Notes under the pieces: generated by a model
Databases searched by the model: none
What the model was told of the DNA's origin: nothing
Seen by the model: the letters and a program-made list of their open reading frames with translations, nothing else
Shown: in pieces, positions 1 to 53,959 of the stretch
Numbering within the stretch: position 1 is the stretch's first letter
Layout of the letters: each line of letters starts with the position of its first letter
Assembly: GCA_000806155.1 (NCBI GenBank)
Contig: JWKX01000008.1
Span: forward strand, 1-53,959
Direction: 5' to 3'
DNA from: an archaeon GW2011_AR18
GTDB taxonomy: Archaea > Nanobdellota > Nanobdellia > SCGC-AAA011-G17 > GW2011-AR18
Length of the DNA stretch: 53,959 nucleotides
Program-made: the position numbers and the translations under genes

Positions 1-14
1 TGGTTTGGATAAAA

Positions 15-713
15 TTAAGCTTCAAAATTCATTTCTTTAACATCTTGTTTATCATCAATTGTTAAGTTTCTGATAATCTTACCTTTTCTTCTAGCATTCA
101 TTCTAGCTTTTTCTAAATCATTTTTATATTCATCTGGAACAACCAATGACTCAATAACAAAAGTGTGCTTAATGAATAAAGACTTAAAATTTTCCTTAAT
201 ATCAAAAGCAAATTCTTTAATGAAGTTTTTATCAGAAGTTGTCAATACACAGTAATCAGCTTTAGGTTCTTCTTCACCCTTACCAGCTTTACCTGCTTTA
301 GGGGCTTTAACTTTTGTTTTCAAAGTTCCATATTCTGTAGTGAATGAGAATAAGAATAAAGCATCAGGGAATTTATCCATTAAGTTAATAATCTGGTCTT
401 TAGACATATCATTCTCAATTAAATAAGTCTTAACACCAGCAAACTGCTTAATAGTTGGTTTGAAATCTAAATCACTCTTTAAATCTTTAGTAGTAATAAT
501 ACCACCAGAAATCTTAACTTTATCCTTAATAGTATTAGCCATAAATCTAGCGAAATCATTAGCGTACTCAAAACTTGTCTTAACTTTAATATTAGAACCT
601 ACTTTCATGTCAATTAAAGCACGATTTTCAAAAGTACCCTTACTGAATCTCTTAAATTGTCTATGAACTGTCTCATCAACCTTATTTTCAAAAAGTTTTT
701 TAATGAAATTCAT
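15..713 (-). CDS. Conserved-type hypothetical protein, 232 aa
   Basis: I do not recognise this protein. It is soluble-looking, with no signal peptide or membrane segment, and is rich in Lys, Phe and Asp. A low-complexity Lys/Ala/Gly/Glu linker near residues 137-152 separates an N-terminal part from a C-terminal part, and the C-terminus is basic (RRKGK near residue 210). Its ATG overlaps the stop of the 33-codon membrane ORF upstream (ATGA), so it is probably translationally coupled as the last gene of a small minus-strand unit running down from about 1,300. Function unknown; the reading frame itself is convincing from length and coupling. Confidence 0.7.
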   Translation of the reverse strand: MNFIKKLFENKVDETVHRQFKRFSKGTFENRALIDMKVGSNIKVKTSFEYANDFARFMANTIKDKVKISGGIITTKDLKSDLDFKPTIKQFAGVKTYLIENDMSKDQIINLMDKFPDALFLFSFTTEYGTLKTKVKAPKAGKAGKGEEEPKADYCVLTTSDKNFIKEFAFDIKENFKSLFIKHTFVIESLVVPDEYKNDLEKARMNARRKGKIIRNLTIDDKQDVKEMNFEA

Positions 714-811
714 TTTTCTAGCATACTCCTATTAAATTTTTCACCTTTCAATACCCAAAAGATAGCTCCAATAGCACCTAAGAGTAATAAGATAAGTAGT
801 AGATTGTTCAT
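710..811 (-). CDS. Small single-pass membrane protein, 33 aa
   Basis: A short ATG-to-TGA frame encodes an N-terminal stretch of Leu and Ile (residues 2-20) followed by a basic tail (LKGEKF). It looks like a single transmembrane helix with a short cytoplasmic end. Its stop overlaps the start of the downstream 232-aa gene by ATGA, which supports real translation. No homologue is recognised. It could be an anchor or partner of the downstream protein; that is inference. Confidence 0.5.
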   Translation of the reverse strand: MNNLLLILLLLGAIGAIFWVLKGEKFNRSMLEK

Positions 812-853
812 AATTAATATAAAAAGATTATTGTTTTAATAAAGATTGCCTTT

Positions 854-994
854 CTAGTTTATACCAACACCCTTCAATCCTTGAGAAATGTTTGTTCCTA
901 CTATATTCATCTTAATCTTGAGTATTATAAATAATACTAATAGAATTATTAATACTAAAACAATCCAAAACCACCAGTTTTTATGTAAATTCAT
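854..994 (-). CDS. Small single-pass membrane protein, 46 aa
   Basis: The frame starts with ATG two bases after the stop of the 100-aa membrane gene and ends with TAG. A Trp-containing start (KNWWFW) leads into a long run of Leu, Ile and Val to about residue 26, then a polar tail with Lys, Asn and Gly. This is a typical single-pass membrane peptide. Tight spacing with its neighbour argues for a shared transcript. Function unknown. Confidence 0.5.
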   Translation of the reverse strand: MNLHKNWWFWIVLVLIILLVLFIILKIKMNIVGTNISQGLKGVGIN

Positions 995-996
995 AT

Positions 997-1299
997 TTAA
1001 TCACTCCAGATAGCAATAAACATCAATAATGTTGCAGTAGGAACTAAATTAGTAATAAAAGCATATTGAGGGAAGACCCAAACACCTATAATACACTCTG
1101 CAGCTGCTATAACACCGAAAATTTTAGACATGTGATGGCCACGCTTAGCTAAAAGCCAGAATATGAGAATACTGCCAACTGCTGCGACAACATCAAAATA
1201 AGGATTAGATGATGCCATAAGATCAAAAGCATCAATAGCAATAGCAAAAGGAAGCTTCCATAAATCAATAGCAATATCTAAAATCTGCTCCTCTAACAT
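997..1299 (-). CDS. Small multi-pass membrane protein, 100 aa
   Basis: Hydrophobic segments near residues 34-50, 59-75 and 80-98 suggest three membrane helices; the N-terminus (LEEQILDIAIDLW) could be an amphipathic helix. I do not recognise the family. It is the first gene of the minus-strand set that includes two single-pass peptides and the 232-aa protein. Its start is 36 bases from the stop of the phosphoesterase gene, so it may have its own promoter. Confidence 0.6.
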   Translation of the reverse strand: MLEEQILDIAIDLWKLPFAIAIDAFDLMASSNPYFDVVAAVGSILIFWLLAKRGHHMSKIFGVIAAAECIIGVWVFPQYAFITNLVPTATLLMFIAIWSD

Positions 1300-1334
1300 A
1301 TATACACTTTGTAACTATCTGTATATAAATATTG

Positions 1335-1694
1335 TTAATCCTTCTTAGATAATAACCAATTTTTATCCTTAAAATTAATCATGGAGAATTCACCTTTAAT
1401 CTTATTACCATATAAAATAAAATGTTTTTTCTTATCAGTATTTTCTGAGAATTCAATATCACCAGAATCCCAAATAACTATTTTACCTGCACCATAACTA
1501 CCTTCTTCAATTATACCTTCAAAAGTTAAAGCTGACAATGGTCTTAAACCAACGAAAACAGCTAAACGTTTTGTACTATCTATTGGAAATTCTTTAGGAA
1601 TAGCATAACTTTCTAAATGATCACCAACTTCAAAACGAAAATCAAAATGTTTTCTTTTAGAGAAATGTTCATGAATAACAAATTTGGATTTCAT
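1335..1694 (-). CDS. LigD-type 3'-phosphoesterase (stand-alone PE domain)
   Basis: This 119-aa protein matches the phosphoesterase module of bacterial DNA ligase LigD, which trims 3'-phosphates and 3'-ribonucleotides from DNA ends before ligation. The metal-binding pattern is visible as His10, His16, Asp18 and Arg20 (EHFSKRKHFDFRFE), followed by the family block FEGIIEEGSYGAGKIVIWD. Bacterial LigD has a further conserved His just before the Pro-Leu of that region; here the residue appears to be Arg (GLRPLSALTFEG), which could alter activity. Its start overlaps the end of the endonuclease III gene by four bases (ATGA), making a two-gene repair operon. Stand-alone versions are known in archaea. 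Confidence 0.88.
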   Translation of the reverse strand: MKSKFVIHEHFSKRKHFDFRFEVGDHLESYAIPKEFPIDSTKRLAVFVGLRPLSALTFEGIIEEGSYGAGKIVIWDSGDIEFSENTDKKKHFILYGNKIKGEFSMINFKDKNWLLSKKD

Positions 1695-2332
1695 AATCTT
1701 TTAACAACTCCATACTTAGGACATGAATCAGACAAGAAACATTTAGAACAATAAGGATTTGGAGCTAAACAAATCTTACGACCATGAGCTTTTAATAACC
1801 AAGTAATCTTAGCCCAATCATCCTTAGGAATAATCTTTTCTAAATCATCTCTTATCTTATCTGGGTTTTTATTTTTAGTCCAGCCTAAACGATAAGATAG
1901 TCTAATTACGTGAGTGTCGCAACTAATTCCAGGAACAATACCATATGCATTAATTAAAATTGTTAAAGCAGTCTTATTACCAATACCTGGCAATGAAGTA
2001 AGCTCATCAATGGATTTTGGGACTTTAGAATCATATTTTTCAACTAAAATCTTACAAGAAGATATAATATTCTTAGCTTTATTATCTCCGAATGTAATTT
2101 TATCAATATCTTTAGCTAAAACATCTAAATTAGCGTTAGCAAAATCTTCAGCTGATTTGTATTTTTTGAATAATACTTCAGTAGTAGAATTCACAACTTC
2201 ATCACGACATTGAGCTGAAAGAATTGCTGCAACTAACAATTCAACAGGAGTAGAGAAGTTTAGGTAATATTTAGCATTAGGATAATTATCCTTTAAAACT
2301 TTAATAATATCTAAAACTTGCTTTTGTTCCAT
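1691..2332 (-). CDS. nth: Endonuclease III, DNA glycosylase/AP lyase
   Basis: The 213-aa protein has full family length. The helix-hairpin-helix is at residues 113-123 (TSLPGIGNKTA) with catalytic Lys120, followed by catalytic Asp139 in SCDTHVIRL. The [4Fe-4S] cluster ligands are Cys188, Cys195, Cys198 and Cys204 in the standard C-x6-C-x2-C-x5-C spacing. The enzyme removes oxidised pyrimidines and cleaves the abasic site by beta-elimination, leaving a blocked 3' end. The overlapping downstream 3'-phosphoesterase could clean such ends. The start ATG is followed by a typical EQKQVLDIIKVL opening; the upstream 78 bases to the divergent lipoprotein gene are AT-rich and hold promoters for both strands. 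Confidence 0.95.
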   Translation of the reverse strand: MEQKQVLDIIKVLKDNYPNAKYYLNFSTPVELLVAAILSAQCRDEVVNSTTEVLFKKYKSAEDFANANLDVLAKDIDKITFGDNKAKNIISSCKILVEKYDSKVPKSIDELTSLPGIGNKTALTILINAYGIVPGISCDTHVIRLSYRLGWTKNKNPDKIRDDLEKIIPKDDWAKITWLLKAHGRKICLAPNPYCSKCFLSDSCPKYGVVKRL

Positions 2333-2410
2333 AACTAAAGATTATTTTACATGTTAATTAATTTTTTTAATTAAAGATAAATTTTTAAACTCATAAAAAG
2401 ATACTATCTC

Positions 2411-3808
2411 ATGAAAAGGGTGTTGATATTTTTATTAATAATCTTAATTGGATGTTCTCAACCTATAGAAAACAATTATCGAGAAAATTTATCATCTACA
2501 TCTACTGAACATCCTCCTACTGATTATGATAAATTTAATGAGATTAAAAAAGAAATTGATTATTGGCATGCAAAAGGACCAAGACAAATTGGTAAAGATC
2601 ATTATAATCAAATTTTAGAGAGATTAAATGGTGTAACAAATATTCCCTCAGAAGAACTAGATGAATATAGAAGAAGATTAGACTCTATTATACTTGCAGA
2701 AGAACCTAAAGATCCAAAGGAAAAGATATCTACACAAGGTCAACCAAGAGGAAATAACTGTGAGAACATAGAAACAATAATATTTACTTCACCTCCCATG
2801 AGAATTGAAGATATTGGATTCATTGAACCTATAGGTCTAATGATTGGGGGACATGTTACACCTATTGATCATGGATATTATACATCTAAGACTTGGAAAC
2901 CTGGAGATTCTAGAGAAGATGTAAATCAGTTTGTAGATGTTTTATCTCCTGCTGCAGGTATAATCACTGAAATAGCAAGCATGCCATCAGAATATTCAAG
3001 CAGTAGTATTGGGGATTACAGATTTGAGATCCAACATAGTTGTTCTTTTAAAACAATATACATTCACGTAAATCAATTATCTGACAAACTACAGAAAGCA
3101 TTACAAAACCGTGAATCAGTAAAAGTAGAAGCTGGTGAAGTAATAGGAAAAGCACCAGGATTTGATTTTTCAGTACATGATGAGAAAATAACATTGAAAG
3201 GATTTATAGTTCTAGAGCATTATGAAGCTGAGCCTTGGAAAGTCCATACAGTAGATATGTTTGATTATTTTGAAGAACCAATTAAGAGTCAATTATTAGA
3301 TAAGAATATACGGCAAAAAATGCCTAGAGGTGGAAAGCTTGATTATGATATTGACGGTAAATTAGTTGGAAGTTGGTTTGAGAGAGGGACAAACTGGTAT
3401 GAAGGAAAGAAAGAATATAAAAGAAGTATAGGTTACTGGAAAACTCATTTAGCTTTTGCATATGATGGGCTAGATCCTGATTTGTTGATAGTCTCTATAG
3501 GTGATTTTAAAGGGGAAGCACAACAGTTTGCTGTTAAAGGAAATGCCCCAGACTTTGCTAATATTGATGTAAATAATGGTATGATAAAATATGAGTTAAT
3601 ACCATGGGAATATATCAAAAATAATGGAGAAAGGTGGGACAGGACAAGTTTTGCCCAAATTACAGGAAGCACTCCGGGAAGTAAGGTAAAAGGAGTTGTA
3701 CTTGTTCAGGTGCTTGAAGAAAGAAAAATAAAATTTGAAACATTTCCAGACAAAAAAGCATCAGAAGTAAATGAGTTTACAGATAAAGCTAAAATTTATG
3801 AGAGATAA
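2411..3808 (+). CDS. Lipoprotein with a degenerate M23 (LytM)-like domain
   Basis: The 465-aa protein starts with a signal peptide and lipobox (LIILIGCSQ), so it should be lipid-anchored at Cys15 outside the cell. Residues 20-100 form a polar stalk. Residues about 135-270 resemble an M23 peptidase fold: GGHVTPIDHGY, a DVLSPAAGIITEI strand pair, and HSCSFKTIYIHVNQL. The usual HxxxD and HxH metal sites are not intact, so peptidase activity is doubtful and a binding role is more likely. The C-terminal 200 residues hold no motif I know. It is followed by a 123-base spacer and a homing endonuclease-like gene. Confidence 0.7.
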   Translation: MKRVLIFLLIILIGCSQPIENNYRENLSSTSTEHPPTDYDKFNEIKKEIDYWHAKGPRQIGKDHYNQILERLNGVTNIPSEELDEYRRRLDSIILAEEPKDPKEKISTQGQPRGNNCENIETIIFTSPPMRIEDIGFIEPIGLMIGGHVTPIDHGYYTSKTWKPGDSREDVNQFVDVLSPAAGIITEIASMPSEYSSSSIGDYRFEIQHSCSFKTIYIHVNQLSDKLQKALQNRESVKVEAGEVIGKAPGFDFSVHDEKITLKGFIVLEHYEAEPWKVHTVDMFDYFEEPIKSQLLDKNIRQKMPRGGKLDYDIDGKLVGSWFERGTNWYEGKKEYKRSIGYWKTHLAFAYDGLDPDLLIVSIGDFKGEAQQFAVKGNAPDFANIDVNNGMIKYELIPWEYIKNNGERWDRTSFAQITGSTPGSKVKGVVLVQVLEERKIKFETFPDKKASEVNEFTDKAKIYER

Positions 3809-3931
3809 TCAAGTTATAATTTTATTAATTTTCTAAAATTCCTGAAAACTTTACGGATTTTTTGAATGCTGCACTGGACACGACACAAGTTGCGCGTGAG
3901 ATTTATAAAGTAAAAAACATTAATATCTTAA
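3809..3931 (+). other. Spacer with a local GC-rich block
   Basis: This spacer is AT-rich except for positions about 3868-3900, where GC content rises sharply (GCTGCACTGGACACGACA and GTTGCGCGTGAG). The block can fold partly (CACG pairs with CGTG around a CAAGT loop). The plus strand is also open from about 3831 to the TGA that ends near 3947, reading NFTDFLNAALDTTQVAREIY, but with no start codon. It may be a gene remnant left upstream of the inserted LAGLIDADG gene or a small structured element. I cannot decide which. Confidence 0.3.
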
Positions 3932-5263
3932 ATGAAATCTGATAAAAGAAGAAAATATTTCATTGATAAATATGAACTGAGAAAACTATATCAAAAAGAT
4001 AAATTATCAATGAACCAACTTAAAGAAATATTTAAATGTTCTAGAGGAACAATACAGTTTTGGTTAAAAAAATATAAAATAAAAATAAGAATATTAAATG
4101 AGGCTAATAAAACATCTAGAAAGCATTCTATAATAATAACTAAGGATGAATTGCAATCTGCTTATAATAATTGTAAGTCTATATCTAAACTATCTAAACA
4201 ATTTAATTGTAAAAATTGTACTATAATAAAGAGGCTTAGAGATTATGATATAACTCATAAATTCTCAAATTGTAGAAGATTCATTATACCCAAAGATAAA
4301 TTAGTGAAATTATATATTACTCAAAAACTAACAACATTTGAAATAGCTGATTTATTTGGTTGTTCTCAAGCTAAAATATGGAAATTATTGAAAAAATATA
4401 ATCTCAAATCCAGAAAATCTAAAGATTACCATTCTAATATCCCTACTAAGGATATATTAATTAAATTATATTTAAATAAAAAATTATCTACTTGGAAAAT
4501 AGAAAAATTCTATGGTTATAAAAGAGGAACAGTCCATAGGAAACTTAAGGATTATGGAATAAAATTAAGATCATCATCTGAATCACATATAATTTATAAA
4601 AGAAAAAGTTTTGATAAAGATATTTATGAAAAAGTATACTTAATAGGCTTTAGATTAGGTGACTTAAGGGTGAGAAAAACCGGAGAGACAATAAAAACTG
4701 ATTGTGCTTCTACTAAACCTGCTCAAATAGAATTGATAAAATCTTTGTTTAATGAATATGGTAGAGTATGGATAAGTGAACCAAGATTACGCAAGGATGG
4801 TAAAATCTGTGTAAATATAGAAGCATTTCTTGATCTTTCTTTTGATTTTCTACTACCTAAAGATAATTATGATTATATACTCGCTGATAAGATCACTTTT
4901 ACTTCTTTTTTGGCCGGATTTACAGATGCTGAAGGTCATATAGGTATACATGAAGGACAAGCTGTTTATTCATTAGGTAATTATAATATTAAACTTTTGA
5001 AAAAAATAAAATTACAACTTTTACATTATCTAAATATCAAATCATATATCCATAAATCTGAAATGACAAAATATATTAGAAAAGGGGGTTATCCTTATAA
5101 CTCTGATTATTATCAATTAACATTGTCTAAAAAAAGAGATTTGCTTACATTATTTGATAATATAGAAAGATTTATGAAACATGAGGATAAGCTTAATGAC
5201 ATAAAAGAAGCAAGGAATAATATTCAAGAGAGAAATGAAAAATTTGGATATATAAATATGTAA
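3932..5263 (+). CDS. Free-standing LAGLIDADG homing endonuclease with four HTH repeats
   Basis: The 443-aa protein has four similar helix-turn-helix units at about residues 12-52, 70-110, 120-161 and 172-213, each built as K-x-x-L-x-x-x-Y ... S/T-x-x-x-I ... F-x-C/Y-S-x-x-T-I ... LKKY. Two LAGLIDADG helices follow: LIGFRLGDLRV (236-246, weak) and LAGFTDAEGHIG (327-338, good, with the Asp/Glu catalytic position). It is not in frame with splicing blocks, so it is not an intein. Its stop lies one base before the metG start. The gene is probably a mobile endonuclease, or a former one kept as a DNA-binding regulator. I see no ribosome-binding site before its ATG. Confidence 0.82.
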   Translation: MKSDKRRKYFIDKYELRKLYQKDKLSMNQLKEIFKCSRGTIQFWLKKYKIKIRILNEANKTSRKHSIIITKDELQSAYNNCKSISKLSKQFNCKNCTIIKRLRDYDITHKFSNCRRFIIPKDKLVKLYITQKLTTFEIADLFGCSQAKIWKLLKKYNLKSRKSKDYHSNIPTKDILIKLYLNKKLSTWKIEKFYGYKRGTVHRKLKDYGIKLRSSSESHIIYKRKSFDKDIYEKVYLIGFRLGDLRVRKTGETIKTDCASTKPAQIELIKSLFNEYGRVWISEPRLRKDGKICVNIEAFLDLSFDFLLPKDNYDYILADKITFTSFLAGFTDAEGHIGIHEGQAVYSLGNYNIKLLKKIKLQLLHYLNIKSYIHKSEMTKYIRKGGYPYNSDYYQLTLSKKRDLLTLFDNIERFMKHEDKLNDIKEARNNIQERNEKFGYINM

Positions 5264-5264
5264 T

Positions 5265-6752
5265 ATGAAAAAACAAAAAAAATTTTATGTAACAACCCCT
5301 ATTTATTATATTAATGATATGCCACATGTTGGGCATGCTTATACAACTGTTATAGCTGATATAATAACAAGGTGGCATAAATTAAAAGAAGAGGATGTAT
5401 TCTTTATTACAGGAACAGACGAAAACTCACAAAAAACAGTGCAGGCAGCTATAAAATTTGGATTTAATAATACTAAAAAATTTGCCGATTTCATGGCAGA
5501 ACACTGGATAAAAACATGGAAAAGACTAAATATAGAATATGATGATTTTTTAAGAACAACAGAGGAGAGGCATAAAAACCTTGTTTTAGAATTTACTAAG
5601 AAAGTAAGAGATAAGGGTGATATCTATAAAGGAAAATATTCAGGATTATATTGTGAAGGTTGTGAAGCTTTCTATATGCCTGATGATTTAGTAAACGGTG
5701 TATGTCCTTATCATAATAAAACACCGAAAGAGATACATGAAGAAAACTATTTTTTTAAGTTAAGCAAGTATCAGGATAAAATATTAAAAATGTTAGAGAA
5801 AAATCCAAAATTTGTACAACCAGAATCTAGAAGAAATGAAATAATAAATTTTGTGAAAAATGGATTGAAAGATATAAGTATATCAAGACAGACTCAAGTT
5901 TGGGGCATACCATTCTTAGATGATGATAAGGCAGTTTTTTATACTTGGTTTGATGCTTTGACATTTTACCTACATCCATTAGATTATTGGCCCGCAGATA
6001 TTCAATTAATGTCCAAAGACATCACGAAATTTCACTGTATAATCTGGCCTGCAATGTTGATGTCTGCAGGATATAAACTGCCAAAGAAAATATTTGCACA
6101 TGGATTCTTTACAGTAAATGGACAAAAAATGAGCAAGACAATAGGAAATGTAATAGATCCTAATTATTTGGTTGATAAATATGGAGCAGATGCAATAAGA
6201 TATTATTATGCAAGAGAGATACCATTTGGCAATGATGGAGATTTTTCAGAAGAATCATTAAAAAACAGGATGAATAATGAATTAGCAAATGAGTTAGGAA
6301 ACTTATTATCAAGGACATTAACATTGATAGAGAAGAATTTAGATTCTGAAGTTAAAAAAGATAAAATTGATAAAAAATTATTTAAGAATTTAAAAATAAA
6401 ACAATTAGATAAATTCATGGAAAACTTAGAGATACATAATACGATAGCTGGAATAATGGGATTTGTGCAGGATTGTAATAAATATGTAAATGATAATAAA
6501 CCATGGGAAGTAAAAGATAAAACAAAATTAAATAAAATATTATATAATCTAATAGAGGCATTAAGAATAACTTCAATATTGATATATCCATTCATGCCAG
6601 AAACATCAGGAAAGATAAATGAGCAGATAGGACAGACTACTGAATCAAATGTAATACCTAAATTAAGTGATTGTTTCCCAGGAATATTAGAAAATACAAA
6701 AGTCAAGAAAGGAGATGTTTTATTCAAAAAACTAGAGGACAAGAAAAAATGA
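5265..6752 (+). CDS. metG: Methionyl-tRNA synthetase, catalytic subunit
   Basis: This class I synthetase charges tRNA-Met. The HIGH-type motif appears in TTPIYYINDMPHVGHAY near the N-terminus, ITGTDENSQK follows, and the KMSKS loop is KMSKTIGNVIDP around residue 289. A single knuckle, CEGCEAFYMPDDL, plus a Cys further on indicates the zinc-binding connective insert. At 495 aa it lacks the C-terminal OB-fold of longer MetRS proteins; that domain is encoded by the next gene, which overlaps the stop codon (ATGA). The start ATG is directly after the homing endonuclease stop codon, so the two may share a transcript. Confidence 0.96.
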   Translation: MKKQKKFYVTTPIYYINDMPHVGHAYTTVIADIITRWHKLKEEDVFFITGTDENSQKTVQAAIKFGFNNTKKFADFMAEHWIKTWKRLNIEYDDFLRTTEERHKNLVLEFTKKVRDKGDIYKGKYSGLYCEGCEAFYMPDDLVNGVCPYHNKTPKEIHEENYFFKLSKYQDKILKMLEKNPKFVQPESRRNEIINFVKNGLKDISISRQTQVWGIPFLDDDKAVFYTWFDALTFYLHPLDYWPADIQLMSKDITKFHCIIWPAMLMSAGYKLPKKIFAHGFFTVNGQKMSKTIGNVIDPNYLVDKYGADAIRYYYAREIPFGNDGDFSEESLKNRMNNELANELGNLLSRTLTLIEKNLDSEVKKDKIDKKLFKNLKIKQLDKFMENLEIHNTIAGIMGFVQDCNKYVNDNKPWEVKDKTKLNKILYNLIEALRITSILIYPFMPETSGKINEQIGQTTESNVIPKLSDCFPGILENTKVKKGDVLFKKLEDKKK

Positions 6753-7069
6753 AATATGAAGATTTTGAGAAACTAGATTTAAGAGTTGCTACAGTAAAAA
6801 AAGTAGAAGATCATCCAAATGCAGATAAATTATATGTACTAGAAATAGATTTAGGAAATGAGACAAGAACAATAGTAGCAGGAATAAAGAAGTATTATAC
6901 TAAAGAAGAATTAATAGGAAAACAAATAATAGTATTAGCAAATCTAGAAGCAGCAAAATTAAGAGGAATAGAAAGCAATGGAATGTTGTTAGCTGCAAGC
7001 GATGAGAAAGGAAATGTTATTGTATTAACCCCTGACAAACAAATTGATAATGGGTCAAAGATAGGGTAA
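6749..7069 (+). CDS. tRNA-binding OB-fold protein (MetRS C-terminal domain, separate gene)
   Basis: The 106-aa product begins MKYEDFEKLDLRVATVKKVE, the usual opening of the EMAP II/Arc1p/CsaA-type tRNA-binding domain, and includes DHPNADKLYVLEIDLG and the ESNGMLLAASD block. It probably binds MetRS or tRNA-Met in trans, supplying the domain missing from the catalytic subunit. I chose the ATG at 6749 because it overlaps the metG stop codon and gives the canonical domain start; an in-frame upstream ATG at 6671 lies inside metG. The last 15 bases overlap the convergent PEP-domain gene. Confidence 0.92.
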   Translation: MKYEDFEKLDLRVATVKKVEDHPNADKLYVLEIDLGNETRTIVAGIKKYYTKEELIGKQIIVLANLEAAKLRGIESNGMLLAASDEKGNVIVLTPDKQIDNGSKIG

Positions 7070-8134
7070 TTTTCTTATTATACCATTATTTGCATCTAAT
7101 TCAATAAAGTCTCTATTATTCAGTTTTTTAATAACATCATAAACACCGACAATACAAGGTTTTTTTAATTCTCTACAAACAATGGCTGCGTGAGATAAAA
7201 TCCCGCCACGAGATGTTATAACACCAAGAGATTTAGACATTAATGGTAAATATTCAATAGAAGTCATATCACAAACTAGAATATCATCATTATTAATATC
7301 TGAAGAAATATTATTATCAGAAACTAATCTAACATAACCCCTTACTAATCCAGGATTTGCAATCTGACCAGAAAATTCATCAGAATTACCAACATTAGAA
7401 AAAGTATTAATATCCTTATATAAAATCCTGTTATAATCAATAAAAACAATATCATTATTAGGCCAAGTTGTTGATTCAAAATAACCTAACAAATAGTTAT
7501 TGAAAAATTCGCTATTCAAACTTTTTTTAATTGAAGATTGTTTGTTTAAATCATTAACAATAAGATTTGAAACTGTTTTTTTAATCTCATTCTGAAGTTC
7601 TAAATCATTATTAGAAAAATTCCAATTATTAAAATCAAAAAAGAAAGACATAATATTAGAATTAGTATAACCCTGAGTTAGTTCATTATGAGCACCTTTA
7701 ATAATCTCCCCCTGAATGCCAGAAGAATTAATAATAAATATAGTAGAGAAAACAGGATCAACATGAGGACCAATATGAAGTTCATATTTACTAAAATCAA
7801 CAGTTTGTTGTTTCAACCACACAATATTATCAAGCAAAGATTTACCACGAACACGAAGTTTAGGAAGAGAAGGATCATTTGAAACAAGCCTAAAAGAACA
7901 AGGAACAGAAACATTCTTAGAAATATAATCTTTAATTTCAGATGTTGAAGAATTAAAAAAGTCAAGAGCTGAAAATTTATCTTGTTTATCAAAATTAATG
8001 TCAATAATCTTAGATAAAACTTCTAATCTTTCTCTTTTAGAATCATCCTCAACTCTTAATTCATTAATATTCTTATAATTAACACGAGAAAGCCACTCAA
8101 CAAGAGAAAGTTGTTTATTAGTAATCTCACCCAT
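7055..8134 (-). CDS. PEP-utilising enzyme mobile (swivelling His) domain protein
   Basis: The C-terminal 100 residues of this 359-aa protein are a PEP-utiliser mobile domain: NPGLVRGYVRLV, DDILVCDMTSIEYLPLM and SRGGILSHAAIVCRELKKP, with the phosphorylatable histidine at about 315. In PEP synthase and PPDK this domain carries phosphate between the nucleotide-binding and PEP-binding domains, but neither partner domain is present here. Residues 1-240 are unrecognised and contain no signal peptide. Such orphan mobile domains occur in archaea, with unknown partners. It is convergent with the tRNA-binding protein gene and overlaps it by 15 bases. Confidence 0.85.
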   Translation of the reverse strand: MGEITNKQLSLVEWLSRVNYKNINELRVEDDSKRERLEVLSKIIDINFDKQDKFSALDFFNSSTSEIKDYISKNVSVPCSFRLVSNDPSLPKLRVRGKSLLDNIVWLKQQTVDFSKYELHIGPHVDPVFSTIFIINSSGIQGEIIKGAHNELTQGYTNSNIMSFFFDFNNWNFSNNDLELQNEIKKTVSNLIVNDLNKQSSIKKSLNSEFFNNYLLGYFESTTWPNNDIVFIDYNRILYKDINTFSNVGNSDEFSGQIANPGLVRGYVRLVSDNNISSDINNDDILVCDMTSIEYLPLMSKSLGVITSRGGILSHAAIVCRELKKPCIVGVYDVIKKLNNRDFIELDANNGIIRKLPYL

Positions 8135-8234
8135 AGGATAAATGATAATTAAAGGTTTTTAAGAATTTGTATAATAAATGGAATATAAAACCTATTTCAC
8201 AATACTTATTAATAAATAATTACTATAAAATCTT

Positions 8235-8747
8235 ATGTTAAAAAATAAAACTCTGGTTATAATACTAATCCTGTTAGCATTTTTAATAAGTGCATGTACT
8301 CAAAAAACTAATAATAATTTCTTGAATGAAAAGTATAATTTATCTGATAATAAAGGTTTAGGTGTTTCAATGCCTATTTATTCTGGTCGTGCCGATAGCC
8401 CTCATTGGATTATTAATAATGAAACAGAAATAATAATGATAAAAGAAAAACTTTCAAGTCTTAAGGAACTTAAAGATAAGGATAAGTATAAAGACAATTT
8501 AGGAGGATTCAGGATCTTTAATAGAGGAATTAATAATTTCCCAGAATATATAAGAGTAATAGGCGGAGTAGTATTTGTTAGAGAATATGATGATAATGCT
8601 ATACCAACTAGTTCAGGTCTGCCTAACAAAATAACTTATTATGAAGACAAAAATTATGAATTAGAAAAGCTATTATTAAGAATAGCAAAAAAAGAAGAGT
8701 CATTAAAAGGAAAACTACCAAAATATGTAGTGGAAAGTGAATTATAA
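8235..8747 (+). CDS. Small lipoprotein, 170 aa
   Basis: The N-terminus is a lipoprotein signal (LVIILILLAFLISAC) with the acceptor Cys at residue 21. The mature part is about 150 residues, with no recognised domain. A Gly/Phe/Arg-rich centre (GGFRIFNRGINNFPEYIRV) may be beta-structured. The stop TAA directly abuts the ATG of the next gene, so the two form a two-gene envelope unit. Function unknown. Confidence 0.65.
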   Translation: MLKNKTLVIILILLAFLISACTQKTNNNFLNEKYNLSDNKGLGVSMPIYSGRADSPHWIINNETEIIMIKEKLSSLKELKDKDKYKDNLGGFRIFNRGINNFPEYIRVIGGVVFVREYDDNAIPTSSGLPNKITYYEDKNYELEKLLLRIAKKEESLKGKLPKYVVESEL

Positions 8748-9215
8748 ATGTTAGTATTATTTAAAATTTTTATAGGAATAATAAGCTTCATAATAGTATA
8801 TCATATCTTTAAAAGAAAGAATAAGAAAACTAATCCATTAAAGAATTGGAAGTTTTACTTGATATGGTTCTTAACATGTATAATAATATTCTCAGTAATC
8901 TCTATAAGTATAGTATCATTTTTGTTCTATAAATATTCTCCTCCATCAAGAGATTTTAATACAGAAGAATGGAACAATAATACAAGTAAAAGAAACGAAT
9001 TAGTTAAAGATCTAATAGACAGTGAAATACTTGAAGAAAAGAACAGAAGCCAAGTAATAAGTTTATTAGGAGAAAAATATGCATACATAAATAATACTAA
9101 AATTATTGAATATTATATATGTCCTGGAAGAGGATTCCTTAGTCTCGACTGTGACATTCTGAAAATATATTTTGAAAATGATAAAGTAGACAGTTATGAA
9201 ATAATACAAGGATAA
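8748..9215 (+). CDS. Two-pass membrane protein with a BamE/SmpA-like C-terminal domain
   Basis: Two hydrophobic helices at about residues 3-20 and 38-63 are followed by an extracytoplasmic domain. Residues 83-155 read like a small SmpA/BLIP-type fold: a helix RNELVKDLIDSEILEEKNRSQVISLLG in outline, then strands KIIEYYICPG and DILKIYFENDKVDSYEII. Those folds usually mediate protein binding at the envelope. The similarity is by eye only. It starts immediately after the stop of the lipoprotein gene. Confidence 0.6.
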   Translation: MLVLFKIFIGIISFIIVYHIFKRKNKKTNPLKNWKFYLIWFLTCIIIFSVISISIVSFLFYKYSPPSRDFNTEEWNNNTSKRNELVKDLIDSEILEEKNRSQVISLLGEKYAYINNTKIIEYYICPGRGFLSLDCDILKIYFENDKVDSYEIIQG

Positions 9216-9249
9216 AATTATAATAATCTAAATAAAAAATAAAAAAGAA

Positions 9250-9510
9250 TTAATGGCACTTACCAGCCATACAACCCCATACAAACATCTTAAGACCACC
9301 TAAAACTAATAGTAAAACAACTACGTGTTCTAGAGTAAACCAAGAAGCCCAAGGCCAATTATTGCTACCTAATAATAAAACACCTAAAACTAACATAACT
9401 AAACCTTTACATACGTGCATTTTTCCCATACAACCACATTGTGACATAGGAACTTTGCACATAGGGCACATAGCACCACTACTCATACTTGTCTCTTTTT
9501 TTGCTGCCAT
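9250..9510 (-). CDS. Small Cys-rich membrane protein, 86 aa
   Basis: The N-terminal part has two close cysteine pairs (CPMCKVPMSQCGCMG) that could bind zinc or another metal. Two hydrophobic segments follow at about residues 36-50 and 61-80, and the C-terminus has another Cys set (WGCMAGKCH). The layout suggests a small zinc-ribbon membrane protein, possibly metal- or redox-related; I cannot name it. A strong Shine-Dalgarno sequence precedes the start, which is rare among the genes in this window. Confidence 0.6.
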   Translation of the reverse strand: MAAKKETSMSSGAMCPMCKVPMSQCGCMGKMHVCKGLVMLVLGVLLLGSNNWPWASWFTLEHVVVLLLVLGGLKMFVWGCMAGKCH

Positions 9511-9520
9511 TATTTAAATG

Positions 9521-9527
9521 ACCTCCT
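9521..9527 (-). promoter_or_regulatory. Strong Shine-Dalgarno for the Cys-rich membrane protein
   Basis: AGGAGGT lies ten bases before the ATG at 9510. It is a near-perfect anti-16S match, whereas many genes here appear leaderless. It fixes the start codon and suggests a highly translated small protein. Confidence 0.6.
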
Positions 9528-9579
9528 TTTTTGATAAATAAACTCTAGGAATACTTGTTTAAATGGTTTTCTAAAAGAA

Positions 9580-10056
9580 TTATTCTAAAGTTTTTTTAAA
9601 AGATTCTTTATTAAAATATATTAAGATAACAACCCAAAAGGCAATGTAAACAAAAATCCATCCAATATCCCATGCTGCGCCTTTAATATCTTGTAAAACT
9701 AAAACTCCTTTAAGATTTAGAGTATAAATTACATTGATCATATTCAAAATATCTTTAATTATAAAACCGATGGATCCTATAGCTATGAATTTTAATGAAC
9801 TTTCCTTTAAATTCCATACCTTCACACCGCCGATAAATACCAAAACTGCAGCAATCATAGATACTAAACCTGCAATAAGATCGAAGAATGTACTATTAGT
9901 CGTGACTTGAAAATATTTGCCTAATAAATATACTACCCATTGGTACCCCCAATAAGAGAAAAAAGAAACTGTAATTATAAATAAACTTATCGTCAGAAGT
10001 GACATTCCTGTTGGAAGACTCTTCTTTTTTATTTTTGACATATTATAAAAATTCAA
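9580..10056 (-). CDS. Four-helix membrane protein, 158 aa
   Basis: Four hydrophobic helices are predicted by eye near residues 18-40, 58-80, 88-110 and 128-150, after a basic start (MSKIKKK). The internal ATG at residue 6 may be the real start. No catalytic motif or family is recognised. The gene lies just downstream of tRNA-Ile on the same strand. Confidence 0.6.
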   Translation of the reverse strand: MNFYNMSKIKKKSLPTGMSLLTISLFIITVSFFSYWGYQWVVYLLGKYFQVTTNSTFFDLIAGLVSMIAAVLVFIGGVKVWNLKESSLKFIAIGSIGFIIKDILNMINVIYTLNLKGVLVLQDIKGAAWDIGWIFVYIAFWVVILIYFNKESFKKTLE

Positions 10057-10112
10057 TTTATTTTATATATATTTATCTATTTACTAAAAAGTAATAAATC
10101 TTATAATAAATA

Positions 10113-10200
10113 TGGGCCCGCTGTGATTTGAACACAGAACCTCTGCCTTGCTGACTACAGATATCAGAGCAGAGCTATAACCAGGTTAAGCCACGGGCCC
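10113..10200 (-). tRNA. tRNA-Ile (GAT) with a 13-nt BHB intron
   Basis: The acceptor arm is GGGCCCG/CGGGCCC with discriminator A73, the D arm has a GGTTA loop, and the T arm is CTGTG/CACAG around TTCAAAT. The anticodon GAT is at 10163-10165, and the anticodon stem is CTGCT/GGCAG with one U-G pair. Acceptor identity and anticodon agree with archaeal tRNA-Ile. A 13-base intron sits at the canonical 37/38 position. The mature RNA is 75 nt and CCA is not encoded. Confidence 0.95.
10149..10161 (-). other. tRNA-Ile intron, position 37/38
   Basis: The intron fits an ideal bulge-helix-bulge. Exon CTGA (positions 32-35) pairs with intron TCAG; the 5' bulge is TA|T and the 3' bulge is CA|A, cut at the bars. 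A six-base loop, CTGTAG, closes the structure. It is close to the minimum possible intron size. Confidence 0.9.
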
Positions 10201-10223
10201 GTTGGATTAGGTCTTTGTATAAA

Positions 10224-10233
10224 CTTTATAAAG
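10224..10233 (-). promoter_or_regulatory. TATA box for tRNA-Ile
   Basis: CTTTATAAAG is 24-33 bases upstream of the tRNA-Ile 5' end, the expected archaeal distance. It overlaps the stop codon of the LAGLIDADG gene, so the tRNA promoter is embedded in that gene's 3' end. Confidence 0.65.
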
Positions 10234-11041
10234 ATTTTGGGGTGCTTTTATAGAAAGAATATGGATTTAAATCTCCTTTTAGAATAGCTTCTCTTTCAGG
10301 TAATGAAGTGTATGGGGGACAAAATCCAAATTTTTTCCAAATTAAGTATTTAGTTAGGTGTTTTTGCGAGTTAAAACCTATTAATTTCATCCAAAGCTCT
10401 AATTGTTTTATTCCATTGATCTCTATTAAATTAGATAGATATTTCTTTTCATATCTTTTTCTAAAAAATTCGAATCTTGTATATGTAATAAAACCCATTT
10501 TATTCAACTCTTTATTTACTTCTTTAACTAATTCTGTACTATAACTGCTAATACTTATTGATGGATTATTATTAGGACTATTATTTTTTGATTTGAATGA
10601 TAAACAGAAGTCAGAATCTGCTAATCCCTTAAGAAAATATTTCATATATTTAGAATTCTTAATTACCATAGGTATAACAATATCTTTTTTTGGTCCTTCA
10701 TTTATGGCTATAACTTTATTAATAAATGTAAAAATTGCTTTAGATTTACAAGATAATTTTATACAATTCCTTTTTTCTCTAATTACTTCTTTTATTTTAA
10801 TATCCTTATTAAATAACTTTTTAAATAGTTCTTTGAACTCTCTTGAATAAAAATCTTTTTCATCTATTAAATGTCCACTATATTCCATGCAATATTTACT
10901 TGATTTATAATTACCAAGACATCCATCTCCAATATGTATACCAATAAAATAAGCTAATTCATCATTAAGAGATTTAGGAGTATTTATATTTAGTCTAATA
11001 TCATTTCTACTAAATTCAACTTTAGATAAATCAAGTTCCAT
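10226..11041 (-). CDS. LAGLIDADG homing endonuclease-like protein
   Basis: The 271-aa protein carries two LAGLIDADG helices, ELAYFIGIHIGDGCLG (about 28-43) and FLKGLADSDFCLSF (136-149), each followed by a basic, strand-rich half. This is the usual monomeric homing endonuclease layout. Its C-terminus continues with WKKFGFCPPYTSLPEREAI, which I read as part of a family tail. It lies between tRNA-Asn and tRNA-Ile, all on the minus strand, and is not inside either tRNA intron. It is probably a mobile free-standing endonuclease; whether it still cuts is unknown. Confidence 0.88.
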   Translation of the reverse strand: MELDLSKVEFSRNDIRLNINTPKSLNDELAYFIGIHIGDGCLGNYKSSKYCMEYSGHLIDEKDFYSREFKELFKKLFNKDIKIKEVIREKRNCIKLSCKSKAIFTFINKVIAINEGPKKDIVIPMVIKNSKYMKYFLKGLADSDFCLSFKSKNNSPNNNPSISISSYSTELVKEVNKELNKMGFITYTRFEFFRKRYEKKYLSNLIEINGIKQLELWMKLIGFNSQKHLTKYLIWKKFGFCPPYTSLPEREAILKGDLNPYSFYKSTPKSL

Positions 11042-11139
11042 ATTATATAACTAATTTTAAGGTTTAAGAGTATTATCTAGAATTTTTTGTAAATCTTTCG
11101 GAAAACTTGTAAATATGAACGGCCTTGGGCAGACTCGAA

Positions 11140-11161
11140 TTCGACGGTTATTTTTTAACCT
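11140..11161 (-). other. tRNA-Asn intron 3, T arm, position 53/54 (22 nt)
   Basis: Exon CGGC (48-51) pairs with intron GTCG with one G-U pair. The 5' bulge is AG|A, the inner hairpin GGTTA/TAACC around AAAAA, and the 3' bulge AA|T. Excision restores GGCAG-TTCGAGT-CTGCC. No outer helix is obvious, so the motif is of the relaxed HBh' type. Confidence 0.82.
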
Positions 11162-11177
11162 CTGCCGACTTCTTGAT

Positions 11178-11191
11178 CGCTGCAAATAATC
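11178..11191 (-). other. tRNA-Asn intron 2, canonical position 37/38 (14 nt)
   Basis: Exon CTGT (32-35) pairs with intron GCAG including one U-G pair. The 5' bulge is TA|G and the 3' bulge CG|A. Excision leaves the anticodon loop CTGTTAA. Confidence 0.88.
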
Positions 11192-11213
11192 TAACAGTCA
11201 AGCGCTCTACCGA

Positions 11214-11233
11214 TTGCTCATCATTTTATGATT
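11214..11233 (-). other. tRNA-Asn intron 1, D loop, position 15/16 (20 nt)
   Basis: Exon GCTC (10-13) pairs with intron GAGC to give the four-base central helix. The 5' bulge is AG|A, the inner hairpin is ATCAT/ATGAT around AAA, and the 3' bulge is AA|T. Excision restores the canonical D loop AGTCGGTA. The intron GAGC is a copy of the exon 3' D-stem strand. Confidence 0.85.
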
Positions 11234-11266
11234 CTGAGCTACAAGGCCATTCAAAAATTAGGAACC

Positions 11267-11274
11267 CTATATAA
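11267..11274 (-). promoter_or_regulatory. TATA box for tRNA-Asn
   Basis: TTATATAG, preceded by an AT-rich stretch, is centred about 22 bases upstream of the tRNA-Asn 5' end. Confidence 0.5.
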
Positions 11275-11328
11275 TTTAAAAAGCTTTCCGTGAAAGAAAA
11301 ATTATAATAAATTTGATATAATAAAAAA

Positions 11329-12429
11329 TTAATCCAAAAATTCCCTGTTCTTTATTTTATTAGGAAGATAAACCTCAGATACGAAGCTTATATCTTTAGA
11401 TGATAATGACTGAATCTCTACTTTAGATTTAAAATCTTTCATCATCTTGAATTGTCTCTGCCATTCCTTATTATTCTTGAACCAGTCGTATTCTGAAACT
11501 TGTTTAATTCTAGCGTAATCCTTTTCATCTAATTTAATAAAGTGTTTCTTAAGATCATATTTTTCAACATCATCCATTGTAATACCTACGTATTTAACTC
11601 CTGGAATTGTTAATCTTTCAGAAGCGTGAGCTAGTGCTATAGAACCATATTTTATTACTGAGTAAATATATGCACCATAAATATCTCCATCGCAAAGAAC
11701 GTAAATAGGCAATTTGTATTCATCATATAATCTTTGTAATAATCTTCTAATACCTCTGGTTGTTTGTCCTTGTGATGAGACTATAATAGCTTCGTTTTTC
11801 TGCCAGTACTTATCTTCATTAAGACGTTCCCATACAGCTGCTTTCTCCATATAAATAATATATTTAGCATCAACTTTCTTGAATTTAATATCCTCAACAT
11901 TAGAGGGTATAGCCCAACCACCAGAACCTAATTTAGACCAGTCAATAGTATCTCCACGATCTTCAATTACTACTTTACCTGCTACACTACCATTCTTGTT
12001 AGCGTTAACATGCATCTGTTCTCTAGATAATGTTGTTATAACTTCTAAGTCTTCAATAGCTTTGTCTGATTCTGTCTGTTCATCAACTAAATTTGTACTA
12101 GTCCCAGGGATAGTTCTCTTAACCATGTAGAAGACATCTCTCAGGCTTGAATGTTTACCAGAATCAATTAATTTTTCTTTAATAACTGATGCTACTTCTA
12201 CTGTCTGTAAGAATTTTTTTGAGTGAGCAACGTTGAAAAAACTTCTAGAACCTTTTTTATTACCCAATTTTAAAGTTCTTGATTTTTCATCATAAATAAT
12301 ATTACTCAAATTCCTTAATGGGAAAGAGATTTCAGGATTTTTGCCTTTTTTAATTTGTTCTACAATCTTTAAACCAAATTCTTTCAATGTACCTTTACTT
12401 TCGTCTTTAGCCGCCATCTTCGTCCTCAA
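11329..12429 (-). CDS. top6A: DNA topoisomerase VI subunit A
   Basis: This is the DNA-cleaving subunit, related to Spo11. The winged-helix CAP domain carries catalytic Tyr101 ([15 protein letters not shown]), and the TOPRIM metal site is CDGDIYGAY near residue 247. At 366 aa it has family length. The heterotetramer with subunit B relaxes and decatenates DNA by ATP-driven double-strand passage. The gene overlaps the end of the subunit B gene; the start may be the fifth residue (MAAKDE, base 12417) rather than 12429, and both overlap. The overlap fits balanced, coupled synthesis. Confidence 0.96.
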
Positions 12430-14059
12430 TATCTAATGTCTGTTGTTTGTCTGCTAATACAACATTCTTTCCTTTAATTTTAGTATTTTCAGCATCTTTT
12501 ACTTCTGCCAATAAATCCTTAATATTCTTTTTTAGACTCTTAGATAATTCTTCCTGCAATAACTCTTTTTTTTCACCTGTCAAGACATGCAGTGAGTTAA
12601 CTAATTCTGGAATATATTTTTCGAATAAATTAATTTTTTCCTGCTGTTCACGAGCATGGACTGTTTTTCTAATATAAGAACCCATCTGCCTTCCAGCTTC
12701 CTGAAGTGCCAGTTTCATTTCTTTTATTATTTCTTCATAATGTGCGATAGCTTCCTTAGCTTCAGATGTGAAAGGAACCCAAACGCTAACCATATGGACA
12801 ACAATAACAATAGGACCTATAGGCAATGAACCCTTAGATTGAGATAAACCATAACTTTTCCATGCTGTATCAATAACAGCTTCAGTAGATGCACAACCAC
12901 TTTGTTGATAAAGCAGAGGAACTCTGTTAGCATAACGCATTAATTTAATAGATTCTTCCTTAGGTAATGATCCTCCGTAAGCAAGAGATACTTCTATTGT
13001 GAAAGGATTTCCCCTATAAACAGTAGGAGGTCTTGTGACTGCTGTATAAAACTCAGCATCAACTTCCTTTTTTAAACCTTTAACTAAAGCATCTTCACCT
13101 AAAGGGTTAAGACAATCTGTAGGTGGGGCAATAATCTTAGTTTTTTGAATAACATTAAATAAATTCTCTGCTTCTTCTCTTGCAATAGTAGAGGGACGAG
13201 CTCTAGGATTAACTTTAGCATTATTACAAATTTCAACAGCTAATTGCTGAGAGACTCTTGAGAAATCATTCTGCAAGAAAGTACTTACTGCACCGGAAGT
13301 TGTAGAGTGGAGCATCCTAATTAAAACTCCTAATTCAACTCCATAAGGATGAGGCTTAATCTCTTTAGCTTCTTTAGGCAATTCATTAACAGCACGAGGA
13401 TAATTAATAAGTTCTTTTTCTGGAGTCTTGTAAATAATAGTAGCATGAGGATTTATCAAAGCTATTTCTTTAAGATATTCATCAACAGATTGTTTACCTT
13501 TTTGATATGAAGCGTTCATCTCTATTTCAATTCTAGTACCCTGATCTTTGCTCCAATCAACAGTTTTTTCCTGTGCTATTAATGGTTCGTTCTTTTGAGT
13601 ATCAATCTGGACTTCAAAATAATTAGCAGAATGCCTTGGAGAGATCTTACTAGTAATATGCATACCCTTACCTGTAGTCAACTGACCGTATAATAAAACT
13701 GCACTAATTCCTATTCCTTGCTGACCACGAGAAACCCTTAGTCTATGAAATTTACTACCATATAATAATTTACCAAAAATCTTAGGAATCTGTTCTTTGA
13801 CAATACCAGGTCCATTATCTTCTATAATAACTTTGAAACGATCTTCTTTCAATTGTTGGAGTTCAACTTTAATTTCAGGCAGAATCCTTGCTTCTTCACA
13901 GGCATCTAAAGAATTATCAACTGCTTCCTTAACTGCTGTCAACAATGCTTTTCTTGGACTATCAAAACCTAATAAATGCCTGTTCTTTGCAAAGAATTCA
14001 CTAATAGAAATCTCTCTTTGCTTTTCAGCCATCTCATGTGCTTTTGTTTTTTCAGCCAT
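12407..14059 (-). CDS. top6B: DNA topoisomerase VI subunit B (GHKL ATPase)
   Basis: The 550-aa ATPase subunit shows the Bergerat fold: [13 protein letters not shown] (N box), EDNGPGI (G1 box) and [17 protein letters not shown] (G2 region). The H2TH region, the transducer domain and the switch lysine motif [11 protein letters not shown] follow. The acidic C-terminus (DIEDEDGG) lacks an Ig-fold extension. It is the first gene of the top6BA operon and is transcribed divergently from the diguanylate cyclase gene. Confidence 0.96.
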
Positions 14060-14096
14060 CTTTTTTTATCCTAAGAACAAGCTTCATGAATTCAAC

Positions 14097-14108
14097 TTAT
14101 TTATAAAA
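14097..14108 (-). promoter_or_regulatory. Probable TATA box of the top6BA operon
   Basis: TTTTATAAATAA lies about 43 bases upstream of the top6B ATG, implying a leader of roughly 15-20 bases. Assigned by position and composition only. Confidence 0.4.
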
Positions 14109-14189
14109 CTTACGTCGAAATTTAATTACTGCAAAATATTATTAATCAAATAAAAACTTTATTAATACATATTATATTACAAATGAACC

Positions 14190-15212
14190 ATGGAAGAGGG
14201 AATAAATAAAAAAATAGAGGAATATGAATATCAGATAAAATTAATGAGTATATTCCAGAATTTCTTAATAGATATAACAAAAAAATTAGAGATAAAAGAA
14301 TTAGCTGAAAATCTATTAAAGTTCCTTAATGAATCATTTAAGATAGACAAATGTTCTGTTATCATTAATAGACAGAGATATTTCTTAGGGAATCTAAAAG
14401 ATGAAAAATTAATAGAATCTGAGAATAGAATAATGAAAGAGGTTTATAAAGTAAGTATTCCCTATATTGTCAAGAACTTAAAGAATGATACAATACTGTT
14501 TGATTTAAAGAATGATAGTGAAGAATCATTGTTAGTAATACCAATAATAAATGATAATAAAATAATAACTTATGTAAACATATATGATCAACCTGAAAAT
14601 ATACATAAAAAAGATGTAAAACTGATAAACTACTTTTTATCTAAAATAAATTATGCAATAATAAATTCATTAGAGTATACACAAGTAAAAGATAAAAGCA
14701 TAACAGATTCATTAACTGGATTGTATAATAGAAATTATTTTATTGAAAAATTAAGATATGAATCAAGGAATTTTAAGAAATATTTATCAATAATTATGAC
14801 AGATATTGATTATTTTAAGAATTATAATGATAAGAACGGACATCAAGCTGGAGATTATCTATTAAAAGAACTAGCTGTATTATTAAAAAACAATTTCAGA
14901 ACAAATGATATAATAGGAAGGTATGGTGGTGAAGAGTTCATAATAATATTGCCTGAAACAGATAATGAGACTGGATTACAAGTATGTGAAAGATTAAGAA
15001 AATCTGTTGAAAGTTATAATTTCAAGTTTAAAGAGAACCAACCAAATAATGCTGTAACAATCTCTATAGGTTTAATGACAACAGTATCAAAAGAGATAGA
15101 GGTAGAAGATCTGATAAAAGAGGCTGATAATAACTTGTATAAGTCTAAAACTAATGGGAGAAACAGAGCAACTAACTCTATAATAATATCAAAGAATCTA
15201 TCTGTGAAATGA
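14190..15212 (+). CDS. GAF-GGDEF diguanylate cyclase
   Basis: Residues 15-160 look like a GAF sensor domain; residues 168-335 are a complete GGDEF domain. DSLTGLYNR (173-181), the metal-binding DIDYFKNYND (205-214), NGHQAGD and the catalytic GGEEF (246-250) are intact. An RxxD inhibitory site (R237-D240) stands exactly five residues before GGEEF, as in PleD, so the enzyme probably makes c-di-GMP from two GTP and is product-inhibited. There is no membrane segment. The stop overlaps the rio1 start (ATGA). GGDEF proteins are rare in archaea, so transfer from bacteria is likely, though base use matches its neighbours. Confidence 0.93.
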   Translation: MEEGINKKIEEYEYQIKLMSIFQNFLIDITKKLEIKELAENLLKFLNESFKIDKCSVIINRQRYFLGNLKDEKLIESENRIMKEVYKVSIPYIVKNLKNDTILFDLKNDSEESLLVIPIINDNKIITYVNIYDQPENIHKKDVKLINYFLSKINYAIINSLEYTQVKDKSITDSLTGLYNRNYFIEKLRYESRNFKKYLSIIMTDIDYFKNYNDKNGHQAGDYLLKELAVLLKNNFRTNDIIGRYGGEEFIIILPETDNETGLQVCERLRKSVESYNFKFKENQPNNAVTISIGLMTTVSKEIEVEDLIKEADNNLYKSKTNGRNRATNSIIISKNLSVK

Positions 15213-15946
15213 CTAGATTTATTAAACTATTTACAAATATAATAAATATGTCAAGCAGAGATAAATTTGAAACATTCAAGAATGTATTTGATAATAAAAC
15301 ATTATTAACTTTATTTAAGTTAAGCAGTGATGGGTATTTTGAGGAATTAAAAAGTCCAATATCCATTGGAAAAGAGAGCAATGTATTCAATGCAGTAAAG
15401 AAAGATGGGAGTTTAGTTTGTGTTAAAATCTATAGAGTAAATGCATGTGATTTTAGGAAAATGTATCAATATATAGCTCATGATCCAAGATTCAGTGGTT
15501 TGCAGAAAAAAAGAAGACAAATAATAAAAGCATGGGCACAAAGAGAGTATAGAAATCTATTAGTTGCAAGAGAGGCAGGAGCAGATGTACCTACACCATA
15601 TGCAGTAAGAGATAATGTATTAGTCTTAGAATTTATAGGAGATAAAGAAGCAGCACCAAAACTAAAGGATAAAGAACCAGAAGATTATAAGAAATTCAGC
15701 AACCAGATAATAAAAAACATAAAAATCTTATATAAAAAAGGATTTGTACATGGAGATTTAAGTGAATATAATATCTTAAATTATAAAGATAAAGCAATAT
15801 TAATAGACCTAAGCCATGGGGTAAAATTAGAGAGTCCTAACTCACAAGAACTATTAGAAAGGGATATAAAGAATGTGGAGAGATACTTCTTAAAACGTAA
15901 AATAAAAATGGATGTACAAAAGATACTAAAGGAAATGAAAAAATAA
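15209..15946 (+). CDS. rio1: RIO1-type serine/threonine kinase/ATPase
   Basis: RIO1 acts in late small-subunit rRNA maturation. Visible motifs are the glycine-poor P-loop SIGKESNVFNA (52-62), Lys73 in CVKIYR, the catalytic loop HGDLSEYNIL (181-190, Asp183) and the metal-binding ILIDLSHGV (Asp200), all typical of RIO1. Two starts are possible: base 15209, coupled by ATGA to the upstream cyclase, or the ATG at 15248, which gives the more usual N-terminus MSSRDKFETFKN. The gene is followed with one base of overlap by a KH protein of the same pathway. Confidence 0.95.
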   Translation: MTRFIKLFTNIINMSSRDKFETFKNVFDNKTLLTLFKLSSDGYFEELKSPISIGKESNVFNAVKKDGSLVCVKIYRVNACDFRKMYQYIAHDPRFSGLQKKRRQIIKAWAQREYRNLLVAREAGADVPTPYAVRDNVLVLEFIGDKEAAPKLKDKEPEDYKKFSNQIIKNIKILYKKGFVHGDLSEYNILNYKDKAILIDLSHGVKLESPNSQELLERDIKNVERYFLKRKIKMDVQKILKEMKK

Positions 15947-16482
15947 TGGAATTCAACTATCAAGCAAGAATCCCAAAGGAGAGAATAGCTGTACTATTAG
16001 GAGTAAAAGGAGTCACTAAGAAATTAATAGAAAAAAGACTAGGAATAAAAATAAAAGTAGATTCTGAAGATGGGATAGTAGATCTACAAGGGGATGATAG
16101 TCTAAACTTAGTATGCGGACAGAATATAATTAAAGCAATAGGAAGAGGATTCAATCCAGAAATAGCATTAAACTTAGTAGATGATAATAATCAGTTAGAG
16201 ATTATAGATATAACAACATATACAGGAGATTCTAAAAAGAAGTTAATAAGGATAAGAGCTAGAGTAATAGGAGAGGGTGGAAAGACAAGAGAGTATATAG
16301 AGAAACTAACTGATACTAATATCGTAATATATGGAAAGACAGTAGGTATCATTGGTAATTATGAAGTTGTAGGATTAGTAAGAAGAGCATTTGAGGGATT
16401 ATTATCAGGACAGAGACATTCAACAGTATATACATGGCTAGAGAAGAATGTAAAAGAGAGAAAACAGAACTACATTACCTGA
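15946..16482 (+). CDS. KH-domain ribosome-maturation protein (Dim2/Pno1 family)
   Basis: The 178-aa protein opens with an atypical KH domain (IPKERIAVLLGVKGVTKKLI) and has a second KH domain with a GEGGKTREYIEKLTDTNIVIYG signature. It ends with AFEGLLSGQRHSTVYTWLE, a conserved Pno1/Dim2 element. In eukaryotes Dim2 binds near the 3' end of 16S/18S rRNA, where RIO1 and Nob1 act. The start overlaps the rio1 stop by one base (TAATG). Its 3' end overlaps the convergent hypothetical gene by 45 bases. Confidence 0.92.
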   Translation: MEFNYQARIPKERIAVLLGVKGVTKKLIEKRLGIKIKVDSEDGIVDLQGDDSLNLVCGQNIIKAIGRGFNPEIALNLVDDNNQLEIIDITTYTGDSKKKLIRIRARVIGEGGKTREYIEKLTDTNIVIYGKTVGIIGNYEVVGLVRRAFEGLLSGQRHSTVYTWLEKNVKERKQNYIT

Positions 16483-17148
16483 GCTTTCACTTGCAACTCT
16501 AGAAGAATCAACATAAATACCAACACCAACATATAAGTTATTCTTTTCTAAAACAATCTTTACACCACCAACAGATGCATTACTCTCTTCATCACCCACT
16601 CTAAAATTATGATCTAAATTTAAATATAATGCAGATGGTGAAACTTCATTTAAATAGCATTCTTTACCATTATTAGTTTTTACTTTTTTTCTTCTAACCA
16701 AATCTCTAATATCATTATAAACAATACTAGCAACAGCTCTTCTCGGATTTGAAAAAACTAAGAAATCTTCTGAATCACCATCACTAGCAAATTTTCCATC
16801 ACCAACAATATCAATAGTTACAGGAGTTAATCTATCTACTATACCCTTTATTTGAAATGCTCTAGAATCAATCATATCTGCAACAGTTTCCATACTTAAT
16901 CCTTCAACTAAACATTCTCTAGAGGCAACATAAACTTGATTTTTTGGAAGAGAGACAACATAGTCTCTACCTTTCTTATCAACATTATCAGAAACAAGAA
17001 TAGGGAAACTACCATCTTCATCTGTAGACTTTCTAAGAATATCAATAAGAGAACCACTTCTTTCATAGAAAGAAATCAAAATAGGTCTAGTACCATAATT
17101 TTTTAAATGTTCATTCGTAGTTATGTTTCTTGAAAAAACTTCAGTCAT
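16438..17148 (-). CDS. Hypothetical protein, 236 aa
   Basis: I do not recognise this protein. It looks soluble with mixed alpha/beta character: an N-terminal region rich in Ser/Arg, a middle DIVGDGKFASDGDSEDFLVF with many acidic residues, and a beta-rich C-terminus ending in hydrophobic residues (VVLFSLFYILL). The last 45 bases overlap the convergent KH gene, which is unusual and leaves the true 3' end open to doubt. Function unknown. Confidence 0.6.
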   Translation of the reverse strand: MTEVFSRNITTNEHLKNYGTRPILISFYERSGSLIDILRKSTDEDGSFPILVSDNVDKKGRDYVVSLPKNQVYVASRECLVEGLSMETVADMIDSRAFQIKGIVDRLTPVTIDIVGDGKFASDGDSEDFLVFSNPRRAVASIVYNDIRDLVRRKKVKTNNGKECYLNEVSPSALYLNLDHNFRVGDEESNASVGGVKIVLEKNNLYVGVGIYVDSSRVASESSGNVVLFSLFYILL

Positions 17149-17219
17149 ATAATCCTATTAAAAATCCTATTTAAATAAATATTGGTAAAAGGAAATATAT
17201 ACTGAAAAAATAAATTACT

Positions 17220-17564
17220 TTAGAATTCTTCGAAATCTTCAACTTCTTTCAAATGACCATTCTTCTTTAACCAGTCAACTTGATTAGGTTTGTATTTGAA
17301 AATAACATCACCTTTCTCATCTCCACCTAAAACCCAAGGCTCAATCAAAAGAATATCTCCTTCACGTATCCATAATTTTTTCTTTAATCTACCAGGAACT
17401 CTGCAAATCCTTGTCTTTCCATCTAAACATCTAACACGCATACGAGAACCACCAAGTCTTTGTTCTAAAATTCCTAAAGTCTCTTTGCCTCTTGGTAGTC
17501 TAACTCTGAATACTTCCTGATTATCATCAACTTTACCATGAGGTCTATTGAACTTTCTTTCCAT
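17220..17564 (-). CDS. eif1A: Translation initiation factor aIF1A
   Basis: The 114-aa protein is an S1-like OB-fold factor that binds the ribosomal A site during initiation. Typical blocks are FRVRLPRGKETLGILEQRLG, GSRMRVRCLDGKTRICRVPG and LWIREGDILLIEPW, followed by an acidic C-terminal tail (KEVEDFEEF). Length is normal for archaea. A TATA box 23-35 bases upstream suggests a separate, nearly leaderless transcript. Confidence 0.96.
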   Translation of the reverse strand: MERKFNRPHGKVDDNQEVFRVRLPRGKETLGILEQRLGGSRMRVRCLDGKTRICRVPGRLKKKLWIREGDILLIEPWVLGGDEKGDVIFKYKPNQVDWLKKNGHLKEVEDFEEF

Positions 17565-17586
17565 CTATCCTTCAATATTAGAGAAT

Positions 17587-17599
17587 AATATATAAAGTT
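17587..17599 (-). promoter_or_regulatory. TATA box for aIF1A
   Basis: AACTTTATATATT is centred 29 bases before the ATG at 17564, which predicts transcription starting only a few bases before the start codon. Confidence 0.55.
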
Positions 17600-17610
17600 A
17601 TCTTTTGAAA

Positions 17611-17973
17611 TTACTCGTCTTGTTTTTCATTATCTCCGTCTTCATCAGCAGATTCTTCATCTAATCTAAATAAGATAGTTGCTCTGTAAATTAATTTGTT
17701 AGTCTGTCTATGCCTACCATAAAGGGCTTTTGTAATAGTTAATTTACCATCAAATTTTCTTTTAATCATAGGAGCTAAAGTTGATCTAGCGAACCTCTGA
17801 TTTGTTAAATAAATATCAATACCTGTCTTGAAATCAACAATCTTAGATATTTTAACATCTGGTCTTCTTTCAATCTCAGAAGCAATAAAATCAATTAATT
17901 TAGGAGATGCTGGTCTTAATTGAAGAATTGCTTCAAAATATTCAGGATGTTTATTGGAATTTTTAACTTTCAT
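17611..17973 (-). CDS. NMD3-like protein, C-terminal part only
   Basis: The 120-aa protein matches the middle and C-terminal region of archaeal NMD3, a factor tied to large-subunit export or maturation: YFEAILQLRPAS, KISKIVDFKTGIDIYLTN and YGRHRQTNKLIYRATILFR. The Cys-rich zinc domain that opens full-length NMD3 is absent, and an acidic tail (EESADEDGDNEKQDE) ends the protein. It is encoded between an unknown gene and aIF1A, downstream of aIF2-beta, which supports a role in translation. Either a short lineage form or a truncated paralogue. Confidence 0.75.
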   Translation of the reverse strand: MKVKNSNKHPEYFEAILQLRPASPKLIDFIASEIERRPDVKISKIVDFKTGIDIYLTNQRFARSTLAPMIKRKFDGKLTITKALYGRHRQTNKLIYRATILFRLDEESADEDGDNEKQDE

Positions 17974-17981
17974 ATATTTAA

Positions 17982-18320
17982 TTATTTATACCCTCTTAAA
18001 AATTCTTCTATCTCAATATTAGTAATGTATTCCCTAGAAAATCCAATACCAATACGTGCCGCCCTGTAAATTTTTTCTTCATCCTCAGCTAAAGCCATAA
18101 TACCAAATAATTCAGACAATGGTTTTGATAATAATTCAAGAAATAATATCTTCAACTTATCATCAATCTTTTCATTATTTATACTCAAAGATGTATTTTC
18201 AAGAATATTACCTTCAAACTTTTCAGGAAAGACTATATCATATTTTAATCTTCTATTATCAAAATCAATATATCCTTTAAACCTGTTAATACACTCATCA
18301 GTTCTAATACTAACATACAT
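17982..18320 (-). CDS. Hypothetical protein in the aIF2-beta operon, 112 aa
   Basis: I take the ATG at 18320, two bases after the aIF2-beta stop, giving MYVSIRTDECINRFKGYI; an earlier in-frame ATG at 18362 would overlap that gene by 40 bases. The protein has an N-terminal beta-rich half and a helical, acidic C-terminal half. I do not recognise it. Its place between aIF2-beta and the NMD3-like gene suggests a translation or ribosome role by association only. Confidence 0.6.
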   Translation of the reverse strand: MYVSIRTDECINRFKGYIDFDNRRLKYDIVFPEKFEGNILENTSLSINNEKIDDKLKILFLELLSKPLSELFGIMALAEDEEKIYRAARIGIGFSREYITNIEIEEFLRGYK

Positions 18321-18322
18321 TT

Positions 18323-18727
18323 TTACCTTAATATTTGTTTCTGAGTACCACAAGCAGTACATTTCAAGAAAGTAGAATTATCTTTTTCAACAATCTGAGT
18401 GTCTGGCTTACCACAATTACTGCATAAAACGAAAATATCAGCGTATTGCAGTATCTTAGCATTAATCATAGAAGCACTAACTTTTCTACCTAAAACTAGT
18501 CTAGGACCATCCATGACACCTGGTGTTGCTAGTTCTTTTAATAAGAATTTTAAGAAATGATCTTTCTCTCTCCTGAAAGCTTCAATAATATTATTAAAAT
18601 TAGTTATAACAGTCTTATTACCCTGAATATGGCCTTTAGCTTTTGGGATTTCGAATCTTGAGGTAACTATAACTTCTTTTGGAAGCTTACTAATACCCTC
18701 ATCAAGCATCTGTTCATATGATTTCAT
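18323..18727 (-). CDS. eif2b: Translation initiation factor aIF2 subunit beta
   Basis: The 134-aa protein has an N-terminal helix, the alpha/beta domain with GNKTVITNFNNIIEAF and HFLKFLLKELATPGVMDG, and a C-terminal zinc ribbon with CSNCGKPDT and CTACG. Those blocks define archaeal aIF2-beta, part of the ternary complex with GTP and initiator tRNA. It leads an apparent operon with an unknown gene and the NMD3-like gene. Confidence 0.95.
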   Translation of the reverse strand: MKSYEQMLDEGISKLPKEVIVTSRFEIPKAKGHIQGNKTVITNFNNIIEAFRREKDHFLKFLLKELATPGVMDGPRLVLGRKVSASMINAKILQYADIFVLCSNCGKPDTQIVEKDNSTFLKCTACGTQKQILR

Positions 18728-18794
18728 AATAATAAGAAGATAAAGAAGTTATTTAAAACTATCTTTGAGAATTTATTGTGAATGATTATATTCT

Positions 18795-19481
18795 CTAACC
18801 AACAATCCTTAACTTATTTTTCTGAATCTCGAAAATTTCTCCTTCCTTAATCATATCACCAATAAGATTTTCAATATCATCTTCAGCAATACCTGAATTT
18901 ACAATAATGTCAGTTAAATGAACACCTTCACCTTTATCCATGGACTCAATCAAGTGAAAAATCTTTTCTCTGCTACTCTGAGTTTTTTCATTAGTGACTT
19001 TTTCCTCAACAACATTCATACGATCTTCATCTTCTTCTTTAGAATCTTTAGCAACTTCAGTCATAACTCTAGCAGGTTCGCCAAAAGTTTTAGATAATTC
19101 TAGTTTACGAACTTTCAACCATAAAGGATTATCCAATGTCTTAACAATTTCTGGAGTTACGTAAACCTGATTATTATATTCTTTGACTTTACCAATAACA
19201 ATAACAAGATCACCAATATTAAAACCAGTCATCAAAGAAATATTCTCATTCCATGCTTTAATACGAATACTACCAGAACCATCATCTAATGTTAAAGATA
19301 CCTGAGTTTCAGCTTCAAATTTATCAATAATAATGCCAATCATATTAACTCTAGAAACTTTAGTATTATTAACTTCAATAAAACCTGCTTCAAACTGTTC
19401 AGTACCTTTAGTGTACTTGCCAGATAATAGACTACTAATCCACACCTTGAACGCTGTCTGTCTTTGTATTTGTTGTTCCAT
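18795..19481 (-). CDS. RPA32-like single-stranded DNA-binding protein
   Basis: Residues about 40-125 form an OB fold (VNMIGIIIDKFEAETQVSLTL, then RIKAWNE and IVIGKVKEYNNQVYVTPEIV). An acidic linker follows, and the last 60 residues resemble the winged-helix C-terminus of RPA32 (GEGVHLTDIIVNSGIAEDDI). It should bind ssDNA at forks and recruit partners. It starts three bases after the mcm stop codon, so helicase and ssDNA-binding protein are made together. Confidence 0.88.
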   Translation of the reverse strand: MEQQIQRQTAFKVWISSLLSGKYTKGTEQFEAGFIEVNNTKVSRVNMIGIIIDKFEAETQVSLTLDDGSGSIRIKAWNENISLMTGFNIGDLVIVIGKVKEYNNQVYVTPEIVKTLDNPLWLKVRKLELSKTFGEPARVMTEVAKDSKEEDEDRMNVVEEKVTNEKTQSSREKIFHLIESMDKGEGVHLTDIIVNSGIAEDDIENLIGDMIKEGEIFEIQKNKLRIVG

Positions 19482-19484
19482 GAT

Positions 19485-22400
19485 TTATCCCACCTTTGAT
19501 ATAAAACCTTTCTTAGGTTCGAAAATTTCACCAGATTTTTTTAACTGATCAAGAGCTTCGTCAACTTTAGACTCATCGATACCTTTACTTAAAGCTTCTG
19601 TCATCAGAGTATCAAAAGGAATCATCTTCAAACCAGAAGAATCAAGATTATTAATAATTTCTTTAATGCCAATAATCCTTCCACGAGCTGAAGCTGTAAT
19701 ACCTGTTGTGATCCTATCCATATCAATCTGCCCAGACTCAGGATCAAAGCCTACTTGCATAAGACAATAGTTCAATATCTCAATAGCACGACGAGCATCT
19801 TCCTTGCCTGCTTTTTCATCTAGTCTTACTTTAGCAGAGGCTTCTGTTAACCTGATCAAACCTTCAAGTTGTCTTGCAGAAATAGGAATGGGTTTTATAG
19901 CATCATCTTTCATGCCTTTAGGATTCCTTAAAGAAACATAATAATTCTTGATTTCGTTAATAGCTGCCTTAGTTAATTTTGGTTTTATTTTTTGTTTAGC
20001 ATAAGCAATATATTTTCTCATAAACTGAATAGAAATATCAGTCTGGTAAGTCTCAGCTTTATTAGAAGTTTCAAGAACGTGCATAGCAATTTTCTCATCT
20101 TTCTCAATACTAGGAATATCCCTGACTGGGAAAATTAAATCAAATCTGTTAATTAAAGTACTGGGTAAATCAATCTGAGATGGAATAGGAGTGTAAGGGT
20201 CAAATCTCCCTAATTTAGGATTAGCAGCTGCTAATAAAGTAGTCTGAGCTGATAGAGTATTGCCTTGTATTGCTATCTTTCCATTCCTTCTTGTTATGAA
20301 AAAACCACTATCAGTTGCAAAACAAAATACTTTACCTTTATACTTAATCTTTTTAATAGACTTTTTATTTATTGTAAGTTGAATTCTATTACTTAATGTT
20401 ACCCTATACATCTTTTTTCTATTTGGACGATAATTTTCTTCATAGTGTGTATTAAGGCTTGCTGATTTTCCAATTAAACATGCAATTCCATGCATTAGAT
20501 TAATAAGATCCAAAGAAGTTGAACCATAAGCTTTATCATATTTAGAGCCATCATCTAACATCATAGCATTATAAAATATTTTTAATTGATTGCAAGACAG
20601 AGAAGCTAAATTTATAGAACAAGTTTTTTTATCATCTTTTCCGTTTGCATTATCCTTTATATAATTACATAATTGTGTGCATGTCATTTTGAACCAGACA
20701 TATTTTTCGTCCTTAATTTCTGTTAATTTACATCCTATATATTCTGATAACTTTTTTAGGCATTTCCTTATTTTATTTGCTTTAACACCATGTTTTTGAC
20801 TAATACCTATAGTTGGTTCTGTTTCTATACCACCTTCGCTTAAGTAGTAACCTAAAAATTCTAACCATAAATCCATAGGTATATTTTTGGCTACATGCTG
20901 ATGTGTGTACTTAGGATGAACTCTATTTTGTTTATGCTTTATTGCAGGCAGAACTAAATAATCAGCTCCAGAATTATTTATTTTAGAAGAATTAAGAAGT
21001 TTTATACGAGAATATGAAATATTTTGAGCTTCTACTACTGAAAACTCTTTATGTCTTGGTTCTTTAATCAACATCCTATGATTTGGCGTAACAAATATAT
21101 CATTTCTTTTATTTTTAAAATTGTACATCAAGCCGTTGAAGTTATAAACGTATAAACCATTGTGCTTCAAAAATTCTATTTTATCTTCTTTAGGGTAATA
21201 TTGAGCTATTTTTAAATCTTTGACTTCAGAATATTTTTTCCATCCTATTTCAGTTAATACTTCTGTATCTGAAGAGTAACATGCCTGAATGTTAGCTTTT
21301 GAAATTGCAACAATCTGCTGTTCCATAGCGGAGTGCAAAGATGATCTATCTTCAGGACTCATTTTATCAATTTCATCGACGCAGCAAATACCTTTATTTG
21401 CAAGAACCATAGCACCAGCTTCCAAACCCCAACCTTTCAGGAATTCATCTTTTACTACTGCAGCCGTGTTATGAACTAATAAACCGTTGACTATAAAATT
21501 ATGAGAATTTTCAACAGTAAGATCATAAACATATTCATAACCATGATCTTTAATTAATTCAATCTTAACTATCTTATCCCAGAATATATCTGAATCTGAA
21601 ATTAAATTTAGGGTTTTAATATTCTCATGTTTAATATCTTTTAAATCTTTTAATAATCTCTGCATGTAATCTCTACTAATCCCATTCTTATCTCTTCTTT
21701 TCAATATTTTTATCCCTAAATCTTTTTCTACTTTGGCAATTAATTTCCTTGCATTTGGTATTATGTCAATATTAGTATCATATCTTTTTATTTTATTTAT
21801 TATCCTATCTAATTTTTCTTTCTTTTCTGGGTGATTAAATCCTATAAATTTCTTAAATAATTCTAAATTCTTTTTTCCATTAATTATTATTGCAAATTTG
21901 TTCTTCTTGCTATTAACTTTTTTGTTAGGTCTTGCTTCCTTTTTTCTTATCTTAGAATGAATACCATATCTCAAAAGCACTAATTTAAGTTTTTCTGAAA
22001 AAATCTTACTTGTTGAACTGCTTTCTACATGATGTGATCCTTTCTTTGTTCTTTCTATACCACCACCATCAGTATCAAAATAACCTTTCAAATAATTTGA
22101 TAATAATTCGTTATTCACTTTTAAAAGTTTATTACTCATATCAATCTTATCTGATTTTGGAGATAAAGGCAGACCTAACTCTTCTAAAATCTCAAAAACT
22201 AATTTTGAACCAAACCTCCAGGCTTCAGGTCTTTTCTCTGAATTAACACTTGAAATATTAGGTTTTACATTAAACAACTTTTTAGATAAATAAATAAAAT
22301 CCTCTATTAATTTTCTGTTGCTGTTTGAAAATCTTATTGTTACAGTATTTTTTTCTTTTGTAAGATCACCATCTCCAGCAATCAAACCTGCAAAGTATAA

Positions 22401-24167
22401 AAATTCCCCATCAACATATTTAGGTATCTCAATTGGATGCCCATTATATAATGAACATTTAATCTTTTCATCCATAATATATTCTAAACTTGTACCTGAA
22501 TAATCAGCTAATTTTCTAAGATTATTTAATTTTATATTACCTCTTGCTTCCTTTTTCACCCAATTATGATATATACTTAATTCTGAAAAATCAAGTTCTT
22601 TAGCTAAAATTCTTTTATTTATATTCATTTTTTTGCATGATTCTTCTATCAAAAATTTAACTTTGTCTTTAATATTATGAATAACTGGATTGGATTTTAT
22701 TAAGTCTAAACAAAAAATCTTATGTTCATTTTCAGGGAAATTTAAATTTCTAGATGAAGCTAGATATTCATTTTCTGAAAACTCTGAAGCTTCTTTCCAT
22801 ACAAGATCCTGTGAATATAGTTTTGTATTTGTAGTGACAATAACCTGTTTCCCACTCTGAGTTGTTACTTTAATCATGTATTCTGGTGGTGAAATTCTCC
22901 ATAACTGATTAATCTCTTTAGGTCTAATCTTAAAGTTTTCATCTAAAGTAAAGATTTTCTTATCAGATCTAGGATTAGATGAGTTCCAGACATCTTTAGT
23001 ATAAGACTTGCTGTAATCTTTGAGATTTTCTTCAACAATATCCTTAATCTTATGAATACCACCAGGATTAGTCACTATTAAACTATCAGGAGCAATACAT
23101 AAACCAGCACCAGACGCTGAAGTACCAGAAATAAATCTTGCTTTAGGAGCTGCTTTTGAAATAAAAGTCATTAAAGTAGATTTAGCACTACCTGGATCTC
23201 CAATCAATAATACATGAATATCTCCTCTAGTTCTAGTGCCATCAGGTTTTTCTTTACGAACACCACCCATCAATTGCAACACAAGACCCTCTTTTATTCT
23301 CTCATGACCATAAACACTAGGAGCAATAGCTTTAGTAAACTTCTCATAAACTAAAGGATCTCTAGAAACTTCAAGAATTTTTTGTTCATCTTCATTAGAT
23401 AAAAGAATATCAGAAAAATCTTCCTGAACTGCTTCTATATGATTAGCTTCAAGAATAAGATCATACCTCGTTGACTGAGCTCCTGTCTTTAATTGAATAG
23501 GAACTTCTTTAACAAGACCATAAATATTAATTCTACTACCAGGAGCAGTTTTCTTTTCCATCTTAGGTTCTACAAGATCTTCTTTTAAGAAAACACTTAA
23601 CCTCTTAGGCTGCTCTCCACCTTCTAAAGATTCTGGAGCTTCTTCAATTTTCAAATGCTGAACATCAATCAAATCCTTAGATAATAAACGGAATTTTCCA
23701 CGCCAACCACAAGTGCATCTAGAAGGTTCTTTAAATTTACTATCAATCTGCAGAATAGAAATAGAATTACCACAGCCAGCACATTCAAATTTAGCATTAG
23801 TAATCTGGGGACGAACATCAGAGGCTTGTCTTACAATACCCTCCATAACAAGGAATTTACCTAAGTGTTCACTTCTCACATCACTTATACGCATAAGCTG
23901 TGAATCAGGAAGATTTCTGAATCTAATTCTAGATAATTTAGTGTTCTTAGGAAGATCAAATTGTTCTAAAGATAATTCAGCTGCACGAATTGTATCTTCA
24001 GGGTCATCTAATAGGCTACTTGCTAATTCAGGATCATACTGAGTTAATTCTTTAAAATCAAGAACCAAAGATTTCTTACCCTGATTTGCAAGATCATGCA
24101 TCTTAGTATTATAATGAGCATCAATAAATTCCTTAAACCTTGTAATCTGTTCGTTAGCTTCCATCAT
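19485..24167 (-). CDS. mcm: Replicative helicase MCM precursor with two inteins
   Basis: After splicing, the MCM extein is about 675 aa (356 + 62 + 257 residues). The N-terminal domain has a zinc site (CAGCG and CTCG). The AAA+ core has Walker A GDPGSAKS near residue 323, Walker B CCVDEIDKM, sensor 1 AAANPKLGRFD, and the arginine-finger block LINRFDLIF. A winged-helix C-terminus follows. Intein 1 lies after ASGAGL and intein 2 after NIQA; both are followed by Thr. These are conserved sites in the ATPase core. A second ATG at residue 2 is an equally good start. The RPA-like gene follows three bases later. Confidence 0.97.
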   Translation of the reverse strand: MMEANEQITRFKEFIDAHYNTKMHDLANQGKKSLVLDFKELTQYDPELASSLLDDPEDTIRAAELSLEQFDLPKNTKLSRIRFRNLPDSQLMRISDVRSEHLGKFLVMEGIVRQASDVRPQITNAKFECAGCGNSISILQIDSKFKEPSRCTCGWRGKFRLLSKDLIDVQHLKIEEAPESLEGGEQPKRLSVFLKEDLVEPKMEKKTAPGSRINIYGLVKEVPIQLKTGAQSTRYDLILEANHIEAVQEDFSDILLSNEDEQKILEVSRDPLVYEKFTKAIAPSVYGHERIKEGLVLQLMGGVRKEKPDGTRTRGDIHVLLIGDPGSAKSTLMTFISKAAPKARFISGTSASGAGLCIAPDSLIVTNPGGIHKIKDIVEENLKDYSKSYTKDVWNSSNPRSDKKIFTLDENFKIRPKEINQLWRISPPEYMIKVTTQSGKQVIVTTNTKLYSQDLVWKEASEFSENEYLASSRNLNFPENEHKIFCLDLIKSNPVIHNIKDKVKFLIEESCKKMNINKRILAKELDFSELSIYHNWVKKEARGNIKLNNLRKLADYSGTSLEYIMDEKIKCSLYNGHPIEIPKYVDGEFLYFAGLIAGDGDLTKEKNTVTIRFSNSNRKLIEDFIYLSKKLFNVKPNISSVNSEKRPEAWRFGSKLVFEILEELGLPLSPKSDKIDMSNKLLKVNNELLSNYLKGYFDTDGGGIERTKKGSHHVESSSTSKIFSEKLKLVLLRYGIHSKIRKKEARPNKKVNSKKNKFAIIINGKKNLELFKKFIGFNHPEKKEKLDRIINKIKRYDTNIDIIPNARKLIAKVEKDLGIKILKRRDKNGISRDYMQRLLKDLKDIKHENIKTLNLISDSDIFWDKIVKIELIKDHGYEYVYDLTVENSHNFIVNGLLVHNTAAVVKDEFLKGWGLEAGAMVLANKGICCVDEIDKMSPEDRSSLHSAMEQQIVAISKANIQACYSSDTEVLTEIGWKKYSEVKDLKIAQYYPKEDKIEFLKHNGLYVYNFNGLMYNFKNKRNDIFVTPNHRMLIKEPRHKEFSVVEAQNISYSRIKLLNSSKINNSGADYLVLPAIKHKQNRVHPKYTHQHVAKNIPMDLWLEFLGYYLSEGGIETEPTIGISQKHGVKANKIRKCLKKLSEYIGCKLTEIKDEKYVWFKMTCTQLCNYIKDNANGKDDKKTCSINLASLSCNQLKIFYNAMMLDDGSKYDKAYGSTSLDLINLMHGIACLIGKSASLNTHYEENYRPNRKKMYRVTLSNRIQLTINKKSIKKIKYKGKVFCFATDSGFFITRRNGKIAIQGNTLSAQTTLLAAANPKLGRFDPYTPIPSQIDLPSTLINRFDLIFPVRDIPSIEKDEKIAMHVLETSNKAETYQTDISIQFMRKYIAYAKQKIKPKLTKAAINEIKNYYVSLRNPKGMKDDAIKPIPISARQLEGLIRLTEASAKVRLDEKAGKEDARRAIEILNYCLMQVGFDPESGQIDMDRITTGITASARGRIIGIKEIINNLDSSGLKMIPFDTLMTEALSKGIDESKVDEALDQLKKSGEIFEPKKGFISKVG
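20259..21281 (-). mobile_element. MCM intein 2, 341 aa, with a weaker LAGLIDADG domain
   Basis: The intein begins with Cys1 (CYSSDTEVLTEIGWKKYSEV) and ends in RRNGKIAIQGN before extein Thr. The penultimate residue is Gly instead of His, a known variant. The endonuclease helices LEFLGYYLSEGGIE and FYNAMMLDDGSKY are more diverged than in intein 1. It is unlike intein 1 in size and terminal blocks, so the two arrived separately rather than by duplication. Confidence 0.92.
21468..23099 (-). mobile_element. MCM intein 1, 544 aa, with LAGLIDADG endonuclease
   Basis: The intein begins with Cys1 (CIAPDSLIVT) and ends in NFIVNGLLVHN before extein Thr, so all splice-junction residues are present, including the penultimate His. 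Endonuclease helices are LYFAGLIAGDGDL and YLKGYFDTDGGGI, both with the acidic catalytic residue. A helix-turn-helix-like segment (RILAKELDFSELSIYHNW) lies before the endonuclease. The insertion site ASGAGL|T is inside the conserved MCM core. It looks functional for splicing and possibly for homing. Confidence 0.94.
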
Positions 24168-24268
24168 ACCCTTTTATACTAAAAACTTTATACTCTTTAA
24201 AAACAATACTCTATTATAAAATATATGTTGCGAGATTTAAAAAACTAACCTATAATATAATGAAATAA

Positions 24269-24571
24269 TCACAAATCTACCAGAATCTTTTCATTTTCTA
24301 CCTTAATCTTATATGTTTTGACTTTAATAGATGGAATATTAAGACATTGACCAGACTTAATGTTAAACATCCAACAATGCAAAGGACAGGTAACTTCCTC
24401 TTGATGAATTTCACCTTCAGACAATGAACCACCTTGATGAGGACAGGTGTTATCAACAGCAAAAAATTCATTATCTATATTGAATAAAGCCAGTTCTTTA
24501 TTGTTAATATTAATAAATTTAGAACTATCCTTATCTATTTCATATCTTGAACAAACTTCAATAAAAACCAT
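24269..24571 (-). CDS. Rieske [2Fe-2S] ferredoxin-like protein
   Basis: The 100-aa soluble protein has both cluster boxes: C43-P-H45 (NTCPHQGGSL) and C62-P-L-H65 (TCPLHCWMFN) sixteen residues apart, followed by IKSGQC. It resembles the small ferredoxin components of dioxygenase or nitrite reductase systems and has no membrane anchor. Its first base overlaps the last base of the TBP gene, so the two are co-transcribed. No reductase or oxygenase partner is in this window. The electron partner is unknown. Confidence 0.92.
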   Translation of the reverse strand: MVFIEVCSRYEIDKDSSKFININNKELALFNIDNEFFAVDNTCPHQGGSLSEGEIHQEEVTCPLHCWMFNIKSGQCLNIPSIKVKTYKIKVENEKILVDL

Positions 24572-25119
24572 TATGATTTCTTTTTTAATTCTAGTAAGTT
24601 CTTTATTAAAAGGTCTAGTGCTTCTTTTAATTTAGATTCGCTTCTAGTACCAGTACAAACAATCTTACCATTACTGAATAATAAGAAAGTAGCACGAGTG
24701 CCTGAGAGTTTGTAAACTAAACCAGGGAATTGTTCTGGCTCGTATTCTGTATTCTCTAACTCCATAGCAAGCATGTTAAGGTTAAGATCCATACCAATGC
24801 CACCAGAAGCAACCATGTTCTGAACTGTAACCCTAGGAGTTGCTGTAATCTTAATACCAATCTTTTCAACATTCTTAATAATCTGTTTTATAGCTTCTCT
24901 AAGCTTAGCCATAGAACGAGCTCCAGTACAGACAACATTACCTGAACCAAAAATCAAAGCTGAAGTCTTAGGTTCTCTAATACGCATAACCAATCCTGGG
25001 AACTGTTCTGGATTATATTCTGTATTAGGAAGTTTTTCTGCTAATTTTATCAAAGGAATATCATGCTCTAAACTAGTAGATGCAACGATGTTAACTATTT
25101 TCAGTTCTTTCTTTACCAA
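24571..25119 (-). CDS. tbp: TATA-box binding protein
   Basis: The 182-aa protein has the two imperfect direct repeats of the TBP saddle, each with EY-PEQFPGLV and a GKIVCTGTRSESKL/GNVVCTGARSMAKL block. It nucleates transcription initiation with TFB. Length and absence of a long acidic tail are normal for archaea. A TATA-like element about 30 bases upstream suggests its own promoter, and the Rieske gene follows with one base of overlap. Confidence 0.97.
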   Translation of the reverse strand: MVKKELKIVNIVASTSLEHDIPLIKLAEKLPNTEYNPEQFPGLVMRIREPKTSALIFGSGNVVCTGARSMAKLREAIKQIIKNVEKIGIKITATPRVTVQNMVASGGIGMDLNLNMLAMELENTEYEPEQFPGLVYKLSGTRATFLLFSNGKIVCTGTRSESKLKEALDLLIKNLLELKKKS

Positions 25120-25197
25120 TCAAATCACCTTTAATTATAGGTACGCAAAAGTTTATAAAGGTTATTTAAAAAGGAATTAACCAAATTTATAACTTAT

Positions 25198-25815
25198 TCA
25201 ATATGGATTAATATTATCACAAACTTTGAAATGTCTAAATTTCTCAACATTCACTTCACCACCAACATAACCATCATTATCAAGGTCTACGTGAAGCTTG
25301 AAGTTCTCTTTACCATTTATAACATAATACAATAATCTTGCTCTTACCATAGAATCATGAACTGGAATCATCAGATCGTAAGAGTTTCCATCCTTATTAT
25401 GGCCTATAGGAATTTTTGAATCAAAAACACCGAAATCAAAAGGAACATTCTCATAATCATATGAAACACATGTCATAGCATTCTTTACATAATTTATCTT
25501 ATTATAAGAAAACATCTTTTCAAGGATAATATAATCAGAGTTCAAATCTCTCTGAACACCATTGAATTTGAAAATAACAGTATCTTCTGAGGTATCAACT
25601 ACAAAATAGTCACTTTTTTCTATAGTAAATGATTCTTTAGTTAAAGTTGCAGGCTGCCTGAATATCATATCACCACCACAAGCACTTTTACAATAAGGCC
25701 TGTTATTAGGGGCAACAGAATTACCACTAAAATTAGAGATATCTGAACTGGAAAACATAAATAAGAATAAACCAACTAAAATAACACCTAAAACTACAAA
25801 TTCACCTTTTTCCAT
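25198..25815 (-). CDS. Membrane-anchored extracytoplasmic protein, 205 aa
   Basis: A single N-terminal membrane helix (FVVLGVILVGLFLFMFSS) anchors a domain of about 180 residues outside the cell. The mature part starts with a cysteine pair (CKSACGGD), has two more Cys (TCVSYDYEN and VCDNINPY) and a Asp-rich segment (HVDLDNDGYVGG) that could bind calcium. I do not recognise a family. It lies alone between TBP and ileS. Confidence 0.6.
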   Translation of the reverse strand: MEKGEFVVLGVILVGLFLFMFSSSDISNFSGNSVAPNNRPYCKSACGGDMIFRQPATLTKESFTIEKSDYFVVDTSEDTVIFKFNGVQRDLNSDYIILEKMFSYNKINYVKNAMTCVSYDYENVPFDFGVFDSKIPIGHNKDGNSYDLMIPVHDSMVRARLLYYVINGKENFKLHVDLDNDGYVGGEVNVEKFRHFKVCDNINPY

Positions 25816-25848
25816 TATATATTCTAGAATATAGTTATTATATAAACC

Positions 25849-28695
25849 TTATTGTTTGTTAAAACCAATCTTAAACTTCTTCTCTTTAATATCACCTTCA
25901 GAATTAAATTCAGAATCTTGCATCTTGAATTCTAAAACTGAGGCACCACATTTATCTGCAATAGATTTTTTATATTTATCAAGATCAACATCGAACTCAA
26001 TAAATAATTTAATAGAATCTTCTTTCTTCAATCCTGACTTCTTTCTTAAATCTTGAATTCTTCTCATAATCTCCCTAGAAAAACCTTCATTCTCTAATTC
26101 AGGAGTAAGCTTAGTATCTAATTCAACTTCACCATCAGAGAACTGAACACCTAAAATCTTATCATCAATGGATCTTTTTTTAGATCTGAAAATAACCTTT
26201 TTAACATTCAACTGTTTTTCAATCAATTCAGAAAACTTTCCTAAATCTTTTAATGATTTTGCATCATCATAAATATTAACAGTCACCGATGATAAAGGCC
26301 AACGAACACCAATCCTTTCTTTGTCTCTCGATGATAAACCTGCCTGAATTATTTCAAAAATAAGATTCATATTAGACAATAAATCTTCATCAATCAATTT
26401 TTCATCAGCTACAGGCCATTTTTCTAGATGAATTGATGGTTTGTTATAGACTTCAAGATTAATCTTTTCTGCAGTAAATGGAAGGAAAGGTGCTAACAAA
26501 ACAATAGCTTCAAAGTAAGAATCATAAAGAACTTTTTGAACTTTAGGATCCTCCAAACTATCTCTTATAGCCTGAACATAAGCCTTAGACAAATCAGATA
26601 TCAGAAACTTTTTTATTTCATCAATTGCCTTATAGTATTCAAGACCATCCATAAATTTAGTAACATCTAACTTCAGTTTTTCCTTTTTTGATAAAATCCA
26701 TAAACTAGCCTGATCATTACTAGAAGACTTAGAAGGATTAGTGCAACTTTGCTTAACATAATTTGCAAGATTATAAATCACTAAAAGATTTCTTTGAATT
26801 TCTTTACCTGGAGCATAACCAAAATTAAGATTATACTGAGGATTCTGAGAACAATACTGCCATCTCATAACATCAGCACCCATCTTCTGGACAGCTTCAT
26901 CGAACCATATAGCATTACCCTTACTTTTATGCATTGATTCACCTTTCTCATCTCTTACTTCTTCATAACATAAAACTCTTTTATATGGAGCAACACCTTC
27001 AAGGACAACTGACATGAATAACTGAGCGTAGAACCAAAGCCTTACCTGAGCTCTCATCTCTATTTCTAAATCAACTGGGAACCACTTTTTCCAATAATCC
27101 CTATCTTCAAAATATTTCATTGTAGAAAATGGAACAATACCTGCATCAAGCCAACAATCCCCTACTTCCTTAACTCTCTCAATAGGTTTACCACATTTAC
27201 ATTTTATCTTAATATCATCAATCCATGGACGATGCAATTCTGGAAGAGAATCAACAGCTTTTTTATCAATTGCCTTTTCTTTCAATTCTTTCAAAGAACC
27301 AATAACTTCAGTATTTTTACAGGAATCACATTCATAAAACATCAGAGGAAGACCCCAATATCTTTTTCTTGAAATATTCCAGTCTTCCATGTTATCAAGC
27401 CAATCCTGCATCAATTTACCGACATGTTCAGGATACCAGACAACTTTTGCAGATTCTTTTTTCATAATAGGTCTTATCTCATCACAAGAAATAAACCATG
27501 AAGAGTCTAATCTAAAGACTAATTCTTCTTTACATCTCCAGCATATAGGATAACGATGCTTATAGTTCTCAACTTTGAATAAAATACCCCTCTTATCTAA
27601 ATCTTTAACAATATCTTTTTTAACATCCTTAACATTCTTCCCTGAGAGCCAACCGTAACCTTTATTGTAATTACCAAATTCATCTAAAGCAGCATCTATC
27701 AACTTTAATTTTAGTTTTTTACCTAATTCATAGTCAGCATCACCGCAACTAGGAGCAATATGAACAATACCTGTACCATCTTTCTCTCCGACTTCATCCC
27801 AGGGGATTACTCTAGGATTATTTCCTTTCTGGACATCAATCTCAGGATAAAAATTTTCATACTCAATACCTATAAGATCAGAACCTTTTATAGTCCCTAA
27901 AACAATACAATCGCCAAGTTTATTCACAACAGCTTCGGATATATAATAAATATTTCCTTCTTTACTGACTTGAGAATAATTAATATCAGGGTTAACTGCA
28001 GCAGCTATATTACTAGATAATGTCCATTCAGTTGTAGTCCATATCAATAAATATTCATTATCCCTATTTTTTATTTTAGCCTTAATATAAACAGAAGGGT
28101 GAACAAGATCTGCATAACCCTCATCACTCATCTCATGCTTTGATGAACTTGTTCCACATCTTATACACCATGGCAGTATCCTTTTACCCTTGTAAAGCCA
28201 GCCTTTTTCGTGACATTTTTTCAAGAAGAACCAAATAGACTGAATATTATCATCATTCATAGTAAAATAGTCGTTGCCCCAATCCATCCACTGACCTAAT
28301 AATTTTGATTGATCAGTTTGTATCTTAGAAAATTTTTCAACTCTTTCTCTACACGCTTTTGAGAATTTATCAAGCCCAAAATTTTCAATATCCTTCTTAG
28401 AATTAAAACCTAAATCCTTCTCTGTCTCTACTTCCAACCATAAACCCTGACAATCAAAACCATTCTGGTAACGCTGATCAAAACCCTGCATTGCCTTATA
28501 TCTTTGAAATAAATCCTTTAAAGTCCTACCCCATGCATGATGAACACCCATAGGATTGTTAGCTGTTATAGGACCATCTAGAAATGAGAAATTTTCTTTA
28601 TTTTTGTTTCTTTTCCTTAATTTGTCAAATATCTTATTTTTGTCCCAGAACTCTAAAACTTCTTTTTCTGTCTCAAAACCATTATAACTGACCAT
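25849..28695 (-). CDS. ileS: Isoleucyl-tRNA synthetase
   Basis: The 948-aa class I enzyme charges tRNA-Ile. The HIGH-type motif is PMGVHHAWGRTL near residue 50, the KMSKS motif is MHKSKGNAIWF, and the CP1 editing domain is present (WTTTEWTLSSN and GTGIVHIAPSCGDADY). Zinc-type Cys pairs occur in PWCIRCGTSS and ICWRCKEE. The anticodon-binding and C-terminal regions are shorter than the roughly 1,030 residues common in archaea. The WTTT-E variant replaces the usual WTTTPW. It has its own promoter divergent from the TRAM gene. Confidence 0.95.
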   Translation of the reverse strand: MVSYNGFETEKEVLEFWDKNKIFDKLRKRNKNKENFSFLDGPITANNPMGVHHAWGRTLKDLFQRYKAMQGFDQRYQNGFDCQGLWLEVETEKDLGFNSKKDIENFGLDKFSKACRERVEKFSKIQTDQSKLLGQWMDWGNDYFTMNDDNIQSIWFFLKKCHEKGWLYKGKRILPWCIRCGTSSSKHEMSDEGYADLVHPSVYIKAKIKNRDNEYLLIWTTTEWTLSSNIAAAVNPDINYSQVSKEGNIYYISEAVVNKLGDCIVLGTIKGSDLIGIEYENFYPEIDVQKGNNPRVIPWDEVGEKDGTGIVHIAPSCGDADYELGKKLKLKLIDAALDEFGNYNKGYGWLSGKNVKDVKKDIVKDLDKRGILFKVENYKHRYPICWRCKEELVFRLDSSWFISCDEIRPIMKKESAKVVWYPEHVGKLMQDWLDNMEDWNISRKRYWGLPLMFYECDSCKNTEVIGSLKELKEKAIDKKAVDSLPELHRPWIDDIKIKCKCGKPIERVKEVGDCWLDAGIVPFSTMKYFEDRDYWKKWFPVDLEIEMRAQVRLWFYAQLFMSVVLEGVAPYKRVLCYEEVRDEKGESMHKSKGNAIWFDEAVQKMGADVMRWQYCSQNPQYNLNFGYAPGKEIQRNLLVIYNLANYVKQSCTNPSKSSSNDQASLWILSKKEKLKLDVTKFMDGLEYYKAIDEIKKFLISDLSKAYVQAIRDSLEDPKVQKVLYDSYFEAIVLLAPFLPFTAEKINLEVYNKPSIHLEKWPVADEKLIDEDLLSNMNLIFEIIQAGLSSRDKERIGVRWPLSSVTVNIYDDAKSLKDLGKFSELIEKQLNVKKVIFRSKKRSIDDKILGVQFSDGEVELDTKLTPELENEGFSREIMRRIQDLRKKSGLKKEDSIKLFIEFDVDLDKYKKSIADKCGASVLEFKMQDSEFNSEGDIKEKKFKIGFNKQ

Positions 28696-28756
28696 TTGAC
28701 AATAGAACTAGCAATAACAAAACTTTATAAATTTTGGCATAACTCCTAATATATAG

Positions 28757-28774
28757 GTTAAACAAAAGTTTAAC
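28757..28774 (+). promoter_or_regulatory. Perfect inverted repeat upstream of the TRAM gene
   Basis: GTTAAAC and GTTTAAC are separated by AAAA and lie 24 bases before the TRAM start, just after a TATA-like TAATATATAG. The position fits an operator overlapping the transcription start or a 5'-leader hairpin. Confidence 0.4.
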
Positions 28775-28797
28775 AAAGATATAGGAGAGTAAATAAG

Positions 28798-29097
28798 ATG
28801 GAAAATAGAAGGAGTTTTGCACCAGTACAGGTTGGTGAAGAATTAAATGTAACAATAGAGGCAGTTGGAGAGAAAGGAGACGGAGTAGCTAAGGTCAAAG
28901 GCTTCGTATTATTCGTTGCTAATACTAAACAAGGTGATAATGTTAGAGTAAAAGTCACCAAAGTTTTCAAAAAGGTCGGATTTGCAGAGGTAGTAGGAGC
29001 TGCAACAGCAGACTCAAATGAATCTTCAAGTGAATCTACAGAAGAATCTGAAGAAAGCGAAGAATCTGAAGAAGATTACAAAAGCGAAGAACCTTAG
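28798..29097 (+). CDS. TRAM-domain RNA-binding protein with acidic tail
   Basis: Residues 1-66 are a single TRAM domain (FAPVQVGEELNVTIEAVGEK and GDNVRVKVTKVFKKVGFAEV), a small RNA-binding fold used in archaea as an RNA chaperone, often abundant. The last 30 residues are almost only Ser and Glu (SSSESTEESEESEESEE), an unusual acidic extension. A ribosome-binding stretch (ATAGGAGAGT) precedes the ATG. The inverted repeat before the gene may control it. Confidence 0.93.
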   Translation: MENRRSFAPVQVGEELNVTIEAVGEKGDGVAKVKGFVLFVANTKQGDNVRVKVTKVFKKVGFAEVVGAATADSNESSSESTEESEESEESEEDYKSEEP

Positions 29098-29396
29098 ATA
29101 AATACTTTATTGAAAACCAAATCAATTTTTTTATTTTTTAAATCTTTTTTTAAGTGAAGTATAATATGTTCTATTTCTTTAACTTTAGATTCTTTAATAT
29201 TTTCTACATAAACATCAATACCAACCAAACCATCACTCTGAGAGACTTTAGCAAAATATTTTTTAAAAAGAAAACCACTCTTAAAATCTATAATAACTGA
29301 GTGATCATCAAGATGAGTATTGTGAGAGATGCCTATGATATCTGAAACTCTATCACAAAATTGTGTTACTAAAGGATCTAGAGTTGGGTTTATCAT
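29094..29396 (-). CDS. Hypothetical protein, 100 aa
   Basis: I do not recognise this small soluble protein. It has an acidic N-terminal half (LDDHSVIIDFKSG) and a Lys-rich helical C-terminus. Its 3' end overlaps the convergent TRAM gene by four bases and its start faces the rfcS promoter, so it may be expressed from a divergent promoter there. Confidence 0.5.
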   Translation of the reverse strand: MINPTLDPLVTQFCDRVSDIIGISHNTHLDDHSVIIDFKSGFLFKKYFAKVSQSDGLVGIDVYVENIKESKVKEIEHIILHLKKDLKNKKIDLVFNKVFI

Positions 29397-29430
29397 AAAA
29401 CATTATAAGTTTGTATTTTGTATATAAATC

Positions 29431-29438
29431 TTTATAAA
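29431..29438 (+). promoter_or_regulatory. TATA box of rfcS, implying a leaderless mRNA
   Basis: TTTATAAA is centred 26 bases before the ATG at 29460. It lies downstream of the earlier in-frame ATG at 29418 and so rules that start out. Confidence 0.6.
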
Positions 29439-29459
29439 TTCTATAAAAATTCTTTAAAT

Positions 29460-30410
29460 ATGGAAAATTCTTACGTTTGGACCGAGCGTTACCGTCCAAA
29501 GAAGTTCGAGGATGTAACAGGACAGCATGATATAGTAAGAAGATTAAAGGCATTAGTAGAACAGAAAAATATACCGCACTTATTATTCAGCGGACCAGCA
29601 GGAGTAGGAAAGACAACATTAGCATTAGTAATAGCAAGAGAATTGTACGGAGATGACTGGAAACAGAATTTTTTAGAATTAAACGCATCAAATGACAGGG
29701 GAATAGATGTAATAAGAAATGAGGTAAAAGATTTTGCAAAAACAAAAGGGTTAGCAAATATACCATTTAAATTAATATTATTAGATGAGTGTGATGCGTT
29801 AACAAAAGAGGCACAACAAGCATTGAGAAGAACAATGGAAACTTATTCTAGTTCATGCAGGTTTGTATTAAGCTGCAATTTTGTAAACAAGGTTATAGAT
29901 CCTATAAAATCAAGATGTGCAATATTCAAATTCAAACCATTAAGAAAAGAAGACTTAATAGAGATAGTAAAGAAAATAACAAAAGACGAAGGACTAGTAG
30001 TAAATGAATCAACAATAACAAGATTGTATGAATTAACTGGGGGAGATATAAGACAATTACAGAATGTATTACAATCATGCGCATCAACATCAAAAACAAT
30101 AACAGAAAAAGAGATAGATGAATTTGCATCAAAAAATGAATCAAAAGATGTGAAAGAGATAGTAATATTAGCGTTGAATAAAAAATTTATATTAGCAAGA
30201 AATAAGTTATTAGATACAATGTTAAATAATGGATTATCTGGAATAGATATATTAAAACAGATACAGAGAGAGATAATGGAACTAGATATTACAGATGATA
30301 AAAAACTTGGAATAATAGAGAGATGCGGAGAGGTAGAGTTCAGATTAGTAGAGGGAGCAAATGATAACATCCAACTGGAAGCTTTATTAGCATATATTGC
30401 TAGAAATTAA
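29460..30410 (+). CDS. rfcS: Replication factor C small subunit
   Basis: The 316-aa AAA+ subunit of the sliding-clamp loader starts MENSYVWTERYRPKKFEDV. Motifs are Walker A SGPAGVGKTT, Walker B LLDECDALT, sensor 1 LSCNFVNK, and the arginine-finger KSRCAIFKF. It forms a complex with the large subunit that loads PCNA at primer ends. The large-subunit gene follows after five bases. Confidence 0.97.
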   Translation: MENSYVWTERYRPKKFEDVTGQHDIVRRLKALVEQKNIPHLLFSGPAGVGKTTLALVIARELYGDDWKQNFLELNASNDRGIDVIRNEVKDFAKTKGLANIPFKLILLDECDALTKEAQQALRRTMETYSSSCRFVLSCNFVNKVIDPIKSRCAIFKFKPLRKEDLIEIVKKITKDEGLVVNESTITRLYELTGGDIRQLQNVLQSCASTSKTITEKEIDEFASKNESKDVKEIVILALNKKFILARNKLLDTMLNNGLSGIDILKQIQREIMELDITDDKKLGIIERCGEVEFRLVEGANDNIQLEALLAYIARN

Positions 30411-30415
30411 TAATC

Positions 30416-31594
30416 ATGGAAATCTTCATAGAAAAATATAAAATAAAAACGTTGAAAGATATTATAGGACATGATGAAGCAATAAGAGAATTAAGGAATT
30501 TTATAAATAATTTCCCAAATGTAAAAAGAAAAGCTGTAATAATGCATGGAACAATAGGTGTTGGAAAAACTTCTGCTGTGCATGTATTAGCTAATGAACT
30601 AGATTATGAAATCAAAGAGGTAAATGCATCTGATTTCAGAGACAGGGAAAGCATAGAAAAAATAGTGGGAGAGAATTCAAAACAAAAGAGCTTATTCAAC
30701 AAAGGGAAAATAATATTAATAGATGAGGTGGATGCAATAAGCGGCAATGATGATAGAGGTGGAGTACAGGCATTAAATAAAATACTTGAGACTACAAGTT
30801 TTCCAATAATAATGACAACAAATGACTTAAGTCATGATAAGATAAAAGAATTAAAAAAATCATCAATACAAATTGAATTCAAAACCTTAAGCAATAAAGA
30901 TATAGAATCAATACTGAAAAAAATATGTGAAAATGAAAAAATAATACATGATGAGATATCATTAAAGAAATTAGCAATAAATGCTTCTGGTGATGTGAGA
31001 GCTGCAATAAATGACTTACAAGTCTCTCTAGCAGGAAATAAATTAGTATTAGATGAACTAACAGAGAGAGATTATGAAATATCAATAGAGAATGTATTAA
31101 ATACGATATTCAAATCAAAATCATTACAATCATATAAGATGACTGAATTTCTAGATATGGATCTAAATGAACTGATGTTATGGATAGATGAGAATTTACC
31201 TATAGAATATGATAATATTGAAGATCTAGAGAAAGCTTATGTAAGATTAGGGAAAGCTGACCTTTTTAAAGCAAGAATAATAAGATGGCAACACTGGGCA
31301 TTCATGCATTACCAGAATATATTATGCTGCGGAGGTGTATCTATATCAAGATCAAAATCAACAATAAAACCTAGTGTATTCAAGAGGCCGATGCTACCAT
31401 TAAAGATATGGCAGGCAAACATGAGAAACAATAAAAAATTATCAATATCAAAGAAATTATCACCAATATTACATATAAGCACTAAAAGGATATTTAAAAC
31501 TTTTAATTATTATAGAGAATTCATAAAACAAGATAAGATAGCTGAAGAGATAAAATTAAATAAAGAAGAAAAAGAATATTTACAAAATTTATAA
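30416..31594 (+). CDS. rfcL: Replication factor C large subunit
   Basis: The 392-aa protein has Walker A HGTIGVGKTSA, Walker B LIDEVDAISGNDDRGG and the sensor-1 TTNDLSH. The C-terminal collar domain is present. The SRC arginine finger is lacking, as is usual for RFC-L. No clear PCNA-binding box (QxxLxxFF) ends the protein; the C-terminus reads KEEKEYLQNL. It is the second gene of the rfcSL operon. Confidence 0.95.
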   Translation: MEIFIEKYKIKTLKDIIGHDEAIRELRNFINNFPNVKRKAVIMHGTIGVGKTSAVHVLANELDYEIKEVNASDFRDRESIEKIVGENSKQKSLFNKGKIILIDEVDAISGNDDRGGVQALNKILETTSFPIIMTTNDLSHDKIKELKKSSIQIEFKTLSNKDIESILKKICENEKIIHDEISLKKLAINASGDVRAAINDLQVSLAGNKLVLDELTERDYEISIENVLNTIFKSKSLQSYKMTEFLDMDLNELMLWIDENLPIEYDNIEDLEKAYVRLGKADLFKARIIRWQHWAFMHYQNILCCGGVSISRSKSTIKPSVFKRPMLPLKIWQANMRNNKKLSISKKLSPILHISTKRIFKTFNYYREFIKQDKIAEEIKLNKEEKEYLQNL

Positions 31595-32419
31595 TTATTT
31601 AACTTCTGCTGAAATCTGGACATCATTTTTCTTTATATCAAGAACTTTAACATCAAAGATTAAAACCTTATCTGCTAAAGGATGATTAGTATCAATATCA
31701 AAGGACGTTTCGTTCATAGAGACAATAACACCATATATAGCACCATATCCAGAATTAAGGCTTATCTTATCTCCAGCATTCAATAAACTGTAAAGAGTGA
31801 TGTTCTCATTATTTATTTCTTTTACAAGATAATCATAACCCTGAACCTGAACTTTTTCATCTTTTTCAACAATACTTTTTATTGTTATGATATCATCTTC
31901 TATTTTAGTTATAGAAAATCCCCAAGGCATGTTAGGATTATTTATTTCTTTACCTATAACTGGTTCTGAACTGAATATTTCAGCAAATTTATCTTTTGGA
32001 ATCTTTGAGTATAAAGGAACTTCAACAAATCTTGGTATACCATTTTGTATAAGTGATGGATCATAAATACCATAACCATCTTCTGGATTTATAACAACAT
32101 GAAGATTATCTCCTTTTTTAGAATTAACAAGAGCTTTATCAAGTCCTGAAATTATCTCTCCTGAACCAAGAGCAAATATCAAAGGATCATAATGTTGAGT
32201 GTCTATATTATATTTATCTGCAATACTCTTAACGTTTGTATCCATCAATGAACCATTCTCAAGATATAAAGAGTATTCAATACTTATAATATCACCAATC
32301 TGAGCTTTATCACCTAAAACATTCTTAACAATAAGACCTGCCAATAGAATAACGATAAAAACACCTATGATAATAGAAACAAATTTTAAGTTTTTATTAC
32401 TCTTTAATTTATGAAACAT
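31595..32419 (-). CDS. Membrane-anchored FKBP-type peptidyl-prolyl isomerase
   Basis: I place the start at the ATG at 32419 (MFHKLKSNK), directly before a membrane helix (FVSIIIGVFIVILLAGLIV); the longer in-frame extension to 32566 would overlap the divergent HerA gene. The outer domain is a SlyD-like FKBP: GDIISIEYSLYLENGSLMDT, ALGSGEIISGLDKALV, VINPEDGYG, then an insert-in-flap region. A second domain follows (residues about 155-274). It probably speeds proline isomerisation of secreted proteins. It is convergent with rfcL, ending one base after it. Confidence 0.88.
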   Translation of the reverse strand: MFHKLKSNKNLKFVSIIIGVFIVILLAGLIVKNVLGDKAQIGDIISIEYSLYLENGSLMDTNVKSIADKYNIDTQHYDPLIFALGSGEIISGLDKALVNSKKGDNLHVVINPEDGYGIYDPSLIQNGIPRFVEVPLYSKIPKDKFAEIFSSEPVIGKEINNPNMPWGFSITKIEDDIITIKSIVEKDEKVQVQGYDYLVKEINNENITLYSLLNAGDKISLNSGYGAIYGVIVSMNETSFDIDTNHPLADKVLIFDVKVLDIKKNDVQISAEVK

Positions 32420-32520
32420 GAGTTTTCTAGAGATCTTTGATTTATAAATATTATGATAGAGAATTCTACATTCATAATAAAGTATATTAATGATAGAGAA
32501 TAAACTATAAATGGAAAAAG

Positions 32521-33840
32521 ATGTATGAAATAGTTGTAGGAAGAAGTGAATCAGACAGGAAAGCACTTGGATTACAAGGAACTGTATTCTTAGGAAAACA
32601 TTATGTAAGAATGGGGAATACTACATCATTATCAAATAAGATATATTTAGATGTAACAAAAACACATGTAGTACTCGTTGCTGGCAAGCGTGGTAGCGGA
32701 AAGTCGTACTCGCTTAGTGCAATAGCAGAAGAGATGTCAGATTTGCCAATAGAGATTAAAAATAAGATTGCAGTATTAATGATAGATACAATGGGAATAT
32801 TCTGGACAATGAAATATCCTAATTTGAAAGATGAAGATTTATTAGAAGAGTGGGGTTTACAGAAAAAATCATTAGATGTACAAATATATACACCAGCAGG
32901 ATATTATGAACTTTATAAACAGAAAGGAATACCAACAGATTATGCTTTTACAATAAATCCTTCTGAATTAAGTGCTAGTGACTGGTGCAATACATTTGAA
33001 GTTTCTGTAAATGATGATATAGGAGCAGCAATAGAATCAAGCTTGGCTGAACTAAAAAATATTAAAAATAATTATTCAGTTGATGAAATAATAAAAACTG
33101 TTGAGAATAATAAAAGAATAGATGACAGGACAAGATTAATTACAATAAACAGATTTCTAGCAACAAAAGAATGGGGAATATTCAGTGAGAAAAGCACACC
33201 AATAAAACAGATAGTTGCTGCTGGTAAGGTTTCAGTATTAGATATAAGTGCATACAAAGAGGAAAATGTAAAATGTCTAGTAACAAGTCTAGTATGCAAA
33301 AAATTAATGGAAGAGAGAGTAGTAGCAAGAAAAAAAGAGGAATTGGAAGATATAGAGAGAGGACATTCATATTTTGATACTACAATAGAAAAAACAGGAG
33401 ATGAATTGCCAATAGTATGGGTACTAATAGATGAAGCGCATATGTTCTTGAAAAAAAATGAAAAAACAGCAGCAACAGATGCTCTTGTGACAATATTAAG
33501 AGAGGGGAGACAGCCAGGAATCAGTTTAATATTAGCAACACAACAACCAGGAGAGATACATAAAGATGTGATAACACAGACAGATATAGTAATAAGCCAC
33601 AGATTAACTGCCAGAAGAGATTTAATAGCATTAAACAGTATGATGCAGAGTTATCTATATGGAGACATGACAAAATACTTCAATATCTTACCAAGAATGA
33701 GAGGATCAGCAATAATATTAGATGATAATTCTGAAAAGATATATCCATTACAGATAAAACCAAAATCTACATGGCATGGGGGAGAGGCACCAACTGCTTT
33801 AAAGGCTAAAGGAAAAGCTGCTTTAGAATTAGGATTATAA
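32521..33840 (+). CDS. HerA-like DNA translocase/ATPase
   Basis: The 439-aa protein has the HerA/FtsK core: Walker A VAGKRGSGKSYS (53-64), Walker B PIVWVLIDEAHMFL near residue 300, the arginine-rich REGRQPGISLILATQQPGE block, and ISHRLTARRDL. It lacks the N-terminal HAS barrel of canonical HerA in clear form. No NurA nuclease is adjacent, so a role in end resection is not supported by context. It could be a DNA translocase used in repair or chromosome handling. Confidence 0.88.
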   Translation: MYEIVVGRSESDRKALGLQGTVFLGKHYVRMGNTTSLSNKIYLDVTKTHVVLVAGKRGSGKSYSLSAIAEEMSDLPIEIKNKIAVLMIDTMGIFWTMKYPNLKDEDLLEEWGLQKKSLDVQIYTPAGYYELYKQKGIPTDYAFTINPSELSASDWCNTFEVSVNDDIGAAIESSLAELKNIKNNYSVDEIIKTVENNKRIDDRTRLITINRFLATKEWGIFSEKSTPIKQIVAAGKVSVLDISAYKEENVKCLVTSLVCKKLMEERVVARKKEELEDIERGHSYFDTTIEKTGDELPIVWVLIDEAHMFLKKNEKTAATDALVTILREGRQPGISLILATQQPGEIHKDVITQTDIVISHRLTARRDLIALNSMMQSYLYGDMTKYFNILPRMRGSAIILDDNSEKIYPLQIKPKSTWHGGEAPTALKAKGKAALELGL

Positions 33841-34182
33841 TAATTTGTTTAATCTTTCTAATTCTCTATTTTTTTGATCTAAACCTGGATTGTCAAATTC
33901 TTTTCTTTCTATAATCTCTAAACATTCTTTTACAATACCATATTCTTTTAGAGCTATCAATATTTTTTCTTGATGAGAACTTTTTGGCATTAATCTATAA
34001 GACATTGTTATTCCTTCTATTATCCTATATTTTGTTGCACTATCTTCCTTTAAATAAATTACATTTCTTACATAATAAATAAAATGTCCAATCAACTTTT
34101 TCCAAGTTTCTAGAGTACTCTTTTCCAGATTATTTAATAAATTTATCTTCATCCTAGGTTGATCTTCATTTCTTTTCATCAT
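33835..34182 (-). CDS. Hypothetical helical protein, 115 aa
   Basis: I do not recognise this all-helical soluble protein. Its start overlaps the end of the coiled-coil membrane gene by four bases (ATGA), so the two are coupled. Its 3' end overlaps the HerA-like gene by six bases. It could be a partner of the membrane protein upstream. Confidence 0.55.
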   Translation of the reverse strand: MMKRNEDQPRMKINLLNNLEKSTLETWKKLIGHFIYYVRNVIYLKEDSATKYRIIEGITMSYRLMPKSSHQEKILIALKEYGIVKECLEIIERKEFDNPGLDQKNRELERLNKLL

Positions 34183-34808
34183 TCACCACCAATCAAGTCA
34201 GCAGCGCAAGCACCAATAATAGCAGGCAAGCTAAGAACTGCTATTTGGCTGTATACATGACCTTGTTTTATTGTATCAAAGACCAGCATTGTTATAATAA
34301 TAGCTATAATAGTGATTGAATAAACTAAAAATAATCTCAAAGGGAGGATAACTAATAGTTTAGGATCTTTTATTTTCCTAAAACCAGTATAATATAACAT
34401 TATCAAACCAATACCAAAAGATACTAAAAATAAAAAAGATGCTTTAGTACTAGAGACATTCTCTGCGAAGTGAACACCTTCTAAAACTGTAAAATGACTG
34501 ACAATACCAACGAATGCACCTATCATAGACTTACCGGCATCTTTATATGATAATTTCCTTAAAGGATGATTACCAACTTCTTTTGATATTTCTTTTTCTA
34601 ATTCTTTCAATTTCTCTAATTCTTTCAACTGTTCATTCTGGATCTTAGATTCTTTTTTATGCATAAATTTTAGTTCTTTTCTTTCAGAATTAATCTCTTT
34701 TAATTGCAACTTTTCTAATCTTTCAACTTTCTTTTCTTCTTTAAGAACCCTGTTTAACTTAGTGCTAATACTATCACTCCTCTTTTTCATTAGTATTCTA
34801 GAAGTCAA
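34179..34808 (-). CDS. Coiled-coil membrane protein (DUF2391-like)
   Basis: Residues 10-75 form a highly charged coiled coil (many Glu, Lys, Leu repeats). Four membrane helices follow at about 92-112, 124-141, 151-175 and 185-205, the first with the block GKSMIGAFVGIVSHFTVLEG. The layout resembles archaeal DUF2391-type integral membrane proteins of unknown function. Coupled downstream to a helical protein. Confidence 0.65.
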   Translation of the reverse strand: MTSRILMKKRSDSISTKLNRVLKEEKKVERLEKLQLKEINSERKELKFMHKKESKIQNEQLKELEKLKELEKEISKEVGNHPLRKLSYKDAGKSMIGAFVGIVSHFTVLEGVHFAENVSSTKASFLFLVSFGIGLIMLYYTGFRKIKDPKLLVILPLRLFLVYSITIIAIIITMLVFDTIKQGHVYSQIAVLSLPAIIGACAADLIGGE

Positions 34809-34824
34809 TGGTTATATAAAAATT

Positions 34825-34890
34825 GCGCTCATAAGCTACTTCCATCAATCATAGGTTAAACCTCAACGGGTGTTCACCAAATCATTGCGC
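34825..34890 (-). ncRNA. Possible C/D-box-like small RNA
   Basis: A 66-base segment between two minus-strand genes starts and ends with GCGC. Inside, on the minus strand, boxes recur as ATGATTT (C-like), TTGA (D'-like), ATGATTG (C'-like) and ATGA (D-like), with gaps of 12, 10 and 13 bases, the spacing of a dual-guide C/D RNA. All four boxes deviate from RUGAUGA/CUGA, so this is tentative. GC content is above the surrounding spacer, and an AT-rich TATA-like stretch (CTATATTTATTAAT) lies just upstream. It is not a tRNA. Confidence 0.35.
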
Positions 34891-34921
34891 ATTAATAAAT
34901 ATAGAAGAAATGTTAATAAAA

Positions 34922-35278
34922 CTATCTACTAAACAAGTATTCTAAAAGCTCGTCTTTTGACGCAATAACTCCTACAAGATCAGGATTATATTCTGGATCT
35001 ACAGATATTACAGCGAAAGCTATACTTGTTAGTGCATATACCCTAACTCTTAAAATTGGATTTCCTGCATTTGTATCTATATTATCATAAAGTTGTTTTT
35101 CATCGTTAGATGTCTCCATTATATCTTTATCCTCTAATATACCCTCTAAAGTCACTAAAACTGAATCCCTAAATCTTGGAATCTCTGAAGAATCATCACT
35201 AGAGATATGAACTATCTGTTTTTCTTCATCATATACAAAACGATCGATATCTAGATTGTATACAGCACCATTAATCAT
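34922..35278 (-). CDS. Hypothetical protein, 118 aa
   Basis: I do not recognise this acidic soluble protein. It appears beta-rich in the first half (YNLDIDRFVYDEEKQIVHIS) with an alpha/beta second half. It sits between trm5 and the candidate small RNA on the same strand. Confidence 0.55.
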   Translation of the reverse strand: MINGAVYNLDIDRFVYDEEKQIVHISSDDSSEIPRFRDSVLVTLEGILEDKDIMETSNDEKQLYDNIDTNAGNPILRVRVYALTSIAFAVISVDPEYNPDLVGVIASKDELLEYLFSR

Positions 35279-35313
35279 AAAGAATTATCTGATTTTTCTA
35301 TTAATAAGATTTA

Positions 35314-36303
35314 TTATAATCTAATGATATCAGCACACATCCTATATTCATTAGGTTTGCTCTGACCTGTCTTTATCAATCTAAGAAGTTTAAGATTGTA
35401 TTCAGAACAAATATCATTAATAAAATCATTAGAATTTTTTAAAGAACTAAAAAAATATAAATGAATAATACCATTAGTATTAAGATTATTTATTGCTAAT
35501 TGCAAGAATTCTACAGAAGTTTTAGGAAGAGGCATAATAATTCTATCAAATTTATTGTTTAATTCCGGGAGAACTTTTTTTACATCACCACAAAATAATT
35601 CGACATTCTTTATTTTATTTAATTTTAAATTTTCTTGAGCTATAGAATGAGCAAAAGGATTAATTTCAACACCGTAAATGCTTTTAGCTTTAGAAAACTT
35701 TGATAATATAAAACAGTAAATACCAATGCCTGAAAACATAACCAGAACTGATTCATCATTTTTAATTAATTTAGATATACGCAATCTTTCATTACTAGAA
35801 CGGGGACTGTAATAAGTTTTAGAAATATCAATTTTTATATTAATGCCTGACTCTTTATGAATAGTTTCAAAAGTATTAACACCTGATAAAAATTCGTAAT
35901 TTTGAATTCTGAATTCGCCTTCGTGAGCCCCTAATTTTCTAACTACAGTCTTAATCTGCTTATTAGAACTTAATAAAGCATTACCGATTAAGAATTTTTT
36001 ATGTAATAACTCATTTTGAATTTCAATGATTCCTATAGACCCAATAATATCAAAAGATGAATTCACTATTGATAACTCTTTTTTAGAAAGCTCTTTTTTA
36101 AGCAATTCTTTTATAGATTTTTTAGAATCTAATTTAACAAGTTTTTTATTATAAACCTTAAAACCTTTAATTTCAGATTTAACTGGAATATAAGCAAAAT
36201 TATCCTCTTTTAATATTTTATAATTATTATTAATAAAACCATCATTCAATAACGATATCCTGGTCTTTTCTATATCCTTTAATTCAACTTTAATGCACTT
36301 CAT
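35314..36303 (-). CDS. trm5: tRNA (guanine37-N1)-methyltransferase Trm5
   Basis: The 329-aa protein has an N-terminal recognition region, then LGAHEGEFRIQNYEFLSG, the positioning block TYYSPRSSNERLRI, the SAM site VLVMFSGIGIYCFILSKF, ieVNPFAH-like GVEINPFAHS, and a catalytic-loop DRIIMPLPKTSVEFL. It methylates G37 next to the anticodon in tRNAs with a 36-37 GG step or similar, preventing +1 frameshifts. The usual FSGIG/NP signatures identify a Trm5b type. It is divergent from the giant surface-protein gene. Confidence 0.93.
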   Translation of the reverse strand: MKCIKVELKDIEKTRISLLNDGFINNNYKILKEDNFAYIPVKSEIKGFKVYNKKLVKLDSKKSIKELLKKELSKKELSIVNSSFDIIGSIGIIEIQNELLHKKFLIGNALLSSNKQIKTVVRKLGAHEGEFRIQNYEFLSGVNTFETIHKESGINIKIDISKTYYSPRSSNERLRISKLIKNDESVLVMFSGIGIYCFILSKFSKAKSIYGVEINPFAHSIAQENLKLNKIKNVELFCGDVKKVLPELNNKFDRIIMPLPKTSVEFLQLAINNLNTNGIIHLYFFSSLKNSNDFINDICSEYNLKLLRLIKTGQSKPNEYRMCADIIRL

Positions 36304-36356
36304 TATCGAATATAATAAACGTAAGATTTATATAAGCATTTTTATAATAAAAAACC

Positions 36357-39300
36357 ATGTTAGATAAAAAGAGATGGCGATTCTTATTACTTACTAGTCT
36401 GTTTCTCATATTATTCCTACCATCTGTATATGCATTATTTGAGAGCTTCTTATATTATCTAACACCAGATGTTTTTGATATTGTACAAATTTACAACGAT
36501 AATAGGAACACAACACACTTTTTATTATTCTTCTTCATAATATCAGCAGCATTCAGAGTATTTGTATCATTATGGTGGGGAAAAGAGCATGAGAACAATT
36601 TAGGATACTTCTATCTTGCGTTCGGTGCATTAGGAGGCTTAAGTATTGCTTACTTATTTGCACAATATGGATATACAATAGAAAACTTCGGATGGTTCTT
36701 CTTATTCGGAATAATGGTCTTGATGTTCCTTGCTATATTCTCATGGTTCAAAGGCAACGGAGAAAATAAGGGGGCTTTCCCATGGGGATTATTAATATTT
36801 TTATTAATACTTGCATTCTTGTTCCTTCCAGTAATGTTTCCTTCAATAAGCGGATTATTAAGTGCAAATGAATTATTCAATAAATTATGGCCATATTTAG
36901 TACTAGCAGGACTAGTATGGTTACTTATATCTTTAGTAAAAAGTTCATTTGGTGGATCAGGAGGATCTGGAGGATTAGGTGGTTCTCATGGCTCATCTGG
37001 AGGAGCACCTGGATTCTGGAGTTCTATGTGGGAGAGATTCAAAAGAAGAGTTGCACCAGGACCTTATAGTGCTCCTGGACCTAAAGACAGAAAAATAAAA
37101 GATGTAACAATAAAAAAAATACCTGATAAACTAAGATATAATCTAGGAGAGAGAGTTGTGTTTAAAGCAGAATTTTCAAGAAAAGGATATTTTGGAGGAT
37201 CAAATATCTTTGAATATGAATGGTTCTTAGGAAATGTTCCAATAGGAAGCGGACCAAACATGGATAGAATAGATTTTACTCTTACTAATGCACATTTTAC
37301 ACAACCAGATGAAGAAAAAGAAATACTTGTTAGAGTCACTGATGTAGCAAATCCAACAAATTTTGGAATAGGAAGAACTAAGATAAGAGTAATATCACAA
37401 CCTGGAGAGATTATAATAAAAACAAATGGGAATGTAGTTGACAGTTTCAATGCAATTATAGGACAGGATATAGAGTTAGAATATTCAATAAGCGGAATAA
37501 TGCCTAAATCAGAGATAAGCTGGGCAATAATAGATGGAATACATCCACCAAAGATAAGCAAGAAAGAGTTTGCAAAATTAACTGGTCTAAGAAGAGCATC
37601 TAGATTTGGGTCTTTAGATCAAAAGGTTGTGAAATTCAAAGCTGGAGATAATTATCTAGGAAAAGCTACAATGAAACCTAATAAGACCTATACAATAATT
37701 GCTTATGCTATAACCTCTAATATAGCACCAAGATTTGATGCATTAGGGAATCTCATAATGGGAAGAGTAATGTTTGATGTCAAGGATAATCCTAATCAGG
37801 CAGGAAATGGAGGTCAAGGATCTAATACACCTGGCGGAGGATCAAATAATAATGCTGGAGGAAACAGATCAAACAGACCTTCTATGGTTGTATATGAGAA
37901 TGATATAACTTCAACACCATTAATATCTTCTTCAACAGATTTTAAATTAAATATTTATTTAGGAGGATTATACCATTTTGTAATAGAAAATGTTGATACA
38001 TCAATTTATGAAGTACACTTTGAGAAATTAAGAGGATTTGCAAAAAATGAACAATTACAATTAATTCCTAATGTTGAGGGTGTTAATGTCACATTTGACT
38101 CAGCAGGAAATAAAGTATTAAGAGCTAATATTTTAACAAAGAGAACATGGAAAAATCCAATAATAAAAACTATAGGGTATATTGATGCAATATTAATTGT
38201 AGGTATAAGACCACAGGGACAGGGAGGATCAAATACTCCTGGTGGTGGACAGAGTAATCAAACAGGAAATCAACAAAATAATCAAAATCCTAATCAGGGA
38301 AACAATAATCCTCCAACAGGGGACAATATCTTTATAGCTGTAAGAATGCAAAATGGTAACAATAATGAATTATATTATAATTCTGATGGAGAATATAATA
38401 ATGTTCCAATAAATGAAATTGTTTACTTTATTCCCAAAGTTGCAGGAAAGATTAAAAAACCTGGTCATGAAATTGAAGTTCTAGCTATAAAACATTCCAG
38501 TGATATATTCAAATATAGTAAAACTTCTAAAGATAGAGTCTCAGTATTGAGAGTAATACACCCACAACAAAAGAAAATAACATTCATATTCAAAAAGAAC
38601 GGTGCTTTTGTCAAGAGGATTATAATAACAATAAATACTGATCAACAACCTAATCCAACAAGTAAAACACCTACAATAATACCAACAGGTGCTGGTGCAT
38701 CATGGGCAGGTTCTTCGTCTAGCAGTACAAATTCTTCAAATAATTATAATCAAAGAAATAGTACACCAGGAATTAGAGTCAGGATATCAGCTCCATCTAA
38801 TCCTTTAGATTTAGTATATCCACAAAAAGGTACAATTAATCTGGAGTCAGTAGTAGTTAATGATCTTGGAAGAATCGTTAAAGAAATAAGATGGGTATTA
38901 ATCAAAGCAAGCGATTTAAATCCACAACAGATCAATGAACTTAAAAATAATAATATTAATCTAAATAATATAAGTTCTTATAAACCTAAAACTATTGGAA
39001 TAGGACAGAGAACACCACTAAATCTAGTTTCATTTATTGTCGGCAGTTACTTTATTGTCCCATTGCCAACAAGAGAAGAGAATGGGAGGGTATTGATTTG
39101 TGGAACTCCGGATATCCTAATATTAAATTTAGGCAATGGACCACCTATGTTTAACAATCAGTCTACTTCTAATTCTCAAACTTCAAATAATACACAAAAT
39201 TTCTATGATAATTTTCTAGTAAAGATAACTCCTCGTGGTCAACCTAATGTAACATTATATGCTGCTCAGAAAGCTAATTCTTATAATAATGTAATGAATG

Positions 39301-39644
39301 CAAGATTAGGAGACCAATTAGATATCTACCCAATATTACCTAATGGAGAAAAACTTGAATATTGTAAAATATTAATTGAATCTAATTTAGATGGAGAGTT
39401 AGTTTATCCAGTAGAAAATAATGGGATATTGAAAGGAGAATTAGAAATAAATAATCCTGGAACAAGAATCATAAAATGTGAGATAAGAACTAAAGGTTTC
39501 TTGGGATTACTAAGCAAGGAAATTAAAACTATATTTATAGATATAGAGGCTAGTTCAGATGTAAATCCTCTTGATTATACTACTGCAATGCAAAGATCTT
39601 CTGATTATATTAATATGCTGTTAATCCTAGAAATGTCCCTTTAA
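36357..39644 (+). CDS. Giant multi-domain surface protein, interrupted at its 3' end
   Basis: The N-terminal 200 residues hold a signal-like helix and four or five more membrane helices. A Gly/Ser linker (GGSGGSGGLGGS) follows, then at least four Ig/PKD-like extracytoplasmic domains starting near residues 245, 350, 505 and 800, separated by Gly/Asn/Gln-rich linkers such as NQTGNQQNNQNPNQGNNN. The layout suggests a surface or adhesion protein. The frame ends at 39644 in an unnatural tail (MLLILEMSL). A second frame takes over in the window 39614-39641 and carries another 160 residues of the same style, so the gene probably has a one-base frameshift. Confidence 0.8.
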   Translation: MLDKKRWRFLLLTSLFLILFLPSVYALFESFLYYLTPDVFDIVQIYNDNRNTTHFLLFFFIISAAFRVFVSLWWGKEHENNLGYFYLAFGALGGLSIAYLFAQYGYTIENFGWFFLFGIMVLMFLAIFSWFKGNGENKGAFPWGLLIFLLILAFLFLPVMFPSISGLLSANELFNKLWPYLVLAGLVWLLISLVKSSFGGSGGSGGLGGSHGSSGGAPGFWSSMWERFKRRVAPGPYSAPGPKDRKIKDVTIKKIPDKLRYNLGERVVFKAEFSRKGYFGGSNIFEYEWFLGNVPIGSGPNMDRIDFTLTNAHFTQPDEEKEILVRVTDVANPTNFGIGRTKIRVISQPGEIIIKTNGNVVDSFNAIIGQDIELEYSISGIMPKSEISWAIIDGIHPPKISKKEFAKLTGLRRASRFGSLDQKVVKFKAGDNYLGKATMKPNKTYTIIAYAITSNIAPRFDALGNLIMGRVMFDVKDNPNQAGNGGQGSNTPGGGSNNNAGGNRSNRPSMVVYENDITSTPLISSSTDFKLNIYLGGLYHFVIENVDTSIYEVHFEKLRGFAKNEQLQLIPNVEGVNVTFDSAGNKVLRANILTKRTWKNPIIKTIGYIDAILIVGIRPQGQGGSNTPGGGQSNQTGNQQNNQNPNQGNNNPPTGDNIFIAVRMQNGNNNELYYNSDGEYNNVPINEIVYFIPKVAGKIKKPGHEIEVLAIKHSSDIFKYSKTSKDRVSVLRVIHPQQKKITFIFKKNGAFVKRIIITINTDQQPNPTSKTPTIIPTGAGASWAGSSSSSTNSSNNYNQRNSTPGIRVRISAPSNPLDLVYPQKGTINLESVVVNDLGRIVKEIRWVLIKASDLNPQQINELKNNNINLNNISSYKPKTIGIGQRTPLNLVSFIVGSYFIVPLPTREENGRVLICGTPDILILNLGNGPPMFNNQSTSNSQTSNNTQNFYDNFLVKITPRGQPNVTLYAAQKANSYNNVMNARLGDQLDIYPILPNGEKLEYCKILIESNLDGELVYPVENNGILKGELEINNPGTRIIKCEIRTKGFLGLLSKEIKTIFIDIEASSDVNPLDYTTAMQRSSDYINMLLILEMSL

Positions 39645-40123
39645 GAGATAGAGTCCAAAATAAAAGTGATGAAGAGAATATGATCCCATCAAGTGGAAGA
39701 ACATTTACTTTAGGAAATGATAAACTAATGTTTGGTTTATTTGATTCTAATAACCTAGTAACTCCATTAATAGAATCTGATAAAAATTATGAATATATTT
39801 ATGGTGAGATGAATAAAAACTATTTATTTAAAATAGTGGATGAAAATTTGGATTTGAATAATTATAAGCTCGATTTTGAGATTGCAGGTTTAGATAATAA
39901 TGAAAATTTTTATGAATCTACAGATGAAAACAATAATTTTTATGCTGTATTAGAAGCAAGGAGCCCTGGTAAAAGATTAATTGCTTGTAATATTGTTGAT
40001 AGATTTACTGGAAAAGTTGTAAAAACATTATCAATCACATTGATTATAAATCCTAATTATACTGGCACGCAAACGAGGAATAAATTTTCTAAAATCATGT
40101 CTAGAAAAGATAAAAGACGTTAA
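39614..40123 (+). pseudogene. Frameshifted 3' end of the giant surface-protein gene
   Basis: In this frame the sequence is open from 39614 and reads AVNPRNVPLRDRVQNKSDEE before the first ATG at 39680, then continues through a last beta-rich domain (YEYIYGEMNKNYLFKIVDEN, SPGKRLIACNIVDRFTGK) that resembles the preceding domain of the 1,095-aa part. It ends with a basic tail. One missing base between 39614 and 39641 would join both into a protein of about 1,255 aa. A separate small gene starting at 39680 is the less likely alternative. Sequencing or assembly error cannot be excluded. Confidence 0.65.
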
Positions 40124-41142
40124 AAGAAATCACTTAAACCTTTCTGATTACTAGACTTGTTTTCTTCATAATATTTATCAATCAAAGCTTTCAATCTTTC
40201 CCAATTAAATTCATGACGATCAACTAAAATCTCTTTAACTTTAACTTCATCAATAGGATTCCATTTCAATTTATAATTTTTTTCAACAGGAAGATTCTTA
40301 AAAATATCATAGACTTCCTTCCAATCAAAATCTACATTCAAAGAAGAAAACATCTTATCAAAATCTTTAAAATTTTTATAATCCTTAACTAACTTTAAAG
40401 CTTTCTTAGGACCAATACCAACTACGCCACCTTTATTGAAGTCGGTACCACAGAGTATTCCAATAACAATCAACTGATCATGAGATATCTGAAATTTTTC
40501 AAGAAGTTCTTTAAGTTCAATAAATTCTAAAAAAGTATAAATAGTCTTGCCACGAACATTACGTTTCTGAGATAAGGTCATATTACGAATCAAACGAGGA
40601 GAACCAAACATCAAAGAATCAGCATCCTGAGAAGCACAAGCATAAACATCATTATTCTTACACATAAAAGCAATCTGACCCTCAGCTTCACTAGGAGCAT
40701 ATATAACAGGAAGACCCATAGCTTCCAATAATTCACAACTCTCCTTAACCATCTCACTATCTAAACGGATAAACTGCTTACTATATTTCAACATATCATC
40801 ATAATTCTCATCATCCTCTGCTTCATGAAATTTAGCTTCAGCTTCTAATTTACGAGAGTTTCTTTCTTCCTTAGTCATATGTTTTAATTCAGGACTAATA
40901 CCATCAATAACATAGACTAACTTAATACCTTTAGACATAAGATTAAGAGAGCGAGAAAACAACCCTTGAAGATGAGAGGTAACTTTACCTTTAGAATCAT
41001 GTAAAGGAGTACCATCATAACCACGAATAGAACTTAAAAACTGGTAAGCAACATTAAAGAAATCAACACCAACAACCTTATTCTTAAGATCTTCAAACTT
41101 AATTTCCTTAATAGGAAACAATGAAGCAATGTCAACTCCCAT
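40120..41142 (-). CDS. fen1: Flap endonuclease 1
   Basis: The 340-aa nuclease removes 5' flaps in lagging-strand and base-excision repair. The N domain (MGVDIASLF, VVGVDFFNVAYQFLSS) and I domain (YAPSEAEGQIAFM, ASQDADSLMFG) hold the metal-binding acids, and GTDFNKGGVVGIGPKKAL is the helix-two-turn-helix. The last eight residues QKGLSDFF are a PCNA-binding box. The start overlaps the divergent hicB gene by 14 bases, and the 3' end overlaps the surface-protein fragment by four. Confidence 0.97.
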   Translation of the reverse strand: MGVDIASLFPIKEIKFEDLKNKVVGVDFFNVAYQFLSSIRGYDGTPLHDSKGKVTSHLQGLFSRSLNLMSKGIKLVYVIDGISPELKHMTKEERNSRKLEAEAKFHEAEDDENYDDMLKYSKQFIRLDSEMVKESCELLEAMGLPVIYAPSEAEGQIAFMCKNNDVYACASQDADSLMFGSPRLIRNMTLSQKRNVRGKTIYTFLEFIELKELLEKFQISHDQLIVIGILCGTDFNKGGVVGIGPKKALKLVKDYKNFKDFDKMFSSLNVDFDWKEVYDIFKNLPVEKNYKLKWNPIDEVKVKEILVDRHEFNWERLKALIDKYYEENKSSNQKGLSDFF

Positions 41143-41341
41143 AGTTTTAATAGAGCAAGGAGAAGATGGATATCTTATCTCTAGTGTAGTAGAACTTCCA
41201 GGATGTCATACACAAGCAAAAACATTAGACCAATTAATGGAAAGAACAAAAGAGGTTATACAATTATATCTAAAATGTAAAGATCCAGTAGACACAGAAG
41301 TAAAATTTATAGGATTACAAAAAGTAGAAGTAGAGGCATAA
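41129..41341 (+). CDS. hicB: HicB-type antitoxin
   Basis: The 70-aa protein is a short HicB fold: PIVLIEQGEDGYLISSVVEL, PGCHTQAKTLDQLMER and EVIQLYLK. It has no C-terminal HTH or ribbon-helix-helix, so any autoregulation is not obvious. It starts inside the fen1 gene on the other strand. The hicA gene follows three bases later. The antitoxin-first order is less common than toxin-first in bacteria. Confidence 0.9.
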   Translation: MSTPIVLIEQGEDGYLISSVVELPGCHTQAKTLDQLMERTKEVIQLYLKCKDPVDTEVKFIGLQKVEVEA

Positions 41342-41344
41342 ATA

Positions 41345-41572
41345 ATGAATAAAGTGCCACTCTTGACAGCAAGAGAAGTGATTAAAATTCTTAAGAAAAT
41401 TGGCTTTGAATTAAAAAGACAAGAAGGAAGCCATATGTTTTTTGAACATGAAGATGGAAGAACTACTACAATACCAAATCATCCAGGAGAAGAATTAGAC
41501 AGAGGATTACTAAATAAAATAATCAAACATGACTTACAAGTAACAAGAGAAGAATTTATGAAATATTTATAA
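41345..41572 (+). CDS. hicA: HicA-type mRNA interferase toxin
   Basis: The 75-aa protein has the double-stranded-RNA-binding-like fold of HicA: LTAREVIKILKKIGFELKRQ, the catalytic His30 in GSHMFF, and TTIPNHPGEELDRGLLNKI. It probably cleaves mRNA when freed from HicB. It is followed by the map gene after a spacer with its own TATA-like sequence. Confidence 0.92.
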   Translation: MNKVPLLTAREVIKILKKIGFELKRQEGSHMFFEHEDGRTTTIPNHPGEELDRGLLNKIIKHDLQVTREEFMKYL

Positions 41573-41623
41573 TTATTCTTTTGATTAGAAAACGTTATAA
41601 ATTTACTATTTAGGATAAAACTA

Positions 41624-42526
41624 ATGCAAAATGAAGAATTACAGAAGTGGAAGAAAGCAGGAGAGATAGCTGGAGAAGCAAGAGAGTATGGAATAACATT
41701 ATTAAAAGATGGCGCTAATGTATTAGAAATAGCGAGAAAAATTGAGGATTATATAGAAAAAAAAGGTGGAAAGTTTGGATTTCCAGTACAGATATCACTA
41801 AATAATATTGCAGCACATTATACACCATTACCAGATGATATATTATGTCTGAAAACAGGAGATGTAGTAAAATTAGATCTGGGAGTACATATAGATGGGT
41901 ATATAGGAGATACAGCTTCAACTATAGAGATTGGAACAAACAAACATACTGATATAATAAAAGCATCCAGAGATGCACTAAATGCTGCAATAAAATTAGC
42001 AAAACCAGGAACAAGAATCTTTGAGATAGGAGAGGCAGTAGAAAGCATAATCAAAGGATATGGATTCAAGCCAATAAGAAACTTATCAGGACATAAAGTC
42101 GACAGATACATATTACACAGCCATCTAACAATACCAAATTATAATAATGGAGATAAGACAGAATTAGAAGAGGATATAGTAGTAGCTATAGAACCATTTG
42201 CAACAGATGGAGTAGGATTGATAAGAGAGGGAAAACCATCATCAAATTACAGATTACATGCACAAGGAACAGTAAGAGATGCATCAACAAGAGAGGTATT
42301 AGAGTATATAAAAAAAGAGTTTGTGACATTACCATTCGCAAAAAGACATCTAACAACTAAATTTACACCTACAAAAGTTACTTTAGCATTATCGAATCTA
42401 GAGAGAGCAGGAATAATACATGGGTATGCACAATTACCAGAAAAATCAGATGGAATGACAACACAAGCAGAACATACAATACTGATAAGAGATACACCAA
42501 TAGTGTTGACTAAGAAAGTTGATTAA
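41624..42526 (+). CDS. map: Methionine aminopeptidase, type 2
   Basis: The 300-aa enzyme removes the initiator methionine. Metal ligands are Asp85 (KLDLG), Asp96 (IGDTAS), His157 (SGHKVD), Glu190 (AIEPF) and Glu283 (QAEHTIL); His65 (AAHYTP) is the substrate-site histidine. The helical insert near residues 210-260 marks type 2. The next gene starts three bases after its stop. Confidence 0.97.
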   Translation: MQNEELQKWKKAGEIAGEAREYGITLLKDGANVLEIARKIEDYIEKKGGKFGFPVQISLNNIAAHYTPLPDDILCLKTGDVVKLDLGVHIDGYIGDTASTIEIGTNKHTDIIKASRDALNAAIKLAKPGTRIFEIGEAVESIIKGYGFKPIRNLSGHKVDRYILHSHLTIPNYNNGDKTELEEDIVVAIEPFATDGVGLIREGKPSSNYRLHAQGTVRDASTREVLEYIKKEFVTLPFAKRHLTTKFTPTKVTLALSNLERAGIIHGYAQLPEKSDGMTTQAEHTILIRDTPIVLTKKVD

Positions 42527-42529
42527 ACA

Positions 42530-42874
42530 ATGGGAATAAAAGTAGAATATAATCCTGATCTAGCATTAAGAAATATTGAAGAATACAAAAAAGGAAACAG
42601 GAAAAAAGAAGAATGCATTCCTGAAAATCTAGAAGAGAATAAAATATATGAATTCTTAAAAATAGATCAAAGAAATTACTGGTTAGATGGAGAGATGCCA
42701 TTATTAGAGACAAAAGGAAATCAAGAATTATCAAAACCAAAAGCAAGTGTGATAATATTAGAAGCAACACATTTCAAAGAAAAAGATAAAACATATACAA
42801 AAGGAAAATATTTAGTTAAAGAAGTATTTAAAAATGAAGAAATAAGATTTAATGGATTTGAAAAAATTAATTAA
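42530..42874 (+). CDS. Hypothetical protein downstream of map, 114 aa
   Basis: I do not recognise this small charged soluble protein. A short N-terminal helix is followed by a beta-rich segment (KASVIILEATHFKEKDKTYT). It is in the map transcript by spacing. Its 3' end meets the convergent cdc48 fragment four bases later. Confidence 0.55.
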   Translation: MGIKVEYNPDLALRNIEEYKKGNRKKEECIPENLEENKIYEFLKIDQRNYWLDGEMPLLETKGNQELSKPKASVIILEATHFKEKDKTYTKGKYLVKEVFKNEEIRFNGFEKIN

Positions 42875-42878
42875 AAAT

Positions 42879-43160
42879 CTAACCCATATAATTAATCATT
42901 TCTTTATCACGAATTGCTGCACCACGAGCAGTCCTAAGGTATTCATCTTCAATCTCTTCATATTTCTTAATATCTTCAGGAGTAATCGATGATTTGACTT
43001 TCTTAAGAGCTTCATTGAAATTTTTCATAGAAACCTGTTTAGCTGTAATATCCTTACGTAAAGCTAGAATAGCAGCTTCTCTGCAAAGTGATTCAACATC
43101 AGCACCAACAAAGTTCTGAGTCTTGTCAGCCAATATCTCCAATTCAACATCTTTATTCAA
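42879..43160 (-). pseudogene. Detached C-terminal fragment of cdc48
   Basis: The fragment begins in the sequence [15 protein letters not shown], which matches the segment following the arginine fingers in Cdc48 D2, and continues FVGADVESLCREAAILALRK to the C-terminal helix (EYLRTARGAAIRDK). It has no normal start; a TTG overlaps the truncated gene's stop (TTGA). Together with the 622-aa part and a deletion of about 44 residues it restores the usual length. Confidence 0.85.
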
Positions 43161-45025
43161 TGGCCAATAACATCATTCAATTCTTGAAGACCATCAATCT
43201 CAGTAAGCATCTGGTTAACCATTCTCTCAGTAACACCAGAATCAGAAGAACGACCACGTTTAGGAGCAATAGCATCAACTTCATCAAAGAAAATAATTGC
43301 TGGAGATGCTTGTCTTGCTTTCTCAAATATCTTTCTCATACCCTTTTCACTATCACCAACCCATTTAGATAATAATTCTGGACCATTAACTAAAATAAAG
43401 TTAGCTTCAGATTCATTAGCAACAGCACGAGCTAACATAGTCTTACCAGTACCAGGAGGACCATATAATAAAATCCCCTTAGGAGCTGTAACACCAAGAT
43501 TCTTGAAAACATCAGGCTGCTTCAAAGGCCATTCAACAGCTTCTTTTATATCCTGTTTTACACTATCAAGACCACCAATATCATCCCATTTAGTAGTAGG
43601 TCTCTCAATCAAAACTTCCCTCAAAGCACTAGGTCTCACAGATTTAAGAGCTTCCTTGAAATCAGAAGCTGAGATAATTAATTTTTCTAAAAATTCAGCA
43701 GGAATAGGCTCATCTTTCTTATATTTCAATTCAGGAAGAAGTTTTCTTAAAACAACAATAGCAGCTTCTTTACAAAGAACTTCAAGATCTGCTCCAACGA
43801 AACCATGAGTAACACGAGCTAATTCATTAAGGTCAACATCTTTAGTCAATGGCATATTTCTAGTATGAATTTTTAAAACCTGCAATCTACCTTCTTGTTT
43901 AGGAACACCAATCTCTACTTCACGATCAAATCTACCAGGACGTCTCAAAGCAGGATCCAAAGCATTAGGTCTGTTAGTTGCAGCAATAACTACAACCCTA
44001 CCACGAGATTTAAGACCATCCATAGTAGCTAATAATTGAGCAACAACACGACGTTCAACTTCACCATAACTTTCTTCTCTCTTACTTGCAATAGCATCAA
44101 TCTCATCAATGAAAATAATACTAGGAGCATTCTTTTCTGCTTCTTCGAAAATATCACGAATCCTTTTTTCTGCTTCACCAACATATTTTGACATAACAGA
44201 AGGACCATCTAAATGAATAAAGTGAGCATTAGTTTCATTAGCAACAGCTTTAGCTAATAAAGTCTTACCAGTACCAGGAGGACCATGCAAGAGAACTCCC
44301 TTAGGAGGATCAATACCAAGTCTCTGGAAAAGTTCAGGATGTTTCAGAGGAAGTTCAACCATCTCTCTAATTTTTCTAACTTCTTCAGATAAACCACCAA
44401 TATCTTCGTAAGTGACTTCAACAACTTTCTCTTCCAAGACTTCAACAGCTTTAGGATTCAAAGTGACTTCAGTATTCTCAGTAACAAGGACAGCTGTCTT
44501 AGGATCTGTATTAACAACAATAAATTTCAAACCAGTAAAACCAAAAATACCAAAATCAGGCTCGAAAATATCAAAAATATCTTCAAAAGGACCACCTTCC
44601 ATAGCTCTACGTCTACGTTTACCACCACCTAAAGCTACTTGATCTCCTTTCAATAAAGCTCTACCAATTAAACCACGTTTGAAATAAATAGGATCTGCCT
44701 GAATAGTAACACCTTTCTGAGCAGGAGCAATAGTAACAGACTTAGCTTCCTTAACTTCAGCTCTACGGACTTTAACGAATTCACCTAAACTGGTTTTAGC
44801 ATTCCTTCTCATAATACCGTCCATACGAATTACAGCCTGACCAACATCAGTAGGATAAGCTCTATCAACAACACCAACAGTCTTACGAGAACCTTCAACT
44901 TCAACAATATCACCTGGACGGACATTAATATCCCTCATAGTCTGGGAATCTATCCTAACAACACCTTTGTAGGCTTCTTCCTGAAGAGCTTCCATGACCT
45001 TAAGTTTAAGTTCCTGCTTGTCCAT
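43157..45025 (-). CDS. cdc48: Cdc48/VCP-like AAA+ ATPase, truncated within domain D2
   Basis: The N domain (residues 1-190) and D1 ATPase are complete: D1 Walker [12 protein letters not shown], Walker [12 protein letters not shown], and [20 protein letters not shown] with the arginine fingers. D2 has Walker [12 protein letters not shown] and Walker [12 protein letters not shown] but stops at [10 protein letters not shown], where sensor 1 should begin. About 44 residues (130 bases by comparison with D1) are missing and the frame shifts. Family members are near 750 aa; this one is 622. Either the gene is damaged, or the window has an assembly deletion. It unfolds ubiquitin-like or proteasome substrates when intact. 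Confidence 0.9.
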
Positions 45026-45046
45026 AATATTACCAATAGATATTAA

Positions 45047-45056
45047 TTTTTATAAA
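45047..45056 (-). promoter_or_regulatory. TATA box of cdc48
   Basis: TTTATAAAAA (minus strand) is centred 26 bases before the ATG at 45025, which implies a leaderless mRNA. Confidence 0.55.
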
Positions 45057-45168
45057 CCTTTCCACTAAGACTTTTATAAAAGAATGTTATAATCTATTAT
45101 AGATATTAGAGTTAAATTGCATATTATTAGAACGAAAGATTTATTATTATAATTTATAAAAGTATATT

Positions 45169-46347
45169 GTGGCAAAAATAGCAGGGCAAGACAGAGGGAA
45201 AAAAATAGCTGCTTTATTATTAGTTGTTGCAGCTTCAGTATTTGGATTAAGAGAGATAACTACAAGAATAATGAGAACTCCAGCTCCAGTGCAAATAGAA
45301 CAAAAAGAGGAACAAAAAGCTACACCACTGCCAGTTGAACAAATTAATGCTAAAACTAAAGATAGAATAACTGGATTAGAAAAAATAAGAAAACTTTCAG
45401 AACAACTAGAAAAAATAATCGCAGAAACTAAAAAATTGATTGATAAAAGAAAATATGAAGAAGCAGTCAACATGATTCAAAAGTCATATGATGTTGAAAA
45501 ACAAATTGATGAAACAAGAGAATTATTGTATAATAAACACTTAATAGATTCATGGGAAACTTTTGAGATTGGAGATAAAATATCTAATATAAAATCTAAA
45601 CTTAATCCACTAATAGAACTAATAAAAGATAATATATCTATAAAGGATACATCTTATATTAACAGATATTTAAGAGATCCAGGTGATACAGTTTCATTAT
45701 TAATTTCTGTATGCCAAAAAATATTTAATTTTAGCCCTATGATAGGAGATTTTAATTCTAATATAAATATCAAAAGAAACAATGGAAGTAATGATAAATT
45801 AAAATTTGAATATCATGATAAAAACCATACATTCTATGTTGATCGTGGGCAAATAAAAAATCCTAATATCATGATAACAATGACAGAGAACATAGCTAAA
45901 ACATTTCTATTCTCAAAAGAACCAAACGAACAGTTAAGAGCTGCATTAAAAAATGGAATGATAAGATATGAGATAAATAAGAAATGGCTAGTAGAACATG
46001 GAAAAGATGTGATGAACACTAATCTAGATTTAATGGTTGGACATGCGAAATCATTAATAGGAAATTTTACTGCAAATTTACAGTTCAAGAGATTAAACAA
46101 TAATATAGATAAGATAAAACTTGTTTTTGAGGATGAGAAAATAAAAGTATTAGATTATGGAACTCTTGAAGATTCTGATATTGATATTTTTGTGGATGAG
46201 AGAACAGTCATTGATATCTTGTTATCAAAAACACCAAATGAAATATTCAAGCAAAGCCTGAAATCTGGAGGAATAAAATATTTAGTTAATAGTTTATGGC
46301 TAAATGTGAAAGTAAAATTAGCAATGGCTTTTCTTATAGGAGACTGA
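45169..46347 (+). CDS. Membrane-anchored coiled-coil protein with two SCP2-like repeats
   Basis: The start is GTG. One membrane helix (IAALLLVVAASVFG, 13-26) is followed by a coiled coil (65-125) and two similar domains at about 196-275 and 300-385. Each repeat has a strand set, then KTFLFSKEPNEQLRAALKNG or DILLSKTPNEIFKQSLKSGG followed by a final strand-helix. This resembles the sterol-carrier SCP2 fold (G-x-l-x-p-x-x-A-x-x-G-x-i-k), which binds lipids. The match is by eye. A TATA-like TTTATAAAAG is only about ten bases before the GTG, so the start is uncertain. Confidence 0.65.
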   Translation: MAKIAGQDRGKKIAALLLVVAASVFGLREITTRIMRTPAPVQIEQKEEQKATPLPVEQINAKTKDRITGLEKIRKLSEQLEKIIAETKKLIDKRKYEEAVNMIQKSYDVEKQIDETRELLYNKHLIDSWETFEIGDKISNIKSKLNPLIELIKDNISIKDTSYINRYLRDPGDTVSLLISVCQKIFNFSPMIGDFNSNINIKRNNGSNDKLKFEYHDKNHTFYVDRGQIKNPNIMITMTENIAKTFLFSKEPNEQLRAALKNGMIRYEINKKWLVEHGKDVMNTNLDLMVGHAKSLIGNFTANLQFKRLNNNIDKIKLVFEDEKIKVLDYGTLEDSDIDIFVDERTVIDILLSKTPNEIFKQSLKSGGIKYLVNSLWLNVKVKLAMAFLIGD

Positions 46348-46419
46348 ATAATAAAAATTTTCTTAATGTAGAAAATCATTGAAATTAATGGATGCTAAAC
46401 GAGTATTAAAAAACAAACA

Positions 46420-46427
46420 TTTATATA
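46420..46427 (+). promoter_or_regulatory. TATA box of the MNT-HEPN operon
   Basis: TTTATATA predicts a transcription start near 46446-46452, inside or just after the palindrome that follows. Confidence 0.55.
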
Positions 46428-46435
46428 CTAATAAG

Positions 46436-46449
46436 TAAACACTTGTTTA
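46436..46449 (+). promoter_or_regulatory. Operator-like palindrome before the MNT-HEPN operon
   Basis: TAAACA-CT-TGTTTA is a perfect 6-2-6 palindrome, and a third half-site GTAAACAG follows just before the ATG. It overlaps the predicted start of transcription. The first gene product has an N-terminal winged helix and could bind here to repress its own operon. Confidence 0.5.
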
Positions 46450-46464
46450 TTAAAAGGTAAACAG

Positions 46465-47070
46465 ATGTACTTAAACAAATCAACAATCAAAATATTACAA
46501 TTATTTGCGGGACATATTACTGAATCATACACCTTAAGGGAAGTTGCAAGAATATTAAATATGAATGTGTCATTAGCTCATAGAGCAATTCAACCTTTAG
46601 TAGAATATAGCCTTGTTCAGATGGACAAACACAAAAATCTTAGTTTAATTTATAAAAATTATCATGAAACTTTAGCTTTTGTTGAATCTCTTAGAAGAGA
46701 TGAACTTTTAAGCAAAGGAAAGTATAAAGACCTAAAACTCTTTACACAAGATATTATTAATAAGATTAAAGAAGACAATTTCGTCTTATTATTATTTGGT
46801 TCTATTGTTGAATCAGACAAACCAAGAGATATTGATATTTTATTAATAGTGGATAACTCAAACAAAGTTGAGTTCCACGAAAAATTCCTTCATAACCTAA
46901 CATCAAATTATGATTTGCCTTTTGAAGAAAGAGTCGTTAGTTTTGAGAGTGTTTATGAAATGTTTGCAAAACGAGATGAATTAAATATCATGAATGAGAT
47001 ACTTAATAAACATATAGTTTTATATGGTGGAGAATTATTTTACCGGTTAATACAAAGAGGGAGAACTTAA
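46465..47070 (+). CDS. MNT-type nucleotidyltransferase with N-terminal HTH (antitoxin-like)
   Basis: Residues 1-60 are a winged helix (YTLREVARILNMNVSLAHRA). Residues about 95-180 are a minimal nucleotidyltransferase with FGSIVESDKPRDIDILLIV (Gly112-Ser113 and Asp122, Asp124). In MNT-HEPN toxin-antitoxin pairs this enzyme AMPylates the HEPN toxin. The HEPN gene starts one base after its stop codon. The fused DNA-binding domain and upstream palindrome suggest autoregulation. Confidence 0.88.
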   Translation: MYLNKSTIKILQLFAGHITESYTLREVARILNMNVSLAHRAIQPLVEYSLVQMDKHKNLSLIYKNYHETLAFVESLRRDELLSKGKYKDLKLFTQDIINKIKEDNFVLLLFGSIVESDKPRDIDILLIVDNSNKVEFHEKFLHNLTSNYDLPFEERVVSFESVYEMFAKRDELNIMNEILNKHIVLYGGELFYRLIQRGRT

Positions 47071-47071
47071 A

Positions 47072-47665
47072 ATGCTTGAAGAAAAGAAGTTAAAAGAAGC
47101 AGAAAAAAGGGTAAAACAATATGTTGCTGATGGAATCATCATGACAAAATGTAAGTCTGAACATACATCATTTTTCTTAAAAAACGCTGAAGATTCAATT
47201 GACTCGGCAAAAGTATTATTTGAAATATCAACTGACCCCGAAAAGCAAAAATTCCTTGGTTTCACAAGCTTCAACGGTCTGCTTTGGACAGTAAATGCAA
47301 GTTATTATTCTATGTTTTATATGGCAAGAGCTTTGCTTGAGAATGAAGGAATCAAGATAAAATCTGATTTGTCAATCCATGCAGTAACTTTTGATATAAT
47401 AGTTTCACATTTCTATCTAACAGGCAAACTACAGAAAGAATTGCTTAACGATTTCGCTGACGCAAAAGAAGACGCAAGTGAACTCTTAGGAAAACAAAAA
47501 GCAGACGAACTAATCGAAGAATACTTTTATGAAAAAAACAAACGAAGCACATTCACATACGAAATGGGAGAAATACTCGTCAAATCAAAAGCCAAAACAT
47601 CACTCGAACGAGCACAAAAATTCAAAAGAGAAATAAAGAAGATCATCGAGAAGAAAAGGAAATAG
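47072..47665 (+). CDS. HEPN-domain protein, partner of the nucleotidyltransferase
   Basis: The 197-aa helical protein has a HEPN core (FFLKNAEDSIDSAKVLFEIS; NASYYSMFYMARALLENEGI). The usual RNase motif Rx4-6H is replaced by RSTFTYEMG (Arg158 to Tyr163), so classic RNase activity is doubtful, although this RxxFTYE variant may be its own subfamily. Base composition near the 3' end is richer in GC than the surrounding genes. It follows the MNT gene by one base. Confidence 0.85.
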   Translation: MLEEKKLKEAEKRVKQYVADGIIMTKCKSEHTSFFLKNAEDSIDSAKVLFEISTDPEKQKFLGFTSFNGLLWTVNASYYSMFYMARALLENEGIKIKSDLSIHAVTFDIIVSHFYLTGKLQKELLNDFADAKEDASELLGKQKADELIEEYFYEKNKRSTFTYEMGEILVKSKAKTSLERAQKFKREIKKIIEKKRK

Positions 47666-47705
47666 ATTCTTATTTAAAATATTTTTTTAATTACAATTCC
47701 CACAT

Positions 47706-48374
47706 TTATCTCTCTTTTTTAACAGATACAGCAATAAAAAATGTACCAAAATTAAGGTTTTCTAGTTCAACATTTCCAAAAATTTCTTTCATTTTTTCCG
47801 GGATATTTTTAGAAGGATCCCATGCAGCAAATTTTGAATAAATAACTTTAATTAGAGGATTAAGGAATTTTAGAAATCCGGTAAAAAGACGAGCATCGCA
47901 AACAACCAATTTTCCTTCAAAGCGAAGAACATCATGACATCTTTCAAGTGCTTTTTCCCAATCAGGAATTGCGCTAATTCCAAGAATACTTACAACACCA
48001 TCAAAATTCTTTTCGGTTATTTTAAGTTGTGTTGCGTCCCCCTGAATTAATTTTATATTACTCCATTCATTTTGTTTGGATAATTGTTTCGAGGCATCAA
48101 GCATCTCCTGGCTATAATCAAAACCGAGAATGAAACCGTCTTTGCCTATGGCATCAACCAAGTAGGGAAAATTTCTACCAGAACCACAGGCAACTTCTAA
48201 TGTCTTGTCACCTCTTTTTAAACCCATCTTTTTAACTGCTAGGCTTCTTATGGTTTTTGCTCTTCCCAAAAATGTGATTATATCTTGGGCACTATAAAGA
48301 GAGGGAAATCTACCCCAAAAGGAATACATTTTTTTTACTTTCTTTAATTTGTCCGTTTGTGAATCTTTTGTCAT
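47706..48374 (-). CDS. SAM-dependent methyltransferase, class I
   Basis: The 222-aa protein shows SAM motif I LEVACGSGRNFPYL, motif II GFDYSQEMLDASK, and GDATQLKITEKNFDGVVSILG. It resembles UbiE/phospholipid-type methyltransferases. The substrate is unknown; a C-terminal hydrophobic patch (FLKFLNPLIKVIYSKF) hints at a lipid or membrane-associated substrate. Isolated and convergent with the HEPN gene. Confidence 0.85.
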   Translation of the reverse strand: MTKDSQTDKLKKVKKMYSFWGRFPSLYSAQDIITFLGRAKTIRSLAVKKMGLKRGDKTLEVACGSGRNFPYLVDAIGKDGFILGFDYSQEMLDASKQLSKQNEWSNIKLIQGDATQLKITEKNFDGVVSILGISAIPDWEKALERCHDVLRFEGKLVVCDARLFTGFLKFLNPLIKVIYSKFAAWDPSKNIPEKMKEIFGNVELENLNFGTFFIAVSVKKER

Positions 48375-48481
48375 TTTTTATACTGATTGAATGATTTATA
48401 TAAATTTTATTATAAGCACCCACAAAGTTTTCTCTTAATCCTTTAGTAACACTTATAAATAATCATTATTTTTGACTACTT

Positions 48482-49009
48482 ATGGAAGACAAAATCAAAG
48501 AAATCTGTTGTTGTAATTGTACTTTAATGGATATAAATTCTTTTTATGTTAATCAATTTCCTGTATATCTTAGGGGAATTGCTACTTCCAAGAAAAATGA
48601 AATTGTTCTTCCTGGTTTTTCGGAAGCAGGAAATGATGTAGTAATAAGTTGTATTGAGAATATCTTAAAAAATGGTACAGAACTAATTTTGGATGAACAA
48701 GGAAAACCAACCGATCGTCCTGATGATTTTAATGGTTATGGGATTTTAACTCGTGTTGCTATTTATCATGGAAATCCTCGTTCTTTTGAGATAATGTTTG
48801 TCAGGAATGCCTTTAGAAATTTGGGTAGATTAGTTCAAAGCATGCCTGAAGATAAACAGAAAGATATTATTCCTGCAATTCTTGTTTATGATTCTTCAAA
48901 AGTGAAGAGAGTAAAATCCGTTGAAATTGCATTATCCCATAATCTTGATTTAAGAAAAGAATCTTTAATGAGAGTTTACTTGTTAACACAACAATTCGAT
49001 TTGTCATAA
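48482..49009 (+). CDS. Hypothetical protein, 175 aa
   Basis: I do not recognise this protein. It has an N-terminal Cys cluster (EICCCNCTL) that could bind metal, a middle Gly/Arg part (YGILTRVAIYHGNPRSFEIMF) and a helical C-terminus. It stands alone with a T-rich stretch after its stop (six T). Confidence 0.5.
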   Translation: MEDKIKEICCCNCTLMDINSFYVNQFPVYLRGIATSKKNEIVLPGFSEAGNDVVISCIENILKNGTELILDEQGKPTDRPDDFNGYGILTRVAIYHGNPRSFEIMFVRNAFRNLGRLVQSMPEDKQKDIIPAILVYDSSKVKRVKSVEIALSHNLDLRKESLMRVYLLTQQFDLS

Positions 49010-49110
49010 TTTTTTGTGGGGCTAAATTTTGTTTCTAAAGAAAAATTATCAAAAATAAAACAAAAAGTTTTTTCATCAGAAAAAATTGAGTGTAATAAAT
49101 GTTATGCACC

Positions 49111-49124
49111 CTCAACTTGTTGAG
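49111..49124. repeat. Perfect 14-base palindrome between two hypothetical genes
   Basis: CTCAAC-TT-GTTGAG lies directly downstream of the minus-strand 105-aa gene. It could be a short terminator hairpin or a protein-binding site; no T tract follows on the minus strand. A 35-codon GTG frame (49016-49123) with CNKCYAPSTC also covers this spacer but is poorly supported. Confidence 0.35.
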
Positions 49125-49125
49125 A

Positions 49126-49443
49126 CTACTGAGCTTCCGAATGAGAGTTATGAACTCGATAATCATCAATTAATTTTTCTAGATTTGGATTATCAAAAAT
49201 ATGAAGTTCTAATGTGAGATTATTAGATAAATAAACACCATCAATAATTTTTCCTCTAATAACCATTTCTTTATCATAAATAATACCATCCTTTATAATA
49301 TATCCACATTGAGAAAGATACCTTTCAATCCCTACTTCACCACCAGACAAAGATTCTACACTATAGATACATGCTTTTTCCATAGATATTGGATAATGGT
49401 ATAAATTTAAAAAATTATTGATTAATGGTTCGTGATTGAGCAT
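49126..49443 (-). CDS. Hypothetical protein, 105 aa
   Basis: I do not recognise this small acidic protein. It looks alpha/beta, with a central GGEVGIERYLSQCGYIIKDG. The 138-base spacer upstream holds AT-rich promoter-like sequence shared with the divergent radB gene. Confidence 0.5.
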   Translation of the reverse strand: MLNHEPLINNFLNLYHYPISMEKACIYSVESLSGGEVGIERYLSQCGYIIKDGIIYDKEMVIRGKIIDGVYLSNNLTLELHIFDNPNLEKLIDDYRVHNSHSEAQ

Positions 49444-49580
49444 AACTGTATATATTCGATGTTGTATACTATTTTGTACTATTAACTCTTGTAAATCTAT
49501 TTTATCATTTTACATAACTTAATTTTTTTGTAATCACCTATAATAACAAACAATAAAAAGAATGCAATAATATTAATAAT

Positions 49581-50198
49581 ATGATAAAAACAGGAACTGA
49601 AGAATTAGATAACTTCTTAGAAAATTATAAAGGATTAACAACATTATATGGAGAGGGAGGGAGCGGAAAAACAACATTATGTATGTTAGCTGCAATAGAA
49701 CAAGCATTAAACAATAAAAAAGTATTATACTTAGATACAGAAATAAACTTTTCAGCAGACAGATTTGAACAGATATTAAATAACAGAAATAAAGAGTGTA
49801 TAAAAAATATATTAGTATTAAAAATAAAGAATTTTAATCTACAGCATACACAGATAAAAACATTAGAGGGAATAAAAAATATATCATTAATAATAGTAGA
49901 TTCAATAACACATCATTACAGGAGATTATACAGCAGAGAACCAGAAATAGCAAGAGCAATGCTAGGAAAACAGTTAAGCATATTAAAAGAGATATCAAAG
50001 ACCATACCAATAATAATAACAAGCCAGGTATACTCAAACATGGAAAACAGTTCAAACTTATTAGCAAGAGAGACAATAAAAAAATATAGTGATAAAATAA
50101 TAAGATTAGAGAAGAATCCAAGAAAGATGATAATAGAGACTACTAATAAAACTACAAGTTTTGAGATAGTGGGTGATGGTATAAAATTATATAAATAA
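49581..50198 (+). CDS. radB: RadB recombinase paralogue
   Basis: The 205-aa protein has the RecA core only: MIKTGTEELDNFLE, Walker A YGEGGSGKTTL, VLYLDTEINFSADRF, Walker B SLIIVDSITHHYR, and IIITSQVYSN. No N-terminal HhH domain is present, which separates RadB from RadA. RadB supports RadA filaments. The next gene follows after 18 bases. Confidence 0.95.
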   Translation: MIKTGTEELDNFLENYKGLTTLYGEGGSGKTTLCMLAAIEQALNNKKVLYLDTEINFSADRFEQILNNRNKECIKNILVLKIKNFNLQHTQIKTLEGIKNISLIIVDSITHHYRRLYSREPEIARAMLGKQLSILKEISKTIPIIITSQVYSNMENSSNLLARETIKKYSDKIIRLEKNPRKMIIETTNKTTSFEIVGDGIKLYK

Positions 50199-50216
50199 GA
50201 AGGATATTTTATTCAT

Positions 50217-51068
50217 ATGTCTATTGTACAAAGAATACAAAATATTAATTTAATATATAATTCTATAGGAAAATTACCAAACAAGAACAGCTTAAAAAAA
50301 TTAGTCGCTTATATCTATGAAATATTGCCTGAACTAGAAAAGATAAATCCTGAAAAATCAGCAGAAATCACCTCATCATTAGAACTTTTAAATAGTATTG
50401 GAAACAAGACTATATTATCTAAAATAATGAATATTTTAAATGAAATTTCCTCTTCAATAACTTTAAAGGAAAAATTCAAAATAAGAGAATTAAGTCCAGA
50501 TATTGGTGTTTATAATATAAATAAAATATTAAATCCATATTGGATCAGTCAATTCCAATTTATCTTATCAGAAACTAAGACTAATTATAATGATATGACT
50601 GCTCTAGAATTCCTACAGAAACATAAGGATTATTTTACATGGGTATTAATCTCTGATTCTAAAATAATATCTTATATGACATTCAAGAAAGTTAACATGA
50701 ATGGAAGAAATGAAAAACTTTTAACAATATCCTCTTACATTAATGCTGATGCAAATAAAAATGTTGAAGAGTCTGTATACTTAGCATTTGCTGGATCTTT
50801 AAGTAGTAAATCTAAAGAACTTTATATATTATTTAAAAAAACAGGATTTGATATCTTACTTGAAACTATAATAAATAATTATTATCCAATTATAGAATAT
50901 TTTTATCTAGAAACTGATAGCAAAAAAGGTAAAACAGCAACCTTGAGGTTTAATTTACATAATTTAACAGAAGTTAAAAAAGAGAATTATCCTGAAGTAC
51001 GTAAAACATTAGGAAGTAGATATTTTTGGGATAATAGAGTAGTTATATTAAAAATCAATTCTTTTTAA
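50217..51068 (+). CDS. Hypothetical protein downstream of radB, 283 aa
   Basis: I do not recognise this protein. Residues 1-90 are helical; the remainder is alpha/beta (HKDYFTWVLISDSKIISYMTF; then ISSYINADANKNVEESVYLA; RFNLHNLTEV). It faintly recalls a GNAT acetyltransferase, but no acetyl-CoA motif is clear. It ends 14 bases inside the convergent methyltransferase-like gene. Confidence 0.55.
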   Translation: MSIVQRIQNINLIYNSIGKLPNKNSLKKLVAYIYEILPELEKINPEKSAEITSSLELLNSIGNKTILSKIMNILNEISSSITLKEKFKIRELSPDIGVYNINKILNPYWISQFQFILSETKTNYNDMTALEFLQKHKDYFTWVLISDSKIISYMTFKKVNMNGRNEKLLTISSYINADANKNVEESVYLAFAGSLSSKSKELYILFKKTGFDILLETIINNYYPIIEYFYLETDSKKGKTATLRFNLHNLTEVKKENYPEVRKTLGSRYFWDNRVVILKINSF

Positions 51069-51957
51069 AACCATACAATTCCCAGCCATAACGAGGCTTT
51101 CTAAAAGTCCTTTCCATATAAATAGTATAAGAATAATCAAAATCAATCCTCTTGAAACTTTTTTCTAAAACTTTAGAGTTCATAGCTTCAACTTCTGCAT
51201 CTTCATCTGGATTCTCTGTTCTGCCAATCAATATTATACCATTAGGATTAATTATATCACTAAGTCCAGCCAATAATCTCCTTGAATCAAATGGAGTAGT
51301 ACAATCCATAGAAGATTTTTCATAATAGCAAGAGATATCTGTAAACATTTTATTGTCTGTGATATCATGAATCTTTGAGGGAACAAAATAAACTTTTCTT
51401 CTTTTCATCTCTTCATCTGGGAAAGCCCAATCAAATTCTATTGTAACATAATCGTTGTCTGAAGTTCTTAATGTATTAGGATTGACTCCAATTTTTTTCA
51501 ATTCAAAAGCAATACACCGTTCAATAGACCATCTATGAATGTTATCAATACGCCAATAACCACATTCTCTCCTATGAGAAAAATCCCTCCTAAGAGTTTC
51601 ATTTAAGATATTTGAATAACTCTCAGGACTCATATGGTTTTTAATAATAAGATCTTCATGAGGAAGACAATCAGGATCAGAATCGATAACATCCCATTTT
51701 GCTAAAGCTTCATCTAATCTCTCTTTGTTTGGGGAGTTAATGTCAATACCATAAATTTCATACGGATTCAATGTCAATAGAATATCAACTAATCCAGGAC
51801 CAATAGCACCAGCAACAACTTTATCAAAATCACCAACATGAAGATTCCAGGCTAAACAATAAACAAATTGAGGAACAGATAGTAATCCATTATTTACAAT
51901 ATCAGAATTACGAGCCTTGCTGATAAGGCTTTCATCAATATTATTTCCCTTCATCAT
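51055..51957 (-). CDS. Methyltransferase-like hypothetical protein, 300 aa
   Basis: Residues 55-85 read as a Rossmann nucleotide-binding start (VVAGAIGPGLVDILLTLNPYEIYGIDIN), and a later NPNGIILIGRTENP fits a class I methyltransferase motif. The insert between (HRRECGYWRIDNIHRWSIE) and the Cys in ISCYYEKSSMDC are unassigned. Overlaps the topA 3' end by 17 bases. Substrate unknown. Confidence 0.6.
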   Translation of the reverse strand: MMKGNNIDESLISKARNSDIVNNGLLSVPQFVYCLAWNLHVGDFDKVVAGAIGPGLVDILLTLNPYEIYGIDINSPNKERLDEALAKWDVIDSDPDCLPHEDLIIKNHMSPESYSNILNETLRRDFSHRRECGYWRIDNIHRWSIERCIAFELKKIGVNPNTLRTSDNDYVTIEFDWAFPDEEMKRRKVYFVPSKIHDITDNKMFTDISCYYEKSSMDCTTPFDSRRLLAGLSDIINPNGIILIGRTENPDEDAEVEAMNSKVLEKSFKRIDFDYSYTIYMERTFRKPRYGWELYGFKKN

Positions 51958-53959
51958 CTTTAGCTACTGGTAAGATATATTTACATTTAGGATAACCTGG
52001 ACAGGCTCCGAAACTACCATAACCACTTTTTTTTATTATCAACTGAGAACCACAATTAGGGCATTTCTTATCTTTAACATATTCTTCTAACTTTTTTTCA
52101 TCTGCTTTCTTAGATTCACAATCAGGATTAATACAAAGTTCCTGAGGTCTTCTTTTAGCTTTAATAACAAGAATCATAGGATAATTGCATATACTACAGG
52201 CTTTATTTGCAGGTTTAACCAGAGCGAATTTTGGAAGAGTGAAAGTAGTCTTACAATCAGGATATTTAGAACAAGCAGCAAACATACCAAACTTACCACG
52301 ACGAATCTGAAGATCACCTTCCTTACATTTCATACATTTACCAATAAAAGCTTCCTTATCACGAGTCTCAATAGCTGCTTTACCAAGACCTTCACCAATA
52401 TCTTTCTCGTGTTTTTTGAAATTCTTTAAAGAACCTGTAAGGAATGTCTTAGCATCTTCAATAACTTCATGACCTTTTTTTTCAGCATTCTCAATAAGCT
52501 GCATATCATCTTCAAATTTCCTAGTAAGATTTTCATCAAGAATATCAGGACAATATCTTTCCAAAGTTTCAGTAGTCTTCATACCAATATCTGTCACTTT
52601 TATAGATTTCTCTTTAATATAATTCCTATCATAAAGATTTTGAATAATTGCTGAACGAGTTGCTTTAGTACCAAGATTTTTTTGTTCTAAGTCTTTGATT
52701 AAAGATGCTTCATTATATCTTGGAGGGGCTTTAGTCTCTTTATCATGCAAAATTAAATCCTTAACCTTAATCTCATCACCTTTACTTAATTCAGGGAATT
52801 CTTCTTCTTCTAATTTTACAAATCTTCCATAAAGAATATGCCAACCTTTTTCTTTAGTCCTAGTACCACTAGAAATAAAAATTTCTTTATTAACATCTAA
52901 TTCAATTTTCATAGTTTCTCTAACAGCTTCATCACCGAAAGTAGCAAAGAATCTTCTAACAATCAATTCATATAAAGAATGAGATCTTTCATCTAATTTA
53001 TCAGGAAGTTCACCAGTAGGATAGATAGCTGGGTGAGCAGCATCCTCTTTTTTACCTTCATTAGGCCTCAAATCTTTTTTATTCATTAAAATTTTACATT
53101 CATCCTGAAAAACTTTACTTAAAGATGAAAGAATCTTTTTATAATTAATAGATGGAGGAAGTTTTTGAGAGGAAGTTCTTGGATATGAAATAAGGCTGTT
53201 AGTATAAAGATCCTGAGCAATCTCTAAAGTCCTGTGAGGACTAAGCCCAAGAACAGAGTAGGCTTCAATCTGCAATGAAGTCAAATCAAAAGGAAAAGGT
53301 GGTCTTTGTTTAAATTCTTTAATCTCAATACTTGAAACAATAGCTTTTTTATTTTTACATTTAACTACTACAGAATCTGCTTTTTTCTTATCCCAAAATT
53401 TATCTTCCTTATGCCAGGCATCTATTTTTTCATTCTTAGGAGTAGAACCAAGAAGTTCAATTTCCCAATAAGGAGTTGGCTTAAAAGCTTTAATTTCTTT
53501 TTCACGATCATATAAAACTTTCAAAGCAGGACCCTGAACTCTTCCTGTACTAAGTATTTTAAACATCCCAACAGAATTTTTAACACTAAGAGTTAGTGCA
53601 CGAGATAAATTAAGCCCCCACATCCAATCTAAAGAATGACGAGTTTCACCTGATTCAATCTGAGGGAAATTAAGATGCTCAGAGGCATTTTCATAACTTT
53701 CTATTAATTCATCTTTAGTAAGTGTTGAGAACTTCATACGTTTAGCATCATTCTTATTACAGATAAAACGAATAATATTCCACCCAATAACATCACCTTC
53801 AACATCAACATCAGTAGCAACAATAAATGATTCTGCGTCTTTTGATAACTTTTTTATAACATCAGCGTAATCTTTAGTGAATTTAGATTCTTTACTAACT
53901 AAGTGACTTGGTTTCCATTCAAAATTAAAAATAGGATAAGTCCAGGCTTTCTTATCTTT
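51941..53959 (-). CDS. topA: DNA topoisomerase I (type IA), 5' end outside the window
   Basis: The frame is open to the window edge, adding 74 codons before the first in-window ATG, so the N-terminus is missing. That added part contains the TOPRIM acids in ATDVDVEGDVIGWN. The catalytic tyrosine is in SLISYPRTSSQKLP. Three C-terminal zinc fingers follow: CMKCKEGDLQIRRG..., CSICNYPM...CINPDC and CPNCGSQL...CPGYPKC. It relaxes negative supercoils by single-strand passage. No helicase domain is seen, so it is not reverse gyrase in this part. Confidence 0.96.
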   Translation of the reverse strand, partial: KDKKAWTYPIFNFEWKPSHLVSKESKFTKDYADVIKKLSKDAESFIVATDVDVEGDVIGWNIIRFICNKNDAKRMKFSTLTKDELIESYENASEHLNFPQIESGETRHSLDWMWGLNLSRALTLSVKNSVGMFKILSTGRVQGPALKVLYDREKEIKAFKPTPYWEIELLGSTPKNEKIDAWHKEDKFWDKKKADSVVVKCKNKKAIVSSIEIKEFKQRPPFPFDLTSLQIEAYSVLGLSPHRTLEIAQDLYTNSLISYPRTSSQKLPPSINYKKILSSLSKVFQDECKILMNKKDLRPNEGKKEDAAHPAIYPTGELPDKLDERSHSLYELIVRRFFATFGDEAVRETMKIELDVNKEIFISSGTRTKEKGWHILYGRFVKLEEEEFPELSKGDEIKVKDLILHDKETKAPPRYNEASLIKDLEQKNLGTKATRSAIIQNLYDRNYIKEKSIKVTDIGMKTTETLERYCPDILDENLTRKFEDDMQLIENAEKKGHEVIEDAKTFLTGSLKNFKKHEKDIGEGLGKAAIETRDKEAFIGKCMKCKEGDLQIRRGKFGMFAACSKYPDCKTTFTLPKFALVKPANKACSICNYPMILVIKAKRRPQELCINPDCESKKADEKKLEEYVKDKKCPNCGSQLIIKKSGYGSFGACPGYPKCKYILPVAKDDEGK

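Follow-up and report, generated by a model that had tools for sequence, protein, structure and literature searches.

A tRNA-Asn gene with three predicted bulge-helix-bulge introns in a Woesearchaeon

Structure of the gene and of the mature tRNA

In a stretch of archaeal DNA of 53,959 nucleotides (hereafter the window; GC 30%), we find what is very probably a functional tRNA-Asn(GTT) gene, apparently the sole one of a Woesearchaeon, whose single precursor is predicted from its letters to carry three cis-spliced introns of the bulge-helix-bulge (BHB) type. The gene occupies 11120..11248 on the minus strand (11248->11120), coordinates that are exact and were read directly from the letters. An earlier note on this DNA had proposed a tRNA-Asn split by three introns of 20, 14 and 22 nt, with 73 nt left after their removal, and these sizes proved exact, the inserts following tRNA positions 15, 37 and 53 (Table 1). 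The gene therefore has more than one intron, some of them outside the canonical site (15/16, 37/38 and 53/54). On the minus strand, with the introns in inner brackets, the precursor reads GGCCTTGTAGCTCAG[aatcataaaatgatgagcaa]TCGGTAGAGCGCTTGACTGTTA[gattatttgcagcg]ATCAAGAAGTCGGCAG[aggttaaaaaataaccgtcgaa]TTCGAGTCTGCCCAAGGCCG; its 129 nt are made up of 73 nt of exon, in four collinear pieces, and 56 nt of intron.

The spliced 73-mer, GGCCTTG TA GCTC AGTCGGTA GAGC G CTTGA CTGTTAA TCAAG AAGTC GGCAG TTCGAGT CTGCC CAAGGCC G, forms 21 of 21 stem pairs in its acceptor, D, anticodon and T stems and has every invariant base, with a discriminator G73 and no encoded CCA. When parsed with a strict intron-aware scanner that allows one intron per arm, it reached the maximum score (34/34). 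RNAfold recovered the acceptor, D and T arms of the mature 73-mer, and paired the anticodon region differently.

Table 1 Features of the tRNA-Asn locus and its neighbours, in positions of the window
Feature	Position	Strand	Basis or remark
TATA-box-like sequence TTTAAATTAT, 23-32 nt upstream of tRNA position 1	11271..11280	-	Putative, inferred
Exon 1, tRNA positions 1-15	11234..11248	-	Sequence and cloverleaf parse
Intron 1, 20 nt, D loop 15/16	11214..11233	-	Relaxed HBh' BHB
Exon 2, positions 16-37, anticodon GUU	11192..11213	-	Sequence and cloverleaf parse
Intron 2, 14 nt, canonical site 37/38	11178..11191	-	hBH / BHL type BHB
Exon 3, positions 38-53	11162..11177	-	Sequence and cloverleaf parse
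Intron 3, 22 nt, T arm 53/54	11140..11161	-	HBh' BHB
Exon 4, positions 54-73	11120..11139	-	Sequence, parse and match to relative
Free-standing LAGLIDADG homing-endonuclease-like ORF, 271 aa	10226..11041	-	PF14528, E 7e-4, below curated cut-off
tRNA-Ile(GAT), one 13-nt intron at 37/38 (10149-10161)	10113..10200	-	Downstream, same strand as tRNA-Asn

A bulge-helix-bulge at each junction

The earlier note had placed a BHB at the ends of every insert, and all three junctions do have a 4-bp central helix between 3-nt bulges. At junction 15/16, an AG^A bulge is combined with a 5-bp intron hairpin (AUCAU/AUGAU), a central helix GCUC/GAGC and an AA^U bulge, and junction 53/54 is built in the same way from an AG^A bulge, a 5-bp hairpin (GGUUA/UAACC), a central helix CGGC/GUCG and an AA^U bulge. 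At 37/38, the central helix CUGU/GCAG lies between bulges UA^G and CG^A, the 5-bp anticodon stem serves as the outer helix, and there is little intron helix. With an outer exon helix at 37/38 only, and a 5-bp intron helix at 15/16 and 53/54 only, these are relaxed forms of the motif. Shuffling the introns gave chance probabilities of 4.5e-5 (15/16), 0.016 (37/38) and 2.3e-4 (53/54) for the individual motifs, and a joint probability of ~1e-10 if the junctions are independent.

One insert, most likely that in the D loop, might instead be removed in another register or be retained as an enlarged D loop, leaving a gene with really two introns. The borders of the D intron do allow a second BHB register, with an 18-nt intron and a 10-nt D loop, and junction 15/16 has no outer exon helix. 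Removal of 20 nt, however, yields the usual 8-nt D loop, as is also present in intronless tRNA-Asn orthologues, and other genomes, and a tRNA-Phe too, keep the frame of this intron, AG^A...GAGC-AA^N, along with a compensated hairpin (see below), making the two-intron reading extremely unlikely.

For the gene with three introns, we propose that each intron pairs with a bordering exon strand that would be displaced from the cloverleaf, namely GCUC in the D stem, CUGU in the anticodon loop and CGGC at the T stem. The precursor would thus hold BHB motifs, each a 4-bp helix between 3-nt bulges, where the finished arms would otherwise be. The splicing endonuclease EndA would cut every bulge between its second and third nucleotide, the ligase RtcB would most likely join the exons and, with the introns gone, the displaced exon strands would re-pair as the cloverleaf. 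In this scheme we infer transcription, cleavage, the order of removal and the identity of the EndA involved. Since the outer exon helix is absent at the D and T junctions, an EndA of narrow specificity would not be expected to cut there.

Detection of the gene and the role of chance

Generic tRNA finders, which the earlier note had suspected might miss the gene, did so: in the window, ARAGORN reported only the neighbouring tRNA-Ile, and Rfam had no match to the tRNA-Asn at its gathering threshold or even at E<=10. If three free gaps are allowed, tRNA-like pieces might also come together by chance. Indeed, with a looser scanner that grants more intron freedom, tRNA-Asn scored 28.0 against at most 27.0 in 20 shuffles of 365 kb of genome sequence, and at genome scale a perfect cloverleaf by itself exceeds chance only modestly. 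With the strict scanner, however, 40 dinucleotide shuffles of the window yielded nothing above its thresholds. Moreover, BHB geometry, the match to orthologues and shared intron positions are not part of the scanner score, and the reading as tRNA-Asn is secure because there is a BHB at all junctions, the exons match an intronless relative and the intron positions are shared with orthologues. Chance assembly is refuted by these orthologues, and we regard its probability as negligible.

Interrupted tRNA genes in the host genome

A DPANN-type host, as had been supposed from the letters of the window, is supported by the topoisomerase VI-A gene adjoining tRNA-Asn, whose closest matches are Woesearchaeota metagenome-assembled genomes (MAGs; 80-95% identity). 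The genome (G000) comprises 822,540 bases in 17 contigs and is ~90% complete. We parsed 19 of its tRNA genes, gathered with Rfam, with a T-loop pattern and by scanning ~44% of the genome, a partial survey in which some of the boundaries and anticodons are manual assignments. Introns are present in 16 of the 19, the exceptions being Thr(CGT), Phe(GAA) and Arg(ACG). tRNA-Lys(TTT) apparently has three introns, at 30/31, 37/38 and in the T loop (C1:41970-42117, minus; locus L195), Arg(CCT) has D and T introns, Glu(TTC) anticodon and T-arm introns, Tyr(GTA) two introns, Arg(TCT) and Gln(TTG) D-arm introns, and Ala(TGC) a T-loop intron. On this partial count, the mean exceeds one intron per tRNA gene, against published means of 0.21 for 217 archaeal genomes and of 0.84 for Thermoproteales (PMC8450103). 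An ordinary tRNA model found 14 tRNAs only in G000.

The tRNA-Asn gene could also be a decaying pseudogene with short insertions, an intact copy being encoded elsewhere in the genome, and with ~90% of the genome assembled such a copy could have gone unseen. Against this, the exons are flawless, with 21/21 pairs and all invariants, the insertions fall exactly in BHB registers, the same style of interruption is seen in most of the other single-copy tRNAs of G000, and no second tRNA-Asn, for which the earlier note had advised a search, was found in the 822 kb available. A pseudogene is thus very unlikely.

As a separate observation, G000 has a multi-intron tRNA that is best read as tRNA-Ile(TAT) (C1 near 45290-45435, plus; locus L195). 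TTATAT anticodon loops with introns are found in the related genomes G035 and G013 too, hinting at Ile(UAU) decoding as in Nanoarchaeum equitans.

Orthologues and a series of intron states

The spliced 73-mer matches intronless Woesearchaeal tRNA-Asn genes, with 86% identity over 70 nt in G026 (E 1e-16) and 77% in G035 (E 4e-10); tRNA-Asn is likewise intronless in G019, G016, G031 and G006. Other relatives have introns in this tRNA, at 30/31 and 37/38 in G007 and G023, at 17/18 and 30/31 in G010, and at 15/16, 30/31 and 37/38 in G009 and G025. In the case of G018, four BHB introns are predicted, at 15/16, 30/31, 37/38 and 43/44 (C4 near 27202-27244, minus; locus L011). After splicing, the intron-bearing orthologues have 20-21 of 21 stem pairs, and nearly all of their junctions have the full 4-bp central helix, with 3 of 4 pairs in two anticodon-loop introns (G023 and G018). 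From these predicted structures, heavily interrupted tRNA genes are common in Woesearchaeota.

The 15/16 intron recurs between genomes, its frame AG^A...GAGC-AA^N being invariant in G000, in the tRNA-Asn of G009, G025 and G018, and in the tRNA-Phe of G036. Within this frame the hairpin is formed from different pairs in four sequences (AUCAU/AUGAU, GCGUU/AAUGC, CGCUA/UAGCG and AACAU/AUGUU; tRNA-Asn of G000, G009 and G025, and tRNA-Phe of G036), a pattern that indicates compensatory change across genomes. The compensation was read from the individual structures, as MAFFT left the D-intron hairpins out of register. In G018, the frame is kept and the hairpin is down to 1 bp.

In the genomes of the 13 nearest topoisomerase VI-A (TOP6A) records, all matches to the precursor DNA were short and attributable to chance or coding sequence, no close orthologue was found, and tRNA-Asn does not lie beside TOP6A in relatives. 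A search of a phage collection gave no match. Some further matches, including a short, exact one to the anticodon region (L012), fell in coding DNA and were set aside.

The inserts might belong to a different class altogether, that is, to a split or permuted tRNA or to a self-splicing group I intron rather than to cis-spliced BHB introns. The clade does have group I introns, as in the tRNA-Asn of G014. The exons of the gene described here are, however, contiguous and in order within 129 nt, the inserts of 14-22 nt are far too short for a ribozyme, and the window has no match to RF00028 or any other Rfam intron, so that the likelihood of such an arrangement is practically nil.

The G014 intron lies in the anticodon loop of tRNA-Asn (RF00028, E 2.7e-21; C34 near 9412-9780; locus L146, 1548-1762). 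The 39 archaeal group I introns of one report are all in rRNA (PMC6125680), and no group I intron in archaeal tRNA is listed in another (PMC4033280).

A possibly related intron in cbf5

The cbf5 gene of G000 (C2, complement near 300-420, near the contig start; locus L197) has a 21-nt insert with in-frame stops. This insert forms a BHB with central helix CACU/AGUG and outer helix GGGA/UCCC, and its removal, read by hand, restores the frame GTLDPGVTG. Because of this restored frame, BHB splicing is evidently active in G000, unless its conserved cbf5 is dead. A cbf5 BHB intron at the same point (GTL|DP) is found in three Woesearchaeota, G000, G022 (L013/L173) and G038 (L181).

The hairpin GGTTAAAAAATAACC is exactly common to the cbf5 introns of G022 and G038 and to the T-arm intron of tRNA-Asn, and occurs nowhere else in the 1.0 Mb examined, part of which was selected because of this match. 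Set side by side, the T-arm intron (A-GGTTA-AAAAA-TAACC-GTCG-AA) and the cbf5 intron of G022 (A-GGTTA-AAAAA-TAACC-AAGG-AT) agree in length, hairpin and register, and differ only in the exon-pairing strand and the last base. The T-arm intron of Arg(CCT) in G000 also starts with AGGTTAA and ends with CGAA. Taken alone, the match between T-arm and cbf5 introns has an E of ~0.01 per genome, with 40 genomes searched, and is suggestive of shared ancestry.

Splicing machinery

An RtcB ligase is encoded in G000 (C16:488-1798, E 4e-167). EndA was not found in this assembly, either with PF01974 or by alignment of the EndA of relatives, 38 of 40 of which have a match (G012 and G035 being the two without). 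In relatives of the same family, EndA lies between RNase Z and a winged-helix gene, and both of these are also not found in G000, while the same queries easily find the family counterparts (53-59% identity across the family for RNase Z). Since the flanking genes are missing along with it, the simplest reading is that the missing EndA is probably an assembly gap. A link between loss of EndA and loss of introns was considered and dropped, as G012 and G035 have introns in anticodon loops yet no EndA match.

The EndA proteins of relatives keep the catalytic Tyr, His and Lys. They are encoded by one gene of about 170-250 aa, are closest to the alpha subunit of N. equitans EndA (3IEY_A, E 4e-37), ahead of M. 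jannaschii alpha4, and are not of the ~390-aa epsilon kind. Nearly every relative, including genomes of one or two contigs, has one PF01974 gene above the cut-off, and no clear beta partner was found in them. Where the A. pernix EndA is ~10 residues longer, a relative's EndA has no insertion; we take this A. pernix stretch to be the crenarchaea-specific loop (CSL).

The EndA of N. equitans is of (alpha-beta)2 form and broad in specificity (PMC6379350), and alpha4 EndA is described as restricted to canonical motifs (PMC4033280). The earlier note had called for an endonuclease of broad specificity, which is reasonable with two of the three motifs in the relaxed HBh' form; as to the EndA type it asked after, no EndA was found in G000 and one gene was found per relative. 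Either a divergent EndA beta subunit exists in Woesearchaeota, or their one-gene EndA handles relaxed motifs. Because the relatives seem to have a single EndA gene, the group can be used to test whether, as the rule has it, such motifs are tolerated only by EndA of the two-subunit or epsilon type.

Comparison with known systems

Multi-intron tRNA genes were described in Thermoproteales (Pyrobaculum, Thermofilum) by Sugahara 2008 and Fujishima 2010, as cited in PMC8450103 and PMC4033280. At most three introns per gene are stated for them (PMC8450103), and the earlier note likewise called three-intron tRNAs established there. As in these, several short introns of the BHB type interrupt individual tRNAs here, in the D, anticodon and T regions; the motifs are relaxed and the introns are spread over many tRNAs. 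The present genes differ in their host, a Woesearchaeon (DPANN) rather than a crenarchaeon, in the prediction of four introns for the tRNA-Asn of a relative, and in the EndA of relatives, which is without the crenarchaea-specific loop insertion. Nor is the arrangement as unusual for DPANN as had been supposed, since multi-intron tRNAs are tabulated for N. equitans and ARMAN-1/2 (PMC4033280) and such introns are common here and in relatives. N. equitans and ARMAN-1/2 are likewise DPANN hosts with relaxed BHB motifs, and their broad-specificity EndA is (alpha-beta)2 or epsilon2, whereas Woesearchaeal EndA is a single gene with no clear beta found and is not epsilon.

Outside the archaea, tRNA-Ile(UAU) of Cyanidioschyzon merolae has the same three-arm layout, with introns in the D, anticodon and T arms (PMC9602550), in this case in a eukaryote with a three-subunit Sen-type endonuclease (PMC6379350). 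The crenarchaeal cbf5 pre-mRNA intron, described only for Desulfurococcales and Sulfolobales (PMC2738675), is of the same BHB splicing class, and is paralleled by the cbf5 introns of G000 and two relatives; the tRNA-Asn case differs from it in being a tRNA and not an mRNA.

Among the open-access papers searched, the only one that we found on tRNA introns in Woesearchaeota concerns a group I intron. EndA-spliced multi-intron tRNA is already known as a kind, and what is newer is the Woesearchaeota-wide pattern and the predicted four-intron relative. More speculatively, and with somewhat less than even confidence, Woesearchaeota may form a second radiation of hyper-interrupted tRNA genes that is largely undescribed, with up to four BHB introns per tRNA, a one-gene EndA without the crenarchaeal loop, and introns that are mobile among tRNA genes and even reach an mRNA gene. 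The tRNA-Asn genes of related genomes, with zero, two, three and four introns, provide a natural series for the study of intron gain and loss. Heavily interrupted tRNA genes thus occur in a large archaeal group of reduced genomes, where standard finders miss many of them, and claims about completeness or codon decoding that are based on tRNAs are therefore unreliable for such genomes.

Neighbouring genes in the window

The LAGLIDADG-like ORF lies exactly between tRNA-Asn and tRNA-Ile, and inside neither tRNA. The anticodon of tRNA-Ile, GAT, was assigned by hand, ARAGORN giving 'gata'. Elsewhere in the window, a 443-aa ORF (3932-5263, plus), immediately upstream of a methionyl-tRNA synthetase-like gene, combines helix-turn-helix repeats with a LAGLIDADG_3 domain. 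Finally, the MCM helicase gene (19485-24167, minus, 1560 aa) contains intein splicing and LAGLIDADG domains, apparently from two inteins.
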